Below the pieces are notes generated by a model that had not been told where the DNA came from, searched no databases, and worked only from the letters and a program-made list of their open reading frames with translations. From the NCBI RefSeq assembly GCF_036346615.1, contig NZ_CP107836.1, positions 1,426,001 to 1,490,000 on the forward strand: a DNA stretch of 64,000 bases, written 5' to 3'. The position numbers were made by a program, and so were the translations under genes. Numbering within the stretch: the stretch's first letter is position 1; each line of letters starts with the position of its first letter. This document shows, piece by piece, positions 1 through 64,000 of the stretch. The stretch comes from Streptomyces sp. NBC_00523. Its GTDB lineage: Bacteria; Actinomycetota; Actinomycetes; Streptomycetales; Streptomycetaceae.

Positions 1-480
1 GCTGTTGCCGCAGACGTTCACGGGAATGTCGATGGGCGCCTGGATCTGGTTGCCCGAGAGCAGACCGGGTGATCCGTGCGTGTACCCCTCCGCGGTTGCC
101 CCGCCCCCGTTGTCACCGGAGGCCCGGTGCTTGCCGGTTCCCCCCTTCGCCCCCTGGCCGCGCTCGACGGCCCGGTTCCCGGCGTGGTTGCCGGACGTGC
201 CCGACGCGGAGTCGTGCTGCCCGGCGGACGCGCCGCCCGAGCCGTTGCGGCAGGTGTTGCCGAACGTCGGGTTGAGCAGCCCGACGACGTCCACGGAGTT
301 TCCGCAGACGTTCACCGGCACGCTGACCGGAATCTGCACCGAATTCCCTGAAACCACCCCCGGGGAATTCGAAGCGCCGCCGGCCGCTCCCGCGTCGGCG
401 TGCGCGTAGCCGCCGCCGAGGGCGAGAACGCCACCCGCGGCCGCCATGGTGATCAGGCCTTTTCGCGTGACCTGTCGCAT
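1..480 (-). CDS. chpC: Long chaplin with two chaplin domains, C-terminus cut by window edge
   Basis: The reading frame is open from an ATG at 480 to the window edge, 160 codons without a stop. The first ~29 residues are a secretion signal ending around AHADAGA. A first chaplin domain follows (about residues 37-80), with the hallmark VPVNVCGN, VGLLNP and GNTC segments and two cysteines. A Gly/Ser/His-rich linker leads to a second chaplin domain beginning SPGLLSGN and containing IPVNVCGN at the edge. Long chaplins carry two such domains and a sortase signal; that C-terminus would lie outside the window. Family knowledge: chaplins form amyloid-like surface fibres on aerial hyphae. The symbol is inferred from adjacency to a short chaplin, as recalled for S. 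coelicolor, so chpA or chpB cannot be excluded. A GGCAGGA segment precedes the ATG. Confidence 0.9.
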   Translation of the reverse strand, partial: MRQVTRKGLITMAAAGGVLALGGGYAHADAGAAGGASNSPGVVSGNSVQIPVSVPVNVCGNSVDVVGLLNPTFGNTCRNGSGGASAGQHDSASGTSGNHAGNRAVERGQGAKGGTGKHRASGDNGGGATAEGYTHGSPGLLSGNQIQAPIDIPVNVCGNS

Positions 481-545
481 AGGTGTTTCCTGCCTTCTAC
501 CTTCCGGAGTACCCCCGGACTACCGTGCGGAGGCAAAGGACCCGA

Positions 546-580
546 CGGCCCCGGAGCGCGTGGAGTGCGGTCCGGGGCCG
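546..580 (-). terminator. Hairpin downstream of the short chaplin gene
   Basis: CGGCCCCGGA at 546-555 pairs perfectly with TCCGGGGCCG at 571-580 around a 15-nt loop. It lies 36 nt beyond the stop codon of the chaplin at 616-849 and upstream of the next chaplin, so it could separate the two transcripts. There is no U-tract, as is usual in high-GC actinobacteria. Confidence 0.5.
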
Positions 581-615
581 AGCGGGCTCAAACCCTTACG
601 GGTTGACGCGCAACG

Positions 616-849
616 TCAGTCGTTGACGCAGACGTTGCCGAAGGCCGGGTTCAGCAGCCCGATCACGTTGATCGTGTTGCCGCACACGTTCACGGGAACG
701 TGGACGGGAACCTGGATGACGTTGCCCGAGATGACGCCGGGGCTGCCGATGGCAGCACCCTGGGCACCCGAGTCGGCGACGGCCATGCCGGCGCCGGCGA
801 GCACGAGGCCACTGGTGACAGCCGCGGCGGCGGCAATCTTCTTGATCAT
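616..849 (-). CDS. chpH: Short chaplin, secreted surface-active protein
   Basis: The product is 77 residues, the usual length of a short chaplin. The ATG at 849 is chosen because TAGGAGGA lies just upstream; the frame extends further 5' but without a ribosome site. Residues 1-26 (MIKKIAAAAAV... to AMAVA) are a signal peptide. The mature part is one chaplin domain with GVISGN, VPVNVCGN, VIGLLNPAFGN and a C-terminal CVND, giving the conserved cysteine pair. Family knowledge: short chaplins (ChpD-H) self-assemble on hyphae and spores, lower surface tension and help form the rodlet layer. It sits 135 nt upstream of, and parallel to, a long chaplin, the arrangement recalled for chpH-chpC. chpE is the main alternative name. 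Confidence 0.93.
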   Translation of the reverse strand: MIKKIAAAAAVTSGLVLAGAGMAVADSGAQGAAIGSPGVISGNVIQVPVHVPVNVCGNTINVIGLLNPAFGNVCVND

Positions 850-993
850 GATTCCTCCTAGTTGCCAAAGCGCGGTCCCAGCCGCGGACCGCACCCCCTG
901 TAACGAGGAGGAAGTAACGGGGCTACGAGGCAAACGCCCCATTCACTCGTACCGGTGAGAGGCGTACATTCTGGCGATTTACGCCCTCGCGGG

Positions 994-2328
994 TCAGCTG
1001 TGGTCGATGAACCGGTCCAGAACGCGGGCGCCGAACTTCAGCCCCTCGACCGGAACGCGCTCGTCCACGCCGTGGAACATGCCCGCGAAGTCGAGCTCCG
1101 GCGGGAGCTTCAGCGGGGCGAAGCCGAAGCAGCGGATGCCCAGGTCGTCGAAGGACTTGGCGTCCGTGCCGCCGGAGAGCATGTACGGCACGGCCCGGGC
1201 GATCGGGTCCTCGGCCTTGAGCGCCGTCTGCATGGCGTCCACGAGGGCGCCGTCGAAGTCGGTCTCCAGCGCCTTGTCTCCGTGCACGTCCTCGCGCCGG
1301 ACGCGCGGGCCGAGGATGCGGTCGAGGTCGGCCAGGAACTCCTGCTCGTACCCCGGCAGGAAGCGGCCGTCGACGTGGGCGGTGGCCTGTCCGGGGATCA
1401 CGTTGACCTTGTAGCCGGCGCCGAGCATGGTGGGCGCGGCGGAGTTGCGCAGGGTGGCGCCGACCATCTTGGCGATGCCCCCCAGCTTGGCGAGGGTGGC
1501 CTCCATGTCCTCCGGGTCCAGCGGGGTGCCGAGCGCGTCCGACAGCTCGTCCAGGAAGGACCGCACGGTCTTGGTCACCCGGACCGGCCAGGTGTGCCGG
1601 CCGAGCCGGCCGACCGCCTCGCAGAGCTCGGTGATCGCGTTGTCGTCGTTGGTCATGGAGCCGTGGCCCGCCGTGCCGTCCACGGTCAGGCGCATCCAGT
1701 GCATGCCCTTCTGCGCCGTCTCCACGAGGTACAGCCGCAGGTTCTCGTTGACGGTGAACGAGAAGCCGCCGACCTCGCCGATCGCCTCGTTGACGCCCTC
1801 GAACAGGTCGGGGTGCTTGTCCACGAGGTAGCGGGCGCCGTACGTGCCGCCCGCCTCCTCGTCCGCGAGGAAGGCGAGCACGATGTCGCGCGGGGGCTTG
1901 CGGCCGCTGCGCATGCGCTCGCGCACCACCGCCAGCGTCATCGCGTCCATGTCCTTCATGTCGACCGCGCCCCGGCCCCACACGCAGCCGTCCGCGATCT
2001 CCCCGGAGAAGGGGTGGTGCGTCCAGTCGTGCGCGTTGGCCGGGACGACGTCGGTGTGGCCGTGGATCAGCAGGGCCGGGCGGGACGGGTCCTCGCCCTC
2101 GATCCGCGCCACGGTCGACGCGCGGCCCTTGTGGGACTCGAAGATCTTCGGTTCGAGCCCGACCTCGGCCAGCTTCTCGGCCACGTACTCGGCGGCCGCC
2201 CGCTCGCCGGGCCCGGAGTGGTCGCCGTAGTTGCTGGTGTCGATCCGGATCAGGTCACGACAGAGGTCCACGACCTCGTTCTCGGCGGTCTCGCCCGAGC
2301 CGCTCCGGGCCGCATTGCTCTCGCTCAC
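994..2328 (-). CDS. M20 family metallopeptidase / dipeptidase-like hydrolase
   Basis: This 444-residue protein has the M20/M25/M40 zinc-hydrolase signature. IHGHTDVVP carries the metal ligand H91 and D93, GRGAVDMKD the bridging D123, and ADEEAGG the catalytic glutamate with its neighbour (E157-E158). A later GGTDAKSF motif and FHGVDE near the C-terminus complete the set. The family hydrolyses amide bonds in small peptides or N-acyl amino acids in the cytoplasm; the exact substrate cannot be read from sequence. The GTG at 2328 is preferred because AAGGA sits 8 nt upstream; a longer frame to 2451 has no ribosome site and reads low-complexity sequence. It is a single gene transcribed towards the chaplins, followed by only a weak GGCGTA/TACGCC inverted repeat (961-985). 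Confidence 0.9.
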   Translation of the reverse strand: MSESNAARSGSGETAENEVVDLCRDLIRIDTSNYGDHSGPGERAAAEYVAEKLAEVGLEPKIFESHKGRASTVARIEGEDPSRPALLIHGHTDVVPANAHDWTHHPFSGEIADGCVWGRGAVDMKDMDAMTLAVVRERMRSGRKPPRDIVLAFLADEEAGGTYGARYLVDKHPDLFEGVNEAIGEVGGFSFTVNENLRLYLVETAQKGMHWMRLTVDGTAGHGSMTNDDNAITELCEAVGRLGRHTWPVRVTKTVRSFLDELSDALGTPLDPEDMEATLAKLGGIAKMVGATLRNSAAPTMLGAGYKVNVIPGQATAHVDGRFLPGYEQEFLADLDRILGPRVRREDVHGDKALETDFDGALVDAMQTALKAEDPIARAVPYMLSGGTDAKSFDDLGIRCFGFAPLKLPPELDFAGMFHGVDERVPVEGLKFGARVLDRFIDHS

Positions 2329-2486
2329 GCTGGTTCCTTCCCTGTCGCTGTGGTGCTCCCTCCCATCCTCCATCGCCGGGCCCGCGCACCCAAGGCCCCC
2401 ACGGAACCGGGCGTGATCGAGCACCCTCCAATGTTTGCTATGGTTTTCCACGTCGAGACGGGCCAGGCCCGCGAGACAGACACCTT

Positions 2487-2574
2487 GTCCGGGTGGCGGA
2501 ATGGCAGACGCGCTAGCTTGAGGTGCTAGTGCCCTTTATCGGGCGTGGGGGTTCAAGTCCCCCCTCGGACACCA
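2487..2574 (+). tRNA. tRNA-Leu (anticodon GAG), CCA encoded
   Basis: The acceptor arms GTCCGGG (2487-2493) and CTCGGAC (2564-2570) pair with one G-U. The anticodon stem CTAGC/GCTAG encloses the loop TTGAGGT, placing GAG at positions 34-36. A long class-II variable arm (TGCCCTTTATCGGGCG) and a TTC-containing T-loop (GGGGGTTCAAGTCCCCC) fit leucine identity. The discriminator A2571 is followed by an encoded CCA (2572-2574). The gene is transcribed away from the M20 hydrolase and runs straight into a strong hairpin. Confidence 0.96.
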
Positions 2575-2576
2575 GC

Positions 2577-2613
2577 CACAGGCCCACGATTCCTCAGGAA
2601 TCGTGGGCCTGTG
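2577..2613. terminator. Bidirectional terminator hairpin between tRNA-Leu and the trypsin-NTPase gene
   Basis: Positions 2577-2594 and 2596-2613 are exact reverse complements (18 nt each, centre at 2595). This gives an effective stem of about 16 bp and a five-base loop. It begins two nt after the tRNA CCA end. It also contains the stop codon (2596-2594) and last codons of the minus-strand gene, so one sequence serves as tRNA terminator, convergent-gene terminator and coding 3' end. Confidence 0.85.
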
Positions 2614-5600
2614 TCGTTGTGCGGACCTCTCCGTCGCGGCCGGCCAGGCCGTACCAGAACGCGGCCTCCTCGTGGGCGCCCTCCGCGTCCGCCACATCGC
2701 CCAGCAGCGCCAGGAGCGCCGGTGGAAGCGGGTGCGGGGCGGGTGCGGGAGGGGTGGGGGCGGGCAGGGTGAGCGTCGGGCGGTCGGGGGGCGGGGGTGC
2801 GGTGCCGTCCATGACCGTCTCCTCCTCCAGCGTCACCAGGGGGTGGTAGATCTCCATGGCGCGCTCCCGTTGTCCCGCGCTGAGGAGCAGTTCCGCGTAC
2901 GTCTGGCGGGCGCCGGTCTCCGTGTCGGCGTCGCCGTCGGCGCACTCGATGGCCGCTTCCAGCCAGGGGTACGCCTCCTCCGGGCGGTTGTCCGCCGCCA
3001 GGACGCGGCCGAGCAGCAGCAGGGCCTGGGGGCGGTGCTCGGTGTCGTCGGAGCGGGCCAGCGGCAGCAGGACCTCCTCCGCCTCGGGGAGCAGGCCCAG
3101 GCGGAAGAGGGTGCTGCCGAGGTAGCGACGGGCGAGCGGTTCGGTCTCCGGGTCGCCCGCGGCCAGGGCGTCCGTCAGGAGTGCGCGGGCCCGGTCCAGG
3201 TCGTTGACCGAGCGCCGTACGGTGCCGAGCAGGGCGCCGATCCGGGGTGCGGAGTCCGGGCCGGCCAGCTCCAGGGCCGCTTCGAGCAGTTCGCCGGCCG
3301 TCTGGACCTCGCCGGTCTCCAGCAGGTATTCGCCGGCGCCGAGGTAGCCGGCGACGATGGCCTCCGCGTCGCCGGAGTCCTCCACCCGCACCAGGAGCGC
3401 CTGCGCGGCGTCCGGGTCGCGGTGCAGCAGCCGGACCGCGAGCCAGGCCCGGGCGACCTCGGTGACCTGGGAGGGTTCGCCGTCGACCACCGTGCGGACC
3501 AGGGCCTCGGCGGCCTCGTCCTCGCCGTCGGCGGCCAGGCACTTGGCGAGGTGGAAGCGGGCGAACTGTGAGGCGGCCCCCACGTCGGCGTCGGCGGCGG
3601 CCCGCAGCTGCTCTCGACCCTCCTCCGGGCGCTCGTTGCCGAGGTGGACGACGCCGAGGACGCCGCGCGCCCAGGCCTCGGCGCCCGGGTCGTCCGAGGC
3701 GGCGACCACCAGGAGCAGGCGTTCGGCCTCCTCGAAGTCGCCGTGGTCGGCGAGCAGGACGGCCAGGTCCATGCGGGCGATCAGCGACCACTGGGGGTGG
3801 CCGGAGTCGATGGCGGCGCGGTAGGAGTGCTCGGCGTCCTCGAAGCGGCCCTCGCGCACCAGGAGGTCGCCGAGGAGGTCGGCGGCGCGGGGCCCCTGGT
3901 GGGGGTGGCCGGAGTCGATGACCGCGGTGAAGAGGTCCGCGGCCGCCTCTGTGCCTTCGCTGTCGCCCCGGGCCGCCTGGAGCAGGGCGAGTTCGATGCG
4001 GACGACCTGGGCCCAGTCGCGGTGTCCGGAGGCGACCGCGAGGCCGTACGCCCGCTCGGCGTCCTCGATGCGGCCGTCCCGGACGAGGAGGTCGCCGAGC
4101 GCGGCGGCGGCGAGCGGGGAGAGGCCGGGGTGCCGGGCCTCGATGACGGTGTCCAGCAGCGCGGCGGGCCGGTCCAGGTCCTCGCCGCTGCCGGCCAGCA
4201 TCAGGGCCAGCTCGACGCGGGCCATGCCGCCCCACTCCGGGTGGCCGGTGGCGATGGCCCGCCCGAAGAACTCCTCGGCGGCGGTCAGGTCGCCGTCGTT
4301 CGCGTACCACTCGGCGAGGCCGCAGAGCGCGCGCGGGCCCTGGGCCGGGTGGCCGGAGGCGGCGGCCTCGCGGAGCAGGTCCATGCCCTGGTCGATGAGC
4401 CCGCGCGGGCGCAGGGAGACGGCGAGCAGGATCTTGGCGTACGGGATGAGGAGCGGGTTGCCCGAGCCGATGAGGGCGCGCAGGACCTCCTCCGCCTCCT
4501 CGTTGCGGCCCCGGACGATCAGCAGCTCGCCGAGGCCCACCTGCGCCAGGGGCACGGCGTGGACGCGTCCGCCGGCCAGGGCGGAGCGCAGCAGTTCCTC
4601 GGCGCGGTCGACGTCGCCCTGGCCGGCCAGCAGGGAGCCGAGGCTGGCCTGGGCGACCGAGGCGACCTGGCCCGCCATGGACTCGCCGACCGCGCGGGAG
4701 AGCGACCAGGGCTGCTCGACGGGTTCTGTGCGCCCGGCCGGGGTGCCACCGGCGCGCATGGTGCCCTTGCCCTGGCCGCTGCCGGGGCGCTGTCCCGTAC
4801 GCGCTCCGGCGGCGTCGCCGTCGGCGCCGCTGAGGACGCTGACCAGGCGGGCCTGGGCGAGCGGGGCGGCCTCGGTGTCGCCGGCCGCGACGATCGCCTC
4901 CAGGATGCGTTCGGCGCGTTCCTCCTCGCCGTCCGCGAAGAGCAGGGTGGCCAGGCCGACCTGGGCGACCTGCGAGAGCTGGGGGTCGCGGGCGGCGACG
5001 GCGCTCTCCAGGAGCCGGCGTGAGCGGTCGCGGTCCCCGTACATCATGAGCAGTTCGGCCAGGACGGCCTGGGCGAGCGGGACGACGCTGTCCACGGCGG
5101 ATTCGGCGGCGCGTTCCAGGAGCCGGGCGGCCGCGTCGAAGTCGGCGAGGTAGAGGTGCATCTCGCCGAGCATGAGGGCGGCCCAGGCGGCGCTGTCGCG
5201 GTCGTCGGTGCCGTCCGCGATGCGTTCCAGGAGCCGTTCGGCGATCCCTGGCTCGCCCCGGACGAGGGCGGTGTAGGCGCTGGGGAGGAGTGCGGCGGCG
5301 GGGCGGCGGTCGGCGAGGTACTTCCAGGCGAACCACGGGACCGGGGCGGACGGGTCGTCGTCGCGGCTGTCCAGGTACTCCGACAGGTACGGGGTGCCGG
5401 TGTAGCCGCCGGGTCCGGGGGCGCGGTGGACGAGCGCGATCGTGCCGGCGACCGGTTCGCGGGCCCAGGCCAGGGCGGTGCGGTAGGCGGCGTCGTCGGC
5501 GTCGAGCGCGGGGTGGTGCTCGGCCAGGTAACCGGCGAAGAGCTCGCGCAGGACGTCGTCCGGGACCGGGCCGGTGACGCCCATGCGCATCCAGTCGGCG

Positions 5601-7006
5601 GCGGCCCGGGCCAGGGCCCAGCCGGCCGGGCAGCTCTCGGCGCCGTCGGCGAACCGCCGTTCCAGGCTGGGGGCCGCGACCATGAGTTCGCCGATGCCCC
5701 GGGCCGCGAAGTCCTCGCCCGGGTACATCTCCCGCGCCGCCTCGGCGTCCTGGGGGCCCAGCAGGGTGGGCAGTTCGACGGTGCTCGCCTTGTCGATGAC
5801 GGTGCGGGCGATGCGGCCGACGTCGCTCTCCATGGCGGTCAGCGCGGCCCGCTGCTTGGCGGGGATGGTCGCCACGATCGTCACGGCGGGCCGCCTGCGG
5901 GCCAGCCGGTCCAGGATCTGGAGGTCGAGGCCGCCGGGGTGGAGGTAGCGGTGCAGGTCGTCGAGCCAGAGCACCACCGGGTCGGATCCGGTGGGCAGGC
6001 TGAGCCGACTGAGGTCGTCCAGCGTCCGCCGGGCCGGGTCGCCGGGGCGCGGCACGACGAGCCGGGCGTCCGGCATGGCCCGGACCAGCGCCTCGTACAG
6101 GGTGCGGGACTTGCCCGCCTTGGAGCGCCCGGCGAGGAGCACGAACCGGCGGTCGGTGAGGAGTCCGGCGAGCCGGTCGTCCTGGGGGCTGCGGCGGACG
6201 TAGGGGGCGCGGGCGGAGCCGCCCCGGTCCGGGTCGCTGTACTTGGAGCGGCAAACGCCGATGTCGTACGGGTCCACCTCGGCCACCCTCGGGATGCCGC
6301 CGTCCTCGGTGAGCGGGGTCCAGAGCAGGGCCTCGAGGCGGTCGCGTACCTCGGTCGTCGTCATGTCGCGGACGAGGGGGCCGAGTCCGGGCCAGTAGCG
6401 GGCCAGGGCCTCCGCCTTGATCGCGTAGGCGGTGCGCCGGTCGACGGAGGTCACCGAGTCACGGGCGACGAGCATGCCGACGACGCCCTGCCGGTCGACG
6501 TCCCAGACGGGGCCGCCCGAGAACCCCTTCTCCAGGCCCCAGCCGGTGTGCGGGCCCGCCTCCACCTGGATCCACTCGCTGCCCGCGTGGCCGATGATCT
6601 CGCCGCGGACCGGGACGCCCCGGCGCTTGTGCTCCTCGGGGTAGCCGTAGGCGCGGAAGCGGTGGTCCCAGGTGCCGGGATCGGTGGTGCGGAGCGGGGC
6701 GGGCACGGCCTCGGGCGGTGCGGGCGCGGCGAGTTCGAGGACGGCGACGTCACCCGTGCCGTCGCCGGTGTCCGGGTGCCAGCCGCCGGGGACGACCGTC
6801 GCGGGCAGCGGGTCGTGCGGGGCGGCGTGCTGGAACCGTACGAAGACGGGCCGGGCGGGCGGCTCCGGAGCCCGGCCGGGGCCCACGACGTGGGCGCAGG
6901 TCACGATGTGGCGCGGGGTGACGAGGAATCCGGCGCCCACCGGGTCGCCGTGCTCGGTCCTGCGTACGCTGACCAGCCAGGGCGGGCGTTCCCAGTCCGG
7001 CGGCAC
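2594..7006 (-). CDS. Trypsin-like protease / P-loop NTPase / TPR-repeat fusion
   Basis: This 1470-residue multidomain protein starts with a trypsin-like domain (about 1-200). All three catalytic positions are present: H39 in TCAHVVG, D86 in GDVAVLEL and S163 in GFSGGPVW. No signal peptide precedes it, so it is probably cytoplasmic. A P-loop NTPase module follows (about 250-560), with Walker A GRSKAGKS (K299) and Walker B VLWLDDLH, resembling STAND/NACHT-type switches. The remainder, about 600-1440, is alpha-helical repeat units with recurring PLAQ, LGDLLV and AERILEAI segments, best read as TPR/Sel1-like repeats. The GTG start lies 6 nt after the stop of the Trypco1-like gene, so the two are almost certainly cotranscribed. 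Inference: ligand sensing by the repeats, switching by the NTPase, and proteolysis as output. The GTG lacks a good ribosome site and probably relies on coupling. Domain calls are confident; the biological role is not known. Confidence 0.9.
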   Translation of the reverse strand: MPPDWERPPWLVSVRRTEHGDPVGAGFLVTPRHIVTCAHVVGPGRAPEPPARPVFVRFQHAAPHDPLPATVVPGGWHPDTGDGTGDVAVLELAAPAPPEAVPAPLRTTDPGTWDHRFRAYGYPEEHKRRGVPVRGEIIGHAGSEWIQVEAGPHTGWGLEKGFSGGPVWDVDRQGVVGMLVARDSVTSVDRRTAYAIKAEALARYWPGLGPLVRDMTTTEVRDRLEALLWTPLTEDGGIPRVAEVDPYDIGVCRSKYSDPDRGGSARAPYVRRSPQDDRLAGLLTDRRFVLLAGRSKAGKSRTLYEALVRAMPDARLVVPRPGDPARRTLDDLSRLSLPTGSDPVVLWLDDLHRYLHPGGLDLQILDRLARRRPAVTIVATIPAKQRAALTAMESDVGRIARTVIDKASTVELPTLLGPQDAEAAREMYPGEDFAARGIGELMVAAPSLERRFADGAESCPAGWALARAAADWMRMGVTGPVPDDVLRELFAGYLAEHHPALDADDAAYRTALAWAREPVAGTIALVHRAPGPGGYTGTPYLSEYLDSRDDDPSAPVPWFAWKYLADRRPAAALLPSAYTALVRGEPGIAERLLERIADGTDDRDSAAWAALMLGEMHLYLADFDAAARLLERAAESAVDSVVPLAQAVLAELLMMYGDRDRSRRLLESAVAARDPQLSQVAQVGLATLLFADGEEERAERILEAIVAAGDTEAAPLAQARLVSVLSGADGDAAGARTGQRPGSGQGKGTMRAGGTPAGRTEPVEQPWSLSRAVGESMAGQVASVAQASLGSLLAGQGDVDRAEELLRSALAGGRVHAVPLAQVGLGELLIVRGRNEEAEEVLRALIGSGNPLLIPYAKILLAVSLRPRGLIDQGMDLLREAAASGHPAQGPRALCGLAEWYANDGDLTAAEEFFGRAIATGHPEWGGMARVELALMLAGSGEDLDRPAALLDTVIEARHPGLSPLAAAALGDLLVRDGRIEDAERAYGLAVASGHRDWAQVVRIELALLQAARGDSEGTEAAADLFTAVIDSGHPHQGPRAADLLGDLLVREGRFEDAEHSYRAAIDSGHPQWSLIARMDLAVLLADHGDFEEAERLLLVVAASDDPGAEAWARGVLGVVHLGNERPEEGREQLRAAADADVGAASQFARFHLAKCLAADGEDEAAEALVRTVVDGEPSQVTEVARAWLAVRLLHRDPDAAQALLVRVEDSGDAEAIVAGYLGAGEYLLETGEVQTAGELLEAALELAGPDSAPRIGALLGTVRRSVNDLDRARALLTDALAAGDPETEPLARRYLGSTLFRLGLLPEAEEVLLPLARSDDTEHRPQALLLLGRVLAADNRPEEAYPWLEAAIECADGDADTETGARQTYAELLLSAGQRERAMEIYHPLVTLEEETVMDGTAPPPPDRPTLTLPAPTPPAPAPHPLPPALLALLGDVADAEGAHEEAAFWYGLAGRDGEVRTTTQAHDS

Positions 7007-7012
7007 CGGAGG

Positions 7013-7333
7013 TCAGTCCGCCTGGGGGCGGTTCCAGGAGACCTTGACCGCGAAGTGCCCCTCGATCGCGGTCTTGGCGATCACCACGCCGGACTCGGCG
7101 TTGAACTTCATCCCGAACTCGATCTCGTACGCGTCGGGGCCGAGCGCCCGCACGGACTCCATCACGGAGCGGAGGGCGGGGCGGGTCTGGGCGAGCGCGT
7201 CCTCCAGCCGCCGCCCGGCGCGCACGACCTCGCCGGAGTCGCGCGAGATGCGTTCGAGTCCGGGGGCGTCGTCCGGCACCTCGACCTGGAGCGAGGCGCC
7301 GTCCGGCCCTTCGAAGGACACGACTTCCGGCAT
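7013..7333 (-). CDS. Trypco1-type (CU044_2847 family) small protein
   Basis: This 106-residue protein has an N-terminal strand segment (VVSFEGPDGASLQVEVP) and a helix of acidic/basic residues (about 30-65). It ends with GPDAYEIEFGMKFNAESG followed by VVIAKTAIEGHF. This matches my recollection of the trypsin-co-occurring domain 1 family, named because it is repeatedly found beside trypsin-NTPase genes. That is exactly the context here, with the protease-NTPase fusion starting 6 nt downstream. No enzymatic motif is visible, so a substrate, adaptor or inhibitor role for the protease is inference. The ATG at 7333 is preceded by CAGGGGGAC. Its promoter must lie in the 120-nt divergent gap shared with the plus-strand coiled-coil gene. 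Confidence 0.82.
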   Translation of the reverse strand: MPEVVSFEGPDGASLQVEVPDDAPGLERISRDSGEVVRAGRRLEDALAQTRPALRSVMESVRALGPDAYEIEFGMKFNAESGVVIAKTAIEGHFAVKVSWNRPQAD

Positions 7334-7453
7334 GAAGTCCCCCTGCGTTCAAGTGGGTTGTGCGTCGATCGTATCGGCCGGGACGGACCCCGCGCGGGCG
7401 TTTCGAGTGATGTGATGATGGTGCGGATGTGCACCCGGGGGACGGAGAGGGTC

Positions 7454-8446
7454 GTGTACGAGGCCACGGAGGAGATCACCGCCGCGCTGTCGGGTGCCGG
7501 GTCGGACGGCCCGGAGGCGGAGGTGGCGCTGCGGGTCCTCGGCCTGGCGTTCCGGTGGGCGGGGGCGGCGCTGGGCCGGGTCGACGGCGGGCAGAGCGGC
7601 ACCCCGGCTCTGGAGGCGCTGTTCGCGCTGGAGGACGCGCTCATGGAGTCCGGGGCACTGGCCGGGGCGCTGCCGGGGCTGCTCGCGGCGGCGATGCCGG
7701 GCGAGGCGTTCGGCGGCGGTACGGAGGAGCTGATGCGCCGGCTCGCCGCCGTACGCGAACGGGTCCGGGAGGAGCGCGAGCGGACCGATCTCGCGCACGC
7801 CGCGCTGGAGAAGCTGGCGGCCGCCGAGGAGGCGCTGCGGGACCGGCTCGCCGAGCACGAGGCGCTGCGCCGCCAGGTGGACGAGCTGCGGAGGCTGGAG
7901 CGGCTGGTGCTCGCCCTGGACGCGCTCCAGGAGCAGCAGGAGGTCATCGCGGAGCGGCTGGCCGCGTTGCGCGGCCGGGACGCGGGGGTCGAGGGGACGC
8001 TGCGGACCAGCAGCGACGCACTGGTCCGGCTCTCGGAGGACCGGCTCGCGGCGCTGGCCCCGCGCACCCGGGAGGTCCTGGAGCGGGCCGAGGAGGCGCA
8101 GCGCGCGCTGGCCGAGGAGGAGCGGGTGCACGGCGACGCGGCGGCGGACCTGGCGGAGCGGCAGGCCCGGCTCGAACACATCCGCGAGGCGCAGGGCGAC
8201 CGGGTCGCCTCGCTGCGGCGGTACGCGGCGGTGGACCGCGATCTGGCGGGGGCGCTGGCGGCGCCCGTGGGCGCACCGGAGGGCGTGGTGGCGCCGGAGC
8301 ACCGGGTGGCGCTGGCCGAGGTGGCGGCGGCGACGGAGGAGATGGAGCGGCGGCTGGGCGCGGCGGACGAGGCGCTGGGGCGCGTACTGGCGGAACGGGA
8401 CGCGCGGGACCGGGGCGGGAAGTCGGTGGTGCACCGCACTCCGTAG
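7454..8446 (+). CDS. Coiled-coil protein of unknown function
   Basis: This 330-residue protein has no recognised family. Residues 1-85 are mixed helical sequence. From about 95 to 225 the sequence is almost continuous heptad-like Glu/Arg/Leu helix (for example RERVREERERTDLAHAALEKL), typical of a long coiled coil. A further helical block ends at a basic tail. The GTG at 7454 is preferred because GGAG lies 6 nt upstream; in-frame ATGs at 7415 and 7418 would add 13 or 12 residues without a ribosome site. It is divergent from the Trypco1 gene and convergent with the AAA+ gene of the large operon, sitting between the two NTPase sets. Its placement suggests, but does not prove, that it works with one of them, perhaps as scaffold or filament partner. 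Confidence 0.8.
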   Translation: MYEATEEITAALSGAGSDGPEAEVALRVLGLAFRWAGAALGRVDGGQSGTPALEALFALEDALMESGALAGALPGLLAAAMPGEAFGGGTEELMRRLAAVRERVREERERTDLAHAALEKLAAAEEALRDRLAEHEALRRQVDELRRLERLVLALDALQEQQEVIAERLAALRGRDAGVEGTLRTSSDALVRLSEDRLAALAPRTREVLERAEEAQRALAEEERVHGDAAADLAERQARLEHIREAQGDRVASLRRYAAVDRDLAGALAAPVGAPEGVVAPEHRVALAEVAAATEEMERRLGAADEALGRVLAERDARDRGGKSVVHRTP

Positions 8447-8459
8447 CGGGCGGTGCACC
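8428..8459. terminator. Hairpin between convergent coiled-coil and AAA+ genes
   Basis: GGTGCACCGC (8428-8437) and GCGGTGCACC (8450-8459) form a perfect 10-bp stem with a 12-nt loop that includes the plus-strand stop codon. It lies in the 17-nt gap between convergent genes and could end both transcripts. Confidence 0.55.
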
Positions 8460-8463
8460 CGGA

Positions 8464-11064
8464 TCAGAGCGGCGGAGCCGGTACGTCCTCCGGCAGGAAC
8501 TGGCTGAAGGACCCGGGCTCGGCCCCCTCTCCAGCCCGGGCGAAGCGGGCGGCCAGGCGGGATTCCATGAGTTCGAGGAGTTTGCGGACCGTACGGGCGT
8601 TGCCGAAGCCGGACGGGTCGGCGCGGCGGGTCGCGGCCAGCCACTCCCCCGCGTGGCGGGGGACCTCGGGGTGCAGGGTGTAGCCCTGGCCCTCGGCCAT
8701 CCGGCTCAGGATCTCCAGGAGGTCGTCCGGACCGTAGTGCGGGAAGGGGACGTACTCGGTGAAGCGGGACGGCAGGCCGGAGTTGGCGTTGAGGAAGGTG
8801 TCCATCTCGCGGGGGTAGCCGGCGACGATCACGGTGAGGCGGCCGCGCCACTGCTCCATCTCCAGGACCAGGGTGTCGATCGCCTCCTGCCCGTAGCCGC
8901 CGCGCACGTCGTGGGCCAGGCTGTACGCCTCGTCGATGAACAGCACCCCGTCCAGGGCGTCCTGCACGGCTTGGCGGACCAGCCGGGCGGTCTCGCCGAG
9001 GTAGGCGCCGACCAGGGTCGCCCGGCTTGCCTGCACCACGTGTCCCTTGCGCAGCAGGCCCAGGTCGCGGAAGAGGGTGCCGACGAGCCGGGCGACGGAG
9101 GTCTTCCCGGTCCCGGGCGGCCCGGTGAAGACCAGGTGCGGGGGTGTCAGCTCGCCGGTGCCGTGCGCCTGGCGCAGCCGCTGCCGGTGGGCGAGGCCGG
9201 TCAGCACCTCGCGGACCGGGCCGAGGCCCACGTACGCGTCGAGCCCGGCGAGAAGCCGCGCGGGGTCGGGCGCGGGGCGTTCCAGGTAGTCCCGGTAGCG
9301 CTCGGGCAGGTCGTCGGGGACGACGGGTTCGTCCACCCGGCTGCGGACCCGGTGGGACCAGCGAGTGAAGACGGCGTCGGCGAGGGTGCGCATCTCGCGG
9401 GCGTTGCCGAAGGACTCGTCGCGGGTGCGGTGCATCTCGGTGACGATCCGCAGGAGCCGGGACTCCGTCTCGGGGGCGGGCCGGGCCCCGCGCTCGCGGA
9501 GCCGGCCGAGGGCGATGGCGTGCAGGGCGGGCGGCTCGTAGTCGGGGAAGCGCAGGATGTTGTCCTCGGCGACCCGGCTCCGCAGGCCGGGGTTGGCGTC
9601 CAGGAACTCGGTCATCTTGTCGGGGTACCCGGCGACGACCAGGACGAGGCGGCCCCGGTCGTTCTCCATGCGAGTCAGGAGCGTCTGGATGGCCTCCTGG
9701 CCGAATCCGTCGCGCTGATCGCTCAGTCCGTACGCCTCGTCGATGAACAGCACCCCGTCCAGGGCCCGGTCGATGGTGGCGTCAGTGAGCCCGGCCGTCT
9801 GGCCGATGTATCCGGAGACCAGGTCGCTCATCTTGGCCTCGACCAGATGGCCCCGCTCAAGCAGTCCGAGATCGCGGTAGATCTCGCCGACGAGCCGGGC
9901 CACCGTGGTCTTGCCGGTGCCCGGGTTGCCGGTGAACGCGAGGTGCAGGGAGGGCGGTTCGAAGACACCGGCCCGGCCGCCCGCGCGCAGCGCCTCCGCC
10001 GTCTCGACCTCGGCCCGCAGCTGCTCGAAGCGGTCCCGCACGACGTCCAGCCCCGGCATGGCCGCCAGCCGGTCCCAGGGGCTGCGGGGGTCGCCCGGTG
10101 TGGCGCCGGGGAAGGCGTCGCGCACGGCCGCCGGGCCGAGGACGGCGCCCGGGGTCCCGGCCAGCTGTTCCAGCCACACCTGCCAGGCGCGCGCGGTGCG
10201 GGGGTGGCTGCCCATCGCCTTGACGACGGAGTCGAGTGCCCGCCAGTCCCCGATGCGCAGCCCGGTGCGCAGCCGTACGGCGTGGATGAGCCGTCCGACC
10301 TCGGCGGCGGGCGGGTGGCCGATCCTGGCGGTGCCGGGGCGGCCGGGGGTGGCGGCCTGCCGCCGGGTCAGGGCTTCCAGGACCGGGTAGGCGTGGCAGG
10401 ACTCCACGAACCGGGCCACCTCGTCCAGTCCGGACTGGCGGAAGACCATCAGCCAGAGGTTGCCGTTGCCGTGGTCGTCGGTCCAGGCGTCCATGGCCCC
10501 GGCCAGTTCGCGCTGGGCGCGGTAGTGGAGCAGGCTGGCCTCGGCGTGCGCGAAGACGACGGCCGTACGGTGCCGGCGCTGCGTCAGGTAGCCCTTCAGG
10601 GTCATCACGGCGAACGGGTCGCTGACGCCGGGCGCGGGGCTCGGCGCGGGGCCGGGCGCGGGCAGCGGCGCGCTGTTCTCGCGGGGCGCGGCGCCGGTGA
10701 CCCGGAGGTTGCCCATCGGGCCGCGCATGCCCGGCGTACGCATGACGGGGCGTCCGGTGCCGCCGCCGGTGCGGGGGCCGGGGGCGCGGCCGCCGGGGCG
10801 GGACAGGTCGCGGGATGCGGTGTCCCGGAAGTACACGGGGTGGTCGGTGGAGCTGAAGACGATGCGCTCGTAGCCCTCGGCGCGCAGCAGCCGCCACAGC
10901 GCCTCCTCCAGGCGGCAGACCTGGTGGGCGGTGTCCACGAAGACGTCGCCCGCGCCGGGCCCGTAGAGAAGGGTGAACGGTTCACCGCCGCGCAGGGCCG
11001 CCGGGTCGAGGCGTTCCACGACCGGGGCGCCTGCGGGGTGGGGCGGCTTGTTCAGCCGGGTCAT
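8464..11064 (-). CDS. Tandem CbxX/CfqX-type AAA+ ATPase
   Basis: This 866-residue protein carries two AAA+ modules of the CbxX/CfqX (rubisco-activase-like, EccA-like) type. The first has Walker A GNPGTGKT (K385) and Walker B VLFIDEAYGL. The second has Walker A GPPGTGKT (K654) and Walker B VLFIDEAYSL. Each is followed by a VVAGYP sensor segment and a DEAY-to-GFGNAR second region of homology with arginine-finger residues. The N-terminal ~330 residues contain YGPGAGDVFVD and RIVFSSTDHP segments without a P-loop, then a Gly/Pro/Arg-rich linker. The family remodels proteins or complexes using ATP, probably as hexameric rings. It is the last gene of the eight-gene operon; its ATG overlaps the stop of the coiled-coil gene by four nt (ATGA). 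Partner proteins are presumably encoded in the same operon. Confidence 0.9.
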   Translation of the reverse strand: MTRLNKPPHPAGAPVVERLDPAALRGGEPFTLLYGPGAGDVFVDTAHQVCRLEEALWRLLRAEGYERIVFSSTDHPVYFRDTASRDLSRPGGRAPGPRTGGGTGRPVMRTPGMRGPMGNLRVTGAAPRENSAPLPAPGPAPSPAPGVSDPFAVMTLKGYLTQRRHRTAVVFAHAEASLLHYRAQRELAGAMDAWTDDHGNGNLWLMVFRQSGLDEVARFVESCHAYPVLEALTRRQAATPGRPGTARIGHPPAAEVGRLIHAVRLRTGLRIGDWRALDSVVKAMGSHPRTARAWQVWLEQLAGTPGAVLGPAAVRDAFPGATPGDPRSPWDRLAAMPGLDVVRDRFEQLRAEVETAEALRAGGRAGVFEPPSLHLAFTGNPGTGKTTVARLVGEIYRDLGLLERGHLVEAKMSDLVSGYIGQTAGLTDATIDRALDGVLFIDEAYGLSDQRDGFGQEAIQTLLTRMENDRGRLVLVVAGYPDKMTEFLDANPGLRSRVAEDNILRFPDYEPPALHAIALGRLRERGARPAPETESRLLRIVTEMHRTRDESFGNAREMRTLADAVFTRWSHRVRSRVDEPVVPDDLPERYRDYLERPAPDPARLLAGLDAYVGLGPVREVLTGLAHRQRLRQAHGTGELTPPHLVFTGPPGTGKTSVARLVGTLFRDLGLLRKGHVVQASRATLVGAYLGETARLVRQAVQDALDGVLFIDEAYSLAHDVRGGYGQEAIDTLVLEMEQWRGRLTVIVAGYPREMDTFLNANSGLPSRFTEYVPFPHYGPDDLLEILSRMAEGQGYTLHPEVPRHAGEWLAATRRADPSGFGNARTVRKLLELMESRLAARFARAGEGAEPGSFSQFLPEDVPAPPL

Positions 11065-12449
11065 GCGCCGCTCCCCGTCCCCCTCCGCCGGGCCTGCTCC
11101 CCGCGCTGCCGGTGGCCCTCGATGTCCAGGAAGCTCCGGTCGGGGCTGCCGGGTTCGGCCTCGGGGGCGGCCGGGGCGGCCCGGCCGTCCTCGGCGAGGG
11201 CCCGGCGGACGGCCTCGGCGCGGTCGCGGAGCTGGTCCTCTGAGGTGGTGTCGTAGTCGTAGGAGAGGACCCGGACGACCTGTTCGCCGGAGTCGGGGGC
11301 GGCCTGCGAGATGTCGAGGACGATCTCGTTGCCGTTCTCGTGGCGCAGCTTGGCGTAGTACGAGCCCCGGGGGTCGGCGTTCTCGTACTCGCCGTCCACG
11401 AAGTCGTAGAAGGCGAGCTCGCTCAGGCTGTGGGCCACGGTGTCGGCCAGGTTGACCCGGAGCTGCGAGGCGAGGTGGCGCATGGTCGCGCGTCCCACGG
11501 TGTCGCCGAGCTCGTCCTCCAGCCGGGGCGCCTCGCGGTCGCGCAGGCCGAGGAGTTCGTCGGTGCCCGTGGCGTCGTCGCGGGCACGGGCCAGGGTCTC
11601 GGCCGCCTCGGTGCGCAGCCGGTCCCAGTCACCTTCGGACCAGTAGGCCACGTCCACGGTGTAGTCGGGCAGGACGGCGCCGTCGGGTCCGGTGACGGGC
11701 TGTACCCGGCTGCCCTCGATCGCGCCGGAGACGGTGGCCAGGGCGTCGATGGCGGCCATCTGGGCGGTGCAGCGCTCCAGTTCGCGCTGTTCGGTGTCGG
11801 CGCGCAGCTCGCTCAGGGAGTGGCAGATCTCCTGGACGAGGGCCAGGGCGGCGTCGAACCTGCCCTCGGCGGCGTTCTGTTCGGCGGTGGCGAGCCGGCC
11901 GGTGAGGCGGTCCAGCTCGCCCGGTGCGTAGCGCTCGTGGAGCCCGGCCTCGGTGAGGTCGGCGGCCAGGGCGCGGGCGTCGGCGAGCCAGCTGCGTGCC
12001 GTGCGGTCCGCGCGGGCCCGGTCCTCGGTGTGCGCGCCGATCTCCCGGGCCAGCCGGGCGGTCTCGGCCCGGCGTTCGGCGCGTTCGTCCGCGAGGGCGC
12101 GGCGGGTCCGTTCCTGCTGGTCGGCGAGGCGCTGCCGGGTCTCCTCGCGGATCTGCCCGGCGGACGCGGCGAGCGCCCCGCGCACCTCGGCGGCCTGCTC
12201 GCGGAGCCGGCGCGCGGTGTCGGCCTCAAGGCGGCGGGTCTGCTCGCTGAGGCCCTGGACGACCGCGTCGTGCCGCTGCTGGCGCTCCTCGACCTGTGAG
12301 AAGACCCGTTCCAGGTCCTCGCCGGTCCTGCGGCGGACCTCCTCGATGAGGTCGGGGATGTTGCGCTGGACGTCCTTGAGCTGCTGGGCCTTGCGCTGGA
12401 TGCGGTACCACTCGGACTCGTCGACCTGGATGCGCTTCCTACCGCTCAT
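11061..12449 (-). CDS. Coiled-coil protein, unknown function
   Basis: This 462-residue protein is not a family I recognise. A short basic N-terminus (MSGRKRIQVDESEWYRIQRK) leads into a long Gln/Arg/Glu-rich coiled coil from about residue 20 to 165. The C-terminal half (about 230-430) looks globular and beta-containing, with LPDYTVDVAYWSEGDWDRL, HENGNEIVLDIS and VRVLSYDYDT segments. The tail is basic and unstructured. The gene overlaps the radical-SAM gene upstream by 11 nt and the AAA+ gene downstream by four nt, so all three are translationally coupled. Because the AAA+ family often acts on filamentous or oligomeric partners, this protein is a candidate substrate or adaptor of the ATPase. 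That is inference from context only. Confidence 0.82.
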   Translation of the reverse strand: MSGRKRIQVDESEWYRIQRKAQQLKDVQRNIPDLIEEVRRRTGEDLERVFSQVEERQQRHDAVVQGLSEQTRRLEADTARRLREQAAEVRGALAASAGQIREETRQRLADQQERTRRALADERAERRAETARLAREIGAHTEDRARADRTARSWLADARALAADLTEAGLHERYAPGELDRLTGRLATAEQNAAEGRFDAALALVQEICHSLSELRADTEQRELERCTAQMAAIDALATVSGAIEGSRVQPVTGPDGAVLPDYTVDVAYWSEGDWDRLRTEAAETLARARDDATGTDELLGLRDREAPRLEDELGDTVGRATMRHLASQLRVNLADTVAHSLSELAFYDFVDGEYENADPRGSYYAKLRHENGNEIVLDISQAAPDSGEQVVRVLSYDYDTTSEDQLRDRAEAVRRALAEDGRAAPAAPEAEPGSPDRSFLDIEGHRQRGEQARRRGTGSGA

Positions 12450-13098
12450 CGTGTTCCTGTCCTCTCACGGGGGTCGTGGTACGGGTGCGGACCGCGTCGA
12501 CCGCGAGGTCGAAGGCGTCCAGCAGGCCGGGCGGCGGTACGCCGATGAGCAGCGCCTCCGGGCCGTTGACGGCGATCTCGGCGGACCGGGTGCGGTGCTC
12601 GAAGTCGTACCCCGTGTCCGCGAGGCGTCCCGTGAGGTGGTGGACGCGCTGGTTGGTGCTGCCGCGCAGCCCGCGTCCGTCGTCCAGGGCGGCCACGTAC
12701 ACGCCGTCGACCAGGACGTCCACTTCCGCCAGGAGCGCGGCGACGCCGGGTCCCGGGGGCCGGGCGCGGAGCCGTTCGAGCCGGTGGCCGGTGAAGCAGA
12801 TCAGCGTCAGGTCGCGGATCTCCCGGGCCAGCCGGGCCACTTCGGCGAGGCCGGCCGCCTGGGCCATCGGTTCGCCGCCGGAGAAGGTCAGTCCGGTCAC
12901 CCGGGCGTCGGCCAGCAGCTCCCGGGCCAGCTCCGCCGGTGCGGCCTGCCGGGCGGGCCGGAAGGGGATCCAGTCGGGGGCCATGCAGCCGGCGCAGCTG
13001 AACGGGCAGCCCTGGACCCAGAGCGCGGAGCGCACGCCGGGTCCGAGCGCCTCGGTGCCGACGCGGGTGGCGGCCACGTTGAGGGCGGTGCCGGTCAT
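12439..13098 (-). CDS. Radical-SAM 4Fe-4S enzyme of the activating-enzyme type
   Basis: This compact 219-residue protein has the radical-SAM cluster motif C31-x3-C35-x2-C38 (GCPFSCAGC), then LTFSGGEPM, the SAM-binding GGE element, and LICFTGH. Size and motifs match glycyl-radical activating enzymes (NrdG/PflA-like) rather than the large SPASM enzymes. No glycyl-radical enzyme or class III ribonucleotide reductase is encoded nearby. Here it sits among GTPase, vWA, Hsp70-like and AAA+ genes, so its target is more likely a protein of this operon. The ATG at 13098 overlaps the stop of the vWA gene in an ATGA junction; an alternative ATG lies at 13107. It overlaps the following coiled-coil gene by 11 nt. 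Confidence 0.87.
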   Translation of the reverse strand: MTGTALNVAATRVGTEALGPGVRSALWVQGCPFSCAGCMAPDWIPFRPARQAAPAELARELLADARVTGLTFSGGEPMAQAAGLAEVARLAREIRDLTLICFTGHRLERLRARPPGPGVAALLAEVDVLVDGVYVAALDDGRGLRGSTNQRVHHLTGRLADTGYDFEHRTRSAEIAVNGPEALLIGVPPPGLLDAFDLAVDAVRTRTTTPVRGQEHDER

Positions 13099-14651
13099 CC
13101 GGGCCATCCGGGGGCGGGGGCGTGGCCGGGCCCGTCCAGGTAGGTGAAGGAGACCCCGCTGACGACGACTTCGGCGCCGGGTGCGCAGACCGCGCCGCTC
13201 TCGCGGGCTGCGGTGCCGTCCGGCGAGAACCGGATGCGCAGGTCGGTGCGGGGGCCCTCGCGGGTGGACCTGCGCCTGCCGTGCACGGTGCCCCGGCCGC
13301 CGGCCGACGCGGGGCGCAGCGCCATCCGGCGGCCGCGCAGTTCGATGCGTTCGGGCAGCGGGCCGCCGAAGGGGGTGGCCAGCAGGAGCACGCCCCGCAG
13401 CGGGGGCCGGTTGACCCGCCGCCAGATCAGCCATCCGGCGAGGACGAGGACGAGGAGCCCGGCGGCCAGGGCGGGCAGGAAGACGGCGGAGCCCACGTCG
13501 GCCCGCAGTGGCAGGTCCGTCCGCTGGACGCGTATCGCCGCCGGGGTCCGGAGCTGGATGTCGGGGGCGAGGGGCCGCTGCCAGCTGGAGGTGACTCTGC
13601 CCGCCAGGTGGAGGGTGGCCGTGGCGTTCTCGGTGCGGCGGTAGGGCAGGGCGCCGCCGGAGAGCCGGCCGTGCAGCCGGAGGGTGAACGTCTTCGACTC
13701 GCCCGGTTCCAGGGCGAGCCGGCCGGGCAGTCCGCCGACGGTCAGGTCCGGGCCGGTGACGGTGGCGCGCAGCCCGGTGACGGTGAGGGGGACGTGGGCG
13801 GTGGCCGAGCGCAGGGTGAGCTTCTTGGTGGCGGAGCCGTCGCCGAGGTCGGGCGCGTCGTCGTCCTGCCAGGTGGCGGTGACGCCCTTGCCGATGTCGG
13901 GGGCGAGGAGCCGCGCGGCCTTGCGGGCCCGGGTGCGGTCGCCGGCCCGGGCGAGGTAGGCGCCGAGGTCCTGGATGCCGTCGGGGCGCAGGACGGTGGT
14001 GTCGGGGACGACGTTCGCGAGGAGGCCCGCGCCGGTCGCGCCGCCGCCGAGGGGGATGGCGTATCCGGCGAGTTCGGTGCGTCCGGCGACCGCCTTGGCC
14101 CGCTTGGTGAGCGCGTCCCAGGCGGGGCCGGACGCCTTGGGGTAGCGGGAGTGGGCGGCGGGGCGGTGCTCGCCGTCGGTGAGCAGGACGACCGAGGCGA
14201 CCGGGGACGCGTCGTCGCGGGCCACCTCCTTCAGGGCGGCGTCCAGTGCGGCGCCGATGTCGGTGTCGCCGTCCTTGGTGGGGGTGGCCGGGAGCGCGGC
14301 GATGATCTTCGAGGTGTCGCCGGCCGGACCCACGTACCGCGCCTCGGTGCGGGAGTCGAACGTGAACAGCGCGACGTGGTCCTCGGGGGTGAGCCCGTCC
14401 AGGAAGGGGCGCAGCGTCGCGCGGACGGTGTCGTACCGGCCCTCCTGGGTCATGGAGCCGGAGGTGTCCACGAGGATCGCGTAGTCGGCGGGTTCCTGTT
14501 CGAGTTGGAGCGCCCGGTATATCTCGGCGCGGGTGGGGTCCGGGGCGGCGGGCGCGGCCTGTGCGGGGGCGGCCGGGAGCGCGGCGAGGAGCGCGGCGGT
14601 GAGCAGCGCGGCGCAGCGCCGGAGCGACCGCGCGGGGGCGGTGTGGTTCAC
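13095..14651 (-). CDS. Exported/membrane-anchored von Willebrand factor A protein
   Basis: This 518-residue protein begins with a signal sequence (about residues 8-33, LRRCAALLTAALLAAL). A vWA domain follows with an intact MIDAS DTSGSM (D62-S66), a GDTDIG threonine loop and VVLLTDGEH. A beta-rich central part precedes a single transmembrane helix at about 390-410 (VFLPALAAGLLVLVLAGWLIW). A cytoplasmic FHA-like or beta tail of about 105 residues carries RRSTREGPRTDLRIRF. vWA domains bind partner proteins through a metal ion, so this looks like a surface or membrane receptor/adaptor feeding the cytoplasmic operon partners. The GTG start forms a GTGA overlap with the Hsp70-like gene; its own stop overlaps the radical-SAM start. 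Confidence 0.86.
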   Translation of the reverse strand: MNHTAPARSLRRCAALLTAALLAALPAAPAQAAPAAPDPTRAEIYRALQLEQEPADYAILVDTSGSMTQEGRYDTVRATLRPFLDGLTPEDHVALFTFDSRTEARYVGPAGDTSKIIAALPATPTKDGDTDIGAALDAALKEVARDDASPVASVVLLTDGEHRPAAHSRYPKASGPAWDALTKRAKAVAGRTELAGYAIPLGGGATGAGLLANVVPDTTVLRPDGIQDLGAYLARAGDRTRARKAARLLAPDIGKGVTATWQDDDAPDLGDGSATKKLTLRSATAHVPLTVTGLRATVTGPDLTVGGLPGRLALEPGESKTFTLRLHGRLSGGALPYRRTENATATLHLAGRVTSSWQRPLAPDIQLRTPAAIRVQRTDLPLRADVGSAVFLPALAAGLLVLVLAGWLIWRRVNRPPLRGVLLLATPFGGPLPERIELRGRRMALRPASAGGRGTVHGRRRSTREGPRTDLRIRFSPDGTAARESGAVCAPGAEVVVSGVSFTYLDGPGHAPAPGWPG

Positions 14652-15973
14652 GGGCCCACTTCCTTGGTGTCGGTGCCGATGTCGGCCGGCAGGGTGCCCA
14701 GCGGGAACGCTCCGGGCGGTCCGGCGCCGAGGGGGTGCAGGACCAGGGCCGCCGTCCCGTCGACGGCGAGCCGGACTCCCACGTGGAAGCGGTCCGTCTC
14801 GCCGCCGCCGGGCAGGGTGAGGGGGCCGAGGGGTGTGCCCGCGCCGCTCGCGGGGTCGGTCACCCGGACCCGCACCGGGCGGCCGGGCGCGGTGCGGACG
14901 CCGACGCGCCGCCCGCCGTCCTCGGCGTAGACGGGCGGTCCGCCGGGTTCCAGCGTTCCGGCGGCGCTGATCAGCAGCTCCCGGTCCGCGGGGCGCCCGG
15001 CCTCGGTGCGATGGGCGCCGATCCACAGCTCGTACGGGTAGCGGTCGGCCGGGTCGACCCGCCCCGCGGCGACGAGCGCGGCGCCGAGGACGGCCGCGTG
15101 GGCCGGGTCGGTGCCGTCGGGGAGCGCGGTGAGCGGCAGCCCCGCGGCGTCCAGATGGGGGCGGAGGGGGCCGAAGCGGGCGACGCCGCCGGACAGGGCG
15201 AGCGGGGCGGTCCGGCCGGGGCCGCCCAGCGCCTCGGCGAGCGTCCGGTCGAGGCCGTCGGTGAGCAGCGGCAGCGCGGCGCGGACCGTGCCCGCGGTGA
15301 CGGGGCGGCCCTCGACGTGGTGGACGGCGGTGGTCTCGAAGCGGGCGGGGTCGCGGGTGGCCCGGTCCAGGACGAGGGCGAGGCGACGGGCGGCGCCCGG
15401 CTCGGCCCGGACGGCGGCCAGGGCGCTGCGGGTGTCGTCGTCGGGGGTGAGCCCGGACCGGGTGAGGAGGGCCGCGTCGAAGCCGTCGCCGTAGCCGTCG
15501 TCGGGGGCGTGCCGGGAGGCGGCGGCGACGGCCACCGCGCCGGGTGTCACGACGCACACGGACACCTCGGCGGCGGCCGCGCCGAGGTCGCACACCGCGT
15601 ACCGGCCGGGCGCGAGGGGGCCGGTGTGCCGGAGCAGGGCGAGCACCGCGTGCGGGGTGGTGAGGGTGCGCACGTCGGGGGCCGGTCCCCGGGCGGGCGG
15701 GGTGGTGAGGGCGTCGGCGGCGCGGCGCGCGTGGCCGGCCCGGTCGTGCTGCGGGACGACGACGAGCAGCCGGGCCGGGGCGTCGTGGTGCCGGAGGTAG
15801 GCGTCGTACGCGGTGCGCAGGGCGGCGGCCCGGTCGCCGCGCGCCGCTTCGGGCACGGGCAGGCCCTCGCCGGGCACCGCGCCCGGCAGGCCGACCGGCT
15901 CGGGGCCGCCGCCGGGTGCGACGCGGGCGAGGCGCACGTACCGCGATCCGGCGTCGATCGCGAGCGCCGTCAT
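14648..15973 (-). CDS. Hsp70/actin-fold ATPase-like protein
   Basis: This 441-residue protein begins with a phosphate-1-like strand-turn (ALAIDAGSRYVRLARV). A phosphate-2-like CDLGAAAAEVSV follows at about 135, and an adenosine-type LSGGVARFGPL at about 255. These are the three landmarks of the Hsp70/actin/hexokinase ATPase fold. It lacks the Hsp70 substrate-binding domain. The last ~130 residues are beta-rich (VGVRTAPGRPVRVRVTD...). Such degenerate Hsp70-like proteins occur in bacterial vWA/GTPase gene sets. Whether ATP hydrolysis is retained is unclear, because the second phosphate loop is AAAAE rather than the usual GGTT/S. ATGA and GTGA junctions join it to the GAP1-like gene upstream and the vWA gene downstream. 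Confidence 0.8.
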   Translation of the reverse strand: MTALAIDAGSRYVRLARVAPGGGPEPVGLPGAVPGEGLPVPEAARGDRAAALRTAYDAYLRHHDAPARLLVVVPQHDRAGHARRAADALTTPPARGPAPDVRTLTTPHAVLALLRHTGPLAPGRYAVCDLGAAAAEVSVCVVTPGAVAVAAASRHAPDDGYGDGFDAALLTRSGLTPDDDTRSALAAVRAEPGAARRLALVLDRATRDPARFETTAVHHVEGRPVTAGTVRAALPLLTDGLDRTLAEALGGPGRTAPLALSGGVARFGPLRPHLDAAGLPLTALPDGTDPAHAAVLGAALVAAGRVDPADRYPYELWIGAHRTEAGRPADRELLISAAGTLEPGGPPVYAEDGGRRVGVRTAPGRPVRVRVTDPASGAGTPLGPLTLPGGGETDRFHVGVRLAVDGTAALVLHPLGAGPPGAFPLGTLPADIGTDTKEVGP

Positions 15974-18600
15974 CCGTCCCCCCGTTTCTTGAACCGGAAG
16001 CCCCACCGGGACGGGCGCTCCTCCTGGTACGCGGAGGCGGGCGGGTAGGCGGGGTGGCCGTCGGGCCTCGGGGGCGGGGTGCCCCGGGGGCCGCCGGGGG
16101 CGGGGGTCTGCGGCTGGGGGCCGGACGGCGGGGCGGCGGGCGGGTAGGGGCGGTGCTGGTACGGGCCCGCGGGCGGGACGGTGTGCGCGGGGGTGCTGAG
16201 GGCGCCGATGATCCGGCGGTGGCGGACCTCCTCGTGGTTGCTGTAGCGGACGAGCCGGGCGCACAGCTCGCCGTACCGGGCGTCCCGGCCCAGTCCCTCG
16301 TACACGGCGAGGCCGATGCCGGGCTGCTGCCGGTCGAGTTCCGTGGTGAGCGCGTAGCCGAACGCGGAGCCGTGCTCGCCGACGAGTGCGGCGACCTCGT
16401 CCAGGAGGCGGCCGGTGACCGAGCGGTGCGGGCAGCCGCTGATGATGATCCTGGCCAGTTCGTCCAGCTCCGCCCGGGCGTTGACGGCCAGCCGCAGCCG
16501 CCGGACAGCCCGGAGCCAGCCGAGCCCGGAGCGTTCCAGGCCCTCGACCAGGTCGGCGGGGAGGTCGAGATCGAGCCAGTGGGCGTAGTCCGCGGCCATC
16601 AGCCGCCGGGACAGGCCCTCGCCCACGGTGGTCTCGATGCTGGGCCGCTGTCTCATCCACCGGGTGAGGACGGGCCAGCCGTGCACCGGGTCCGGCCGGT
16701 CCCCGAGGAGCGCCGCGATCGCGTCGTCCCGCAGGGCGGGGTCGCCGTCGGTGCGGGCCACGAGCGTGTCGGCGTACCGGTCCAGGGCGGGGGGCCCGTC
16801 GGTGAGGCCGCGCAGCCGGGGCAGCGCGGCCGCCGGGCGCGATCCGGGGTCCGCCGCCCGGCCGGTGAGCCACAGCAGGTCCGCGTCGGCGGCGGCGTCC
16901 GGTGGGAGCCCGGGGTCTCCGGGGCGGGCCAGATCGTCGAGCAGCGTGAGGAGTTCGGCCCGCCTGCCGCCCCGCACGACGTCGCGCAGGACGGGCCACA
17001 GCGGGCTGATGACGCCCGGCTGCACGTGGTCGCGGGCGGTCTCCAGGGCGATGCGCCAGGCTTCCTCGTTGTCCCCGACGAACGCGGTGGCGTCGGCCTC
17101 GGTGGCGGCCGCGTGACGGCCGGTGAGCGCACCGGCGAAGCGCAGCCAGCCGGGGACCGGGCCCGCGCCGGAGGCGGCCGCGGGAGCCAGCAGCCGTTCC
17201 AGGGGCCGCATGTCGCGGGCGTGGTTGGTGAACAGGCCGCGCACCCAGGCGAGTCCGGCCTCCGGTGAGGCCAGCAGGACCCGGTCGGTGGCGTCGGTGT
17301 GGTAGCCGTACTCCCGTTCCGCCATGTAGGCGAGCTGTCCGGCCCAGACGGGGTCGTAGCCGGGGGCGGTCGCCAGCGCGGTGAGGAGGCGGCCGAACGC
17401 GCCGGTGCGGCCGGCCCCTTCCAGGGCGTGCGTCAGGCTCAGGTACTTCCTGGCCAGCGCGAAGGTCTCCTTGGACGCCGGCTGGGCGAGGACGTCCGCG
17501 GCGAGCAGGTCCGGGACCCGCGGGGTCCAGTGGCGGGCGAGGAGCGCGGAGGCGGCGCCGTCGTCGGGGCGCACGGCGGTGCGGGCGAGGAAGGAGACCA
17601 GCTCCCGCTGCCCTCGCTCGTCCACGGTGTCCAGGGTGTGCAGGGCGAGCAGCCGCCCGATCTCCTCGGTCTGGCCCCTGCCCTGCCGGACGGCTTCCAG
17701 GACGGAGTCGAGGAGGTCCAGTTCACGCAGGACGCGGACGGCGTCGGCGCCCTCGCGCAGCGGGACGGGGGCGGTGGCGGCGAGCAGGTGGGCGACGACG
17801 TCGGCGGTGGACTCCCGCTTGGCGCGGACCCGGGAGAGCTCGGCCAGGTAGGTGCGGGCGATGTCGCCGCCGGGGGACGGGGCCCGGCCGGTGGCGAGCG
17901 GGATCTCCAGCTGCCCGCTGCGCGCGGACCCGGCGAACACCAGCCGCAGGGCGTGCTCGGTCTTCCCGGCCCAGGTGGCGCCGCTGAGCCAGGTCCGGCA
18001 GCCGTACGGCAGCAGCGCGCAGACGGCGTCGAGGACCCGGACCCGTTCGTCGATGCCGGGGAGGGTGCCGCCGCGCGGGGCGGTGATGACGAGGTGCCGG
18101 CCGTCGAGGAGGAGGGCGGCCGCTCCGGCGGCCCAGTCGAAGCCCAGCCGGTCGATGGTGTCGGCGAGTTCGGAGGCGGGGGTGCGCTCGGCGTGCAGGA
18201 CGGCCTCGGCACCGGGCGGGGTCTCGGTGCGGGCGGCGGCCCGGTCGAGGGAGGTCCAGGTCACCCCGGCCCGGGCGGCCGGCCGCCATTCGGTGAGCAG
18301 CAGCCGCCAGGTGTAACTGGCCGTGCCGGTGCCGTCCTTGGAGCCGTCCCAGGTGGTGTCGACCACGGCGCAGACCGGCCGGTCCTCGCCGTCGGCGGTG
18401 GAGAGGAAGACCCGCCAGGGCAGTTCGCCGTCCGGGTCGCGGCCGTCCGGGGTGCCGGTGGTGGCGGTCCACAGGTAGCGCTGGGCCCGGTCCTTGGGGA
18501 GGCTGCCGTCCAGCACCTCGTATCCCATGGAACGGCCCGCCCGCTTGCCCAGCACGGCCCAGTCGGCGGGCAGCGGGACCGCGCCCGGGCTCTCGCTCAC
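15970..18600 (-). CDS. GTPase-associated protein 1 (GAP1)-like large protein
   Basis: This 876-residue protein has no catalytic motif that I recognise. An N-terminal domain of ~280 residues contains GYEVLDGSLPKDRAQ, CAVVDTTWDG and LLLDGRHLVITAPRG segments. A mostly alpha-helical middle and C-terminal region carries many short Leu/Ala repeats. The tail (about 825-876) is Pro/Gly-rich and ends in the basic FRFKKRG. The N-terminal pattern and the position directly after a GTPase gene fit the GTPase-associated protein 1 family as I remember it, thought to act as partner or effector of the neighbouring GTPase. The GTG start overlaps the GTPase stop (GTGA) and the stop overlaps the Hsp70-like start (ATGA). 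Family assignment is moderate; its role is unproven. Confidence 0.75.
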   Translation of the reverse strand: MSESPGAVPLPADWAVLGKRAGRSMGYEVLDGSLPKDRAQRYLWTATTGTPDGRDPDGELPWRVFLSTADGEDRPVCAVVDTTWDGSKDGTGTASYTWRLLLTEWRPAARAGVTWTSLDRAAARTETPPGAEAVLHAERTPASELADTIDRLGFDWAAGAAALLLDGRHLVITAPRGGTLPGIDERVRVLDAVCALLPYGCRTWLSGATWAGKTEHALRLVFAGSARSGQLEIPLATGRAPSPGGDIARTYLAELSRVRAKRESTADVVAHLLAATAPVPLREGADAVRVLRELDLLDSVLEAVRQGRGQTEEIGRLLALHTLDTVDERGQRELVSFLARTAVRPDDGAASALLARHWTPRVPDLLAADVLAQPASKETFALARKYLSLTHALEGAGRTGAFGRLLTALATAPGYDPVWAGQLAYMAEREYGYHTDATDRVLLASPEAGLAWVRGLFTNHARDMRPLERLLAPAAASGAGPVPGWLRFAGALTGRHAAATEADATAFVGDNEEAWRIALETARDHVQPGVISPLWPVLRDVVRGGRRAELLTLLDDLARPGDPGLPPDAAADADLLWLTGRAADPGSRPAAALPRLRGLTDGPPALDRYADTLVARTDGDPALRDDAIAALLGDRPDPVHGWPVLTRWMRQRPSIETTVGEGLSRRLMAADYAHWLDLDLPADLVEGLERSGLGWLRAVRRLRLAVNARAELDELARIIISGCPHRSVTGRLLDEVAALVGEHGSAFGYALTTELDRQQPGIGLAVYEGLGRDARYGELCARLVRYSNHEEVRHRRIIGALSTPAHTVPPAGPYQHRPYPPAAPPSGPQPQTPAPGGPRGTPPPRPDGHPAYPPASAYQEERPSRWGFRFKKRGDG

Positions 18601-19778
18601 CGCTGCCACAGCTTCGAGCCGCCGGACCGGATGCGCTTTTCGAGGTCGATCAGCGGTTCCAGCACGTTGATGGGCACGGGCGAGGTGCAGATGCGGCGGA
18701 CGCCCTCCACGACCTCGACGTTCAGGTAGTTGCGGTAGTCGAAGACGTTCTGCGGGTTGAGCCGGAAGCCGATGGCGGAGGTCGCGTAGTACGAGATGCG
18801 CGTCGGGTGGAAGAAGTTGGCCAGTCCGTCGCGCACCAGGCGGGCGCTGGCGCCGCGTACGTCGTCGCACATCCACTGGAAGAAGCGGGCCGCCTGGTCG
18901 TCGGGGACGCGCGGCAGCCGGTTGCCCTCCTGGCTCTGCGTCACCCAGCCCGCCTCCACCGCCGGGCGGAACACCTCGGGGTTGTCGAACTTGGTGATGC
19001 AGACCGACACATGGTGGGGCAGCCGGTTGCGGTGGAGCTTCCCGGCGTCCCGGACCCGGGCGTTGAGCTCGGTGAGCATCGAGTAGAGGAAGTTGAGCCC
19101 TTCCCCGGCCCGCTGGCTGTCGAGCAGCGGGTCGAAGAGGTAGATCAGCCCCTGGGAGCGGGCCAGCTGGTCGAGGACCCTGGGCCGCAGGGCGTTGGCC
19201 TCGTCGCCCCGGAACGCCTCACCGGTGACGTCCTGGACCTCCAGGATGAAACCGGTCTCCTTGTTCCTCCGGAACGGCCCCGCCGTCGGCTCGTCGCCCT
19301 GGAAGGACCAGGACAGCGGCTGGAGGCCCACGGTCGCGTCCGGGAACCGGCGCTGGATCGCCAGCTGGGTGACGCCGTCGTTGAGGAATTCGATGGACTC
19401 GGGGTTCATTCCGCCGATGACCCAGTTGGAGCGGCTGTGGCGCTGCTGCTGCATCGCCGCGATGGCCATCGAGGCGAGGTAGGTCGTCTTGCCGGAGCGG
19501 GGCGCCCCCCACAGCCCGATGCGGACGCGGTCGGCCGCCGGGTTCTCCACGCCGGTGGGGGCGACCGGGATCGGCAGGGGGTCGAGATGCCCGTCGGCCG
19601 AGGGGTACGAGGAGGGCTCCGGCCCGTACGCGGCGGTGGGGTCGGGCTGCGGCGGCAGGCTGCCCCAGGGGGCGGTGGTGGCGTCGGGGTCGGAGGACGA
19701 GGCGGTGTGACCCGGCGGCTCGGAGGGCCCGACGGCGTCCTCGGGGGGCTCGTTGGGGTCGTAGTACGGATCGGTCAT
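18597..19778 (-). CDS. TRAFAC-type GTPase (double-GTPase/conflict-system class)
   Basis: This 393-residue protein has a disordered Pro/Asp-rich N-terminus (1-80), then a G domain. G1 is GAPRSGKT (91-98, K97), a DxxG-like switch II is DVTG (183-186), and a G4-like element is ITKFD (TKxD, 262-265). YYATSAIGF near 330 fits G5. A long insert between G1 and G3 contains FPDATVGLQPLSWSF. It is not a translation factor or an Era/Obg-type GTPase and best fits the GTPases linked with GAP1 proteins. ACGAGGAGAG precedes the ATG, making this a strong initiation site within the operon. It starts 28 nt after the zinc-ribbon/vWA gene and is coupled to the GAP1-like gene by a GTGA overlap. Confidence 0.85.
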   Translation of the reverse strand: MTDPYYDPNEPPEDAVGPSEPPGHTASSSDPDATTAPWGSLPPQPDPTAAYGPEPSSYPSADGHLDPLPIPVAPTGVENPAADRVRIGLWGAPRSGKTTYLASMAIAAMQQQRHSRSNWVIGGMNPESIEFLNDGVTQLAIQRRFPDATVGLQPLSWSFQGDEPTAGPFRRNKETGFILEVQDVTGEAFRGDEANALRPRVLDQLARSQGLIYLFDPLLDSQRAGEGLNFLYSMLTELNARVRDAGKLHRNRLPHHVSVCITKFDNPEVFRPAVEAGWVTQSQEGNRLPRVPDDQAARFFQWMCDDVRGASARLVRDGLANFFHPTRISYYATSAIGFRLNPQNVFDYRNYLNVEVVEGVRRICTSPVPINVLEPLIDLEKRIRSGGSKLWQR

Positions 19779-19806
19779 GTGTCTCTCCTCGTACCGGAGC
19801 GGTCGG

Positions 19807-21660
19807 TCACAGCAGCGGGGTCGCGAGGGCCAGCGGGCAGGGCAGGCCGTCCCACCGCCAGGGAGGGGCGAGGGTGTCGGCGACGTCGTCGGCCGTGTCG
19901 GAGCCGGGGCGGAAGGAGCCCCCGGCTCCGAGCGCGTCCCACGCGGACGCCGTGTAGTGGTGTACGGGGCCCTTCGGGCCGGTGTCCGGGTCCGCGCGGG
20001 CGAGGACGCGCACGTCCCGGGCGCGCAGGGCGTCGAGTTCGGCGCGCCAGTCGGCGCCGAGGGGGCAGGCGGGCACCACCTCGTGCTGTTCGGGCAGTCC
20101 GGGCGGGCGGCGGCCGACGACGAGCAGGACACGCTGGGTGTCCGGGGCGCGCGCGGTGCGGGGCCGGGCCCGGACGAGCCGGCCCACTTCCTTCAGGGCG
20201 TCCTCCAGCGAGGAGGCGGTGTCCTGTTCGCGCCGCGCGGGCCGCCAGCCGGTCAGCGCGGCGAGGGCGGCCCGGGCGGGCCCGGCCGGGACGCGCAGCA
20301 GGAGCACGGGGCGGGGGCCGTAGCGGTTCTCGTGGACCGCGTGGTCGTAGTGGCCGACGACGCCGACGCGCAGACCGGGTCCGTGCCGGCGGGCCAGGGT
20401 GGCGATGACGTCCCGGACGAAGCCGAGCCGTTCGCCGGTCTCGCCCGCGTCGGCGCCGCTCATGTCGACGGTGAGGAACACGTCGAGGGCGGGCGGGTGG
20501 ATGACGCGCCGGGGCAGGCTGCCCACCAGGGCGGGGATGTCGGGCAGTTCGCCCCGGCCCTCGGCGTGGGCGCCCTCGTGCGGGGTGACCTCGCCCGGGC
20601 CGTGCAGGACGAACGCGAGGCGCTGCGGTGCGAAGGCGGCGAGGTCGGTCCGCCGCGCCGAGAGGGTGACCGCGCCGCTGCCGTCGGCCCCCGGGGTCCC
20701 GGCGAGGACGGGCAGCAGCACCGGGGCGCGGGAGGCGAGTCCGCCGTAGACGGTGATCTCGGCGGTGGCGGTCTCGCCGCGCCGCAGCCGTGAGCCGGCC
20801 GGGAAGAGGACCTGGGTGTGGGCGTGCACCTCGCCGGTGCGGCGGTCCACGCGGGCGAGGAGCAGGGAGTGGTCGACGGCCAGCGGTGCCGTCCGCAGCG
20901 CCGCGCGCACGGCGTCGGCGGTGCCGGTGGTGGTGGCGGCTTCGCCGGGCCCGGGGCCGATCTCGGCGCTCGCCCGGTGCACGGACCGCAGCAGTCCGGC
21001 GGCCCGGTCGAGGAGGACCCAGCCGCTGCGGCGGCCGAGGATCACGAGCGTGCGGGCCCGGGTCAGCGCGGGGTGGGCGCGCAGCCACCCGGTGACGGCC
21101 GCGTCGAACTCCGCGCGGTCCAGGGGCTCCTGGGTGCCGATGCCCCCGGCGAGCCGGAAGCGGCGCGGTGCGGCGTCGCCGTCCAGCAGCGGCAGCAGCG
21201 CGGCCCAGTCGGTGCTCCCGGCGTCGGCCTGGCGGGGTATGCCGCTGCGGTCGGCCGCGGCCCGGATGACGTGCAGGCCGTCGGGTGTGAATTCGGCGAA
21301 CACCACGTCGGGAATGCGTCCGGCGACCAGGTCGGTGAGGATCTGCTGCCAGCGGGCGGAGTCGTGCGGCGGTAAGGAGCCCCGGGGCAAGGGCGGCGGC
21401 GCGGCGTCCGCGGGTCCGGCCCTGAGCAGCGGCGCCAGCCGCCGTACGCCTTCCGCGTCGCCCTGCGAGAGCGTCGCGGCCCGTAAGTCCCAGGCGTGCT
21501 GGGCGGTGTGCAGGGCGGTCCGGGCGGTCTCGGTGTCCTCGTCGGTCAGGGCGCCGAGGACCGGGTCGTCCCACATGCGCCAGGAGCAGCCTTCGCACTC
21601 CCGGCCGCCCGTGTCCGGTGTCGCGCACACGGGACACACCGCACCGGTTCCCCTCGCCAC
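19807..21660 (-). CDS. Zinc-ribbon protein with degenerate vWA-like domain, first gene of the operon
   Basis: This 617-residue protein starts with a zinc ribbon, C9PVC12 and C22EGC25. A central region of about 300 residues includes VILGRRSGWVLLDR and beta-rich stretches. The C-terminal third reads as a vWA-like Rossmann domain: DVFLTVDMSGAD stands where a MIDAS DxSxS would be, but the last serine is replaced by alanine. RVGVVGHYDH and RVLLVVG strands follow. Metal binding may therefore be lost while the protein-binding fold is kept. It starts with GTG at 21660 behind a GAGGGGAG sequence and is the first gene of the eight-gene minus-strand set. The promoter should lie in 21661-21892. I do not recognise the full architecture from a named family. 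Confidence 0.78.
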   Translation of the reverse strand: MARGTGAVCPVCATPDTGGRECEGCSWRMWDDPVLGALTDEDTETARTALHTAQHAWDLRAATLSQGDAEGVRRLAPLLRAGPADAAPPPLPRGSLPPHDSARWQQILTDLVAGRIPDVVFAEFTPDGLHVIRAAADRSGIPRQADAGSTDWAALLPLLDGDAAPRRFRLAGGIGTQEPLDRAEFDAAVTGWLRAHPALTRARTLVILGRRSGWVLLDRAAGLLRSVHRASAEIGPGPGEAATTTGTADAVRAALRTAPLAVDHSLLLARVDRRTGEVHAHTQVLFPAGSRLRRGETATAEITVYGGLASRAPVLLPVLAGTPGADGSGAVTLSARRTDLAAFAPQRLAFVLHGPGEVTPHEGAHAEGRGELPDIPALVGSLPRRVIHPPALDVFLTVDMSGADAGETGERLGFVRDVIATLARRHGPGLRVGVVGHYDHAVHENRYGPRPVLLLRVPAGPARAALAALTGWRPARREQDTASSLEDALKEVGRLVRARPRTARAPDTQRVLLVVGRRPPGLPEQHEVVPACPLGADWRAELDALRARDVRVLARADPDTGPKGPVHHYTASAWDALGAGGSFRPGSDTADDVADTLAPPWRWDGLPCPLALATPLL

Positions 21661-21777
21661 ACCCCGGCTCCCCTCGTAGCCCGTCGCTCACCTCCGCGCA
21701 TGGTCACCGACCACAAGCGCTCGGCTCCGGGGCGTCATGGTGACACAACGGCGGGCGCGCCCGTCAGGGTTCGGAAG

Positions 21778-21822
21778 GATGAACCGGATCATCTCGCCGA
21801 ACGCCCCGTGGTGAACCGGTTC
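21778..21822. promoter_or_regulatory. Two LacI-type palindromes upstream of lacZ
   Basis: TGAACCGGATCA (from 21780) lies in a 16-nt near-palindrome 21778-21793. GAACCGGTTC, a perfect palindrome, lies at 21813-21822 within TGAACCGGTTCT. Their centres are 32 bp apart, three helical turns. LacI-family repressors bind such CG-centred palindromes, and the sites lie 71 nt or more upstream of the beta-galactosidase start. No LacI regulator is encoded in the window. Confidence 0.5.
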
Positions 21823-21844
21823 TTCGCTCATTAGCGTGATCGCG

Positions 21845-24778
<2,934 letters not shown>

Positions 24779-24927
24779 GGCTCCGGGCGGGCCCGGTGCC
24801 GTACGGAATCGGCAACCGGGTCCGTTCTGTGCCGAGTTGGGCCCGTGCCCCCCTTCCCCGGGGCGAGCGGTGACGTCGTAGCATCGGCACTTTGCGCGAT
24901 CTTTACTGCTTCACAAGGGGGAATGTG

Positions 24928-25992
24928 ATGGGCATCGGGAGGCGACGGGCCTCGGTCATCGCCGCGGTGGTGGCCGGGGCGGTGCTGGCGACGGGCACCA
25001 CGCTGTGGGCGACGGACAGCGGGCCGTTCCGGGACAGTTACTGCTGGGGCGCGTGGGAGCAGAACAGCGGGCCGTCCTTCCTGGGCGACAAGGCGCTGCT
25101 GAAGTCCGGCTCCGAGCGCCGCGCCACCGAGTCCGCCACGTCCTCGGCGGACGGCCCGCACGGCACGTGCACGGTGACCGTCGCCTCCGAGGTCGAGGAC
25201 GACGACTCCGACGAGCCGCTGACCTTCAAGGATTCGGTGACCCTGGAGTTCGGTCCCGTACCCGCGGAGGTGAAGGAGCACCGGGACTGGCTGGCCCGGA
25301 ACTTCCACGGCTCGGCCTCGCCGCTGCCGGACGGGCTCGACGGGCTGGTCGCCGGGGACCGGGGCATGCTGGTGCTGCCGTCGGCCTGCGACCGGGACGG
25401 CGGGCCGACCGTGGTGACGATCCGCGGCGCGAGCACGGGCGACGGCCATCTCGGCAAGGTCGCCATGCCGTTCACGATCGGCACCCGTGCGGACGTCCTG
25501 CGGATGCTGCTGGACGCCGCCGGCACCGCGATGGACAAGTCCGGATGTGCACCCGCACACCCTCTGCGCAGCAGCTCCCCGATGGTGACGGTGGCCGAGG
25601 ACGAGGAGTCCGCCTCCTCCCCGCTCTGCCGGATACCGGGGATGACCTTCGACTACGGCGACGGCTCCCGTTACGAACAGCAGGTGGGCGCGGTCACCGA
25701 CCGGCTGCAGACCTGCTCGGTGGTGTGGAAGACCGCGCGGATGCCCGACGAGCCGTCCGCGCAGTACGTGATGGCGAACGGAAGCCGTCTGGCGGACCTG
25801 TTCGAGGGCCTGCCGGAGGGTGCGAAGCAGGGGCTGGTACGCCGCAGCTGCGACGGGCGGAAGACCGTGTTCTACGGGCATGTGGAGACCGGTCTCCAGA
25901 ACCGGGGCCGCCCCTCCGACCAGCGGGTGTTCGAGCGGTTCGTGGAGTCCGTGGGGACGCGCATCGGATGCGGAAGCGGTGAGGACGCGTGA
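24928..25992 (+). CDS. Membrane-anchored secreted protein, paralogue of the next gene
   Basis: This 354-residue protein has an N-terminal hydrophobic segment (about residues 8-28, ASVIAAVVAGAVLATGTTLWA) after basic residues. It has no lipobox, so it is an uncleaved anchor or a signal peptide. The extracytoplasmic part contains a CWGAWEQ motif right after the anchor and several dispersed cysteines (CTV, SACDR, SGC, LCRIPG, QTCSV, RSCDG, IGCG), suggesting disulfides. It shares this pattern with the downstream gene (CWDSLG, CRI, QACT, GCSG, FCGI, ICEAG, VCQTG, IGCG). The ATG at 24928 is preferred with AAGGGGGA upstream; a GTG at 24925 is also possible. The stop overlaps the next start by four nt. 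I do not recognise a function. Confidence 0.78.
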   Translation: MGIGRRRASVIAAVVAGAVLATGTTLWATDSGPFRDSYCWGAWEQNSGPSFLGDKALLKSGSERRATESATSSADGPHGTCTVTVASEVEDDDSDEPLTFKDSVTLEFGPVPAEVKEHRDWLARNFHGSASPLPDGLDGLVAGDRGMLVLPSACDRDGGPTVVTIRGASTGDGHLGKVAMPFTIGTRADVLRMLLDAAGTAMDKSGCAPAHPLRSSSPMVTVAEDEESASSPLCRIPGMTFDYGDGSRYEQQVGAVTDRLQTCSVVWKTARMPDEPSAQYVMANGSRLADLFEGLPEGAKQGLVRRSCDGRKTVFYGHVETGLQNRGRPSDQRVFERFVESVGTRIGCGSGEDA

Positions 25993-27176
25993 GCGAGCAG
26001 AACCCCGTTGAGGAGAACCCGGTGACGGACACGGAAGCCGCGGCCGGACCGGCGGTCCCCGAGACCCCCGAGGCCCCCCGGCCCCCGCTCGTCCGCCGTC
26101 TGCTGCGCAGCCGTACCGTGCGCGCCGCGGCCGCCGCCGCGCTGGCCGGGGTCCTGCTGGGCGCGGGCACGGTCGCCTGGCGCACGGACACGCTTCCGCT
26201 GCTCAGCCCCTCCCCGTGCTGGGACTCGCTGGGTTCCGGTGCGATGGACTCCCTGTTCGGGGACCGCCGGACCGAGGTCGAGGAGCAGTCGCTGCACAAC
26301 GACCCGATGGGCGACGACGGTGCGTACGGGCAGTGCCGCATCACGAGCTACGAGGGCGACCGGGCCCGCCGCCAGGTGACGGTGAACGTGCGCCGGCTGG
26401 ACGGGCTGCGGGGCACCGACTCCCAGGACTGGCCGAGCGAGTTCCTGTCCTCGGGCATGGTGCCGCTCGGCGAGGGCCTGCCCGGCATGACCTCGTCCTC
26501 GCGCGCCTGGATCGCGCTGCCGCAGGCGTGCACCGGGCGCGACGAATTCACCGGGCCCACGGTGGTGGACATCGGCATGGGCCGGGCGGACTTCGAGGTG
26601 TCCTCCGAGTACACCCTGCGGGACCGCGCGGCCCTGACCGGGGCTCTGATCGACGCGGCCAACGGCGTCATCGAGGACTTCGGCTGCTCCGGCACGTACC
26701 GCGAACCACGCGATCTGCACCCGCCCGTCCGGTGGGACACCACCCGGATGTCCGGGTTCTGCGGGATCAAGGGCCTCAACCTGCCGGCGGCGTACCGGAA
26801 GGACCTGCGGGAGACCCGCGTCAGCGGCGAGGGCGGCCCGGCCCAGATCTGCGAGGCGGGGACCGGCGTGGACCAGAAGACCGTCCGGCTGACCACGGTG
26901 ACCGACCCGGTGCTGGCCGAGATCTACGGCTCGGCCGCCCTGCACTCCGGCGCATCCGTCCAGGGGACCCGGGGTTACGGGAAGGTGGGCGGGAACCGCG
27001 CGGTGTTCCGGGCGGTCTGCCAGACGGGCCAGGTGATGTTCGTACTGGAGCAACTACGCCCGGCGGGCCCCGGCAGCCACTTCACGTTCACCCGCGACCT
27101 GCTCCCGGCCTACGCGGCAGCGGAGGCCGACCGAATCGGCTGCGGCCCGCAGAAGCTCACGTTCCCGACGTCCTGA
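25989..27176 (+). CDS. Membrane-anchored secreted protein, second paralogue
   Basis: The 395-residue protein begins with a cytoplasmic Glu/Pro-rich stretch (1-35) and an RRLLRSR patch. One transmembrane helix follows at about 45-63 (AAAAAALAGVLLGAGTVAW), then a large extracytoplasmic domain. A CWDSLGSG motif follows the anchor and cysteines recur in the same order as in the preceding gene, so the pair arose by duplication. The two differ in the length of the cytoplasmic tail. The GTG start forms a GTGA overlap with the first paralogue, so they are translated together. No catalytic motif is visible; a paired surface complex is an inference. Confidence 0.78.
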   Translation: MSEQNPVEENPVTDTEAAAGPAVPETPEAPRPPLVRRLLRSRTVRAAAAAALAGVLLGAGTVAWRTDTLPLLSPSPCWDSLGSGAMDSLFGDRRTEVEEQSLHNDPMGDDGAYGQCRITSYEGDRARRQVTVNVRRLDGLRGTDSQDWPSEFLSSGMVPLGEGLPGMTSSSRAWIALPQACTGRDEFTGPTVVDIGMGRADFEVSSEYTLRDRAALTGALIDAANGVIEDFGCSGTYREPRDLHPPVRWDTTRMSGFCGIKGLNLPAAYRKDLRETRVSGEGGPAQICEAGTGVDQKTVRLTTVTDPVLAEIYGSAALHSGASVQGTRGYGKVGGNRAVFRAVCQTGQVMFVLEQLRPAGPGSHFTFTRDLLPAYAAAEADRIGCGPQKLTFPTS

Positions 27177-27202
27177 ACGCCGAGCCGGCAACACGTAGCG
27201 AC

Positions 27203-27242
27203 GTCATCGGGGCCGACTCACCTCGGAGTCGGCCCTGATGAC
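27203..27242. terminator. Bidirectional terminator between paralogue pair and Nudix gene
   Basis: Positions 27203-27219 pair with 27226-27242 over 17 bp with a single G-T pair and a six-nt loop (27220-27225). The hairpin includes the last codons and stop of the minus-strand Nudix gene and lies 27 nt after the plus-strand stop. Confidence 0.75.
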
Positions 27243-27638
27243 TCCTCGTAGAACGTGGACGATGTCCTCGGGCTTGAGGTCGATGCCGTCGAGGCCCTCC
27301 AGGGTCAGCGGGATCTCCTCCAGCGCGTACTCACCGCGGCCCTCGGCGCTGAACTCGGGACCGGTGCGGTCGTCGAAGGACCAGGTCGCGATGCGGGCGA
27401 GGTAGAAGAGCTGACGCTCGTCGTCGGACTCCATCGTGTGGAGCAGGCGGACGATGTCGGCCTTCCCCGCGATCTCCTCGTGGATCTCCCGGTGGAGGGC
27501 GGCCTCGCGAGACTCATCGGTGGGCTCGACGCCACCACCGGGCAGGACCCAGTACACGGGGCGCCCAGGCCTGGTGCGGCGGATGACCAGCATCGTGTGG
27601 TCGGGGGTGACGAGGACGGCACGGACTCGTTCGATCAT
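27204..27638 (-). CDS. Nudix hydrolase
   Basis: The 144-residue protein contains a Nudix box beginning at GGGVEPTDES and continuing REAALHREIHEEIAG. It has the G-x5-E-x7-RE-x2-EE core that binds Mg2+ and cleaves nucleoside-diphosphate-linked substrates. An LPGGG strand and RAVLVTPDHTMLVIRR complete the fold. Substrate is not deducible. The ATG at 27638 overlaps the stop of the upstream flavoprotein gene (ATGA), so the two are coupled. The 3' end lies inside a terminator hairpin. Confidence 0.9.
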   Translation of the reverse strand: MIERVRAVLVTPDHTMLVIRRTRPGRPVYWVLPGGGVEPTDESREAALHREIHEEIAGKADIVRLLHTMESDDERQLFYLARIATWSFDDRTGPEFSAEGRGEYALEEIPLTLEGLDGIDLKPEDIVHVLRGVIRADSEVSRPR

Positions 27639-28222
27639 TTCGGTTCGTCTCCTTGCGCTCCGGCCGGCCGGAAGGGCGACCACCCTCCGGGAGGATCGTT
27701 CACCTTGTCCTCCAACAGCTCCAGCGCCTCCTCCCACCGGAAGCGGTCCGCCCCGCCGCCCGTTTTCGGCCGGTGGGGCTCGTACGACCCGATGAGAACG
27801 CCCATCTCCCGGAGCTGGTCCAGGCTCCGACCGTACGCCGGGTGGGCGGCCATGGCCGTGTTCACGTACGGGAGGACGGCGGTCGGGATGCCCAGCCCGT
27901 ATGCCTCGCACAGGATGCCGTGGGCCAGGGTGTCGGCGATGCCGGCCGTCCATTTGTTGATCGTGTTGAAGGTGGCGGGCGCGACGGCGATCGCGTCGGC
28001 CGGTGGCAGCGGACGCGGGCCGCCGGTACTGCGCCAGGCCGAGCGGATCGGGTAGCCGGTCTGGGCCTCGACCGCTTCCGTGTCCAGGAAGCCGAGCCCT
28101 TGGGGTGTGGCTACGACCCCGACGCCCCAGCCCTTGTCCTGTGCGGCGGTGATCAGCTTGTGGGCGTCGCCCGCGATGCCTGCGGCGCAGACCACGACGT
28201 ACAGGAAGGGCGGTCTCGTCAC
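27635..28222 (-). CDS. HFCD-type flavoprotein (phosphopantothenoylcysteine decarboxylase-like fold)
   Basis: The 195-residue protein has the flavin-binding features of the HFCD family. These are an N-terminal strand-turn (LYVVVCAAGIAGDAHKLI), DAIAVAPATFNTINKW in the region that contacts the flavin and substrate, and a later VLPYVNTAMAAHP segment resembling the PxMN clamp. The family includes decarboxylases of cysteine-containing substrates, but single-domain Streptomyces members are mostly uncharacterised. The start is GTG at 28222. It is coupled to the Nudix gene by an ATGA overlap and diverges from the RluA gene. A nucleotide- or coenzyme-related detoxification role is possible but unproven. 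Confidence 0.83.
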   Translation of the reverse strand: MTRPPFLYVVVCAAGIAGDAHKLITAAQDKGWGVGVVATPQGLGFLDTEAVEAQTGYPIRSAWRSTGGPRPLPPADAIAVAPATFNTINKWTAGIADTLAHGILCEAYGLGIPTAVLPYVNTAMAAHPAYGRSLDQLREMGVLIGSYEPHRPKTGGGADRFRWEEALELLEDKVNDPPGGWSPFRPAGAQGDEPK

Positions 28223-28326
28223 GCTTGGGCTCCCAGTCGTCGGCTCGGGCGGTGGGGTGCGGGCAGCGTACGTCGTCGGTCGCGGGCGGCCAGGGCCCCG
28301 GCCTCCGTGAAAGGATGCCCGGCACC

Positions 28327-28371
28327 ATGAGAACCATCAGCTTTTCGGTGCCGGGCCGGGGTCCCCGGTGA
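28327..28371 (+). CDS. Possible 14-residue leader peptide upstream of rluA-like gene
   Basis: An ATG at 28327, 11 nt after AAAGGA, opens a frame encoding MRTISFSVPGRGPR. Its TGA (28369-28371) overlaps the GTG start of the pseudouridine synthase in a GTGA junction. The frame runs through the loop and right arm of a 10-bp hairpin (28317-28326 with 28347-28356). This layout would couple synthase translation to the leader. It is too short for statistical coding evidence. Confidence 0.35.
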   Translation: MRTISFSVPGRGPR

Positions 28372-29303
28372 GGGGGCGGGCGAAGCCGCCGTCGGCGCCG
28401 CTTCCCCAGCGTGACGGTGTCGACCCGGTCCGGGTGCGGCTTCCGGCCGACCCGGACGGACGGTGGGCGACGGTCGGGGATCATCTCCTCGACCGGTTCG
28501 CCGGGGCCATCGGTGCGGACCGGGTGGTGGCGCTCCTCGCGGACGGGCGGTTCGTCTCGGCGGAGGGCCCGGTCACCGGCGACGAGCCTTACGCGACGGG
28601 GCTCTACCTCTGGTTCCACCGCGACTTCGCACCGGAGGTGCCCGTGCCGTTCCCGGTGGGTGTGGTGTACCGCGACGCGCATCTGGTCGTCGCGGACAAG
28701 CCGCACTTCCTGGCGACGATGCCGCGGGGCCGGCACATCACGGAGACGGCGGTGGCCCGGCTGCGCCGCGAGCTGGATCTGCCGCAGCTCCAGCCCGCGC
28801 ACCGGCTGGACCGGCTGACGGCGGGGCTGGTGCTGTTCGTGGTGCGGCCCGGGGAGCGCGGGGCGTACCAGACGCTGTTCCGGGACCGGCTGGTGCGCAA
28901 GGAGTACGAGGCGGTGGCCCCGTACGATCCCGGGCTCGGCCTGCCGCGTACGGTGCGCAGCCGCATCGTGAAGGAGCGCGGGGTGCTCGCCGCGCGCGAG
29001 GAGCCGGGCGAGCCGAACAGCGAGAGCCGGATCGAGCTGCTGGAACACCGGGGCGGGCTCGGCCGGTACCGGCTGCTGCCCGCGACCGGGCGCACGCACC
29101 AGCTGCGGGTGCACATGAACAGCCTGGGCCTGCCGCTGGTCGGCGATCCGGTGTACCCGGTGACCGAGCCGGACGCGGCGCCCGGTGACTTCTCGCACCC
29201 CCTGCAACTGCTCGCCAGGGTGCTGGAGTTCACCGACCCGGTCACGGGAGAGCCGCGCCGCTTCGAGAGCGGGCTGCGGCTCTCCGCGTGGCCGGATCAG
29301 TAG
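28368..29303 (+). CDS. RluA-family pseudouridine synthase
   Basis: The 311-residue protein contains the family signature HRLDRLTAG, with the catalytic aspartate in HRLD, followed by RKEYEAV and the C-terminal LLPATGRTHQLRVHM and GLPLVGDPVYP motifs. It isomerises uridines in rRNA or tRNA; the exact site is not predictable. An N-terminal ~90 residues include an S4-like region (LLDRFAGAIGADRVVALLADGRFV). The GTG start has little ribosome-binding sequence of its own and overlaps a possible leader-peptide stop, suggesting translational coupling. It is convergent with the metallo-hydrolase gene, with only 4 nt between the stops. Confidence 0.93.
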   Translation: MRGRAKPPSAPLPQRDGVDPVRVRLPADPDGRWATVGDHLLDRFAGAIGADRVVALLADGRFVSAEGPVTGDEPYATGLYLWFHRDFAPEVPVPFPVGVVYRDAHLVVADKPHFLATMPRGRHITETAVARLRRELDLPQLQPAHRLDRLTAGLVLFVVRPGERGAYQTLFRDRLVRKEYEAVAPYDPGLGLPRTVRSRIVKERGVLAAREEPGEPNSESRIELLEHRGGLGRYRLLPATGRTHQLRVHMNSLGLPLVGDPVYPVTEPDAAPGDFSHPLQLLARVLEFTDPVTGEPRRFESGLRLSAWPDQ

Positions 29304-29307
29304 AGCC

Positions 29308-29937
29308 TCAGTGGCCCCTCGCGATCCACTCGTCCAGGTGCGGGGCCTCCGCGCCGATGGTGGTGGAGTCGCCGTGGCCGGTGCGTACCTCGGTCGCCGG
29401 GTCCAGGGTGAGCAGCCGGTCCCGGATGGAGTCCACGATCACCGGGAACGACGAGAAGGACCGGCCGGTGGCGCCGGGGCCGCCCTGGAAGAGCGTGTCA
29501 CCGGTGAAGACCGTGGCCAGCCCGGGGGCGTACAGGCAGACCGCGCCGGGGGCGTGGCCCGGGGTGTGCAGGACGGTCAGCGTGGTCCCGGCGACGGTGA
29601 TCTCCTGGCCGTCGGTCAGTTCGCCGTCGGGGGCCCGGTCCGGGTGGGTCTGCTTCCACAGCGGCAGGTCGTCCGGGTGGAGCAGGACCGGTGCGCCGGT
29701 GGCGTCGGCGAGGGCCGGGGCGGCGTCGATGTGGTCGTTGTGCGCGTGGGTGCAGATGATGGCGCGCAGCGTGCGGCCGCCGAGGGCGTCCTCGATGGCG
29801 GCGGCGTCGTGCGCGGCGTCGATGACGACGGCCTCGGAGTCGTCGCCGACGATCCAGACGTTGTTGTCGACGTCCCACTCGCCGCCGTCGAGGGCGAAGG
29901 TGCCGGAGGTGACGAGGTGGTCGATGCGGGCGGTCAT
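29308..29937 (-). CDS. MBL-fold metallo-hydrolase paired with mycothiol-dependent dehydrogenase
   Basis: The 209-residue protein has the metallo-beta-lactamase fold signature THAHNDHID, with later ligands in HTPGHAPG, FTGDTLF and RTGHGDST. This matches glyoxalase-II-like thioester hydrolases. In actinobacteria such a gene commonly follows the S-(hydroxymethyl)mycothiol dehydrogenase. It is proposed to hydrolyse S-formylmycothiol to formate and mycothiol, completing formaldehyde oxidation. Here its ATG overlaps the dehydrogenase stop by one nt (TGATG), so the pair forms a two-gene operon. The specific substrate is inferred from that pairing. Confidence 0.9.
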   Translation of the reverse strand: MTARIDHLVTSGTFALDGGEWDVDNNVWIVGDDSEAVVIDAAHDAAAIEDALGGRTLRAIICTHAHNDHIDAAPALADATGAPVLLHPDDLPLWKQTHPDRAPDGELTDGQEITVAGTTLTVLHTPGHAPGAVCLYAPGLATVFTGDTLFQGGPGATGRSFSSFPVIVDSIRDRLLTLDPATEVRTGHGDSTTIGAEAPHLDEWIARGH

Positions 29938-31022
29938 CAGAACACCACCACCGAGCGCAGCACGTCGCCGTCGTGCATCCGGCCGAACGCCTGCTCGATG
30001 TCGCCGAGGCCGATGGTCTCCGTGACGAACGCGGCGAGGTCCAGGCGGCCCTGCTGGTGGAGGTCGATCAGCATCGGGAAGTCGCGGGACGGCAGGCAGT
30101 CCCCGTACCAGGAGGACTTGAGCGAGCCGCCGCGGCCGAAGACGTCGAGCAGCGGGAGTTCGAGCTGCATCTCGGGCGTGGGGACGCCGACGAGGACGAC
30201 GGTGCCGGCGAGGTCGCGGGCGTAGAACGCCTGCTTGTACGTCTCCGGGCGGCCGACGGCCTCGATGACGACGTCGGCGCCGTTGCCGCCGGTCAGCTCG
30301 CGGATGGCCTCGACGGGGTCGGTGGAGCGGGAGTTGACGGTGTGCGTGGCACCCATCGACTTCGCCGTCTCCAGCTTGCGGTCGTCGATGTCGACGGCAA
30401 TGATCTTCGCCGCGCCGGCCAGCCGGGCGCCCGCGATCGCGGCGTCACCGACACCACCGCAGCCGATGACGGCCACCGAGTCGCCGCGGCCGACCTGGCC
30501 GGTGTTGATGGCGGCGCCGATGCCTGCCATGACACCGCAGCCGAGGAGCCCGGCCACCTCGGGGGCGACCTCCGGGTCCACCTTGGTGCACTGGCCGGAG
30601 GCGACGAGGGTCTTCTCGGCGAAGGCGCCGATGCCCAGGGCGGGCGAGAGCTCGGTGCCGTCGAGGAGGGTCATCTTCTGCTTCGCGTTGTGCGTGTCGA
30701 AGCAGTACCAGGGGCGCCCGCGCAGACAGGCGCGGCACTGGCCGCACACCGCACGCCAGTTGAGGATCACGAAGTCGCCCGGGGCGACGTCCGTGACGCC
30801 CTCGCCGACGGACTCCACGACGCCCGCGGCCTCGTGGCCGAGGAGGAAGGGGAACTCGTCGTTGATGCCGCCCTGCTTGTAGTGCAGGTCGGTGTGGCAG
30901 ACGCCGCACGCCTGGATCTTGACCACGGCCTCACCGGGGCCGGGGTCCGGAATGACGATCGTCTCGACGCGGACCGGTTCGTTCTTCCCCGGCGCGATGA
31001 CCCCTTGTACGTGCTGCGGCAT
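29937..31022 (-). CDS. mscR: S-(hydroxymethyl)mycothiol dehydrogenase
   Basis: The 361-residue protein is a zinc-dependent medium-chain dehydrogenase. Catalytic-zinc ligands lie in [10 protein letters not shown] and GHEAAG, structural-zinc cysteines in [15 protein letters not shown], and the NAD-binding [10 protein letters not shown] at about 188. Overall sequence, including the N-terminal [12 protein letters not shown] and the C-terminal [10 protein letters not shown], matches the mycothiol-dependent formaldehyde dehydrogenase / nitrosomycothiol reductase of actinobacteria. It oxidises the formaldehyde-mycothiol adduct to S-formylmycothiol. The adjoining hydrolase gene supports the call. The ATG at 31022 is preceded by AAAGGGAG. 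Confidence 0.93.
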
Positions 31023-31127
31023 TCCCGTGGACTCCCTTTTCCCGACTCTTCACTGAGACCGGTGCTCCCGGTTTTCGGCCGGGATCGATCACGGGCCACG
31101 GTACGCCGTGCGGGGTGTCCGCCGGAC

Positions 31128-31829
31128 TCAGGGCGCGAGGACGTCCAGCTCGTGCAGGGCGCCGACAGCGATCTCCTTCGTCAGCCGCTCGGCCTCGTCG
31201 GCGTCGCCCGCGCGTACGGCCTCGGCGAGGCGTACGTGGAGGGTGACCGCCGCCGGATCGGGGTCCTCGAACATCACCTGGTGGTGCGTGCGGCCCGCCA
31301 GGACCTCGGCGACCACGTCGCCCAGGCGCGCGAACATCTCGTTGCCGGAGGCGTTGAGGACGATGCGGTGGAAGGCGATGTCGTGTTCGAGGTAGCCCTC
31401 CAGCTGCTGGCCGCGCGAGGTGGCGACCATGCCGAGGGCGCGCTGGGTCAGCTCGGCACACTGCTCCGGGGTGGCGTGGCGGGCGGCGAGCGAGGCGGCG
31501 ACCGGCTCGATCGCTGACCGCAGGACGGTGAGGGAGCGCAGCTGGCGGGGGCGGTCCGCGCCTGCCAGCCGCCACCGGATGACCTGGGGGTCGTACACGT
31601 TCCACGCCTCGGTGGGCCGTACGGTCACGCCGACGCGGCGGCGGGACTCGACCAGGTGCATGGACTCCAGGACCCGGATCACCTCGCGGACCACCGTGCG
31701 CGAGACGTCGAAGCGCTGGGCCAGCTCGTCGGTGCGCAGCACCTGGCCGGGCGGGTGCTCCCCGGCGGCGATCTCCAGGCCCAGGGTGTCCAGGACATGC
31801 GTGTGGAGCCCCTGGGCAGGTGTGGTCAT
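31128..31829 (-). CDS. gntR: FadR-subfamily GntR repressor of gluconate genes
   Basis: The 233-residue regulator has an N-terminal winged helix (VLRTDELAQRFDVSRTVVREVIRVLESMHLVESRRRVGV). The C-terminal all-helical FCD ligand domain carries the metal/ligand histidines in EHDIAFH and HHQV. It is divergent from gntK and gntP, so it most likely represses them and responds to gluconate or 6-phosphogluconate. The ATG at 31829 is preferred because the motif-bearing protein begins there; an ATG at 31862 would add 11 residues reading through the operator region. No strong ribosome site precedes either. Two GT-N3-AC operator candidates lie in the intergenic region. Confidence 0.9.
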   Translation of the reverse strand: MTTPAQGLHTHVLDTLGLEIAAGEHPPGQVLRTDELAQRFDVSRTVVREVIRVLESMHLVESRRRVGVTVRPTEAWNVYDPQVIRWRLAGADRPRQLRSLTVLRSAIEPVAASLAARHATPEQCAELTQRALGMVATSRGQQLEGYLEHDIAFHRIVLNASGNEMFARLGDVVAEVLAGRTHHQVMFEDPDPAAVTLHVRLAEAVRAGDADEAERLTKEIAVGALHELDVLAP

Positions 31830-31865
31830 GGATCCAGGGTACGGGGCCGCCCTCGGCGGCATTAA

Positions 31866-31904
31866 GTACGACGTTTATGTCACACCCTCTTGAATAAGTC
31901 GTAC
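31866..31904. promoter_or_regulatory. Twin GntR/FadR-type operators between gntR and gntK
   Basis: GTACGAC (31866-31872) and GTCGTAC (31898-31904) form a perfect 7-bp inverted repeat. Each also fits the GT-N3-AC core bound by FadR-type GntR regulators. Their centres are 32 bp apart, three helical turns. CTTAAT for gntR and TATAGG (31906-31911) for gntK are candidate -10 elements beside them. Confidence 0.6.
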
Positions 31905-31971
31905 GTATAGGTTTCAGTGGCGCGACGGACCGATGTCGAGGAAGACATCGCAGAGACAGCGAGGCACCGCT

Positions 31972-32481
31972 ATGAGCACCCCCCACGTCGTCGTGGTGAT
32001 GGGCGTGGCAGGGACCGGCAAGACCACGATCGGCCCCCTGCTCGCCGACGCACTGGGCGTTCCGTACGCCGAGGGCGACGACTTCCATCCCCCGGCGAAC
32101 ATCGCCAAGATGTCGGCCGGCACCCCGCTGGACGACGCGGACCGGTGGCCCTGGCTCGACGCGATCGGGCAGTGGGCGCACGGCCGGGCGGGGCTCGGCG
32201 GGGTCGTCAGCAGCTCCGCGCTCAAGCGCGCCTACCGGGACCGGCTGCGCGCCGAGGCCCCGGGCGCGGTCTTCCTCCACCTGACCGGTGACCGGTCCCT
32301 GATCGAGGAGCGGATGGCGGGCCGCAAGGGCCACTTCATGCCGACCGCGCTCCTCGACTCCCAGTTCGCCACCCTCCAGCCGCTGGAGGACGACGAGGCC
32401 GGCGTCTCCGTGGACGTCTCCGGCACCCCCGAAGAAATCACCCAGCGAGCCGTCGCCGCGTTGCGGCGGCTCGACAGCTAA
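31972..32481 (+). CDS. gntK: Gluconokinase
   Basis: The 169-residue kinase carries Walker A GVAGTGKTT near the N-terminus and a FHPPANIAKM segment that contacts gluconate. It also has RWPWLDAIG, ALKRAYRDRLR and LTGDRSLIEERM, all hallmarks of the GntK family, which phosphorylates D-gluconate to 6-phosphogluconate. The ATG at 31972 has GAGG upstream; an earlier in-frame ATG at 31933 adds non-conserved residues. The permease gene begins 11 nt downstream, so the two form an operon feeding the pentose phosphate pathway. Control by the divergent GntR is inferred. Confidence 0.94.
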   Translation: MSTPHVVVVMGVAGTGKTTIGPLLADALGVPYAEGDDFHPPANIAKMSAGTPLDDADRWPWLDAIGQWAHGRAGLGGVVSSSALKRAYRDRLRAEAPGAVFLHLTGDRSLIEERMAGRKGHFMPTALLDSQFATLQPLEDDEAGVSVDVSGTPEEITQRAVAALRRLDS

Positions 32482-32492
32482 GGACCACCACC

Positions 32493-33890
32493 GTGACCAG
32501 TCTCAGCGTCGAGACGCTGGCAGCGGACGCCGTCGAACCGATCACCTCGGCCGGCAACGCGCAGTTGGGCATCGCCGTCCTGGCGGGCATCGCCGTCATC
32601 GTCCTGCTCATCACCAAGTTCAAGATGCACGCGTTCCTCGCGCTCACCATCGGCTCGCTGGCGCTCGGCTCCTTCGCCGGTGCCGCGCCGGCGAAGACGA
32701 TAGCGAGCTTCACCGCGGGCCTCGGCTCCACCGTCGCGGGCGTCGGCGTCCTGATCGCGCTCGGCGCGATCCTGGGCAAGCTGCTCGCGGACTCCGGCGG
32801 CGCCGACCAGATCGTGGACACGATCCTGGCGCGGACGAGCAAGCGTGCCATGCCGTGGGCGATGGTCCTCATCGCCTCGATCATCGGCCTGCCGCTGTTC
32901 TTCGAGGTCGGGATCGTCCTGCTGATCCCGGTCGTGCTGCTCGTCGCCAAGCGCGGCAACTACTCCCTGATGCGCATCGGCATCCCGGCCCTGGCCGGCC
33001 TGTCCGTGATGCACGGCCTCATCCCGCCGCACCCCGGCCCGCTCGTCGCGATCGACGCGCTGGACGCCAACCTCGGCGTCACGCTGGCCCTCGGCGTGGT
33101 CGTCGCGATCCCGACGGTGATCCTGGCCGGACCGGTCTTCTCGCGTTACGCCGCCCGCTGGGTGGACATCAAGGCGCCGGAGAAGATGATCCCGCAGCGC
33201 CCCTCCGAGGACCTGGAGCGCCGCCCCGGCTTCGGCGCCACCCTCGCCACGATCCTGCTGCCCGTCGTGCTGATGCTGATCAAGGCGCTCGTGGACATCG
33301 TGGTGGACGACCCGGAGCAGGGGCTCCAGAAGGTCACGGACGTAATCGGCTCGCCGCTGATCGCGCTGCTCGCGGCCGTGATCGTCGGCATGTTCACGCT
33401 GGGCCGGGCGGCCGGCTTCACCAGGGCGCGGCTCTCCACCACCGTGGAGAAGTCGCTCGCCCCGATCGCCGGGGTGCTGCTCATCGTGGGCGCGGGCGGC
33501 GGCTTCAAGCAGACGCTGATCGACGCGGGCGTGGGCCAGATGATCCTGGACTTCTCCGAGGACTGGTCGATCCCCGCGCTGCTGCTCGGCTGGCTGATCG
33601 CGGTCGCGATCCGGCTGGCGACCGGCTCGGCGACCGTGGCGACGATCTCGGCGGCCGGTCTGGTCGCCCCGCTCGCGGCCGACATGTCGACCTCGCACGC
33701 GGCCCTGCTGGTCCTCGCCGTCGGCGCGGGATCGCTCTTCTTCAGCCATGTCAACGACGCCGGTTTCTGGCTGGTGAAGGAGTACTTCGGCATGGACGTG
33801 GGCCAGACGGTGAAGACCTGGTCGGTGATGGAGACGATCATCTCCGTGGTCTCGCTGGTGTTCATCCTGCTGCTGTCACTGGTCCTCTAG
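32493..33890 (+). CDS. gntP: Gluconate:H+ symporter
   Basis: This 465-residue integral membrane protein has about 12-14 hydrophobic segments and GntP-family signatures. These are ALGAILGKLLADSGGADQI near 90, PLFFEVGIVLLIPV, the GLIPPHPGP motif near 175, and the C-terminal LATGSATVATISAAG and FFSHVNDAGFWLVKEYF. It imports gluconate, which the adjacent kinase phosphorylates. The start is GTG with AAGGACC upstream. Its last 15 nt overlap the 3' end of the convergent cytochrome gene. Confidence 0.95.
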   Translation: MTSLSVETLAADAVEPITSAGNAQLGIAVLAGIAVIVLLITKFKMHAFLALTIGSLALGSFAGAAPAKTIASFTAGLGSTVAGVGVLIALGAILGKLLADSGGADQIVDTILARTSKRAMPWAMVLIASIIGLPLFFEVGIVLLIPVVLLVAKRGNYSLMRIGIPALAGLSVMHGLIPPHPGPLVAIDALDANLGVTLALGVVVAIPTVILAGPVFSRYAARWVDIKAPEKMIPQRPSEDLERRPGFGATLATILLPVVLMLIKALVDIVVDDPEQGLQKVTDVIGSPLIALLAAVIVGMFTLGRAAGFTRARLSTTVEKSLAPIAGVLLIVGAGGGFKQTLIDAGVGQMILDFSEDWSIPALLLGWLIAVAIRLATGSATVATISAAGLVAPLAADMSTSHAALLVLAVGAGSLFFSHVNDAGFWLVKEYFGMDVGQTVKTWSVMETIISVVSLVFILLLSLVL

Positions 33891-34559
33891 CCGGTCCTCC
33901 GCCCCGGGCGCCCACAGCGGGTGCTCGCGGCGGGCCCACTCCCGGCCCACCGACCCGGAGCGCATGCCGCGGCGTGCCTCCGGGTCGGCGTACGCCTTGG
34001 CGATGTGGCCGGCCAGCACGAGCCCGGCCGCGAGGGCCAGCCAGTCGTGGACGAAGGTCGCGGCGGTGCGCCACACCAGCGGGGCGAACCCGGTGAACCA
34101 CATCAGGAGCCCGGTCCCGGCCATCACCAGCACCGCCCCGGCGATCCACGCCGCGTACAGCTTCTGCCCTGCGTTGAACTTCCCGGCCGGGCGCGCACCG
34201 GGCCGCCGGTCGCGCCGCAGGGCCGCCCGCAGCCAGGTCCGGTCGTGCGGCCCGAACCGGTTGAGCCGCCGCAGGTCCGCCCGCAACGGCCGCGCCGCGA
34301 GACCCGCGAGCAGCGGTACGGGGATGAGCAGACCGGACCACTCGTGCACGGTCACCACCAGGTGGCGGCGCCCGACGAGTTCGGCGAGCTGCGGCACGTA
34401 CAGGCAGGCGGCCGAGGCCACACACAGCAGCGTCAGCGCGGCGGTGGCCCGGTGCACCAGGCGCACCGGGCGGGCGAACCGGTGGACCCGCCCGGCCGGT
34501 TCAGACGGTGGGGGCGTCCTCGCGGCCGTTGGACCGGCCGACCCAGGCGTCGACGTCAT
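33876..34559 (-). CDS. Cytochrome b561-type membrane subunit
   Basis: The 227-residue protein has four hydrophobic helices (starting near 38, 75, 133 and 165). Histidines are placed as haem ligands in LVHRATA, VTVHEWSG and FVHDWLALAAG, matching the cytochrome b subunits of hydrogenases, formate dehydrogenases and related oxidoreductases. Its ATG lies inside the 3' end of the molybdopterin oxidoreductase gene, a 59-nt out-of-frame overlap, and no later in-frame start precedes the first helix. Inference: it passes electrons between the quinone pool and the exported molybdoenzyme. Confidence 0.86.
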   Translation of the reverse strand: MTSTPGSAGPTAARTPPPSEPAGRVHRFARPVRLVHRATAALTLLCVASAACLYVPQLAELVGRRHLVVTVHEWSGLLIPVPLLAGLAARPLRADLRRLNRFGPHDRTWLRAALRRDRRPGARPAGKFNAGQKLYAAWIAGAVLVMAGTGLLMWFTGFAPLVWRTAATFVHDWLALAAGLVLAGHIAKAYADPEARRGMRSGSVGREWARREHPLWAPGAEDRLEDQ

Positions 34560-35268
34560 AACCGAGCTTCTCCCAGTAACCGGGGCGTACGGAGTCCGTG
34601 ACGGTGATCCCGGAGAGCCATTTCGCCGACTTGTAGAAGTACATCGGGGCCACGTAGAGCCGTACCGGCCCGCCGTGCGCGTGGGACACCGGCGCGTCGT
34701 TCATCCGCAGCGCCACGAGCACGTCGGCGCGGCGGGCCTGGGCGAGGGTCAGGCTCTCGCTGTAGGTCCCGTCGAAGCAGGTGAAACGGACGGCCTTCGC
34801 CCCAGGCCGCACCCCGGCCGCGTCGAGCAGGGCGGAGAGCCGCACGCCCTCGAAGGCGGTCTGCGGCACCCGCCAGCCGGTGACGCACTGGACGTCCCGG
34901 ACGGTCCGGGTCTGCTCCATGCCACGCAGGGCGTCGAGCGTGTACGTGGCCGGGCGGTCGACCAGCCCGTCGATCCTGAGCCGGTAGTCGGCGGCGCCCC
35001 TGGCCGGTACGGAGGAGGCCACGGAGTAGTAGCGGAAGCCGCCGCCGTTGGGCAGCAGTCCGGTGAGCCCCGTGGGGTCCTTGCCCGCGACCGCGCCCAG
35101 GCCCGATTCCAGGGTCCGTTGCAGCACCGGCGCGGCGACCAGTCCGGCGGCGCCGAGGCCCAGCATGGCCAGGACCACGCGGCGCCCGACGGGGGCGCCG
35201 ACGCCGTCCGGGCCGTCGTCGGGTGGGCCGTCGTCGGGTGGGCCGTCGTCGGGTGGGGAACTGTTCAC
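34501..35268 (-). CDS. Exported molybdopterin-dependent oxidoreductase (sulfite oxidase / MsrP-like)
   Basis: The 255-residue protein has an N-terminal twin-arginine-like segment (GRRVVLAMLGLGAAG), then a sulfite-oxidase-fold molybdopterin domain. RIDGLVDRP, RTVRDVQCVTGWRV with the molybdenum-ligating cysteine, and VRLYVAPMYFYKSAKW are visible. Members include MsrP, which repairs oxidised methionines outside the membrane, although the partner here is a cytochrome b561-type rather than an obvious MsrQ. The first 20 residues are three PPDDG repeats from a tandem 15-bp repeat. The GTG at 35268 lacks a strong ribosome site, but later starts would lose the Tat-like signal. Confidence 0.88.
   Translation of the reverse strand: MNSSPPDDGPPDDGPPDDGPDGVGAPVGRRVVLAMLGLGAAGLVAAPVLQRTLESGLGAVAGKDPTGLTGLLPNGGGFRYYSVASSVPARGAADYRLRIDGLVDRPATYTLDALRGMEQTRTVRDVQCVTGWRVPQTAFEGVRLSALLDAAGVRPGAKAVRFTCFDGTYSESLTLAQARRADVLVALRMNDAPVSHAHGGPVRLYVAPMYFYKSAKWLSGITVTDSVRPGYWEKLGYDVDAWVGRSNGREDAPTV
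35210..35254 (-). repeat. Three perfect 15-bp tandem repeats encoding PPDDG
   Basis: The unit GGGCCGTCGTCGGGT (plus strand) is repeated exactly three times (35210-35224, 35225-35239, 35240-35254). In the molybdoenzyme gene it encodes PPDDG units before the export signal. Slippage here would change repeat number in frame. Confidence 0.9.
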
Positions 35269-35380
35269 CCGACGATTCGAGCACCCGGGGCGCCCGGACG
35301 CCAGGGGCGGCGGCGGGCCGTCACCGTCCCGTCAGATTTTGCCGCGCGCCGGTCCGGGGCCGGGTGCCAGACTGACGCCC

Positions 35381-35818
35381 ATGCCGAACCGTGAAGCGCT
35401 CAAGCCCTTCCTGCTCGCCTTCCCGGGCCCGCTGCGCGACCAGCTGGTCGCCGCGGTCCTGGACGGGCGGAAGGTGTCGACCTCCGGACTGCTCGTGGAG
35501 TACGAGATCGAGCAGGAGGAGCTGCCGCCGGTCGGCGAGCGGTCCGCCCTCATCGACTCGGACGGCCGGGAGATCGCCGTACTCGAAGTGACCGAGGTCC
35601 GGGTGCTGCCGCTGGCGGACGTGGACCTCCAGCACGCGCTGGACGAGGGCGAGGGCTATGCCTCGGTCGCCGAGTGGCGGGCGGGCCACGAGCGGTTCTG
35701 GCACAGCGAGGAGATGCGCGACGCGCTCGGCGACCCGGAGTTCACGGTGGACGACCGGACGATGATCGTCGCCGAGCGGTTCCGGGTGGTCGAGCGCATC
35801 GAGCCGGACGCGACCTAG
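35381..35818 (+). CDS. ASCH domain protein
   Basis: The 145-residue protein matches the ASCH family, a PUA-like beta-barrel fold proposed to bind RNA or nucleotides. It has LAFPGPLRDQLVAAVLDGRKVSTSGL, GERSALIDSDGREIAVLEVTEVRV and a C-terminal MIVAERFRVVERI strand pair. The lysine/arginine in DGRK is typical of the ligand site. No strong ribosome site precedes the ATG. It stands alone and converges on the FUSC gene; both stop codons lie in the same CTAG palindrome at 35815-35818. Confidence 0.88.
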   Translation: MPNREALKPFLLAFPGPLRDQLVAAVLDGRKVSTSGLLVEYEIEQEELPPVGERSALIDSDGREIAVLEVTEVRVLPLADVDLQHALDEGEGYASVAEWRAGHERFWHSEEMRDALGDPEFTVDDRTMIVAERFRVVERIEPDAT

Positions 35819-37056
35819 GCCTCCTTCCGCTCCTCCCGGTCCGCGCCCTCCACCAGGCCCAGACGGCGGCGGAACGCGAGCAGCCGGGGATGGCGTTCGT
35901 GCAGCACGGCCGAGCGGCGGTCGAGTTCCTGGCCCAGGCGCTCGGCGCGCTTCTCGATGTCGAGCTCGTCCAGGATCCGGTCCACCTCGGCGAGCAGCGC
36001 CCCGTGCAGCTGCCACTTCCGGGGGTGCTCCTGGACGGCGGCCAGCAGCATGTCCGCCACCAGGTCGCGGGTCCTGCGGCTGGTGTCGAGCGCGTCGGTG
36101 AGCCGGTCCTCGGCCTCCTCGGCGCTGGCGGCGACCGGGGTCGTGATGAGCAGCGAGAAGCTCTCGATGGCCCCAGCCATCTGCTCGAACAGCTCCGTCA
36201 TGTGGGTGGCGACCTCGGGCGGGAACTGCGGTGCGTCGCCCCGGTCCTTGGCGAGGTCGGTCAGGGTCCTGGACAGCACCCGGACGACGACGGCGCAGAT
36301 CTCCAGCGTGTCCAGACCGGTCCGCAGCACCACCCGGTGCAGCAGCCCCTGCCGCACCCTCGGGTTGTACATGAGGCTTTCCTCGGCCTGCCGCAGCGAG
36401 GCGTCCACCTCCACGATGTCGTGGTCGAGCCGCCGGGCCCGGTGCAGCCGCTCGGCCGCCTCCGGGACGGTGACCGGGCGGGCGAGGTCGCTGCCCAGAT
36501 CACGGAACATCTGCCCCATCTCGCGGGCCAGTCCGTCGATGGAGGCGCCCGCGGTCTGCACCCAGACGGGCGGGGCGAACAGCAGGTTGAACAGCAGGCC
36601 GACTCCGGCGCCGATCAGCGTCTCGAACACGCGCTCCCAGGCCATGCTGGACCGCGCGCTCCCCGAGGTGACCCCGAGGACGAGCATCGCGCTGATCGCC
36701 ACCTCGGGGACGAACTCGTCCACCCGGACCAGTCTGCCGATGATCAGCGCCGTGAAGATGGTCAGCCCCAGGCTCCACCAGGACAGCCCGACCAGGGAGC
36801 TGAAGCCGCTCGCGATGAGGACGCCGACGACGACGGCCACCACACGCTTCACCGACATGTTGACGGTGGCGTAGAGGGTGACCTGCACGACGAGCAGCGC
36901 GGTCAGCGGTGCGGTCAGGGGTGCGGGCTCGGTCAGCGTCGCGGTCGCCACGGCATAGGCGATGACCGCGGCGCCCGTGGAGCGCAGGGTCTGCGCCGCC
37001 ACGGGCTCCGTAGTGCGCCGGACGAGGTTGATGACGGGTTCGGCTACTCCTGGCAT
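35815..37056 (-). CDS. FUSC/aromatic-acid exporter family membrane protein
   Basis: The 413-residue protein has an N-terminal block of about six hydrophobic helices (residues ~25-170: VIAYAVATATL, TALLVVQVTLYATV, VVAVVVGVLIASGF, SLGLTIFTALIIG, LIGAGVGLLFNLLF). A long cytoplasmic helical domain follows, the layout of the FUSC / YhgE-like aromatic acid exporters. The VWVQTAG segment follows the last helix. The substrate is unknown. The ATG at 37056 has GGGAAG nearby. It ends convergently with the ASCH gene in a shared CTAG. The 87-nt gap upstream to the flavoprotein stop shows no clear terminator. Confidence 0.88.
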   Translation of the reverse strand: MPGVAEPVINLVRRTTEPVAAQTLRSTGAAVIAYAVATATLTEPAPLTAPLTALLVVQVTLYATVNMSVKRVVAVVVGVLIASGFSSLVGLSWWSLGLTIFTALIIGRLVRVDEFVPEVAISAMLVLGVTSGSARSSMAWERVFETLIGAGVGLLFNLLFAPPVWVQTAGASIDGLAREMGQMFRDLGSDLARPVTVPEAAERLHRARRLDHDIVEVDASLRQAEESLMYNPRVRQGLLHRVVLRTGLDTLEICAVVVRVLSRTLTDLAKDRGDAPQFPPEVATHMTELFEQMAGAIESFSLLITTPVAASAEEAEDRLTDALDTSRRTRDLVADMLLAAVQEHPRKWQLHGALLAEVDRILDELDIEKRAERLGQELDRRSAVLHERHPRLLAFRRRLGLVEGADREERKEA

Positions 37057-37143
37057 CTTCTTCCCATGCCCGGATAGGACCGCCTCCCCACGGTTCCGCC
37101 CCCGGAACCCCACCGGACGGACGCGCCCGGGGCGGCAAAGCCC

Positions 37144-38799
37144 TCAGCCGACCGCCTGCGCCGCCGCCCGGCCCGCCGCGCGGCCGGAGAAGATGCAGCC
37201 GCCCAGGAAGGTGCCCTCCAGCGAGCGGTAGCCGTGCACCCCGCCGCCGCCGAAGCCGGCCGCCTCCCCCGCCGCGTACACCCCGGGCAGCGGGGTGCCG
37301 TCCCCGGTCAGGACGCGCGAGGACAGGTCGGTCTGGAGGCCGCCGAGGGACTTGCGGGTCAGGATGTTCAGCCGTACGGCGATGAGCGGCCCGGCCTTCG
37401 GGTCGAGGATGCGGTGGGGCGCCGCCGTGCGGATCAGCTTGTCGCCGAGGTAGCTGCGGGCGCCCCGGATCGCGGTGATCTGGAGGTCCTTGGTGAAGGG
37501 GTTGGCGATCTCCCGGTCGCGGGCGGTGATCTCGCGGCGCAGCGCGTCCTCGTCGATGAGCCCGTCCCCGGTGAGCGCGTTCATGCCGCGCACGAGGGCG
37601 CCGAGGTCCTTCTCCACGACGAAGTCCGCCCCGTTGTCCATGAACGCCTTCACGGGGGCCGGGACGTCGGCGCGGGCGCGGCCGATCACGCCGCGGACGG
37701 ACTTGCCGGTCAGGTCGGGGTTCTGTTCGGAGCCGGAGAGCGCGAACTCCTTGCCGATGATCTTCTGGTCGAGCACGAACCAGGTGTAGTCGTGGCCGGT
37801 GCGCATGATGTGTTCGAGGGTGCCCAGCGTGTCGAAGCCGGGGAAGAGCGGGACGGGCAGCCGCTTGCCGGTGGCGTCCAGCCAGAGCGAGGACGGGCCG
37901 GGCAGGATGCGGATGGCGTGCTTGTCCCAGATGGGGTTCCAGTTCTCGATGCCCTCGGTGTAGTGCCACATCCGGTCCCGGTTGATGTGGTGGGCGCCCG
38001 CCTTCTCGGCGACGCCGAGCATCAGCCCGTCGACGTGCGCGGGGACGCCGGAGAGCAGCTTGGCCGGTGGGGTGCCGAGTCGTTCGGGCCACTGGGCGCG
38101 TACGAGGTCGTGGTTGCCGCCGATGCCGCCGGAGGTGACGATCACCGCCTGGGCCCTGAGCTCGAAGGTGCCCGCGGTCTCCCGGCTGCTCGCGGTCCCG
38201 CGCGGCGCGGCGCTCGGCTCCAGTATCTCGCCGGTCACGGTGTCGACGGCGCCCCCGGTGCGGGCGAGGCCGGTGACCCGGTGGCGGAAGCGGAAGGTGA
38301 CCAGGCCCTTGGCGACGCCTTCGCGGACCCGGCGTTCGAAGGGGGCGACGACGCCGGGTCCGGTGCCCCAGGTGATGTGGAAGCGGGGTACGGAGTTGCC
38401 GTGGCCGTTCGCGTCGTAGCCGCCGCGCTCGGCCCAGCCGACGACGGGGAAGAACCGCATGCCCTGGGCGTGCAGCCAGGAGCGCTTCTCACCGGCCGCG
38501 AAGTCGACGTACGCCTCGGCCCACTTGCGCGGCCAGTGGTCCTCCTCGCGGTCGAAGCCGGCCGTGCCCAGCCAGTCCTGGAGGGCCAGTTCCTGGCTGT
38601 CCTTGATGCGCATCCGGCGCTGTTCGGGCGAGTCCACGAGGAAGAGGCCGCCGAAGGACCAGTGCGCCTGGCCGCCGAGCGACTGCTCGGGCTCCTGGTC
38701 GAGCACGAGGACCGAGCGCCCCGCGTCCACCAGCTCCGCGGTGGCCACGAGCCCGGCGAGCCCCGCCCCGATCACGATCACATCAGCGTCGTACGCCAT
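37144..38799 (-). CDS. FAD-binding dehydrogenase (KsdD / flavocytochrome-type)
   Basis: The 551-residue protein begins with a dinucleotide-binding fold ADVIVIGAGLAGLVATAEL followed by a conserved acidic residue in VLDQEPE. GGQAHWSFGGLF and the C-terminal GVYAAGEAAGFGGGGVHGYRSLEGTFLGGCIFSG complete FAD binding. Family members are 3-ketosteroid-delta1-dehydrogenase-like or fumarate-reductase-like flavoproteins; this FAD-binding dehydrogenase subgroup is common in Streptomyces and of unknown substrate. The ATG at 38799 is preferred with GGA just upstream; one at 38808 would sit on top of AAGG. Confidence 0.9.
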   Translation of the reverse strand: MAYDADVIVIGAGLAGLVATAELVDAGRSVLVLDQEPEQSLGGQAHWSFGGLFLVDSPEQRRMRIKDSQELALQDWLGTAGFDREEDHWPRKWAEAYVDFAAGEKRSWLHAQGMRFFPVVGWAERGGYDANGHGNSVPRFHITWGTGPGVVAPFERRVREGVAKGLVTFRFRHRVTGLARTGGAVDTVTGEILEPSAAPRGTASSRETAGTFELRAQAVIVTSGGIGGNHDLVRAQWPERLGTPPAKLLSGVPAHVDGLMLGVAEKAGAHHINRDRMWHYTEGIENWNPIWDKHAIRILPGPSSLWLDATGKRLPVPLFPGFDTLGTLEHIMRTGHDYTWFVLDQKIIGKEFALSGSEQNPDLTGKSVRGVIGRARADVPAPVKAFMDNGADFVVEKDLGALVRGMNALTGDGLIDEDALRREITARDREIANPFTKDLQITAIRGARSYLGDKLIRTAAPHRILDPKAGPLIAVRLNILTRKSLGGLQTDLSSRVLTGDGTPLPGVYAAGEAAGFGGGGVHGYRSLEGTFLGGCIFSGRAAGRAAAQAVG

Positions 38800-38981
38800 G
38801 GTTTCCATCCTTGTCGGGGCTCGCGAAGTTACTCGTGCGTCAGATCTTGGGCACCGCCCGTCCCCGCGTCAACCGCCCGGTCGTCCGCCCCGGTCGGCCG
38901 CGCCGTCGCCGCACCGGCCGGGGCGGGCGGTTATCGTCGGAACACATCACCCTCCTCCGGCCTGACGTGGGGTGGACAAGC

Positions 38982-39872
38982 GTGTCGGTGCTGGTCCTCG
39001 TGCTCGCCGTGACGGCCGCCTGCTGCCTGGGCTTCGGCTTCGTGTTCCAGCAGGCCGCCGCCGCGCACGCGCCCAAGCGCGACTATCTGACGTTCCGGCT
39101 GCTGCTCGACCTGATGAAGGTGCGCAGCTGGCTGGCGGGCATCGGGCTCATGGTGTGCGGCATGGTGCTGGGGGCGCTGGCGCTCGGCAAGGGCGAGGTC
39201 TCCGTCGTGGAGCCGCTGCTGGCGACGAACCTGCTCTTCGCGATGGCCCTGTCCCGGCACCGCACCGGCCAGCGCCTCGGCCGCCAGGGCTGGGCCGGGC
39301 TCTGGCTGCTGGCCCTCGGGGTCGCCGCGTTCCTGGTGGCGGGCGAGCCGAAGGGCGGCGAGGCGGTGTCGAGCCCGCTGCGGCACTGGCTGGTCGTCGG
39401 GGTGGTGGCCGGGCTCGCCCTGCTGCTGACCGCGGTCGCCAAGCGCCGCAGGTCGCGGTCGTCCCCGGCGCTGCTCGCGGTGGCGGCCGGACTGCTCTAC
39501 GGCTTGCAGGACGCGCTGACCCGGGTGAGCGGCGAGCGCTTCTCGGAGGGCGGCTGGTCGGGCCTGCTGACGTCCTGGCAGCCGTACGTGGTGCTCGTGC
39601 TCGGGGTGACGGGCCTGCTGCTGGTGCAGAGCGCCTTCGAGACGGGGCCGCTGCGGATGTCGCTGCCCGCGCTGACGGCCGCCCAGCCGCTGGCCGGGAT
39701 CGCCTGCGGGATCGGGTTCCTGGGCGACCAGGTGCGGACGGACGCGGGCGCGCTGGCCTGGCAGGCCGCGGGGCTGGCGGCGATCGTGACGGGCATCGTG
39801 CTGCTGGGGCTGCATCCGGCGATGCCGGAGGGCCCGGTGCGGCGCGGTACGCACAGCCTCCAGCAGCACTGA
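38982..39872 (+). CDS. DMT-superfamily membrane protein
   Basis: The 296-residue protein has nine to ten hydrophobic helices. CCLGFGFVFQQAAAAHAPKR opens it, GEVSVVEPLLATNLLFAMALS lies in the middle and LQDALTRVSGERFSEGG in the second half, features of the DMT permeases related to the EamA and NIPA-like families. Substrate is unknown. The GTG at 38982 is chosen because GGTGGA lies just upstream; GTGs at 38967 and 38988 are alternatives. It is transcribed away from the flavoprotein gene. The 182-nt gap before it holds no further gene. Confidence 0.85.
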   Translation: MSVLVLVLAVTAACCLGFGFVFQQAAAAHAPKRDYLTFRLLLDLMKVRSWLAGIGLMVCGMVLGALALGKGEVSVVEPLLATNLLFAMALSRHRTGQRLGRQGWAGLWLLALGVAAFLVAGEPKGGEAVSSPLRHWLVVGVVAGLALLLTAVAKRRRSRSSPALLAVAAGLLYGLQDALTRVSGERFSEGGWSGLLTSWQPYVVLVLGVTGLLLVQSAFETGPLRMSLPALTAAQPLAGIACGIGFLGDQVRTDAGALAWQAAGLAAIVTGIVLLGLHPAMPEGPVRRGTHSLQQH

Positions 39873-39939
39873 GCGCGGGGCGGTGCCGGGCCCGGCGGGG
39901 GCCTACTGCCGGGCGGCGGGCCTGCTGTTGGATGGCGGC

Positions 39940-40458
39940 ATGAATCCTTCTGACGAGATCCTGGACATCGTCGACGAGAACGACGTGGTCGTGGGGCAGG
40001 CCCCGCGCGGCGAGGCGACCGCCCGGGGGCTGCGCCACCGGTGCGTCTTCATCGAGGCGCGGGACGCCGAGGGCCGGATCTTCGTGCACCGCAGGACCGC
40101 GACCAAGCTGGTGTTCCCCTCGCACTACGACATGTTCGTCGGCGGGGTGGTCGGCGCGGGCGAGAGCTACGACGAGGCCGCGCTCAGGGAGGCCGAGGAG
40201 GAGCTGGGCGTCTCGGGGCTCCCGCGCCCGGAACCGCTGTTCACCTTCCTGTACGAGGACGAGGGCGGCCACCACACCTGGTGGTCGGCGGTCTACCAGG
40301 TCAGGTGCGAGCTGCCGGTGAACCCGCAGGTGGAGGAGGTCGCCTGGCACACCTTCCTGGACGACGCGGAGCTGGAGCGGCGGATCGGCGACTGGCTGTG
40401 GGTGCCGGACGGGCTGGACTGCTACCGGCGGCTGCGGGCGTTCCGGGAAGCCGCCTGA
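39940..40458 (+). CDS. Nudix hydrolase, IPP-isomerase-like subgroup
   Basis: The 172-residue protein begins DEILDIVDENDVVVGQAPRGEA, typical of the YfcD/Idi-like Nudix subgroup, then RTATKLVFPSHYDMFVGG. A canonical Nudix box GGVVGAGESYDEAALREAEEELGV follows in two contiguous pieces (G-x5-E-x7-REAEEELG). It should hydrolyse a nucleoside-diphosphate derivative with Mg2+; the substrate is unknown. GGATGGCGGC precedes the ATG at 39940. Its 3' flank holds the first copy of the 158-nt hairpin element 34 nt downstream. Confidence 0.9.
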   Translation: MNPSDEILDIVDENDVVVGQAPRGEATARGLRHRCVFIEARDAEGRIFVHRRTATKLVFPSHYDMFVGGVVGAGESYDEAALREAEEELGVSGLPRPEPLFTFLYEDEGGHHTWWSAVYQVRCELPVNPQVEEVAWHTFLDDAELERRIGDWLWVPDGLDCYRRLRAFREAA

Positions 40459-40492
40459 GCCGGTCGGAAGCGAACGGGAAAGCGGCGGATAT

Positions 40493-40650
40493 GACCGTCC
40501 GGCACATGGTGGGCGGATGAAGGAGCGGGGCTGGGTGCGTGCAGCTGCAAGGCGGAGGATTGAGGCAACGCGGAGCGTTGGTGATTGACGACAACGCCGC
40601 AGATGCGCGTGCCCAGCCCCGCGACGCCGCCCACCATGTGCCGGGCGGTC
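40493..40650 (+). repeat. 158-nt structured hairpin element, copy 1
   Basis: Terminal arms 40493-40516 and 40627-40650 pair over 24 bp with one T-G. An inner 18-bp stem (40525-40542 with 40605-40622) begins GCGGGGCTGGG/CCCAGCCCCGC and contains three G-T pairs. The apex has CTGC/GCAG and GGCG/CGCC helices and two small hairpins (CAACGC-GGA-GCGTTG at 40566-40580; TTG-ACGA-CAA at 40585-40594). The second copy is at 56098-56255. 113 nt are identical, and arm differences are compensated. All G-T pairs are legal only in a plus-strand RNA. It ends against the -10 element of the DUF202 gene. Confidence 0.85.
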
Positions 40651-40656
40651 TAGGGT
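40651..40656 (+). promoter_or_regulatory. Leaderless-type -10 element before the DUF202 pair
   Basis: TAGGGT is followed by six nt and the GTG at 40663, with no ribosome site between. That is the spacing expected when transcription starts at the start codon. The matching -35 region would fall inside the right arm of the hairpin element. Confidence 0.55.
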
Positions 40657-40662
40657 CCACCC

Positions 40663-41058
40663 GTGAACGAATTCGTACAGAGCCTGCGGCTGTGGTTCGC
40701 GCCGGAGCGCGTCCGGTCCGAGGGCGAGACCCCGGACTACCGCTTCTCGCTCGCCAACGAGCGGACCTTCCTCGCCTGGATCCGGACGGCGCTGGCCCTG
40801 ATCGGCGGGGGCTTCGCGGTCGACCAGTTCCTGCCGGAGCTGTCCCGGGCGGTGCGTACGGGGCTGGCGCTCGCGCTGCTCGCGGCGGGTGTGCTGTGCG
40901 CGCTGCGGGCGGTCAACCACTGGGTGCGGTGCGAGCGGGCGATGCGGCGCGGCGAGGACCTGCCCGTCTCGCGGTTCCCGACGCTGCTGAGCATCGCGGT
41001 CGCCGTGGTGGCGGTGGCGATGGTGGTGGTGGTCCTCTTCGGCTGGGAGGGCCGGTGA
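40663..41058 (+). CDS. YidH/DUF202 family membrane protein
   Basis: The 131-residue protein carries the DUF202 signature ANERTFLAWIRTALALIGGGFAVDQF. Three hydrophobic helices follow (about 38-55, 66-83 and 108-127). The family is small inner-membrane proteins of unknown function. The GTG start is preceded by a TAGGGT hexamer at leaderless spacing and by the 158-nt hairpin element. The stop overlaps the next start (GTGA), forming a two-gene operon of related proteins. Confidence 0.9.
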   Translation: MNEFVQSLRLWFAPERVRSEGETPDYRFSLANERTFLAWIRTALALIGGGFAVDQFLPELSRAVRTGLALALLAAGVLCALRAVNHWVRCERAMRRGEDLPVSRFPTLLSIAVAVVAVAMVVVVLFGWEGR

Positions 41059-41366
41059 CCGCGGAGGAGCGCGACCCGGGGCTCCAGCCGGAGCGGACCC
41101 GGCTGGCGTGGCGGCGTACGACCCTGTCGTGCACGGTGGCCGCGGTGCTGGCCGTGCGGCAGACGCTGCACGGCGGGGCGACGGACACAGGGGTCATCGC
41201 GCTCTCGCTCAGCGCCCTCGCCTGGCTGGGGTTCCTGTGGGTCGCGAACCGCCGGGTGCAGTCCATGGGCGGCGCCCGGCCGCGGCCGATGGAGGCGGCG
41301 GGCGCGCTCACGGCCGCCGCGTGCACCGTGGCGCTGGCGGTGTTCGCGGCGGTGATGCTGTTCTGA
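41055..41366 (+). CDS. Second DUF202 family membrane protein
   Basis: The 103-residue protein has the shorter DUF202 form with QPERTRLAWRRTTLSCTVAAVLAVR and three hydrophobic helices. It is a distant paralogue of the preceding gene, with the R-T-x-LAW-R motif retained. Such short and long DUF202 genes are often paired. The GTG overlaps the previous stop by four nt. Its stop lies 11 nt from that of the convergent oxidoreductase gene. Confidence 0.88.
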   Translation: MTAEERDPGLQPERTRLAWRRTTLSCTVAAVLAVRQTLHGGATDTGVIALSLSALAWLGFLWVANRRVQSMGGARPRPMEAAGALTAAACTVALAVFAAVMLF

Positions 41367-41377
41367 GGGCGCCCCGC

Positions 41378-42322
41378 TCAGCCCTCGGGCGCGTCCCAGT
41401 CCACGGTGACGACGATCTTGCCCCGGGTCCGGCCCTCCGCGTTGAGCCGCTGGGCGGCCGCCGTCTCGGCCAGCGGGAAGACCCGGTCGACGTGGACCGT
41501 GACGATGCCCTGCTCGGCCAGTTCCGCGAGGTGCGCCAGGTCGGCGGCGTCGGGCCGGACGAACGCGTACCGGCCGCCGTACGAGAAGACCTCGGGATCC
41601 ACGATGGAGGCGAGGCGTCCGTCCGGGGCCAGCGTGTCGGCGGAGGCGCGCAGGGCGTCCCCGCCCACCGTGTCGAAGGCCGCGTCGATGCCCTCGGGGG
41701 CCAGCTCCCGCAGCCGGTCCGCCAGCCCGTCCCCGTACGCCACGGGCTCCGCGCCGAGCGTGCGCAGGTGGTCGTGGTTGCGTTCGCTCGCGGTGCCGAT
41801 GACGCGGCATCCGGCGTGCCGGGCGAGCTGGACGGCGAGTGAGCCGACGCCGCCCGCCGCCGCGTGGACGAGGACGGTGTCGCCCTCCTGGACGCGCAGG
41901 GTGCGGTGGAGCACCTGGTAGGCGGTGAGCCCGGCCAGGGGCAGGCCCGCCGCCTCCTCGAAGCTCAGCCGCAGGGGCTTGCGCGCGAGGGTGCGCACGG
42001 GCGCCGCCACGTACTCGGCGAAGGTCCCCCGGCTGAGGAAGTCCTCGCGCACATAGCCGATGACCTCGTCGCCCACCGCGAACTCGTCCACGGCGACGCC
42101 GGGCTGGACGACGACCCCCGAGACGTCCCAGCCGGGGATCACCGGGAAGACCGTGTCCAGGACGGAGTCGAGCTTGCCTTCCCGGGTCGCCCGGTCGACG
42201 GGGTTCACCGCGGCGGCCCGGACCTTGACCAGGACGGTGTCGGGGCCCACCTTCGGGTCGGGCCGCTCACCGTACTCGAGGACGTCCTCGTCGCCGAATC
42301 TGCTGTAGCTGATCGCCTTCAT
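41378..42322 (-). CDS. Zinc-independent NADP quinone-oxidoreductase-like MDR protein
   Basis: The 314-residue protein is a medium-chain reductase of the quinone oxidoreductase group. It has AAVNPVDRATREG, PVIPGWDVSGVV and GLPLAGLTAYQVL, then the cofactor loop VHAAAGGVGSLAVQLAR. The cysteine ligands of zinc alcohol dehydrogenases are absent. It probably reduces an alpha,beta-unsaturated carbonyl or quinone with NADPH. The ATG at 42322 begins MKAISYSRFG, the common family start. It lies 47 nt downstream of the glucarate dehydratase stop in the same orientation and may be cotranscribed. Confidence 0.9.
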   Translation of the reverse strand: MKAISYSRFGDEDVLEYGERPDPKVGPDTVLVKVRAAAVNPVDRATREGKLDSVLDTVFPVIPGWDVSGVVVQPGVAVDEFAVGDEVIGYVREDFLSRGTFAEYVAAPVRTLARKPLRLSFEEAAGLPLAGLTAYQVLHRTLRVQEGDTVLVHAAAGGVGSLAVQLARHAGCRVIGTASERNHDHLRTLGAEPVAYGDGLADRLRELAPEGIDAAFDTVGGDALRASADTLAPDGRLASIVDPEVFSYGGRYAFVRPDAADLAHLAELAEQGIVTVHVDRVFPLAETAAAQRLNAEGRTRGKIVVTVDWDAPEG

Positions 42323-42369
42323 GCTCCGACCCTCAGGGCGGGCCGCGGCGCCCGCAACTCAGCCGGGTG

Positions 42370-43659
42370 TCACCAGCGGGGGATCGAGGGGGTGCGCCAG
42401 TCCGGCTCGGCCTTGCGCATCGCGGCGGCGTCGTCGCGCTCGCGCATCGTGCCGTCGTCGTCCAGCCAGCGGCGGTGCAGCGCGGCGAGCCGGTCCCGGT
42501 CGAGTTCGACGCCGAGCCCGGGGGCGTCGGAGACGGTGAGGCGGCCGTCCTCGAAGACGTGGCGGGCGGTGATGACGTCCTCGGTCTGCCAGGGGTAGTG
42601 GCTGTCGCAGGCGTAGTCCAGGTTGGGGACGGTGGCCGCGACGTGCGTCATCGCGGCGAGGCTGATCCCCAGGTGGGTGTTGGAGTGCATGGAGAGCCCG
42701 ACGCCGTGCAGGCGGCAGATCGCGGCGAGTTCGCGGGTGCGGTGCAGCCCGCCCCAGTAGTGGTGGTCGGACAGGACGACCTGGACGGCGTCCCGGGCGA
42801 ACGCCTCGGGGACCTCGGCGAGCGTCGTGACGCACATGTTGGTGGCCAGCGGCACCCCGGTGGCGGCCGAGACGGCGGCCATCGCGTCCGTGCCGCTCGC
42901 CGGGTCCTCCAGGTATTCGAGGACGTCCTTCAGCCGCTCGGCGACGTACAGCGAGGTCTCCACGGACCAGGCGCCGTTCGGGTCCAGGCGCAGCGGCTGC
43001 CCGGGGAACGCCTCGGCGAGCGCGCGGACGGCGGCGATCTCCTCGTCGGGCGGGAAGACGCCGCCCTTGAGCTTGAAGGAGGAGAAGCCGTGGTCCTGGG
43101 CGAACCGGCGGGCCTGGGCGACGACCCCGGCCGGGTCGAGCGCCGCGCCCCAGTCGTCGCGCTCCCCGCCGTCCGGGTGCTCCGCCCAGCGGTAGAAGAG
43201 GTACGCGCTGTACTCGACCCGGTCGCGGACCTTGCCGCCGAGCAGCGCGTGCACCGGGAGCCCGGTGGCCTTGCCGAGCGCGTCCAGGCAGGCCACCTCG
43301 AACCCGGAGACCACGGAGAGCCGCAGCTTGTCCGCGGTCTGGACGCCGCGCAGCCCGCCCGCGTCGACCCGCTCGTCGGCCGCCCGTGAATCGCCGCACA
43401 CCTCGTCGGCCAGGGCGAACAGCCCGTTCACATCGCTGACCGGCCGTCCGGGCAGGGCGGCGGCCAGGGGCCGCGCGAGCTCCAGGTACTTGCCGTCGCC
43501 GTAGGTCTCCCCGATCCCGGTGACCCCGCCCCGGGTGACGACCTCCACGACGAGCCGGGGCGTGTACGGCTGGTGGACGCCCTGGGTGTTGAGCAGGGGC
43601 GGGTCGGCGATGAGGATCGGGGTCAGCCGGACGTCCTCGATGAGCAGCGCGGTATCCAT
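42370..43659 (-). CDS. gudD: Glucarate dehydratase-like enolase superfamily enzyme
   Basis: The 429-residue protein follows the glucarate dehydratase pattern: LNTQGVHQPYTPR near the N-terminus, a catalytic SSFKLKGG (KxK), and RLDPNGAW. LEDPASG and NMCVTTLAE supply metal ligands, HHYWGGL a position just before the catalytic region, and MHSNTHLGISLAAMTH the catalytic histidine. It dehydrates D-glucarate to 5-keto-4-deoxyglucarate. No other glucarate-pathway genes are nearby, but gluconate genes lie 8.5 kb away. It is divergent from the phosphotransferase gene across a 153-nt region containing a TetR-type palindrome. Confidence 0.92.
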   Translation of the reverse strand: MDTALLIEDVRLTPILIADPPLLNTQGVHQPYTPRLVVEVVTRGGVTGIGETYGDGKYLELARPLAAALPGRPVSDVNGLFALADEVCGDSRAADERVDAGGLRGVQTADKLRLSVVSGFEVACLDALGKATGLPVHALLGGKVRDRVEYSAYLFYRWAEHPDGGERDDWGAALDPAGVVAQARRFAQDHGFSSFKLKGGVFPPDEEIAAVRALAEAFPGQPLRLDPNGAWSVETSLYVAERLKDVLEYLEDPASGTDAMAAVSAATGVPLATNMCVTTLAEVPEAFARDAVQVVLSDHHYWGGLHRTRELAAICRLHGVGLSMHSNTHLGISLAAMTHVAATVPNLDYACDSHYPWQTEDVITARHVFEDGRLTVSDAPGLGVELDRDRLAALHRRWLDDDGTMRERDDAAAMRKAEPDWRTPSIPRW

Positions 43660-43750
43660 ACATGAACTCTATTCAGGGATGCGATCGAACGCCAGGGGCG
43701 GGGCGGTACTGGGACCGGAGACTCCGCATCCGGTTCCGGGGGCGCACTGG

Positions 43751-43773
43751 ACGACATACCGACTGGTCGGCAT
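43751..43773. promoter_or_regulatory. TetR-type operator upstream of the phosphotransferase/ACAD operon
   Basis: ATACCGACTGGTCGGCAT (43756-43773) is a near-palindrome matching at seven of nine pairs. The 17 nt ACGACATACCGACTGGT from 43751 recur, on the opposite strand, at 50288-50304 before the SDR/ligase/TetR operon. The TetR encoded at 47197-47790 is the natural candidate. Confidence 0.7.
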
Positions 43774-43812
43774 CATGAGAGCGACCGTTCGCCCACCCCG
43801 GAGGTACGCACG

Positions 43813-44835
43813 ATGAGCCACGTCCATCCGCCAGGTCTCGATCTCGACCGGCTGCGCGGACACCTGGACCGCGAGCGCCCGGGACTGGTGAGCGGACCGC
43901 TCGACGCCCGCGTCGTGGAGGGCGGCCGGTCGAATCTGACGTACCTGGTCACCGACGGAACCGGCCGCTGGGTCGTCCGCAGGCCTCCGCTGGGGCACGT
44001 CCTGGCCACCGCGCACGACATGAAGCGCGAGCACCGGGTGATCAGCGCCCTGCACCCGACGGCGGTCCCGGTCCCCGAACCGCTGCTGCTCTGCGAGGAC
44101 GACGCGGTCATCGGCGCGCCGTTCTACGTCATGGAGTACGTGGAGGGCACCCCGTACCGCACGGCGGAGCAGCTGGCCCCGCTCGGCCCGGAGCGCACCC
44201 GCGCGGCGGTCCTCGCCCTGGTCGACACGCTGGTCGAGCTGCACGCCGTGGACCCCGGGGCGGTCGGGCTCGGCGACTTCGGGCGGCCGGAGGGCTTCCT
44301 GGACCGGCAGCTGCGCCGCTGGGGCAAGCAGCTGGCCGCCTCCCGCAACCGCGAGCTGCCCGGCATCGAGGAGCTGCACGCGGCGCTCGGCCGCGCGCTG
44401 CCCGTCTCCCCCGCGCCCACCGTGGTGCACGGCGACTACCGCCTGGACAACGCGCTGATCGGCGCCGACGACGAGATCAAGGCCGTCCTCGACTGGGAGA
44501 TGTCCACGCTCGGCGACCCGCTCACCGACCTCGGGCTGCTCGTCATGTACAGCTCCGACCTGGGGCTGCCGGAGTCGCCGGTCTCCACGACCAGCGGCGC
44601 GCCCGGCCATCCGTCCCCCGCCGAGCTGATCGAGCGCTACGCGGCCCGGTCCGGCCGCGACACCTCCGCCATCTCCTGGTACACGGCCTTCGCCTGGTTC
44701 AAGCTCGCCGTGATCCTGGAGGGCATCCACTACCGCTACACGCTGGGCCAGACGGTCGGCGGCGGCTTCGACCGCATCGGCGATCTCGTCCCCGTCTTCA
44801 TCGAGCACGGCCTCACCACCCTCCAGGAAGGCTGA
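43813..44835 (+). CDS. Phosphotransferase family protein (ACAD10/11 kinase-domain type)
   Basis: The 340-residue protein has the aminoglycoside-phosphotransferase/choline-kinase fold: RSNLTYLV glycine loop, WVVRRPP with the ATP lysine/arginine region, catalytic VHGDYRLDN and metal-binding LDWEMSTLGDP. The last two match the kinase domain of human ACAD10/ACAD11 and bacterial LvaA-like proteins, which phosphorylate 4-hydroxyacyl-CoAs. It is followed after 7 nt by an acyl-CoA dehydrogenase, the same pair as the fused animal protein. It is therefore unlikely to be a drug-resistance kinase. GGAGG upstream supports the ATG at 43813. Confidence 0.9.
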   Translation: MSHVHPPGLDLDRLRGHLDRERPGLVSGPLDARVVEGGRSNLTYLVTDGTGRWVVRRPPLGHVLATAHDMKREHRVISALHPTAVPVPEPLLLCEDDAVIGAPFYVMEYVEGTPYRTAEQLAPLGPERTRAAVLALVDTLVELHAVDPGAVGLGDFGRPEGFLDRQLRRWGKQLAASRNRELPGIEELHAALGRALPVSPAPTVVHGDYRLDNALIGADDEIKAVLDWEMSTLGDPLTDLGLLVMYSSDLGLPESPVSTTSGAPGHPSPAELIERYAARSGRDTSAISWYTAFAWFKLAVILEGIHYRYTLGQTVGGGFDRIGDLVPVFIEHGLTTLQEG

Positions 44836-44842
44836 ACCCCCC

Positions 44843-46057
44843 ATGGACTTCGCATTCGACGCCCGTACCGAGGAGCTGCGCACCCGGCTCCTCGCCTTCA
44901 TGGACGAGCACGTCCACCCGGCCGAGCGGATCGCGGACGAGCAGCGCGCGGAGCTGGACTCGCCGTGGCAGACCCCGCGCATCGTGGAGGAGCTGAAGGC
45001 GGAGGCCCGCAGGCAGGGCCTGTGGAACCTCTTCCTGCCGGGCACGGAGCACGGGGCGGGGCTGAGCAACCTCCAGTACGCGCCGCTGGCGGAGATCACC
45101 GGCCGCTCGCCGCGTCTGGCGCCCACCGCGACGAACTGCGCGGCGCCGGACACCGGGAACATGGAGGTGCTGGCCGAGTTCGGCACGGACGAGCAGAAGA
45201 AGCGGTGGCTGGAACCGCTGCTGGCCGGGGAGATCCGGTCGGCCTTCGCCATGACGGAGCCGGAGGTCGCCTCCTCGGACGCGACCAACATCGAGACCCG
45301 GATCACCCGTGACGGCGGCGACTACGTCATCAACGGCCGCAAGTGGTACATCTCCGGGGCGATGAACCCGGACTGCGAGATCTTCATCGTGATGGGCAAG
45401 ACGGATCCGGACGGCGCGGACATCCGCCGCCAGCAGTCGCAGATCCTGGTGCCCCGGGACACCCCCGGTCTGACGGTGAAGCGCGCCATGCGGGTGTACG
45501 GCTACGAGGACCACTGGCACGGCGGCCACGCGGAGGTCGTCTTCGAGGACGTGCGCGTTCCGGCGTCGAACCTGATCGGCGAGGAGGGCGGCGGCTTCGC
45601 CATCGCCCAGGCCCGGCTGGGTCCGGGGCGCATCCACCACTGCATGCGGCTCATCGGCATGGCGGAGCGGGCCATCGAGCTGATGTGCCGGCGCGCGGTC
45701 TCGCGTACGGCCTTCGGCAAGCCGCTGGCCCAGCAGGGTGTCGTGCAGAACTGGATCGCGGACGCCCGGGTCACCGTCGAGCAGCTGCGGCTGCTGGTGC
45801 TGAAGACGGCCTGGCTGATGGACACCGTCGGCAACCGGGGCGCGCACACGGAGATCCAGTCCATCAAGATCGCCACCCCGCGCGCGGTGGTCGCCATCCT
45901 CGACCAGGCGGTGCAGCTGCACGGCGCGGGCGGGGTGAGCCAGGACTTCCCGCTCGCCGAGCTGTGGGCCTCGGCCCGCACGCTCCGCCTCGCGGACGGC
46001 CCGGACGAGGTGCACCAGCGCTCGCTGGCCCGGCGGGAGATCAAGAAGTACCTGTAG
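44843..46057 (+). CDS. Acyl-CoA dehydrogenase, ACAD10/11 type
   Basis: The 404-residue flavoprotein contains AFAMTEPEVASSDATNI (FAD/substrate contact), IKARD-like RKWYISGAMNPDC and QARLGPGRIHHCMR. The C-terminal VQLHGAGGVSQDFPLAELWASART and RRAVSRTAFGKPL are also present. GRIHHCMR and the TEPEVASSDATN signature are characteristic of the ACAD10/11 branch, which acts with the upstream kinase on hydroxylated acyl-CoAs. The gene starts 7 nt after the kinase stop. The convergent short frame at 46062 follows closely. Confidence 0.93.
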   Translation: MDFAFDARTEELRTRLLAFMDEHVHPAERIADEQRAELDSPWQTPRIVEELKAEARRQGLWNLFLPGTEHGAGLSNLQYAPLAEITGRSPRLAPTATNCAAPDTGNMEVLAEFGTDEQKKRWLEPLLAGEIRSAFAMTEPEVASSDATNIETRITRDGGDYVINGRKWYISGAMNPDCEIFIVMGKTDPDGADIRRQQSQILVPRDTPGLTVKRAMRVYGYEDHWHGGHAEVVFEDVRVPASNLIGEEGGGFAIAQARLGPGRIHHCMRLIGMAERAIELMCRRAVSRTAFGKPLAQQGVVQNWIADARVTVEQLRLLVLKTAWLMDTVGNRGAHTEIQSIKIATPRAVVAILDQAVQLHGAGGVSQDFPLAELWASARTLRLADGPDEVHQRSLARREIKKYL

Positions 46058-46061
46058 CGCG

Positions 46062-46226
46062 TCAATAACCCCCGTACGGTACGTGGTCGGCCAGGGCCAG
46101 TTCGCGGGCGAAGGCCCGCACCCGCAGCAGGGTGCGGGCCAGCAGCCTGACCGGGAGGGAGCGGCGGCGGCCGTAGGCCACGGTCCACAGGGCGGGGATG
46201 CGGGTGGTGCTCTGGATGTGCGCCAT
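46062..46226 (-). CDS. Small basic protein, unknown, divergent from LysR
   Basis: This 54-residue frame begins MAHIQSTTRIPALWTVAYG. It is rich in arginine and leucine (RRRSLPVRLLARTLLRVRAFARELALADH) and ends VPYGGY. GGATTC precedes the ATG, a weak ribosome site. I do not recognise a family. A gene is plausible because it is divergent from a LysR regulator across 93 nt that contain LysR-type half-sites, and divergent neighbours are usual targets. The short length leaves real doubt. Confidence 0.45.
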   Translation of the reverse strand: MAHIQSTTRIPALWTVAYGRRRSLPVRLLARTLLRVRAFARELALADHVPYGGY

Positions 46227-46264
46227 GAATCCAGCTTGGCCCCGGTCCGGGAGGTGGTCCAACA

Positions 46265-46301
46265 GATGGATTCGCTGCCACCCATCGATAACGTAGATGG
46301 G
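46265..46301. promoter_or_regulatory. LysR-type operator half-sites
   Basis: CCCATC (46281-46286) and GATGGG (46296-46301) form ATC-N9-GAT, the usual LysR T-N11-A box. A further GATGG half-site lies at 46265-46269. The sites lie between the small minus-strand frame and the LysR start, as expected for autoregulation. Confidence 0.5.
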
Positions 46302-46307
46302 GGCCGC

Positions 46308-46313
46308 TAGCGT
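46308..46313 (+). promoter_or_regulatory. Leaderless-type -10 element of the LysR gene
   Basis: TAGCGT is followed by six nt (GGGCGG) and the ATG at 46320. The distance fits a start of transcription at or next to the start codon. Confidence 0.4.
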
Positions 46314-46319
46314 GGGCGG

Positions 46320-47207
46320 ATGGAGATTCGCCAGCTCCGCCACTTCATGGCGGTGATCACGCACGGCAGCTTCACCGCCGCCGCCCGCGCCGAGCTGATC
46401 GTGCAGTCGGCGCTGAGCACGTCCGTGCGCAACCTGGAACGGGAGCTGGGCGCCGAGCTCTTCGACCGCACCGGCCGCCGGGTGGTCCTCACCGAGGCGG
46501 GCCGGGCGCTGCTCCCCGCCGCGCGGACGGTGCTCGCGGGGACGGACGCCGCCCGGGACGCGGTGGCGGCCGTGTCGGGGCTGGCCACCGGGCGGGTCCG
46601 GGTCGGCACGATCCAGACGCTGACCTGCGTCGACCTGGCCGCCGAACTGGCCGCGTTCCACCGGCTGTGGCCCGGGGTGCAGATCTCACTGCGCGAGGCG
46701 ACGACACCGGAGCTGGTGGCGGCGGTGCGCGCCGGGGAGCTGGACCTGGCCTATCTGGCGCCGGACACCGCGGAGCTGCCGGAGGGCGTCACCGCGTTCG
46801 CCACCTGGCACGAGGACCTGGTGCTGATCACCGCGCCCGGGCACCCGCTGGCGACGGCGGGGCGCACCCTGATCAAGGACCTCGCCGACGAGCCGTTCGT
46901 GGACTTCCGGGCGGGCACGGGCCTGGAGACGGCGGTGCGCAGGCTGGCCGCGCACTGCGGTCTGGAGCGCCGGATCACCTGTGACGTCACGCAGATCCGG
47001 CTGCTGGTCGACCTCGTCCGGGCGGGCATCGGGGTGGCGATCGTGCCGCGCCGGATCGGCGAGGACGCGGGGCTGCCGTGCGTGACCATCCGGCAGCCGG
47101 AGCCGGGCCGGACCGTGCTGCTGGTGGGCCGGGCGCCCCGGCCGCGCAACCCGGCGGCGGAGGCGCTGCTCGACCGCCTGTGCGGCCGGGAGCCCGTTAC
47201 GGTCTGA
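46320..47207 (+). CDS. LysR-family transcriptional regulator
   Basis: The 295-residue protein has the LysR N-terminal helix-turn-helix (MEIRQLRHFMAVITHGSFTA, then STSVRNLERELGAELFDRTGRRVVLTEAG). The periplasmic-binding-like effector domain carries VGTIQTLTCVDLA and GIGVAIVPRR. It diverges from a small basic frame across LysR-type half-sites, suggesting autoregulation and control of that neighbour. Its effector is unknown. Its 3' end overlaps the convergent TetR gene by 11 nt. Confidence 0.93.
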   Translation: MEIRQLRHFMAVITHGSFTAAARAELIVQSALSTSVRNLERELGAELFDRTGRRVVLTEAGRALLPAARTVLAGTDAARDAVAAVSGLATGRVRVGTIQTLTCVDLAAELAAFHRLWPGVQISLREATTPELVAAVRAGELDLAYLAPDTAELPEGVTAFATWHEDLVLITAPGHPLATAGRTLIKDLADEPFVDFRAGTGLETAVRRLAAHCGLERRITCDVTQIRLLVDLVRAGIGVAIVPRRIGEDAGLPCVTIRQPEPGRTVLLVGRAPRPRNPAAEALLDRLCGREPVTV

Positions 47208-47790
47208 GCGCCCGGAGCAGCAGGTCGGCCAGGTGGTCGGCGACCTCCTGCGGGGTGAGGGGGCCGTCCGGGCGGTACCAGGTCGACAGATGGTGGACCG
47301 AGCCGAAGTGGTAGTCCACGATGAGGTCCGCCGGGGTGGCGGTGGAGAAGACGCCGCTGCGCTGGCCCTCCTCGACCAGGGCGCGGAAGCGCTCGTGGTA
47401 GCGCCGCCGCTCGCCCCGTACCTGCTTGTTCTTCTCCGGGCTCAGGTGATGCATGGAGCGGAAGAAGATCGAGGCGTCGTCCAGGTTCTCGATGGTGGTG
47501 ACGACCACGTCGGCCGCCGCGTCGCGCAGCCGCTGCTCGATGGGCGCCTCGGCGTTCGCGAAGGCGTCGAGCCGCTCCTGCTGGAGGCGCAGCACCCGGG
47601 CGTACACCTCCTGGAGCAGGTCCTCCTTGGAGCCGAAGTAGTGGTACAGCGCCCCCTTGGTGACTCCGGCCGCCTCCACGATCTCCTGCACCGAGGTGCG
47701 GTCGTAGCCCTGCTCGGCGAAGAGCCGGGTGGCGGCGGCCAGCAGTCGCTGGGGGACGGGGGTGCCGCTCCCGTCCGTCTCCTTGGCCAT
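47197..47790 (-). CDS. TetR-family regulator of acyl-CoA genes
   Basis: The 197-residue protein has a TetR DNA-binding domain (LLAAATRLFAEQGYDRTSVQEIVEAAGVTKGALYHYFGSKEDLL) and a helical ligand domain of the kind found in fatty-acid and acyl-CoA regulators. It starts 39 nt after the acyl-CoA ligase gene and completes the SDR-ligase-TetR operon. A 17-nt sequence upstream of that operon recurs upstream of the phosphotransferase/ACAD operon, so this regulator probably represses both and itself. An acyl-CoA inducer is inference. Confidence 0.9.
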   Translation of the reverse strand: MAKETDGSGTPVPQRLLAAATRLFAEQGYDRTSVQEIVEAAGVTKGALYHYFGSKEDLLQEVYARVLRLQQERLDAFANAEAPIEQRLRDAAADVVVTTIENLDDASIFFRSMHHLSPEKNKQVRGERRRYHERFRALVEEGQRSGVFSTATPADLIVDYHFGSVHHLSTWYRPDGPLTPQEVADHLADLLLRALRP

Positions 47791-47829
47791 AGCCGCCGCC
47801 TTCCTTCCGTACGTACGCGTAGGTCTGTG

Positions 47830-49488
47830 CTAGCGGGCTGAACGCAGTTCCCGCCTGAGGATCTTCCCACTTGCCGTCTTGGGCAGCTCGGCCAGGATCT
47901 CGACCTCGCGCGGGTACTTGTAGGCGGCGAGCCGTTCCTTGCAGTACGCGCCCAGCTCGTCCGGCTCCACCGACGCGCCGGGGCGCAGGCTGACGTAGGC
48001 CCGGACGGTCTCGCCCCGGTAGGCGTCGGGCATGCCGACGACGGCGGCCTCGCGGACGGCCGGGTGCGTGTAGAGGACGTCCTCCACCTCGCGGGGCCAC
48101 ACCTTGAAGCCGGAGGCGTTGATCATGTCCTTCTTGCGGTCGACCACGTAGAGCCAGCCCTCGCGGTCCATGAAGCCGATGTCGCCGGTGCGCAGCTCGC
48201 CGTCGGGGAAGGCGGCCGCGGTGGCCTCGGGCAGTCCCCAGTAGCCGGAGACGACCTGCGGGCCGCGCACCGCGATCTCGCCCTGCTCCCCGAAGGGCAC
48301 CTCCGCGCCGTTCTCGTCCAGGATGCGGACGACGGTGTCGGGGCCCGGCACGCCGACCGAGAGGGTGCCGGAGCCCGGGTCGACGGGCGCCTCGCGCTCC
48401 GGGGGCACGGAGGCGCAGGGGGCGGTGCACTCGGTGAGGCCGTAGCCGTTGCGTATGTACGGGCCGAGGCCCGCCCGGAACTGCTCCACGAGCGCGGGCG
48501 GCAGCGGCGCGCCGCCGGAGGAGATGACCTGGAAGGACGCGAAGTGCCCGGGCGTCACGCCGGGCGTGGCGGCCAGCGCCATGAAGGCGGTGGAGGGCCC
48601 GACGGTGTACGCGGGGCGGTGCTCGGCGAAGGCGTCGAGGACGACCCCGGGGTGGAAACGGTAGGCGAGGACGAGGGTGCCCGCGTTGGTGAGGCAGGCG
48701 GCCAGCTGGCAGACCATGCCGGTGATGTGGAAGAGCGGGGCCAGCGCGAAGTAGGCGGCGCCCCCGGGGACGGGGTGGCCGGTGCGCTGGCGTTCGGCGT
48801 TGACCATGATGTTGCCGTGGGAGTTCAGCGCGCCCTTGGGGGTGCCGCTGGTCCCGGAGGTGTAGCTGATCAGCGCGGTGTCGGAAGCGGTGAGCTCCCG
48901 TCCGGCGGGCGCGGGGAGGCCCTGGCGGGCGACGGCGACCAGGTCGTCGGCGTCCCCGGCGACCGGCAGCCGCTCGAAGTTGAGGACCCGCTCGTCGTTC
49001 TGCGTCTGGAGGTCCAGCTCGCAGGCGGTGAGCGCGATCCGGACGCCGGGCGCGGCCGCTGCGGTGTCCCGGAGATACGCCTCCCAGGCCCGGTCCGAGC
49101 AGATCAGGACGGTGACCTGGGCGTCCTTGAGGACGTGGCCGACCTCGGCGGACTTGTACATCGGGTTGAGCGGGACGACGGTGGCCCCGGCCTTCCAGGC
49201 GCCGAGGAGCGCGAGAACGAACTGCGGGGAGTTCTGGAGCATGATCGCGACCCGGTCGCCGCGCTCCAGGCCCCGGGCGGCGAGGTGGCCGGCCACGGAG
49301 TCGGAGAGCTCGTCCGTCTCGCGGTAGGTGAGGCGTCCGTCGAAGTAGGCGAGCGCCGGGTGGTCCGGGGCGCGGTCCACGGACGCGCGGAAGGCGTGCA
49401 CCAGGGTCTCGGCGGGGTGGACGGGGGCCCGCTGGGCCTCGCTGAGCAGCGGGAGCCAGGGCTTCGCCGCGTAGATGGACTCGGTCAT
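47830..49488 (-). CDS. Acyl-CoA synthetase (AMP-binding)
   Basis: The 552-residue ANL-family ligase shows the P-loop motif ISYTSGTSGTPKGAL. It also has NGYGLTECTAP (A5), GELRTGDIGFMDREGW (A7), VVDRKKDMI (A8) and the catalytic lysine near KTASGKILRREL (A10). It activates a carboxylic acid to its CoA thioester via an adenylate; the chain type is not deducible. The ATG at 49488 overlaps the SDR stop (ATGA). It supplies acyl-CoA substrates presumably used by the divergent kinase/ACAD operon that shares its operator. Confidence 0.93.
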   Translation of the reverse strand: MTESIYAAKPWLPLLSEAQRAPVHPAETLVHAFRASVDRAPDHPALAYFDGRLTYRETDELSDSVAGHLAARGLERGDRVAIMLQNSPQFVLALLGAWKAGATVVPLNPMYKSAEVGHVLKDAQVTVLICSDRAWEAYLRDTAAAAPGVRIALTACELDLQTQNDERVLNFERLPVAGDADDLVAVARQGLPAPAGRELTASDTALISYTSGTSGTPKGALNSHGNIMVNAERQRTGHPVPGGAAYFALAPLFHITGMVCQLAACLTNAGTLVLAYRFHPGVVLDAFAEHRPAYTVGPSTAFMALAATPGVTPGHFASFQVISSGGAPLPPALVEQFRAGLGPYIRNGYGLTECTAPCASVPPEREAPVDPGSGTLSVGVPGPDTVVRILDENGAEVPFGEQGEIAVRGPQVVSGYWGLPEATAAAFPDGELRTGDIGFMDREGWLYVVDRKKDMINASGFKVWPREVEDVLYTHPAVREAAVVGMPDAYRGETVRAYVSLRPGASVEPDELGAYCKERLAAYKYPREVEILAELPKTASGKILRRELRSAR

Positions 49489-50249
49489 GCTCCGGTCTCC
49501 TCCCAGGTGCGCTGAAGGCGGTTCATGCCGCGGATCCAGCGATCGGTGTCGGCGGCCCTGGCTTCGTAGTAGCGGCCGACCTCGGGGTGCGGCAGGACCA
49601 GGAAGCGGTCGTTCGCCATGGCGTCGAACAGGGCGTCCGCGACGGCCTCGGGCTCGATGGCGCCGGGGGCGAGGACGAGCTCGCCGGCCGATCCGGCGGC
49701 GGTGAGCATGTCCGTACGCACGCCCTGCGGGCAGATCGCGTGGACCTTCACGCCCCGGTGCCGGTAGGTCAGCGACAGCCACTCCGCGAAGGCGACCGCG
49801 CCGTGCTTGGTGACGCTGTACGGGGCGGCGCCGATCATGGTGAGCAGCCCGGCGGCGGAGGCGGTGGAGACGAACCGGCCGCTGCCGCGTTCCAGCCAGT
49901 CCGGAAGCAGCGCGCGGGCCGCCCGGACATGGGCCATCACGTTGACGTCCCAGGCCGCGGCCCAGACCTCCTCGTCGGCCATCGGGTCGCCGGGCGAGGC
50001 GAGGCCCGCGTTGGCGCAGTACACGTCGATGGTGCCGTCCAGGGCGTCCCGGGCGGTGTCCACGATCCGGGAGGCGTCCCCGGCGACGGCGGTGGCGCCG
50101 ATCTCGTCGGCGAGCGCCTCGATCCGGGACGCGTCGAGGTCGTTGACGACGACCCGTGCGCCCTCGGCGGCGAATCTGCGGGCGAGGGCGGCGCCGATGC
50201 CGCCTCCGGCCCCGGTGACCACTACGCCAGCGCCCTGCACCGTACTCAT
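49485..50249 (-). CDS. Short-chain dehydrogenase/reductase
   Basis: The 254-residue protein has the classical SDR cofactor motif TGAGGGIG, CANAG, an active-site serine in STASAAG and the Y-x3-K pair in PYSVTKHG. The aspartate in NDLD favours NAD(H). It probably oxidises a hydroxyacyl intermediate or related alcohol. GAGAGCG precedes the ATG at 50249. It is the first gene of the SDR-ligase-TetR operon, downstream of the shared TetR operator. Confidence 0.92.
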   Translation of the reverse strand: MSTVQGAGVVVTGAGGGIGAALARRFAAEGARVVVNDLDASRIEALADEIGATAVAGDASRIVDTARDALDGTIDVYCANAGLASPGDPMADEEVWAAAWDVNVMAHVRAARALLPDWLERGSGRFVSTASAAGLLTMIGAAPYSVTKHGAVAFAEWLSLTYRHRGVKVHAICPQGVRTDMLTAAGSAGELVLAPGAIEPEAVADALFDAMANDRFLVLPHPEVGRYYEARAADTDRWIRGMNRLQRTWEETGA

Positions 50250-50287
50250 CGCTCTCGCACCTCTCAGCCGACTGCACCGGCAGACTA

Positions 50288-50304
50288 ACCAGTCGGTATG
50301 TCGT
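50288..50304. promoter_or_regulatory. Second copy of the shared TetR operator
   Basis: Read on the minus strand this is ACGACATACCGACTGGT, identical over 17 nt to 43751-43767 and in the same orientation relative to the gene it precedes. It lies 38 nt upstream of the SDR start. Only one half of the palindrome is well kept here. Confidence 0.68.
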
Positions 50305-50450
50305 GTGGGAAGGGGTGGCGTGCGGGAAGGGCTGGCGGCGCCCCATCGGCCACTCCCGGCGCGGCGGCCTCGTCCGACACGTTCCCCCGGGCCGCTCGGC
50401 GCGCTAGCGTGCGTGGCCATGACACTCGTCGCGATCTTGGAGGTAGCCGA

Positions 50451-51737
50451 ATGAGCCTGTCCAGGCGTGGTTTGCTCAGCGCCGGCGGTGCGATGGGAGC
50501 CCTCGCGGCCACGGCCGCGTCGGCCGGCCCCGCGGCCGCCGGTGCGTCGCACGGCAAGGGCCACGGGAACGGCCACGGGGGCGGGCAGCGGGTCCGTACC
50601 GGCTTCGACCGGCTGGCGGCGGACGGCTACGCCCTGCTGAAGGGGCAGCGCGTCGGCGTCGTCACCAACCCGACCGGGATCACGTCCGACGTCCGGCACA
50701 TCGTGGACGTGATGCACCCGGACAGCCGGGTGAACCTCACCGCCGTCTTCGGCCCCGAGCACGGCTTCCGGGGCACCGCGCAGGCGGGCGGCTCCGAGGG
50801 GCGCTACGACGACCCGGCGACCGGTCTTCCGGTCTACGACACGTATCTGAAGAGCGGTCAGGCCCTCGCCGACATCTTCACGGCGTCCGGCGTGGACACG
50901 ATCGTCTTCGACATCCAGGACGCGGGCGCCCGCTTCTACACGTACATCTGGACGCTGTACGACTGCATGGAGGCGGCCGCACTCGCGGGCAAGAGGTTCG
51001 TCGTGCTGGACCGGCCGAACCCGGTGTCGGGGCGGGCGGCGCTCGGGCCGGTGCTCGACCCGGCGTTCGGCACGTTCGTGGGGCGGCGGGAGATCTCGCA
51101 GGCGCACGGGATGACCGTGACCGAGCTGGCGCTGCTGTTCAACGGGGAGTTCCTGAAGGACCGCCCGGCCGAGCTGGAGACCGTGAAGATGACGGGGTGG
51201 TCGCGCTCCGACTTCTTCGACGCGTCGGGGCTGCCGTGGGTGCCGCCGAGCCCCAACATGCCGACGCCCGACACGGCGCTCGTCTACTCCGGCACGTGCC
51301 TCTTCGAGGGGACGAACCTCTCCGAGGGGCGCGGCACGACCCGCCCGTTCGAGCTGCTGGGCGCGGAGGGCATCGACCACACGTGGGCGGACGCGGCCAA
51401 CGCGCTGGAGCTGCCCGGGGTGGCGTTCCGCGAGGCGTACTTCGCGCCGACGTTCTCGAAGTTCCAGGGCGTCACGGTGGGCGGCGTGCAGCTGCACGTC
51501 CTGGACCGCGAGGTCTTCGACCCGGTGCGTACGGGGATCGCGCTGCTGATCACCGCGAAGCGGACGTGGAGCGGGTTCGCGTGGCGGTCGGACAACTGGA
51601 TCGACAAGCTGACCGGCAACACGCGGGTGCGCACGATGATCGACGCGGGGGCGGACCTGGACGAGGTCGTCGGCGCGTGGGCTGCGGACCTCGCGAAGTT
51701 CCGGGCCGTCCGCAAGCGGTACTTGCAGTACCGGTGA
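50451..51737 (+). CDS. Exported NamZ-like (DUF1343, GH171) exo-beta-N-acetylmuramidase
   Basis: The 428-residue protein has a Tat-type signal (SRRGLLSAGGAMGALAATAA), then a His/Gly linker. The DUF1343 domain carries VGVVTNPTGITSDVRHIVD, VFGPEHGFRG, DTIVFDIQDAGARFYTYIWTL and CLFEGTNLSEGRGTT in separate blocks. DUF1343 was shown to include NamZ, which removes N-acetylmuramic acid from peptidoglycan ends (family knowledge). Cell-wall recycling outside the cell is the likely role. GGAGG 8 nt before the ATG supports the start. A perfect hairpin follows the stop. Confidence 0.92.
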   Translation: MSLSRRGLLSAGGAMGALAATAASAGPAAAGASHGKGHGNGHGGGQRVRTGFDRLAADGYALLKGQRVGVVTNPTGITSDVRHIVDVMHPDSRVNLTAVFGPEHGFRGTAQAGGSEGRYDDPATGLPVYDTYLKSGQALADIFTASGVDTIVFDIQDAGARFYTYIWTLYDCMEAAALAGKRFVVLDRPNPVSGRAALGPVLDPAFGTFVGRREISQAHGMTVTELALLFNGEFLKDRPAELETVKMTGWSRSDFFDASGLPWVPPSPNMPTPDTALVYSGTCLFEGTNLSEGRGTTRPFELLGAEGIDHTWADAANALELPGVAFREAYFAPTFSKFQGVTVGGVQLHVLDREVFDPVRTGIALLITAKRTWSGFAWRSDNWIDKLTGNTRVRTMIDAGADLDEVVGAWAADLAKFRAVRKRYLQYR

Positions 51738-51741
51738 GGTG

Positions 51742-51773
51742 GGCCGGGCGGGCCCGCGAGGACCCGCCCGGCC
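51742..51773. terminator. Bidirectional terminator between NamZ-like and penicillin-acylase genes
   Basis: GGCCGGGCGGG (51742-51752) and CCCGCCCGGCC (51763-51773) form a perfect 11-bp stem with a ten-nt loop in the 42-nt gap between convergent stops. Confidence 0.72.
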
Positions 51774-51779
51774 GCGGTC

Positions 51780-54617
51780 TCAACGGTGGCTCGGGAACTC
51801 CACCACCTGCTGGTACGTCGGGCGGTTCTGCCAGTGGATGGCCTTCTGGGCGATGCCGCCCAGCGCGCGGTGGATGATCGAGTCCGTGCACCACTGCTCG
51901 CCGGCCTTGCAGTTGTCGTCGGCCGGGTAGACCTCGGCCGCCGGCACCGCCGCCGCCTCCTTGAGCGAGGCGAGCAGCGCCGTACGGCAGGCGCTCAGGT
52001 CGCCGTTGCCGCAGTACGGCTTGGCCAGCGGGCCCTTGACCTCCTGCCCGAGCACCTGGCGCAGGTCCTTGTCGGCGAAGCCCCACCAGCCGTACTGGAA
52101 GGCCGAGCCGCTGTGCGCCCCGCTCGGCCCGTGGCTGGCGGCCGGGGACTCGTCGGTGGCGAGGTTCGCGGTGAGCGCCCCGTACAGGTCGTCACCGAGA
52201 CCGGGCCGGAACTCCGCCTCGATCAGCCGCGGCCACCAGGCGTCCATGATCCGGACCGCGTCGGCGTGCCCGTACGTGTGCGAGCCGGGGCTCGTCTCCT
52301 TGCGCTGGGCGCCCGACGCCCGCCAGGAGTCCAGCTGCTGGACCACCGCGTTCAGGTCCGGGTCGGTGACCGGCTGGGAGCGGACGACCTTCAGCAGCTC
52401 GGGCAGCAGCTGTTCGCCGCGCAGGTCGGTGAGGGCCGCGTCCGCCATGGCCCGGGTGAGCGAGGCGCGGGTCACGCCGCCCTCGGCGACGAGCTTCGAG
52501 ACCCGGTCGTCCAGCAGGTCGCCGCGGTGCACCGCGCTGAGCCCGAAGCCCGAAGCGGCGTACCCCTCGGCCTGCTTGTTGTTCCAGGAGATGTAGTAGT
52601 CCTGGCCGCTGGAGTGCGGGTGCTCGGCGAAGGCGGTGTACGAGGCGGTGTTGGCGGCCGGGTCGTAGCCCTGCCACTCGTACGCCTTCTCGGCGCGGAT
52701 GGGGAGCGCCGGGTCGACGCCGCGCGCGCGCACCGGGTTCATGCCGCTGTTGTAGTAGGCGGCGGTGCGGGAGTCGGCGTAGAACCAGTTGAAGGCGTAG
52801 TCGATGCTGCTCGCCGCCTGCTGGAAGGAGGCCGCGTCGGTGACGTACGCCGGGTCGTTGAGCATCTGGAAGCCGATGATCGAGTCGGCCTCGTGGCGGT
52901 ACGTCGAGCGCAGCGTGGTGTACGCGACGGGCTTGCCGCCCACGGTGGCGCGGTGGGTGACGATGCCGTAGTTGGTTCGCCACACCTGCATGCGGTACGA
53001 GCCCTTGGCGGTGGAGTCCGCGACGGTCGGCTTCCAGGAGTTGGACTTCTCCATCTTCTCCATCGCGGTGCAGGTGCCCCGGTAGAGGTAGTGCGTGGAG
53101 TCCTTGGTGGGCGTGGAGCCGTCGGGCTCGCAGAGGTCGATCGCGTACGTGTCGGTGATGTCCTGGCCCGCCGAGGTGGCGCTCCAGGCGTAGTCCTGGC
53201 CCCGGCCCATCTGGATGTACATCCCGACACCCGCGAAGGAGACGCCGCGCGCGCTGATGCCCGGGCCCTGGAGCTCCTGGAGCATCATCAGCTGCGGCGC
53301 GAAGTAGCCGGTCTGGGGCCCGAACACGGCGACCGGGTGCCCGCTCGCGGTGCTCTTGCCGGACACCAGCAGGGCGTTGGACATCCCGCGCTTCTGGGCG
53401 CCGGAGCCGGACCCGGGCAGTGAGCCCTCGGGGATGACGCCGTTGTCGAAGATGCCCTGCGCCTTCTTGAGCGCGGAGGGCGCCTTGACGGGGGCCTTCA
53501 CTCCGGTGCCGGCCGAACCGGTGCGGTCGTAGATCAGCGGTTCGGTGGTGACGGAACCCCGGTCCGGGAGGGCCGTGCCGACGGCGTTCTCGGGCTTGTC
53601 GGCGTACGGGAAGGAGGTGCCGTCGTGGATGGTGAGCACGGCCTCGGGGTCGTTGCGCTGGCGGAACGACTCCCAGACTTTCGTGCCCTCGGCGACCCCG
53701 TACTTCTGCTGCGCGGAGAGCAGCGACAGCGCCGCCTGCACCTCGCCGCCGCCCCCGCCGCCGAACTGGCCGCCGACGACCGAGGCGATGGAGATCAGGT
53801 CGGTGAGCTTGAACGGCTGGATCTCGCCGATGTTGGTGATGGCGTCGATCTTGCCGGTCAGGACGTACTCGCCGGGGAAGTAGCGGCCGTCCTTCGACTT
53901 CTTGCGGTAGGCGTTGATGCCGTCGACGTACGCCTGCGCGTCCGCCATGGCCTGTTCGCCCCTGGCCCCCTCATGGGTCCTGATGTATTCGACCTGGGCC
54001 TCCAGATCGGCCTCGGTGTACGGGGCCTGCGGCCAGAACTGCTGCTCCAGGCCCTGGTTGGCGAGGGCCCCGCCGGCGAACGAGGTCAGCTCGCCGCGCC
54101 CGATGTGCCGGAAGAGGTCCATCAGCCACAGCCGGTCCTGCCCGGCCGCGAACCCGGCGCCGAACTCGGTGCCGTAGCGCGTGGTGCCCTTGATGTGCGG
54201 GACGCCGGAGGACTTGTCGCGGGTGATGGTGACGTCGTCGCGCGGCGAGGTGACGGACTCGACCTGGTCCTTCGGGACGCCGAACGAGGCGTCGTTGAAG
54301 AAGTCGGTGAGCTTCTGGTCGGTGAGCCCGGTGTGCCCCGCGACCAGCCCGTTGTAGCGGTCGAGCTGGTCGTCGCTGTGCGCGGGGTGGGTGCCGAACG
54401 CCTTGTTGCCCAGGATCTCGACGAGGGTGGCGTTGCCGTTCGCGCCGGGCGGCAGGATGTCGTCGCACTGCCCCTGGCAGTAGTCGGGGACGGGATCCGC
54501 CTCGGCGGCGCCCGCGTGGGGAGCGGCGGCGAGCAGGGACGTACTGAGGGCGAGAGCCGCGGCGAGGGCGGCGGCTCTGGTGGTACCGGTGCGGGTCATA
54601 CGGGTGCGTGGGGGCAT
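51780..54617 (-). CDS. Secreted penicillin-acylase family (Ntn-hydrolase) protein
   Basis: The 945-residue preprotein has a signal peptide (about 10-38, RAAALAAALALSTSLLAAAPHAGA), then an alpha-subunit region with DDVTITRD, GVPHIKGTTRYG and GFAAGQDRLWLMDL. An autocatalytic site lies before the nucleophile serine in GMSNALLVSGKST, and the beta-subunit carries GPQTGYF and DYAWSATSAGQDI. These are the marks of penicillin/quorum-quenching acylases, which cleave acyl amides outside the cell. Natural substrates may be acyl-homoserine lactones, N-acyl amino acids or antibiotics. AGGAG precedes the ATG. A CG-rich TetR-type palindrome lies 44 nt upstream. Confidence 0.92.
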   Translation of the reverse strand: MPPRTRMTRTGTTRAAALAAALALSTSLLAAAPHAGAAEADPVPDYCQGQCDDILPPGANGNATLVEILGNKAFGTHPAHSDDQLDRYNGLVAGHTGLTDQKLTDFFNDASFGVPKDQVESVTSPRDDVTITRDKSSGVPHIKGTTRYGTEFGAGFAAGQDRLWLMDLFRHIGRGELTSFAGGALANQGLEQQFWPQAPYTEADLEAQVEYIRTHEGARGEQAMADAQAYVDGINAYRKKSKDGRYFPGEYVLTGKIDAITNIGEIQPFKLTDLISIASVVGGQFGGGGGGEVQAALSLLSAQQKYGVAEGTKVWESFRQRNDPEAVLTIHDGTSFPYADKPENAVGTALPDRGSVTTEPLIYDRTGSAGTGVKAPVKAPSALKKAQGIFDNGVIPEGSLPGSGSGAQKRGMSNALLVSGKSTASGHPVAVFGPQTGYFAPQLMMLQELQGPGISARGVSFAGVGMYIQMGRGQDYAWSATSAGQDITDTYAIDLCEPDGSTPTKDSTHYLYRGTCTAMEKMEKSNSWKPTVADSTAKGSYRMQVWRTNYGIVTHRATVGGKPVAYTTLRSTYRHEADSIIGFQMLNDPAYVTDAASFQQAASSIDYAFNWFYADSRTAAYYNSGMNPVRARGVDPALPIRAEKAYEWQGYDPAANTASYTAFAEHPHSSGQDYYISWNNKQAEGYAASGFGLSAVHRGDLLDDRVSKLVAEGGVTRASLTRAMADAALTDLRGEQLLPELLKVVRSQPVTDPDLNAVVQQLDSWRASGAQRKETSPGSHTYGHADAVRIMDAWWPRLIEAEFRPGLGDDLYGALTANLATDESPAASHGPSGAHSGSAFQYGWWGFADKDLRQVLGQEVKGPLAKPYCGNGDLSACRTALLASLKEAAAVPAAEVYPADDNCKAGEQWCTDSIIHRALGGIAQKAIHWQNRPTYQQVVEFPSHR

Positions 54618-54660
54618 GCGTACTCCTCCGAGAGGCCGATGCGCGGCAGGTTACTGGCGG

Positions 54661-54676
54661 TACGACCGGTCGGTAA
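54661..54676. promoter_or_regulatory. TetR-type palindrome upstream of the acylase gene
   Basis: TACGACCGGTCGGTAA contains the perfect palindrome CGACCGGTCG. Read on the minus strand (TTACCGACCGGTCG) it closely resembles the ATACCGACTGGTCG operators at 43756 and 50288. It lies 44 nt upstream of the acylase start. Confidence 0.5.
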
Positions 54677-54846
54677 GATGAACATCGGTCACCTTTTCCG
54701 AATCGCCACATGCCGCCGGATTCTGTGCGGCGTCTCATCTTTCGGACGCTTCGGCCTTTGGATGGAGCCGATCCGGGCAGGCGTACGTCCATCCCCTGAC
54801 GCCGAAGTACGGGCGACGGAGTACGAGCGACGGAGGTGGCGGCTCA

Positions 54847-55458
54847 ATGGCCGGTTTCCGGAGTCTGGCGAGACAGGTCCGCGACCCGAGAAGCGACCTG
54901 GCACTGCGGCGGTATTCGCTGCGCAAGTGCCTGGAACGCTTCGCCCCCTACGGGCACCGGGCGACCTGGGACCATCTGTGCGCACGGCACGGCATAGCCC
55001 CCGAGGACCGGGCCCCGGACCCGGTGCGACTGGTGCGGGCACTGGACGAGCTGGAGCGGGCCCGCACGGTCTGGCTCGGTTACGAGGCGGGGTTCGCGGA
55101 GCGCCGCAGGCGGGAGAAGCACCGGGGGCTGCGCCGGCCCGGCGCCTTCGACGACTGGCACCGGCGCACCTGGGGCGGCAACGGCGTCGCGCGCTGCGAC
55201 GACCCGGCGGTCCATCCCTCGGCCCCGCTCGCCGAGGTGCTGGCCCGGCTGATCTCGGCCCTGGAGGCGGAGCCCGGGGCCGGCTGCCCGGTGTGCGGCA
55301 AGACCGGGATCACCTGGCGGCACGACCTGGACACCGAGCCGTGGTCGGGCCCGGTCTGCACGGGGTGCGGGATCGTGGTGCCGCAGCCCGTGCTCACCCC
55401 GGCGGCCCTGGCACGGGCCCGCCGCGACCGGGCGGGCGAGCTGGCGACGGTGGCCTGA
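54847..55458 (+). CDS. Zinc-ribbon protein, unknown function
   Basis: The 203-residue protein has a basic helical N-terminal two-thirds (RSLARQVRDPRSDLALRRYS, FAERRRREKHRGLRRP). A C-terminal zinc ribbon of two cysteine pairs reads CPVCGKTG and CTGCGIVV. No name is recognised; a nucleic-acid or protein-binding role would suit the zinc ribbon. GGAGG lies 10 nt before the ATG. It is convergent with soxR with a hairpin between the stops. Confidence 0.8.
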   Translation: MAGFRSLARQVRDPRSDLALRRYSLRKCLERFAPYGHRATWDHLCARHGIAPEDRAPDPVRLVRALDELERARTVWLGYEAGFAERRRREKHRGLRRPGAFDDWHRRTWGGNGVARCDDPAVHPSAPLAEVLARLISALEAEPGAGCPVCGKTGITWRHDLDTEPWSGPVCTGCGIVVPQPVLTPAALARARRDRAGELATVA

Positions 55459-55468
55459 GACGGGATAC

Positions 55469-55492
55469 GGGCGGCCCGCAGCGGGGCCGCCC
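55469..55492. terminator. Hairpin between convergent zinc-ribbon and soxR genes
   Basis: GGGCGGCCC (55469-55477) pairs with GGGCCGCCC (55484-55492) around a six-nt loop, in the 47-nt gap between the two stop codons. Confidence 0.62.
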
Positions 55493-55505
55493 GGCACGCA
55501 TCCGG

Positions 55506-56015
55506 TCAGCAGCAGCCCTCGGCACTCTCCGCCGCACGGGCGGCCGGTGCACGGTCCGCCTTGCGCTCCGGCATCAGGCGCGAGCCGCTGATCTTCTCGC
55601 CGTTGATGTCGTCCGGGTTGGACAGGACACAGGTCTCCAGCGAGAGGCAGCCGCAGCCGATGCAGTCGGTGAGGTGGTCGCGGAGCCGGCCCAGCTGCTT
55701 GATCCGGTCGTCCAGCTCGGAGCGCCAGGCGTGCGAGAGCCGCGCCCAGTCGTCGCGGTTCGGGGTGCGCTCCTCGGGGAGCTCGGCCAGCGCCTCGCGG
55801 ATGGTGGCCAGCGGGATGCCCACCCGCTGGGCCGCGCGGACGAAGGCGACCCGGCGCAGGGCGTCCCTGCTGTAGCGACGCTGGTTGCCGCTGGTGCGAC
55901 GGCTGCTGATCAGGCCCTTGGCCTCGTAGAAGTGCAGGGCCGACACGGCGGCGCCGCTGCGCGCGGAGAGCTGGCCGACGGTGAGTTCGTGAAGTGTCTG
56001 CGGGATCTGGGGCAC
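55506..56015 (-). CDS. soxR: SoxR redox-sensing MerR-family regulator
   Basis: The 169-residue protein has a MerR DNA-binding domain (LTVGQLSARSGAAVSALHFYEAKGLI) and a dimerisation helix. The four-cysteine [2Fe-2S] site reads CIGCGCLSLETC, identical in spacing to SoxR (C-x2-C-x-C-x5-C). Actinobacterial SoxR senses redox-active metabolites such as actinorhodin-like compounds rather than general superoxide (family knowledge). The Cys-rich C-terminal tail ends EGCC. The start is GTG at 56015, with TAGGGT at leaderless distance and no ribosome site. Confidence 0.94.
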   Translation of the reverse strand: MPQIPQTLHELTVGQLSARSGAAVSALHFYEAKGLISSRRTSGNQRRYSRDALRRVAFVRAAQRVGIPLATIREALAELPEERTPNRDDWARLSHAWRSELDDRIKQLGRLRDHLTDCIGCGCLSLETCVLSNPDDINGEKISGSRLMPERKADRAPAARAAESAEGCC

Positions 56016-56022
56016 CCGTCGA

Positions 56023-56028
56023 ACCCTA
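56023..56028 (-). promoter_or_regulatory. Leaderless-type -10 element of soxR
   Basis: Minus-strand TAGGGT (56028-56023) is seven nt before the GTG at 56015 and no ribosome site intervenes. Confidence 0.5.
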
Positions 56029-56082
56029 CGTGGCCGGTGCCCGGCCGGTCCGTCGTTGACAGGAACGCACCCGCGCACGATG

Positions 56083-56098
56083 CTGAGCAAGCGCTTAG
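56083..56098. promoter_or_regulatory. TetR operator, maoC side
   Basis: CTGAGCAAGCGCTTAG has inverted ends CTGAGC/GCTTAG (one G-T pair). It is identical over 16 nt to 57505-57520 before the TetR gene at 56834-57457. Its last base is the first base of the left arm of the hairpin element. Confidence 0.72.
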
Positions 56099-56255
56099 AC
56101 CGACCGGCGAGTGGAGGGCGGGTAAAGGAGCGGGGCTGGGTGCGTGCAGCTGCAAGGCGGAGGATTGAGGCAACGCGGAGCGTTGGTGATTGACGACAAC
56201 GCCGCAGATGCGCGTGCCCAGCCCCGCGACGCCGCCCTCCACTCGCCGGTCGGTC
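56098..56255 (+). repeat. 158-nt structured hairpin element, copy 2
   Basis: This copy has the same length and layout as 40493-40650. Arms 56098-56121 and 56232-56255 pair perfectly over 24 bp, and pairing extends one base outward to 25 (56097 with 56256). The segment 56125-56237 is identical to 40520-40632. Arm positions 6, 12, 13, 14 and 18 differ from copy 1 and the opposing arm changes at each matching position. It lies between a TetR operator and the maoC start, so a maoC transcript starting near the operator would carry it as leader. Confidence 0.85.
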
Positions 56256-56303
56256 TGAAAAAGCGTGGACGATCAGTGGAGCGTGAAGGGCAGGAGCAGG
56301 GAC

Positions 56304-56765
56304 ATGGCTGAGCCGAGGATCTTCGAGTCCGCGCAGGAGCTGCGGGACGGCGTGGGCGAGCAGCTGGGGTACAGCGACTGGCTGGAGGTCGACCAGAAGC
56401 GGATCGATCTGTTCGCCGACGCCACCGGCGACCACCAGTGGATCCACGTGGACCCGGAGAAGGCGGCGGCCGGCCCGTTCGGGAAGACCATCGCGCACGG
56501 CTATCTGACGCTGTCGCTGCTGCCGGTGCTCGTCCCGCAGGTCATGGCGGTCGAGGGCGCGAAGATGGGCATCAACTACGGCACCAACAAGGTCCGCTTC
56601 CCCTCCCCCGTGCCCGTCGGCTCCCGGGTGCGCGCGACGGCCGTCCTGAAGAGCGTCGAGGAGGCGGGCGGCGGCGTGCAGATCACCGCCGTCGTGACGG
56701 TCGAGCGCGAGGACGGCGACAAGCCGGCCTGCGTCGCCGAGTCGGTGTCGCGCTACTACTTCTGA
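56304..56765 (+). CDS. MaoC-like enoyl-CoA hydratase
   Basis: The 153-residue single hot-dog-fold protein has the hydratase-2 active-site motif FADATGDHQWIHVDPEKA, with catalytic D and H, and HGYLTLSLLP. It hydrates trans-2-enoyl-CoA to (R)-3-hydroxyacyl-CoA. The ATG at 56304 has AGGAG upstream. A TetR operator about 205 nt upstream and the convergent TetR gene with the same operator indicate dedicated control. The 158-nt element lies between operator and gene. Confidence 0.92.
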   Translation: MAEPRIFESAQELRDGVGEQLGYSDWLEVDQKRIDLFADATGDHQWIHVDPEKAAAGPFGKTIAHGYLTLSLLPVLVPQVMAVEGAKMGINYGTNKVRFPSPVPVGSRVRATAVLKSVEEAGGGVQITAVVTVEREDGDKPACVAESVSRYYF

Positions 56766-56787
56766 GCCCGCGCCCGCGTGCGTACGC

Positions 56788-56825
56788 GAACGCCCCCGGT
56801 CCCTCGCGCGGGACCGGGGGCGTTC
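56788..56825. terminator. Bidirectional terminator between maoC-like and TetR genes
   Basis: GAACGCCCCCGGTCCC (56788-56803) and GGGACCGGGGGCGTTC (56810-56825) form a perfect 16-bp stem with a six-nt loop in the 68-nt gap between convergent stops. Confidence 0.85.
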
Positions 56826-56833
56826 GGCCGTGC

Positions 56834-57457
56834 TCAGCGCCCGGCGGCGACCATCCGCAGCACCAGGCCCGCGTACAGCTCGGCGACCTCGTCGGGGGTC
56901 CGGCTGCCCTGCGCGTTGAACCAGCGCGCCACGTCGATGCAGAGCGACAGCACCGCGAGCGTGGTGCCCGGCACGTCCGGTACGTCGAACTCGCCGGAGG
57001 CGACGCCCTCGCCGATGATCCGGCGCACCACCGCGTCGGTCCTGCGGCGCAGCGCGATGATCTCAGTGCGGTGCTCCTCGCCGAGCGCGTCCAGCTCGTA
57101 CTGGACGACGCGGGCGGTGGTGTGCCGCTCGGCGTGCCAGCGGACGAAGGAGCGTACGGCGGTGGCGAGCCGTTCGGCGGCCGTGCCGTCACTGTCCGCG
57201 GCGGCCTCCAGCACGGCCAGGGCACGGTCGTGGCCGATCCGGCTGATCCGGTGGAGCAGCTCTTCCTTCGTCTTGTAGTGGATGTAGAGCGCGGCGGGGC
57301 TCATTCCGGCGCGGCCCGCGATGTCCCGGGTGGTGGTCGCGTGGTACCCGCGCTCGGCGAAGGCGTCGACGGCCGCGACGAGGAGCCGCCGGGCGGCCTC
57401 GGGCGTCACCTCGGCCCACGGCGGGTCCTCGGCGTCGGTCTCCTGCGCCGTGCTCAT
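56834..57457 (-). CDS. TetR-family regulator (maoC module)
   Basis: The 207-residue protein has an N-terminal TetR helix-turn-helix (LLVAAVDAFAERGYHATTTRDIAGRAGMSPAALYIHYKTKEELL) and a helical C-terminal ligand domain. CTGAGCAAGCGCTTAG lies 48 nt upstream of its start and again beside soxR upstream of the MaoC gene, so it likely represses itself and that gene in response to an acyl-CoA. The ATG at 57457 is preceded by GAGGGGCGAG. Confidence 0.92.
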   Translation of the reverse strand: MSTAQETDAEDPPWAEVTPEAARRLLVAAVDAFAERGYHATTTRDIAGRAGMSPAALYIHYKTKEELLHRISRIGHDRALAVLEAAADSDGTAAERLATAVRSFVRWHAERHTTARVVQYELDALGEEHRTEIIALRRRTDAVVRRIIGEGVASGEFDVPDVPGTTLAVLSLCIDVARWFNAQGSRTPDEVAELYAGLVLRMVAAGR

Positions 57458-57504
57458 CGTCGCTCGCCCCTCTCAGTCAGCAGGACGCACACCATACCCC
57501 GATC

Positions 57505-57520
57505 CTGAGCAAGCGCTTAG
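57505..57520. promoter_or_regulatory. TetR operator, autoregulatory copy
   Basis: CTGAGCAAGCGCTTAG is an exact copy of 56083-56098, 48 nt upstream of the TetR start at 57457. Confidence 0.72.
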
Positions 57521-57542
57521 GGAGACGTTGAGCGGGTGGGCG

Positions 57543-57833
57543 TCAGAGCTTCTGGAAGGGGTCGTGCTCGGCGAGGATCTTCTCCAGCCGGGCCTGGTCG
57601 ACCCGGCTGACCAGCTGGCCCGCCTCCTGCCGGTCACGGATGACCTTGGCCAGCGTGAAGCAGGACGTGACCAGGTAGAGGACCCCGATGGCGAGGAAAG
57701 CGCGCACCCAGGCGTCGGCGTCGAGGAAGTAGATTCCGAGGGTCACCGCGGCCATCGCGATCCCGAAGGACGCGACGGCCTGCCCGAAGTAGGCGCCGGT
57801 GGTCTGCTGTTTGACCGGTGTCGTCTCACTCAT
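57543..57833 (-). CDS. YiaA/YiaB-family small membrane protein
   Basis: The 96-residue protein has two hydrophobic helices (about 15-34, AVASFGIAMAAVTLGIYFL, and 41-59, AFLAIGVLYLVTSCFTLAK) and a charged C-terminal helix. This matches the YiaA/B two-helix domain of unknown function. The ATG at 57833 is used; longer in-frame starts add non-conserved residues. It lies downstream of the ACAD gene in the same direction (59-nt gap) but without visible functional link. Confidence 0.86.
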   Translation of the reverse strand: MSETTPVKQQTTGAYFGQAVASFGIAMAAVTLGIYFLDADAWVRAFLAIGVLYLVTSCFTLAKVIRDRQEAGQLVSRVDQARLEKILAEHDPFQKL

Positions 57834-57892
57834 GGCGCCCAGCATCCGGCGGTATGACGCACGCCACATCCGTTCGGATACTCAGAAGATAC

Positions 57893-59044
57893 TCAGAACG
57901 CGGAAACTCCGGTCAGGGCGCGGCCGATGATCAGCTTCTGGATCTGACTGGTGCCCTCGTAGAGCGTCATCACGCGGGCGTCCCGGAGCAGCTTGCCGAC
58001 CGGGTACTCATCGATGTAGCCGTAGCCGCCGAAGACCTGGAGCGCGTTGTTGGCGGCCCGCACGGCGGCCTCGGAGGCGAACAGCTTGGCCCGGGACGCG
58101 GCGGTGGCGAAGTCCTGGCCCCGGTCGACGAGGTCGGCGACCCGCCAGGTGAGCAGGCGCGCCGCCTCGACGTCCACGGAGATGTCGCTGATGAGTTCCT
58201 GGACGAGCTGGTAGCCCGCGATGGGCCTGCCGAACTGCTCGCGTTCACCGGCGTATCCGACGGCCGCGTCCAGGGCGGCCTGGGCGATGCCGACGCAGCC
58301 GGCGGCCACCGACATCCGGCCCTTGGCCAGGGCGGACATCGCGATCGAGAAGCCCTTGCCCTCGGGGCCCAGCAGGGCGCTCGCGGGCACCCGGACGTCC
58401 TCCAGGACCAGTTCGGCGGTGGCCTGGCCGCGCAGGCCGAGCTTGCCGTGGATGGTGCGGCGGGTGAGGCCCGGGGCGTCGGCGGGGACCAGGAAGGCGG
58501 AGACGCCCCTGTGGCCGGGGGTGTCGTTGGTACGGGCGAAGAGCAGCACCACGTCGGCCCAGGTGCCGTTGGTGATGAACATCTTGCTGCCGTTGATCAC
58601 GTAGTCGCCGCCGTCCCGCACGGCCCGGGTCGCCAGGCTGCCCGCGTCCGAGCCGGTGCCGGGCTCGGTGAGCCCGAAGCAGCCGACCGCGTCGCCCGAG
58701 GTGAGCCGGGGCAGCCATGCGCGCTTCTGCTCCTCGTCGCCCCAGGCGGCGACGGTCTTGGCGACCAGGCCGAGGGAGACCGAGACGATCCCGCGCACCG
58801 AGGAGTCGCCCCGGCCCAGCTCCTCGGTCACCAGGCAGTACGCGAGGTGGTCGCCGCCCGAGCCGCCGTACTCCTCGGGGACGGTCAGGCCGAGGAAGCC
58901 GAGGGCGCCGAGCTTCTTCACGATCGACTTGTCGACGTTCTCGGCCCGGTCCCACTCGGCCGCGTACGGGGTGACCTCGCGGGCGACGAAGTCCTCGGCG
59001 AGCCGCCGGACGGCCTCCTGCTCCTCGCTCAGCTCCAGGTTCAT
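57893..59044 (-). CDS. Acyl-CoA dehydrogenase
   Basis: The 383-residue flavoprotein has the complete ACAD signature: CFGLTEPGTGSDAGS, FITNGTWADV, and LGLRGQATAELVLEDVRVP. GREQFG-like EREQFGRPIAGYQ and a catalytic glutamate in LYEGTSQIQKLIIGR follow. Length and motifs fit short/medium-chain or isobutyryl-type dehydrogenases of beta-oxidation. The ATG at 59044 is chosen for GGAGGG upstream. It diverges from a TetR gene; the gap holds a palindrome repeated upstream of the ALDH operon. Confidence 0.94.
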   Translation of the reverse strand: MNLELSEEQEAVRRLAEDFVAREVTPYAAEWDRAENVDKSIVKKLGALGFLGLTVPEEYGGSGGDHLAYCLVTEELGRGDSSVRGIVSVSLGLVAKTVAAWGDEEQKRAWLPRLTSGDAVGCFGLTEPGTGSDAGSLATRAVRDGGDYVINGSKMFITNGTWADVVLLFARTNDTPGHRGVSAFLVPADAPGLTRRTIHGKLGLRGQATAELVLEDVRVPASALLGPEGKGFSIAMSALAKGRMSVAAGCVGIAQAALDAAVGYAGEREQFGRPIAGYQLVQELISDISVDVEAARLLTWRVADLVDRGQDFATAASRAKLFASEAAVRAANNALQVFGGYGYIDEYPVGKLLRDARVMTLYEGTSQIQKLIIGRALTGVSAF

Positions 59045-59062
59045 CGGCCGCACCCTCCGCCT

Positions 59063-59081
59063 TAATTAGCACTGCTAGTTT
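59063..59081. promoter_or_regulatory. TetR operator between ACAD and TetR genes
   Basis: TAATTAGCACTGCTAGTTT carries TAGCA/TGCTA inverted half-sites and matches AAACTAGCGCTGTTAGTTT at 63417-63435 in 14 of 19 positions. The following TTC is also shared. Confidence 0.65.
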
Positions 59082-59096
59082 TCATCTGGCAGGGCC

Positions 59097-59102
59097 TACT
59101 AT
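59097..59102 (+). promoter_or_regulatory. Leaderless-type -10 element of the TetR gene
   Basis: TACTAT is followed by seven nt and the ATG at 59110, with no ribosome site. It lies 15 nt after the operator palindrome, which would block it when bound. Confidence 0.5.
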
Positions 59103-59109
59103 GTGCCGC

Positions 59110-59757
59110 ATGGCCCGCCCGCGCAAGCCCCTCCTGAGCAGAGAACGCATCGTCGAGAAGGCGAGCGCCCTCGTGGACGCCGAAGGGCTGGACGCGGTCT
59201 CGACCCGCCGCCTGGCGGCCGAGCTGGGGGTCAGCGGGCCCTCGCTGTACAACCACTTCCGCAACAAGGACGAGATCCTGGACGCGGTCGCGGACGCCGT
59301 CTCGGCACAGGTCGACCTGTCGATGTTCGAGGAGTCCGACCCCCGGGACTGGCGGGCCGCCCTGCACGACTGGGCGGTCTCCTACCGGGCCGCGCTCGCC
59401 GCGCATCCGCACATCGTCCCGGTGCTCGCGCAGGGGCCCGGGCGCCGCCCGGCCGGTCTGCGGGTCGCGGACGCCGTGTTCGGGGCCATGGTGCGCGCGG
59501 GGTGGCCGCCCGCCCAGGCCACGTACATCGGGGCGCTGATGCGCTACTTCATCACCGGCTCGGCGCTCGGCTCCTTCGCCCGGGGCTTCGTGGACGACGA
59601 GACCGCGTACGACCCCGCCGACTACCCGCACCTGGGCCAGGCGCACCTGCTGGCCGAGCGGCGGCAGCAGGTGGACGAGGGCGCGTTCGAGACCGGGCTG
59701 CGGGCCCTGGTGGACGGGCTCGCGCTGCAGTACGTCCCGCCCCGGTCCGAGCGGTGA
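59110..59757 (+). CDS. TetR-family regulator (ACAD/ALDH module)
   Basis: The 215-residue protein has a TetR domain (SRERIVEKASALVDAEGLDAVSTRRLAAELGVSGPSLYNHFRNKDEIL) and a TetR_C-type ligand domain. The ATG at 59110 fits a leaderless start after TACTAT; one at 59101 would overlap the promoter. The palindrome between this gene and the ACAD gene recurs upstream of the ALDH/ADH operon 4 kb away, so the regulon probably covers both. Confidence 0.92.
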   Translation: MARPRKPLLSRERIVEKASALVDAEGLDAVSTRRLAAELGVSGPSLYNHFRNKDEILDAVADAVSAQVDLSMFEESDPRDWRAALHDWAVSYRAALAAHPHIVPVLAQGPGRRPAGLRVADAVFGAMVRAGWPPAQATYIGALMRYFITGSALGSFARGFVDDETAYDPADYPHLGQAHLLAERRQQVDEGAFETGLRALVDGLALQYVPPRSER

Positions 59758-59801
59758 CCCTTCGGTGGGCGCCGAACCTTCCCGGCCGTACGGTCAGGTC
59801 C

Positions 59802-60785
59802 ATGACGACGCTCCCCTCCCCCGCCGCCGCGCCCCCGGCCCCCCGTGACTGGCGGGCCGCGGCCGCCGCCTCCACCACCGTGGTCCTCTGGGCCTCCGCC
59901 TTCGTCTCCATCCGCAGCGCGGGCGACGCCTACTCCCCCGGCGCGCTGGCCCTCGGCCGGCTGCTGGCCGGCTCCCTGGCGCTGGGCACGCTGCTGCTCG
60001 TACGCCGCGAGGGGCTGCCGTCCCGGGCCGCCTGGCCGGGGATCGTCCGGTCCGGGCTGCTGTGGTTCGGCCTGTACATGGTGGTGCTGAACTGGGGCGA
60101 GCAGCAGGTCGACGCGGGGACCGCCGCGATGGTCGTGAACATCGGGCCCCTGCTGATCGCGCTGCTCGGTGCCCGGCTGCTCGGCGAGGGGCTGCCGCGC
60201 CGGCTGGTGCTGGGCATGGCGGTGTCCTTCGCGGGCGCGGCGGTGGTGGGGCTCTCCATGTCGGGACACGGGGGTTCGTCGGTCCTGGGCGTGCTGCTGT
60301 GCCTGCTGGCGGCGGTGGCGTACGCGGGCGGGGTGGTCGGCCAGAAGCCGGCGCTGCGGCACGGATCAGCGCTCCAGATCACCACGTTCGGCTGCCTGGC
60401 CGGGACGGTGGCGTGTCTGCCGTTCTCCGGGGCGCTGGTCTCGGACGCCGCCGACGCGCCGCTGTCCGCGACGCTCAACATGGTCTACCTCGGGCTCTTC
60501 CCGACCGCGCTGGCCTTCACCACCTGGGCGTACGCCCTCGCCCGCACCACCGCCGGGCGGATGGGCGCCACCACCTACGCGGTCCCGGCGCTCGTGGTGC
60601 TGATGTCGTGGCTGCTGCTGGACGAGGTGCCCGCCCCGCTCACCGTCGGCGGCGGCCTGCTGTGCCTGGCCGGGGTGGGGGTCTCCCGGATGCGTCCGCG
60701 CACTGGTCCGACGCCTGGCGACCCGGCCCCGGCGGTGGAAGGCCCCCGCCACGACGCGGAGGACCCGGCAGCGGACCGGAGCTGA
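59802..60785 (+). CDS. EamA/DMT-family transporter
   Basis: The 327-residue protein has ten hydrophobic helices in two EamA repeats: VVLWASAFVSIRSAGDAYSP opens the first, with GEQQVDAGTAAMVVNIGPLL closing it. GVLLCLLAAVAYAGGVVGQK opens the second, with YAVPALVVLMSWLLLDEVP near the end. The family exports amino acids or metabolites; the substrate is unknown. The tail is acidic and disordered. It starts 44 nt after the TetR gene. The stop lies in a hairpin shared with the convergent ADH gene. Confidence 0.92.
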   Translation: MTTLPSPAAAPPAPRDWRAAAAASTTVVLWASAFVSIRSAGDAYSPGALALGRLLAGSLALGTLLLVRREGLPSRAAWPGIVRSGLLWFGLYMVVLNWGEQQVDAGTAAMVVNIGPLLIALLGARLLGEGLPRRLVLGMAVSFAGAAVVGLSMSGHGGSSVLGVLLCLLAAVAYAGGVVGQKPALRHGSALQITTFGCLAGTVACLPFSGALVSDAADAPLSATLNMVYLGLFPTALAFTTWAYALARTTAGRMGATTYAVPALVVLMSWLLLDEVPAPLTVGGGLLCLAGVGVSRMRPRTGPTPGDPAPAVEGPRHDAEDPAADRS

Positions 60786-60818
60786 GCAGCCGGGCCGGCG
60801 AAGCCCGCCCGGCTGCTC
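60784..60818. terminator. Hairpin between EamA and ADH genes
   Basis: GAGCAGCCGGGC (60784-60795) and GCCCGGCTGCTC (60807-60818) form a perfect 12-bp stem with an 11-nt loop. It starts within the EamA stop codon and lies 34 nt beyond the convergent ADH stop. Confidence 0.72.
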
Positions 60819-60852
60819 ACCACCGGCCTCCGCGCCGGAGGACCGCCTGGCC

Positions 60853-61932
60853 CTAGAAGACCACCAGCGCCCGGCCGCCCTTGCCCGCGATCATGTTGTC
60901 GAAGGCGGCCGGGATGCCGTCCAGGCCGATGCGTTCGGTGACCATCATGGAGAGGTCGAAGCGGCCCGCCCGGATGTGGTCCGCCAGCACCGGCAGGTCG
61001 CGGGCCGGGTCGCTGTCGCCGTAGACGCAGCCGGTCAGGGTGCGGCCCCAGTGGAAGATCTCCAGGGCGTTGAAGGTGACCTGCTGGTCCTTGCCGCCGA
61101 TGCCGACGACCGTGGTGCGGCCGCCCCTGCGGGTGGACTCCCAGGCGCTCCGGATGGTGGCCGCCCGGCCCACGCACTCCACGGCCACGTCCGCGCCCTG
61201 GCCCCCGGTGAGCTTCCGGATGTCCCGGGGCGTGGTCTCCGAGGCGATGACGAAGTCCGTGGCGCCCGCCCGGCGGGCCAGCTCCTCCTTCTCCGGGGAG
61301 ACGTCGACCGCGATGACCTGCGAGGCGCCCGCGATCCGGGCGGACTGGAGCACGGCGAGCCCGACGCCGCCGATGCCGAACACCACGACGGACTCCCCCG
61401 CGCGGACCCGCGCGCTGTGGTGGACCGCGCCGTAGCCGGTGAGCACGGCGCAGCCCAGGAGGGCCGCGTCGGTGAGCGGGATGCCGTCCGGGGCGGGCAG
61501 CACGCAGTTCCCGGCGACGACGGTCTCCTCGGCGAAGGCGGCGACGTTGAGCCCGGGGTGCAGGTCGGTGCCGTCGGCGGTGCGGGCGTGCAGGTCGGCC
61601 GCGCCGGCGAGGGCGTTCGCGCAGAGCCACACCTCCCCGATGCCGCAGTGGTGGCAGCTGCCGCAGGAGGGCGCCCAGTTGAGGACGACGCCGTCGCCCG
61701 GGGCGACATGCGTGACGCCCTCGCCGACCGCGACGACGGTGCCGGCGCCCTCGTGGCCGAGGACGGCGGGTACGGGCACCCGCATGGTGCCGTTGGACAG
61801 CGAGAGGTCGGAGTGGCAGACCCCGGCGGCCGCGAGGCGGACGCGTACCCGGCCGGGGCCGGGGTCCGGCAGGACGATGTCGGTGATCTCCAGCGGAGCT
61901 CCGACGGCGGGCAGTACGGCGGCGCGGACCAC
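60853..61932 (-). CDS. Zinc-dependent alcohol dehydrogenase
   Basis: The 359-residue medium-chain dehydrogenase has catalytic zinc ligands in [10 protein letters not shown] and LGHEGAG. Structural zinc cysteines lie in [15 protein letters not shown], and the NAD fold in [14 protein letters not shown]. It belongs to the class III-like / NDMA-type group related to the mycothiol dehydrogenase also in this window, but lacks its specific N-terminus. The start is GTG at 61932. It lies 43 nt downstream of the aldehyde dehydrogenase, so the operon could oxidise an alcohol to its acid via the aldehyde. Confidence 0.93.
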
Positions 61933-61975
61933 GGACTGGCTCCTTGCTGATCGCTGAGGGTGGGTGGTACAGGGC

Positions 61976-63370
61976 TCAGAACTGGAGGGACTTGGTCTGG
62001 AGGTATTCGGCGAGACCGTGCGCGCCGAGTTCGCGGCCGACGCCGGACTGCTTGTAGCCGCCGAAGGGCGCGAGCGGGTTGAAGCGGCCGCCGTTGATGT
62101 CGACCTGACCGGTGTCCATCCGGCGGGCGAAGGCCACGGCCGTCTCGTCGTCGGCGGCCCAGACCGCGCCCGCGAGCCCGTAGACCGTGCCGTTGGCGAT
62201 GCGGAGCGCGTCGTCCTCGTCCTCGTACTTCAGGATCGAGACGACCGGGCCGAAGATCTCCTCCTGGGCGATCGTCATCTCCGGGGTGACGTCGGCGAAG
62301 ACCGTGGGGCTGACGTAGTAGCCGGTGGGCAGCGGGGCCTCGGGGCCGCCGGCGACGAGGCGGGCGCCCTCCTCGACACCCTTCTCGATGTAACCGCGCA
62401 CCCGGGCCTGCTGCTTGGCGTTGACGAGCGGGCCGACGCGGTCCCCGGGCACGTACTTGGCGACGGCGGCCGCCGCGAGCGCCACGGCCTCCTCGTACCG
62501 CTCGGCGTCCACCAGCATCCGGGTCCAGGCGCTGCACGTCTGCCCGGAGTTGGACATCACGTTGGCGACGCCCACGTTGACCGCCTTGGCGAGGTCCGCG
62601 CCGGGCAGGATCACGTTGGCGGACTTGCCGCCCAGTTCCAGCGCGACGCGCTTGACGGCGGCGCCGGCCGTGGCGCCGATCTGCCGGCCGACCGCGGTGG
62701 ACCCGGTGAAGGAGACCAGGTCGACGTCCTCGTGCGCGGCGAGGGCCTGTCCGGCGACCGGGCCGAGGCCGGTGACCAGGTTGAACACGCCCGCGGGCAG
62801 CCCGGCCTCGGCGACCGCCTCGGCGAAGAGCTGGGCGGTGAGCGGGGTGTCCTCGGCGGGCTTGAGGACGACCGTGCAGCCGGCGGCCAGCGCGGGGGCG
62901 ACCTTGGCGACGATCTGGTGCAGCGGGTAGTTCCAGGGGGTGATCGCGCCGACGACGCCGACGGGCTCCAGGTACACCGTGGAGTTGCCGTGCCGCTCCT
63001 CGAAGGAGTACGCGGCGGCGAGCTCGGCGTAGGTCCCGGCGACCAGGACCGGGAGGCCCGCGTGCACGGAGACGGCGAGCGCGGGCGGGGCGCCCAGCTC
63101 GGCGGTGACCGTTTCGGCGATCTCCGCCGCGCGGACGCCCAGCACGTCGCGGAGCGCGGCGATGCGGGCGGCGCGCTCGGTGGGCGGGGTGGCGGCCCAG
63201 CCGGGGAAGGCGGCGCGGGCGGCGCGTACCGCGGCGTCCACGTCCTCGGCGGTACCGGCCGGGACGTGGCCGATGACCTGCTCGTCCGCCGGGTTCACGA
63301 CCGCGATCGTGTCCGTTCCCGTGGCGGGCCGCCAGGCGCCGCCGATGTACATACCGTCGTGGGCCTTCAT
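61976..63370 (-). CDS. NAD(P)-dependent aldehyde dehydrogenase
   Basis: The 464-residue protein has the ALDH cofactor segment [25 protein letters not shown], and the catalytic glutamate in [11 protein letters not shown]. The nucleophile cysteine is in [11 protein letters not shown] and the C-terminal substrate loop is [25 protein letters not shown] supports the ATG at 63370. A TetR-type palindrome 46 nt upstream matches the one between the ACAD and TetR genes, suggesting shared control. It leads the ALDH-ADH operon. Confidence 0.95.
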
Positions 63371-63416
63371 CGCTGTTCCTCCCGGGCACGGTGACGGACG
63401 GGATCGTCCGGAGCCC

Positions 63417-63435
63417 AAACTAGCGCTGTTAGTTT
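63417..63435. promoter_or_regulatory. TetR operator upstream of the ALDH/ADH operon
   Basis: AAACTAGCGCTGTTAGTTT has perfect six-bp arms (AAACTA/TAGTTT) and is related to the site at 59063-59081. It ends 47-65 nt upstream of the ALDH start. Confidence 0.68.
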
Positions 63436-63475
63436 TCAGGCGCCAGAGACCCCCGTCACGGCCGGGCTCCCCCGT

Positions 63476-64000
63476 CTACATGTCCAGGCCCGGCACGTCC
63501 TTCGGCAGCGGGCAGATGCGGCGGCCCTGGTGGTCGAAGACGTACAGGTGCGCGAGGTCGACCAGGAGGGGCACCTGGCCGCCGGTGCGCAGCATCATGT
63601 CGGGGCCGGTCCGCACCACCAGGTCGCTGGCGGTGACGGCGGGGCGGTCCGGGCTGTGCATGCCCGGCGGCAGGTCGTCGGCCTCCGGCGCGTCCAGGAC
63701 GGCGACGTTCCCGCCGATGTAGGAGCCGGCGCGCTCCCTGATCCGGTCCAGCATCCCCGTACCGCCCTGGCCGCCGCGCCGCCTGCGCACGGGTCCCCGG
63801 TCGGTGCGGGCCGATTCCAGCTCGGGGACCACGGCGGGCCGGGAGCCGGTGTTGAGGTGGACCAGCGCCTCGTGGCCCTGGTATTCGACGTGCTCCACGA
63901 TGCCGCTGAGCGCGACCTCGCCCGGGCGGGCGTGGCTGGGCGGGGCGATCCGGACGGCCTCCGAGCGCAGGCCGACGATGATCGGTCGGCCCTGCTGGAT
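63476..64000 (-). CDS. C-terminal part of a sugar ABC-transporter ATP-binding protein
   Basis: The frame is open at the right edge, so the ATPase domain is missing. The 174 residues present contain GRPIIVGLRSEAVRIAPPS and GEVALSGIVEHVEYQGHEA. This is the OB-like TOBE region of MalK/UgpC/MsiK-type subunits, followed by a linker with RRRRGGQGGTG. A second TOBE-like beta segment (RTGGQVPLLVDLAHLYVFD) follows before the end PGLDM. It would energise a carbohydrate importer. The linker insert is longer than usual for MalK. Confidence 0.85.
   Translation of the reverse strand: MQQGRPIIVGLRSEAVRIAPPSHARPGEVALSGIVEHVEYQGHEALVHLNTGSRPAVVPELESARTDRGPVRRRRGGQGGTGMLDRIRERAGSYIGGNVAVLDAPEADDLPPGMHSPDRPAVTASDLVVRTGPDMMLRTGGQVPLLVDLAHLYVFDHQGRRICPLPKDVPGLDM

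Follow-up and report, generated by a model that had tools for sequence, protein, structure and literature searches.

The repeats carried by the 64,000-nt stretch of Streptomyces sp. NBC_00523 analysed here (the window) are probably copies of a non-autonomous, wholly palindromic MITE, whose arms would be terminal inverted repeats (TIRs) used in trans and whose inner stem and core would form a selected single-strand fold. The core was found in two phyla, Actinomycetota and Bacillota, and polymorphic insertions showed it to be mobile in one piece, with its two arms. Selection on the structure, as proposed in the original prediction, was supported by covariation, among 11 copies of the host genome and among 30 copies from different phyla, and by an asymmetry between the two strands.

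Sequence and predicted fold of the window copies

Copy 1 (40493–40650) and copy 2 (56098–56255) are both 158 nt long and on the forward strand, which is the structured one. They were identical at 146 of 158 positions; the 113 identical nucleotides mentioned in the original prediction are the longest uninterrupted run only. The 24-nt arms occupy 40493–40516 and 40627–40650 in copy 1, where they are of a type similar to that of mobile S. atratus copies, and 56098–56121 and 56232–56255 in copy 2. All 24 arm positions form standard pairs in each copy, and the five pairs that differ between them were, as predicted, all compensated (6/153 TG-AT, 12/147 AT-GC, 13/146 CG-AT, 14/145 AT-GC and 18/141 TA-AT). 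Two more differences, at positions 25 and 27, lie inside an internal loop.

The inner stem was also recovered, with 19 pairs rather than the 18 announced (element positions 33–51 with 112–130). In copy 1, fold and alignment placed its 5' side, which carries conserved tandem wobble pairs, at 40525–40543 and its 3' side at 40604–40622. Further inside are two core motifs, also present in other phyla with letters fixed by the search pattern: GCAAGGCGGAGGA (40547–40559 in copy 1, 56152–56164 in copy 2) and GACGACAACGC (40587–40597 and 56192–56202). When 10 flanking nucleotides were included at either end, minimum free energies were -126.3 kcal/mol for copy 1 and -129.2 kcal/mol for copy 2, corresponding to z-scores of -11.8 and -13.5; none of 200 shuffles was as good for either copy.

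Distribution in the host genome and its relatives

With the core as BLAST query, 13 matches were obtained in the host genome, two of them halves of a single copy separated by an insert of about 45 nt. A covariance model built on 11 copies gave 25 matches there (weakest E-value 5e-6), one being an antisense hit on an already counted copy, hence 24 loci. Among 41 genomes (the host and 40 relatives), 24 had a match to this model, the highest count being 49 in genome G012. The outer arms differed widely among copies, with pairing largely kept. In the 11-copy alignment 94.0% of cells were paired, 32 of 55 pairs showed a double change, and covariation reached 0.499 against 0.151 for shuffled alignments, slid structures not exceeding 0.122; these are figures that are somewhat favoured because the structure was derived from the rows on which they were counted. 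The tandem U-G/G-U pair was retained in 10 and 11 of the 11 copies, respectively, and a GGA apical loop occurred in most of the first 12 host copies. No known RNA family was recognised with Rfam 15: 17 kb of the window contained no match at E≤1, and none of six distant loci reached a gathering score. No match was found among 50,697 phage records.

Two variants of the element were encountered. A second repeat of about 43 nt (GGGGTCTCCCCTGCTCGAGCGAAGCCGAGAGCTTGGGGAAG or close) lies within the apical hairpin of many copies (L013/L010, L057, L058, L061, L062 and, in S. atratus, L433–L444, L446 and L447); in S. atratus it replaces the GGAGC loop. On S. atratus plasmids, L426 and L435 or L437 represent one insertion site in different strains with copies having or lacking this apical insert, which suggests exchange between copies. 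Minimal hairpins, consisting of two facing TIRs with hardly any core, occur in the window's genome, in a relative and in one Lachnospiraceae genome (L100, L101 and L109; L390, L395 and L408).

Conservation of the core across phyla

The GCAAGGCGGAGGA…GACGACAACGC pattern was present in at least 119 stretches from Actinomycetota and Bacillota. Actinobacterial matches came from Streptomyces, Kitasatospora, Nocardia, Gordonia, Nocardioides, Pseudonocardia, Micromonospora and Propionibacteriaceae, and those of Clostridia, many of them metagenome-assembled, from Lachnospiraceae, Blautia and others; relatives of the element occur in soil and gut bacteria. As the search pattern fixes the letters of the motifs, their invariance is not evidence, while all letters outside them were free. 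At least 35 enclosing base pairs were counted in 103 of 120 parsed matches, several of the others being cut by sequence ends. Arms were unrelated between distant groups, and AT-rich in Clostridia, yet paired.

For 30 cross-phylum copies, 82.3% of cells were paired and covariation was 0.585 compared with 0.192 after shuffling and at most 0.135 for slid structures, the structure having been taken from the same sequences; the number of pairs with double changes was less telling, being reached by 37 of 500 shuffles. A model of these copies found matches in 23 of 296 Actinomycetota genomes and 13 of 192 genera. The apical loop was not conserved across phyla. Three copies of Clostridia (L211, L212 and L182) display, further out, a second internal loop (GCGCAGGA / AGACAAGC) resembling that of the core.

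Strand specificity of the fold

When only one side of a base pair undergoes a transition, one strand is left with G-U and its complement with A-C. The ratio GU/(GU+AC) going outward was 0.99, 0.92 and 0.77 on the strand bearing the core motifs, versus 0.08, 0.31 and 0.49 on the reverse complement folded alike; the asymmetry was weak at more than 40 nt from the core (0.77 versus 0.49). Since wobbles are concentrated on the core strand, that strand is the folded one. With RNA energies it was also the more stable in all of the 98 non-redundant copies used for this comparison, by 20.6 kcal/mol on average. These copies were drawn from 251 parsed ones (131 of 151 loci, 20 being missed by the regular expression, and 120 named ones), reduced to 234 after 17 with fewer than 35 enclosing pairs were dropped. 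The structure was therefore shown to be a property of a single strand, a restriction that is tightest around the core and loosest in the outer arms. The folded strand is most likely RNA, single-stranded DNA being less likely.

Mobility and insertion sites

The mobile element envisaged in the original prediction was borne out by polymorphic plasmid insertions, with two clean empty/filled sites, both in comparisons of near-identical plasmids. The sequence GAATTAGGCAC of S. atratus NBC_00043 corresponds to GAATTA[GACC...GGTC]TTAGGCAC in NBC_01545, with duplication of TTA (L425 versus L450). Likewise, AACTTGAGCG in Streptomyces NBC_01014 and NBC_01387 is filled as AACTTGA[AGACC...GGTCT]TAAGCG in NBC_01766 and NBC_01267 (comparison of L423/L424 with L454/L455), the duplication being imperfect (TGA/TAA). 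A third candidate was not clean (L427 versus L452 and L453). Neither arm was present at the clean empty sites, so copying of the arms from the target was rejected.

Three S. atratus plasmids carried 25 copies, many of them near-identical at different sites; target site duplications were imperfect in several. A plasmid survey gave 49 places in 23 Streptomyces records; among the best 23 of these 49, 19 were in annotated records and none of the 19 lay under an annotated gene, the gene table being incomplete. TA occurred close to the two ends in 45 of 185 cases, compared with 5 of 208 in a control, with an end-finder that often stopped early. The window copies are flanked by inexact triplets, TAT/TAG for copy 1 and TTA/TGA for copy 2, in which TTA at 56095–56097 is the probable target triplet and TGA occupies 56256–56258. 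The element was absent from the orthologous upstream stretches of 21 relatives for the site of copy 1 and of 23 relatives for that of copy 2. A motif search over the whole orthologous loci of both sites found no element except one in L120, a copy of another arm type located past the opposite query end. Because orthologous intergenic regions align poorly, the junctions could not be read from those relatives.

Relationship of the arms to IS5-type transposons

An IS of about 950 bp, present in three copies in the host genome, has TIRs that belong to the arm family GGGCCTGTCCGGCGGATCA. Both ORFs of one of these copies match NF033580 ('IS5 family transposase') and together cover the profile; the core motif was absent from the one IS sequence read. 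In genome G012, a related transposase gene lies between inverted repeats, one reading CTAGGGCGTGTTTTAGAAGT, which is the outer arm of the S. atratus hairpin copy L448. When a repeat finder was applied to 30 loci encoding related transposases, about a dozen showed clear inverted repeats of the same TAGG type, and the remainder gave mostly short, chance-like matches. Some arms, at least, are thus TIRs of IS5-type elements. Since several arm families match the ends of such ISs, the element was read as a palindromic MITE moved in trans.

The window arm type, GACCG(A/T)CCGGC, is also that of most S. atratus copies. No IS with GACCGWCCGGC arms was found beside transposases in a transposase search of four genomes or records. 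Similarly, no autonomous IS with Lachnospiraceae arms was found in 30 of 40 listed places from five genomes; one of the 30 gave no reading and one was misplaced, the remainder being copies of the hairpin, ends that were minimal or truncated, and chance-like matches.

Divergence of the arms

Changes were counted over 1868 copy pairs, which are not independent. The closest copies (15 pairs at most 2% apart) displayed 25 one-sided changes and no double change. At 2–5% divergence, arms showed 8 paired double, 10 non-pairing double and 47 single changes, and no double change was seen in the inner stem or core. Double changes appeared with distance, one-sided arm changes outnumbering paired double ones at every distance. 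In these counts 'arm' covers all sequence at a distance of over 40 nt from the core, including some flank pairing by chance, so uncompensated arm changes are inflated. S. atratus carries a one-sided, uncorrected arm mutation at four sites. Taken strictly, such further copies with uncompensated arms are what the original prediction had named as its refutation; pairing still remained far above controls.

Copying of the arms from each other, suggested in the original prediction, is disfavoured, both as a general mechanism and as a step at each transposition, by the exclusively one-sided changes of the closest copies and by the four-site S. atratus mutation. The pattern is that of compensation acquired gradually, and copying between arms is not obligatory. 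Slow, stepwise compensation fits poorly with the window pair, which has 10 differences in its arms and none along its 113-nt run; this pair and the 8 paired double arm changes at 2–5% would allow matched arms to arise occasionally by a faster route.

Gene context and orientation

Of 103 high-GC copies, 36 were in co-directional contexts in sense and 31 in antisense, 27 between convergent and 9 between divergent genes. The gene on the 5' side was in sense for 63 copies and in antisense for 40, a weak orientation bias only. According to an in-house gene caller, at least 99 of the 103 lie between predicted genes; an overlap of over 60 nt with a gene was seen for no more than 4 copies, possibly including some outside the 103. 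Consistent placement 3' of same-strand genes, as expected of intrinsic terminators, was not found in the 103 copies.

Copy 1 has a NUDIX gene and a DUF202 gene as its neighbours and stands directly before the latter, whereas the genes on either side of copy 2, MerR and MaoC, are divergent. Copy 1 abuts TAGGGT (40651–40656), a -10-like hexamer that immediately precedes the DUF202 gene in 11 of 21 relatives as well; the DUF202 promoter may have had its upstream half displaced by the insertion. The interval 56030–56100, between the MerR and MaoC genes, contains TTGACA and a palindrome, GCTRAGCANNNGCTTAG, which is present in 21 of 23 relatives and at the edge of which copy 2 was inserted.

Orientation relative to replication was determined from dnaA. 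The core strand was on the leading-strand template for 19 of the 24 host copies, all of which were counted, and for 41 of 50 copies in six genomes of the genus (host included) and G033, from another family; within this set G033 gave 4:3 and G015 0:1. Four added genomes, counted by hand, contributed 21 copies (G293 12:2, G075 2:0, G226 1:0 and G319 3:1), the terminus of G293 and G075 being assumed opposite dnaA. The total was 59:12 against replication with G012 left out (P = 1.3e-8) and 79:29 with G012 counted as linear (P = 1.6e-6), P values that are too small because copies of one burst are not independent. G012 itself showed no bias (20:17 if linear, 18:19 if circular). Outside the host, only listed copies on the dnaA-bearing contig were counted (37 of 49 in G012, 9 of 19 in G019, 7 of 10 in G033, 5 of 7 in G009, 3 of 13 in G004, 1 of 3 in G005 and 1 of 2 in G015), and G007 was left out. 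The simplest reading of this bias is a loss of copies exposing a stable hairpin on the lagging-strand template.

Alternative explanations

The identity of the folded strand calls for caution, as G-T wobbles stabilise single-stranded DNA as well, so that neither the wobble test nor folding with RNA energies separates it from RNA. The strand could thus act as single-stranded DNA, recognised or replicated in transposition or at the replication fork, a reading favoured by the GGA loop of most of the first 12 host copies and by the 59:12 bias, which hints at a role of the strand in the DNA itself. We consider it unlikely, however: the stable strand is on the leading-strand template, where it is less exposed, a pattern closer to avoidance or loss of the hairpin than to its use, and G012 shows no bias. 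The apical loop, moreover, is not kept across phyla, and TIRs with a TTA duplication are typical marks of double-strand DDE-type insertion. Another view, tentative and clearly less probable than that of a MITE, is that of a mobile RNA gene: an ancient RNA module, recognised by a conserved internal loop, would be spreading in Actinomycetota and Bacillota with terminal repeats borrowed from whichever IS5-type transposon is available, its ends changing together while the core stays fixed.

Matched arms could also be mutational rather than selected if template switching or cruciform repair copied one arm of the palindrome onto the other. All 10 arm differences of the window pair are paired beside its 113-nt identical run, and paired double changes at 2–5% divergence occur in the arms and not in the inner stem or core. 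Such self-correction is nonetheless improbable given the absence of double changes among the closest copies, the many single and unpaired double changes of the arms at 2–5% and the mutation left uncorrected at four S. atratus sites; copying would, in addition, erase the conserved wobble pairs and asymmetric loops. It is very improbable that the elements are transcription terminators or stabilisers of mRNA 3' ends. The hairpin is very stable, convergent contexts outnumber divergent ones and the 5'-side gene is more often in sense, but this context bias also fits a loss of copies from promoters, co-directional copies are almost evenly divided between sense and antisense, and recent polymorphic insertions speak against such a role, as do the positions of the window copies, one directly before a gene and the other between divergent genes.

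Discussion

Under the preferred reading of a palindromic MITE, the outer arms would be TIRs used in trans by transposases of family IS5 or similar ones, with insertion mostly in intergenic regions at TA-containing targets. An IS5-type transposase would also move the window's own arm type. The inner stem and apical core would fold as one single strand, most likely RNA and presumably acting as such, and selection would keep this inner fold with gradual compensatory change. The arms would be matched because one transposase needs two suiting ends and because the hairpin is itself selected.

No recognisable description of this family was found in the open-access literature, most subscription papers lying outside the scope of the search. 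The kind of element is known, since whole-hairpin MITEs have been described: QMITE2 of Coxiella is short and non-coding, with TIRs of 23–29 bp and a core of 113–145 bp, and its whole transcript is predicted to form a single hairpin (PMC10969869). MITEs also tend to occupy intergenic sites (PMC10969869). The present element resembles QMITE2, as far as the consulted part of that report goes, in its short, non-coding nature, its TIRs, its end-to-end hairpin and its intergenic tendency. It differs in combining a core common to two phyla with unrelated arms, and in a strand specificity shown by wobble asymmetry, a test for which no QMITE2 counterpart is reported in that part of the source. With family IS5 (NF033580) it shares the TIRs of some arm families and TA in the target; unlike these ISs, it has no transposase gene, and its core motif is missing from the one IS read.

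REP, REPIN and BIME elements are likewise palindromic, intergenic and mobile in trans, via RAYT transposases, whereas the present element is about 160 bp or more and has TIRs and a target duplication. The dispersed imperfect palindromes ERIC, YPAL and the Rickettsia palindromic elements, of 100–170 bp, are also alike, and are not known outside narrower host groups. The part for which no description was found in the open-access literature is the cross-phylum, strand-specific core.

MITEs are usually treated as transposons that have lost their middle. In the present element it is the middle that is conserved, as a single-strand fold across phyla and with a tendency to face against replication, and the ends that vary. 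It makes it possible to test whether a transposable element can carry, or itself be, a functional RNA, for which the covariance models and the polymorphic insertions are starting points.
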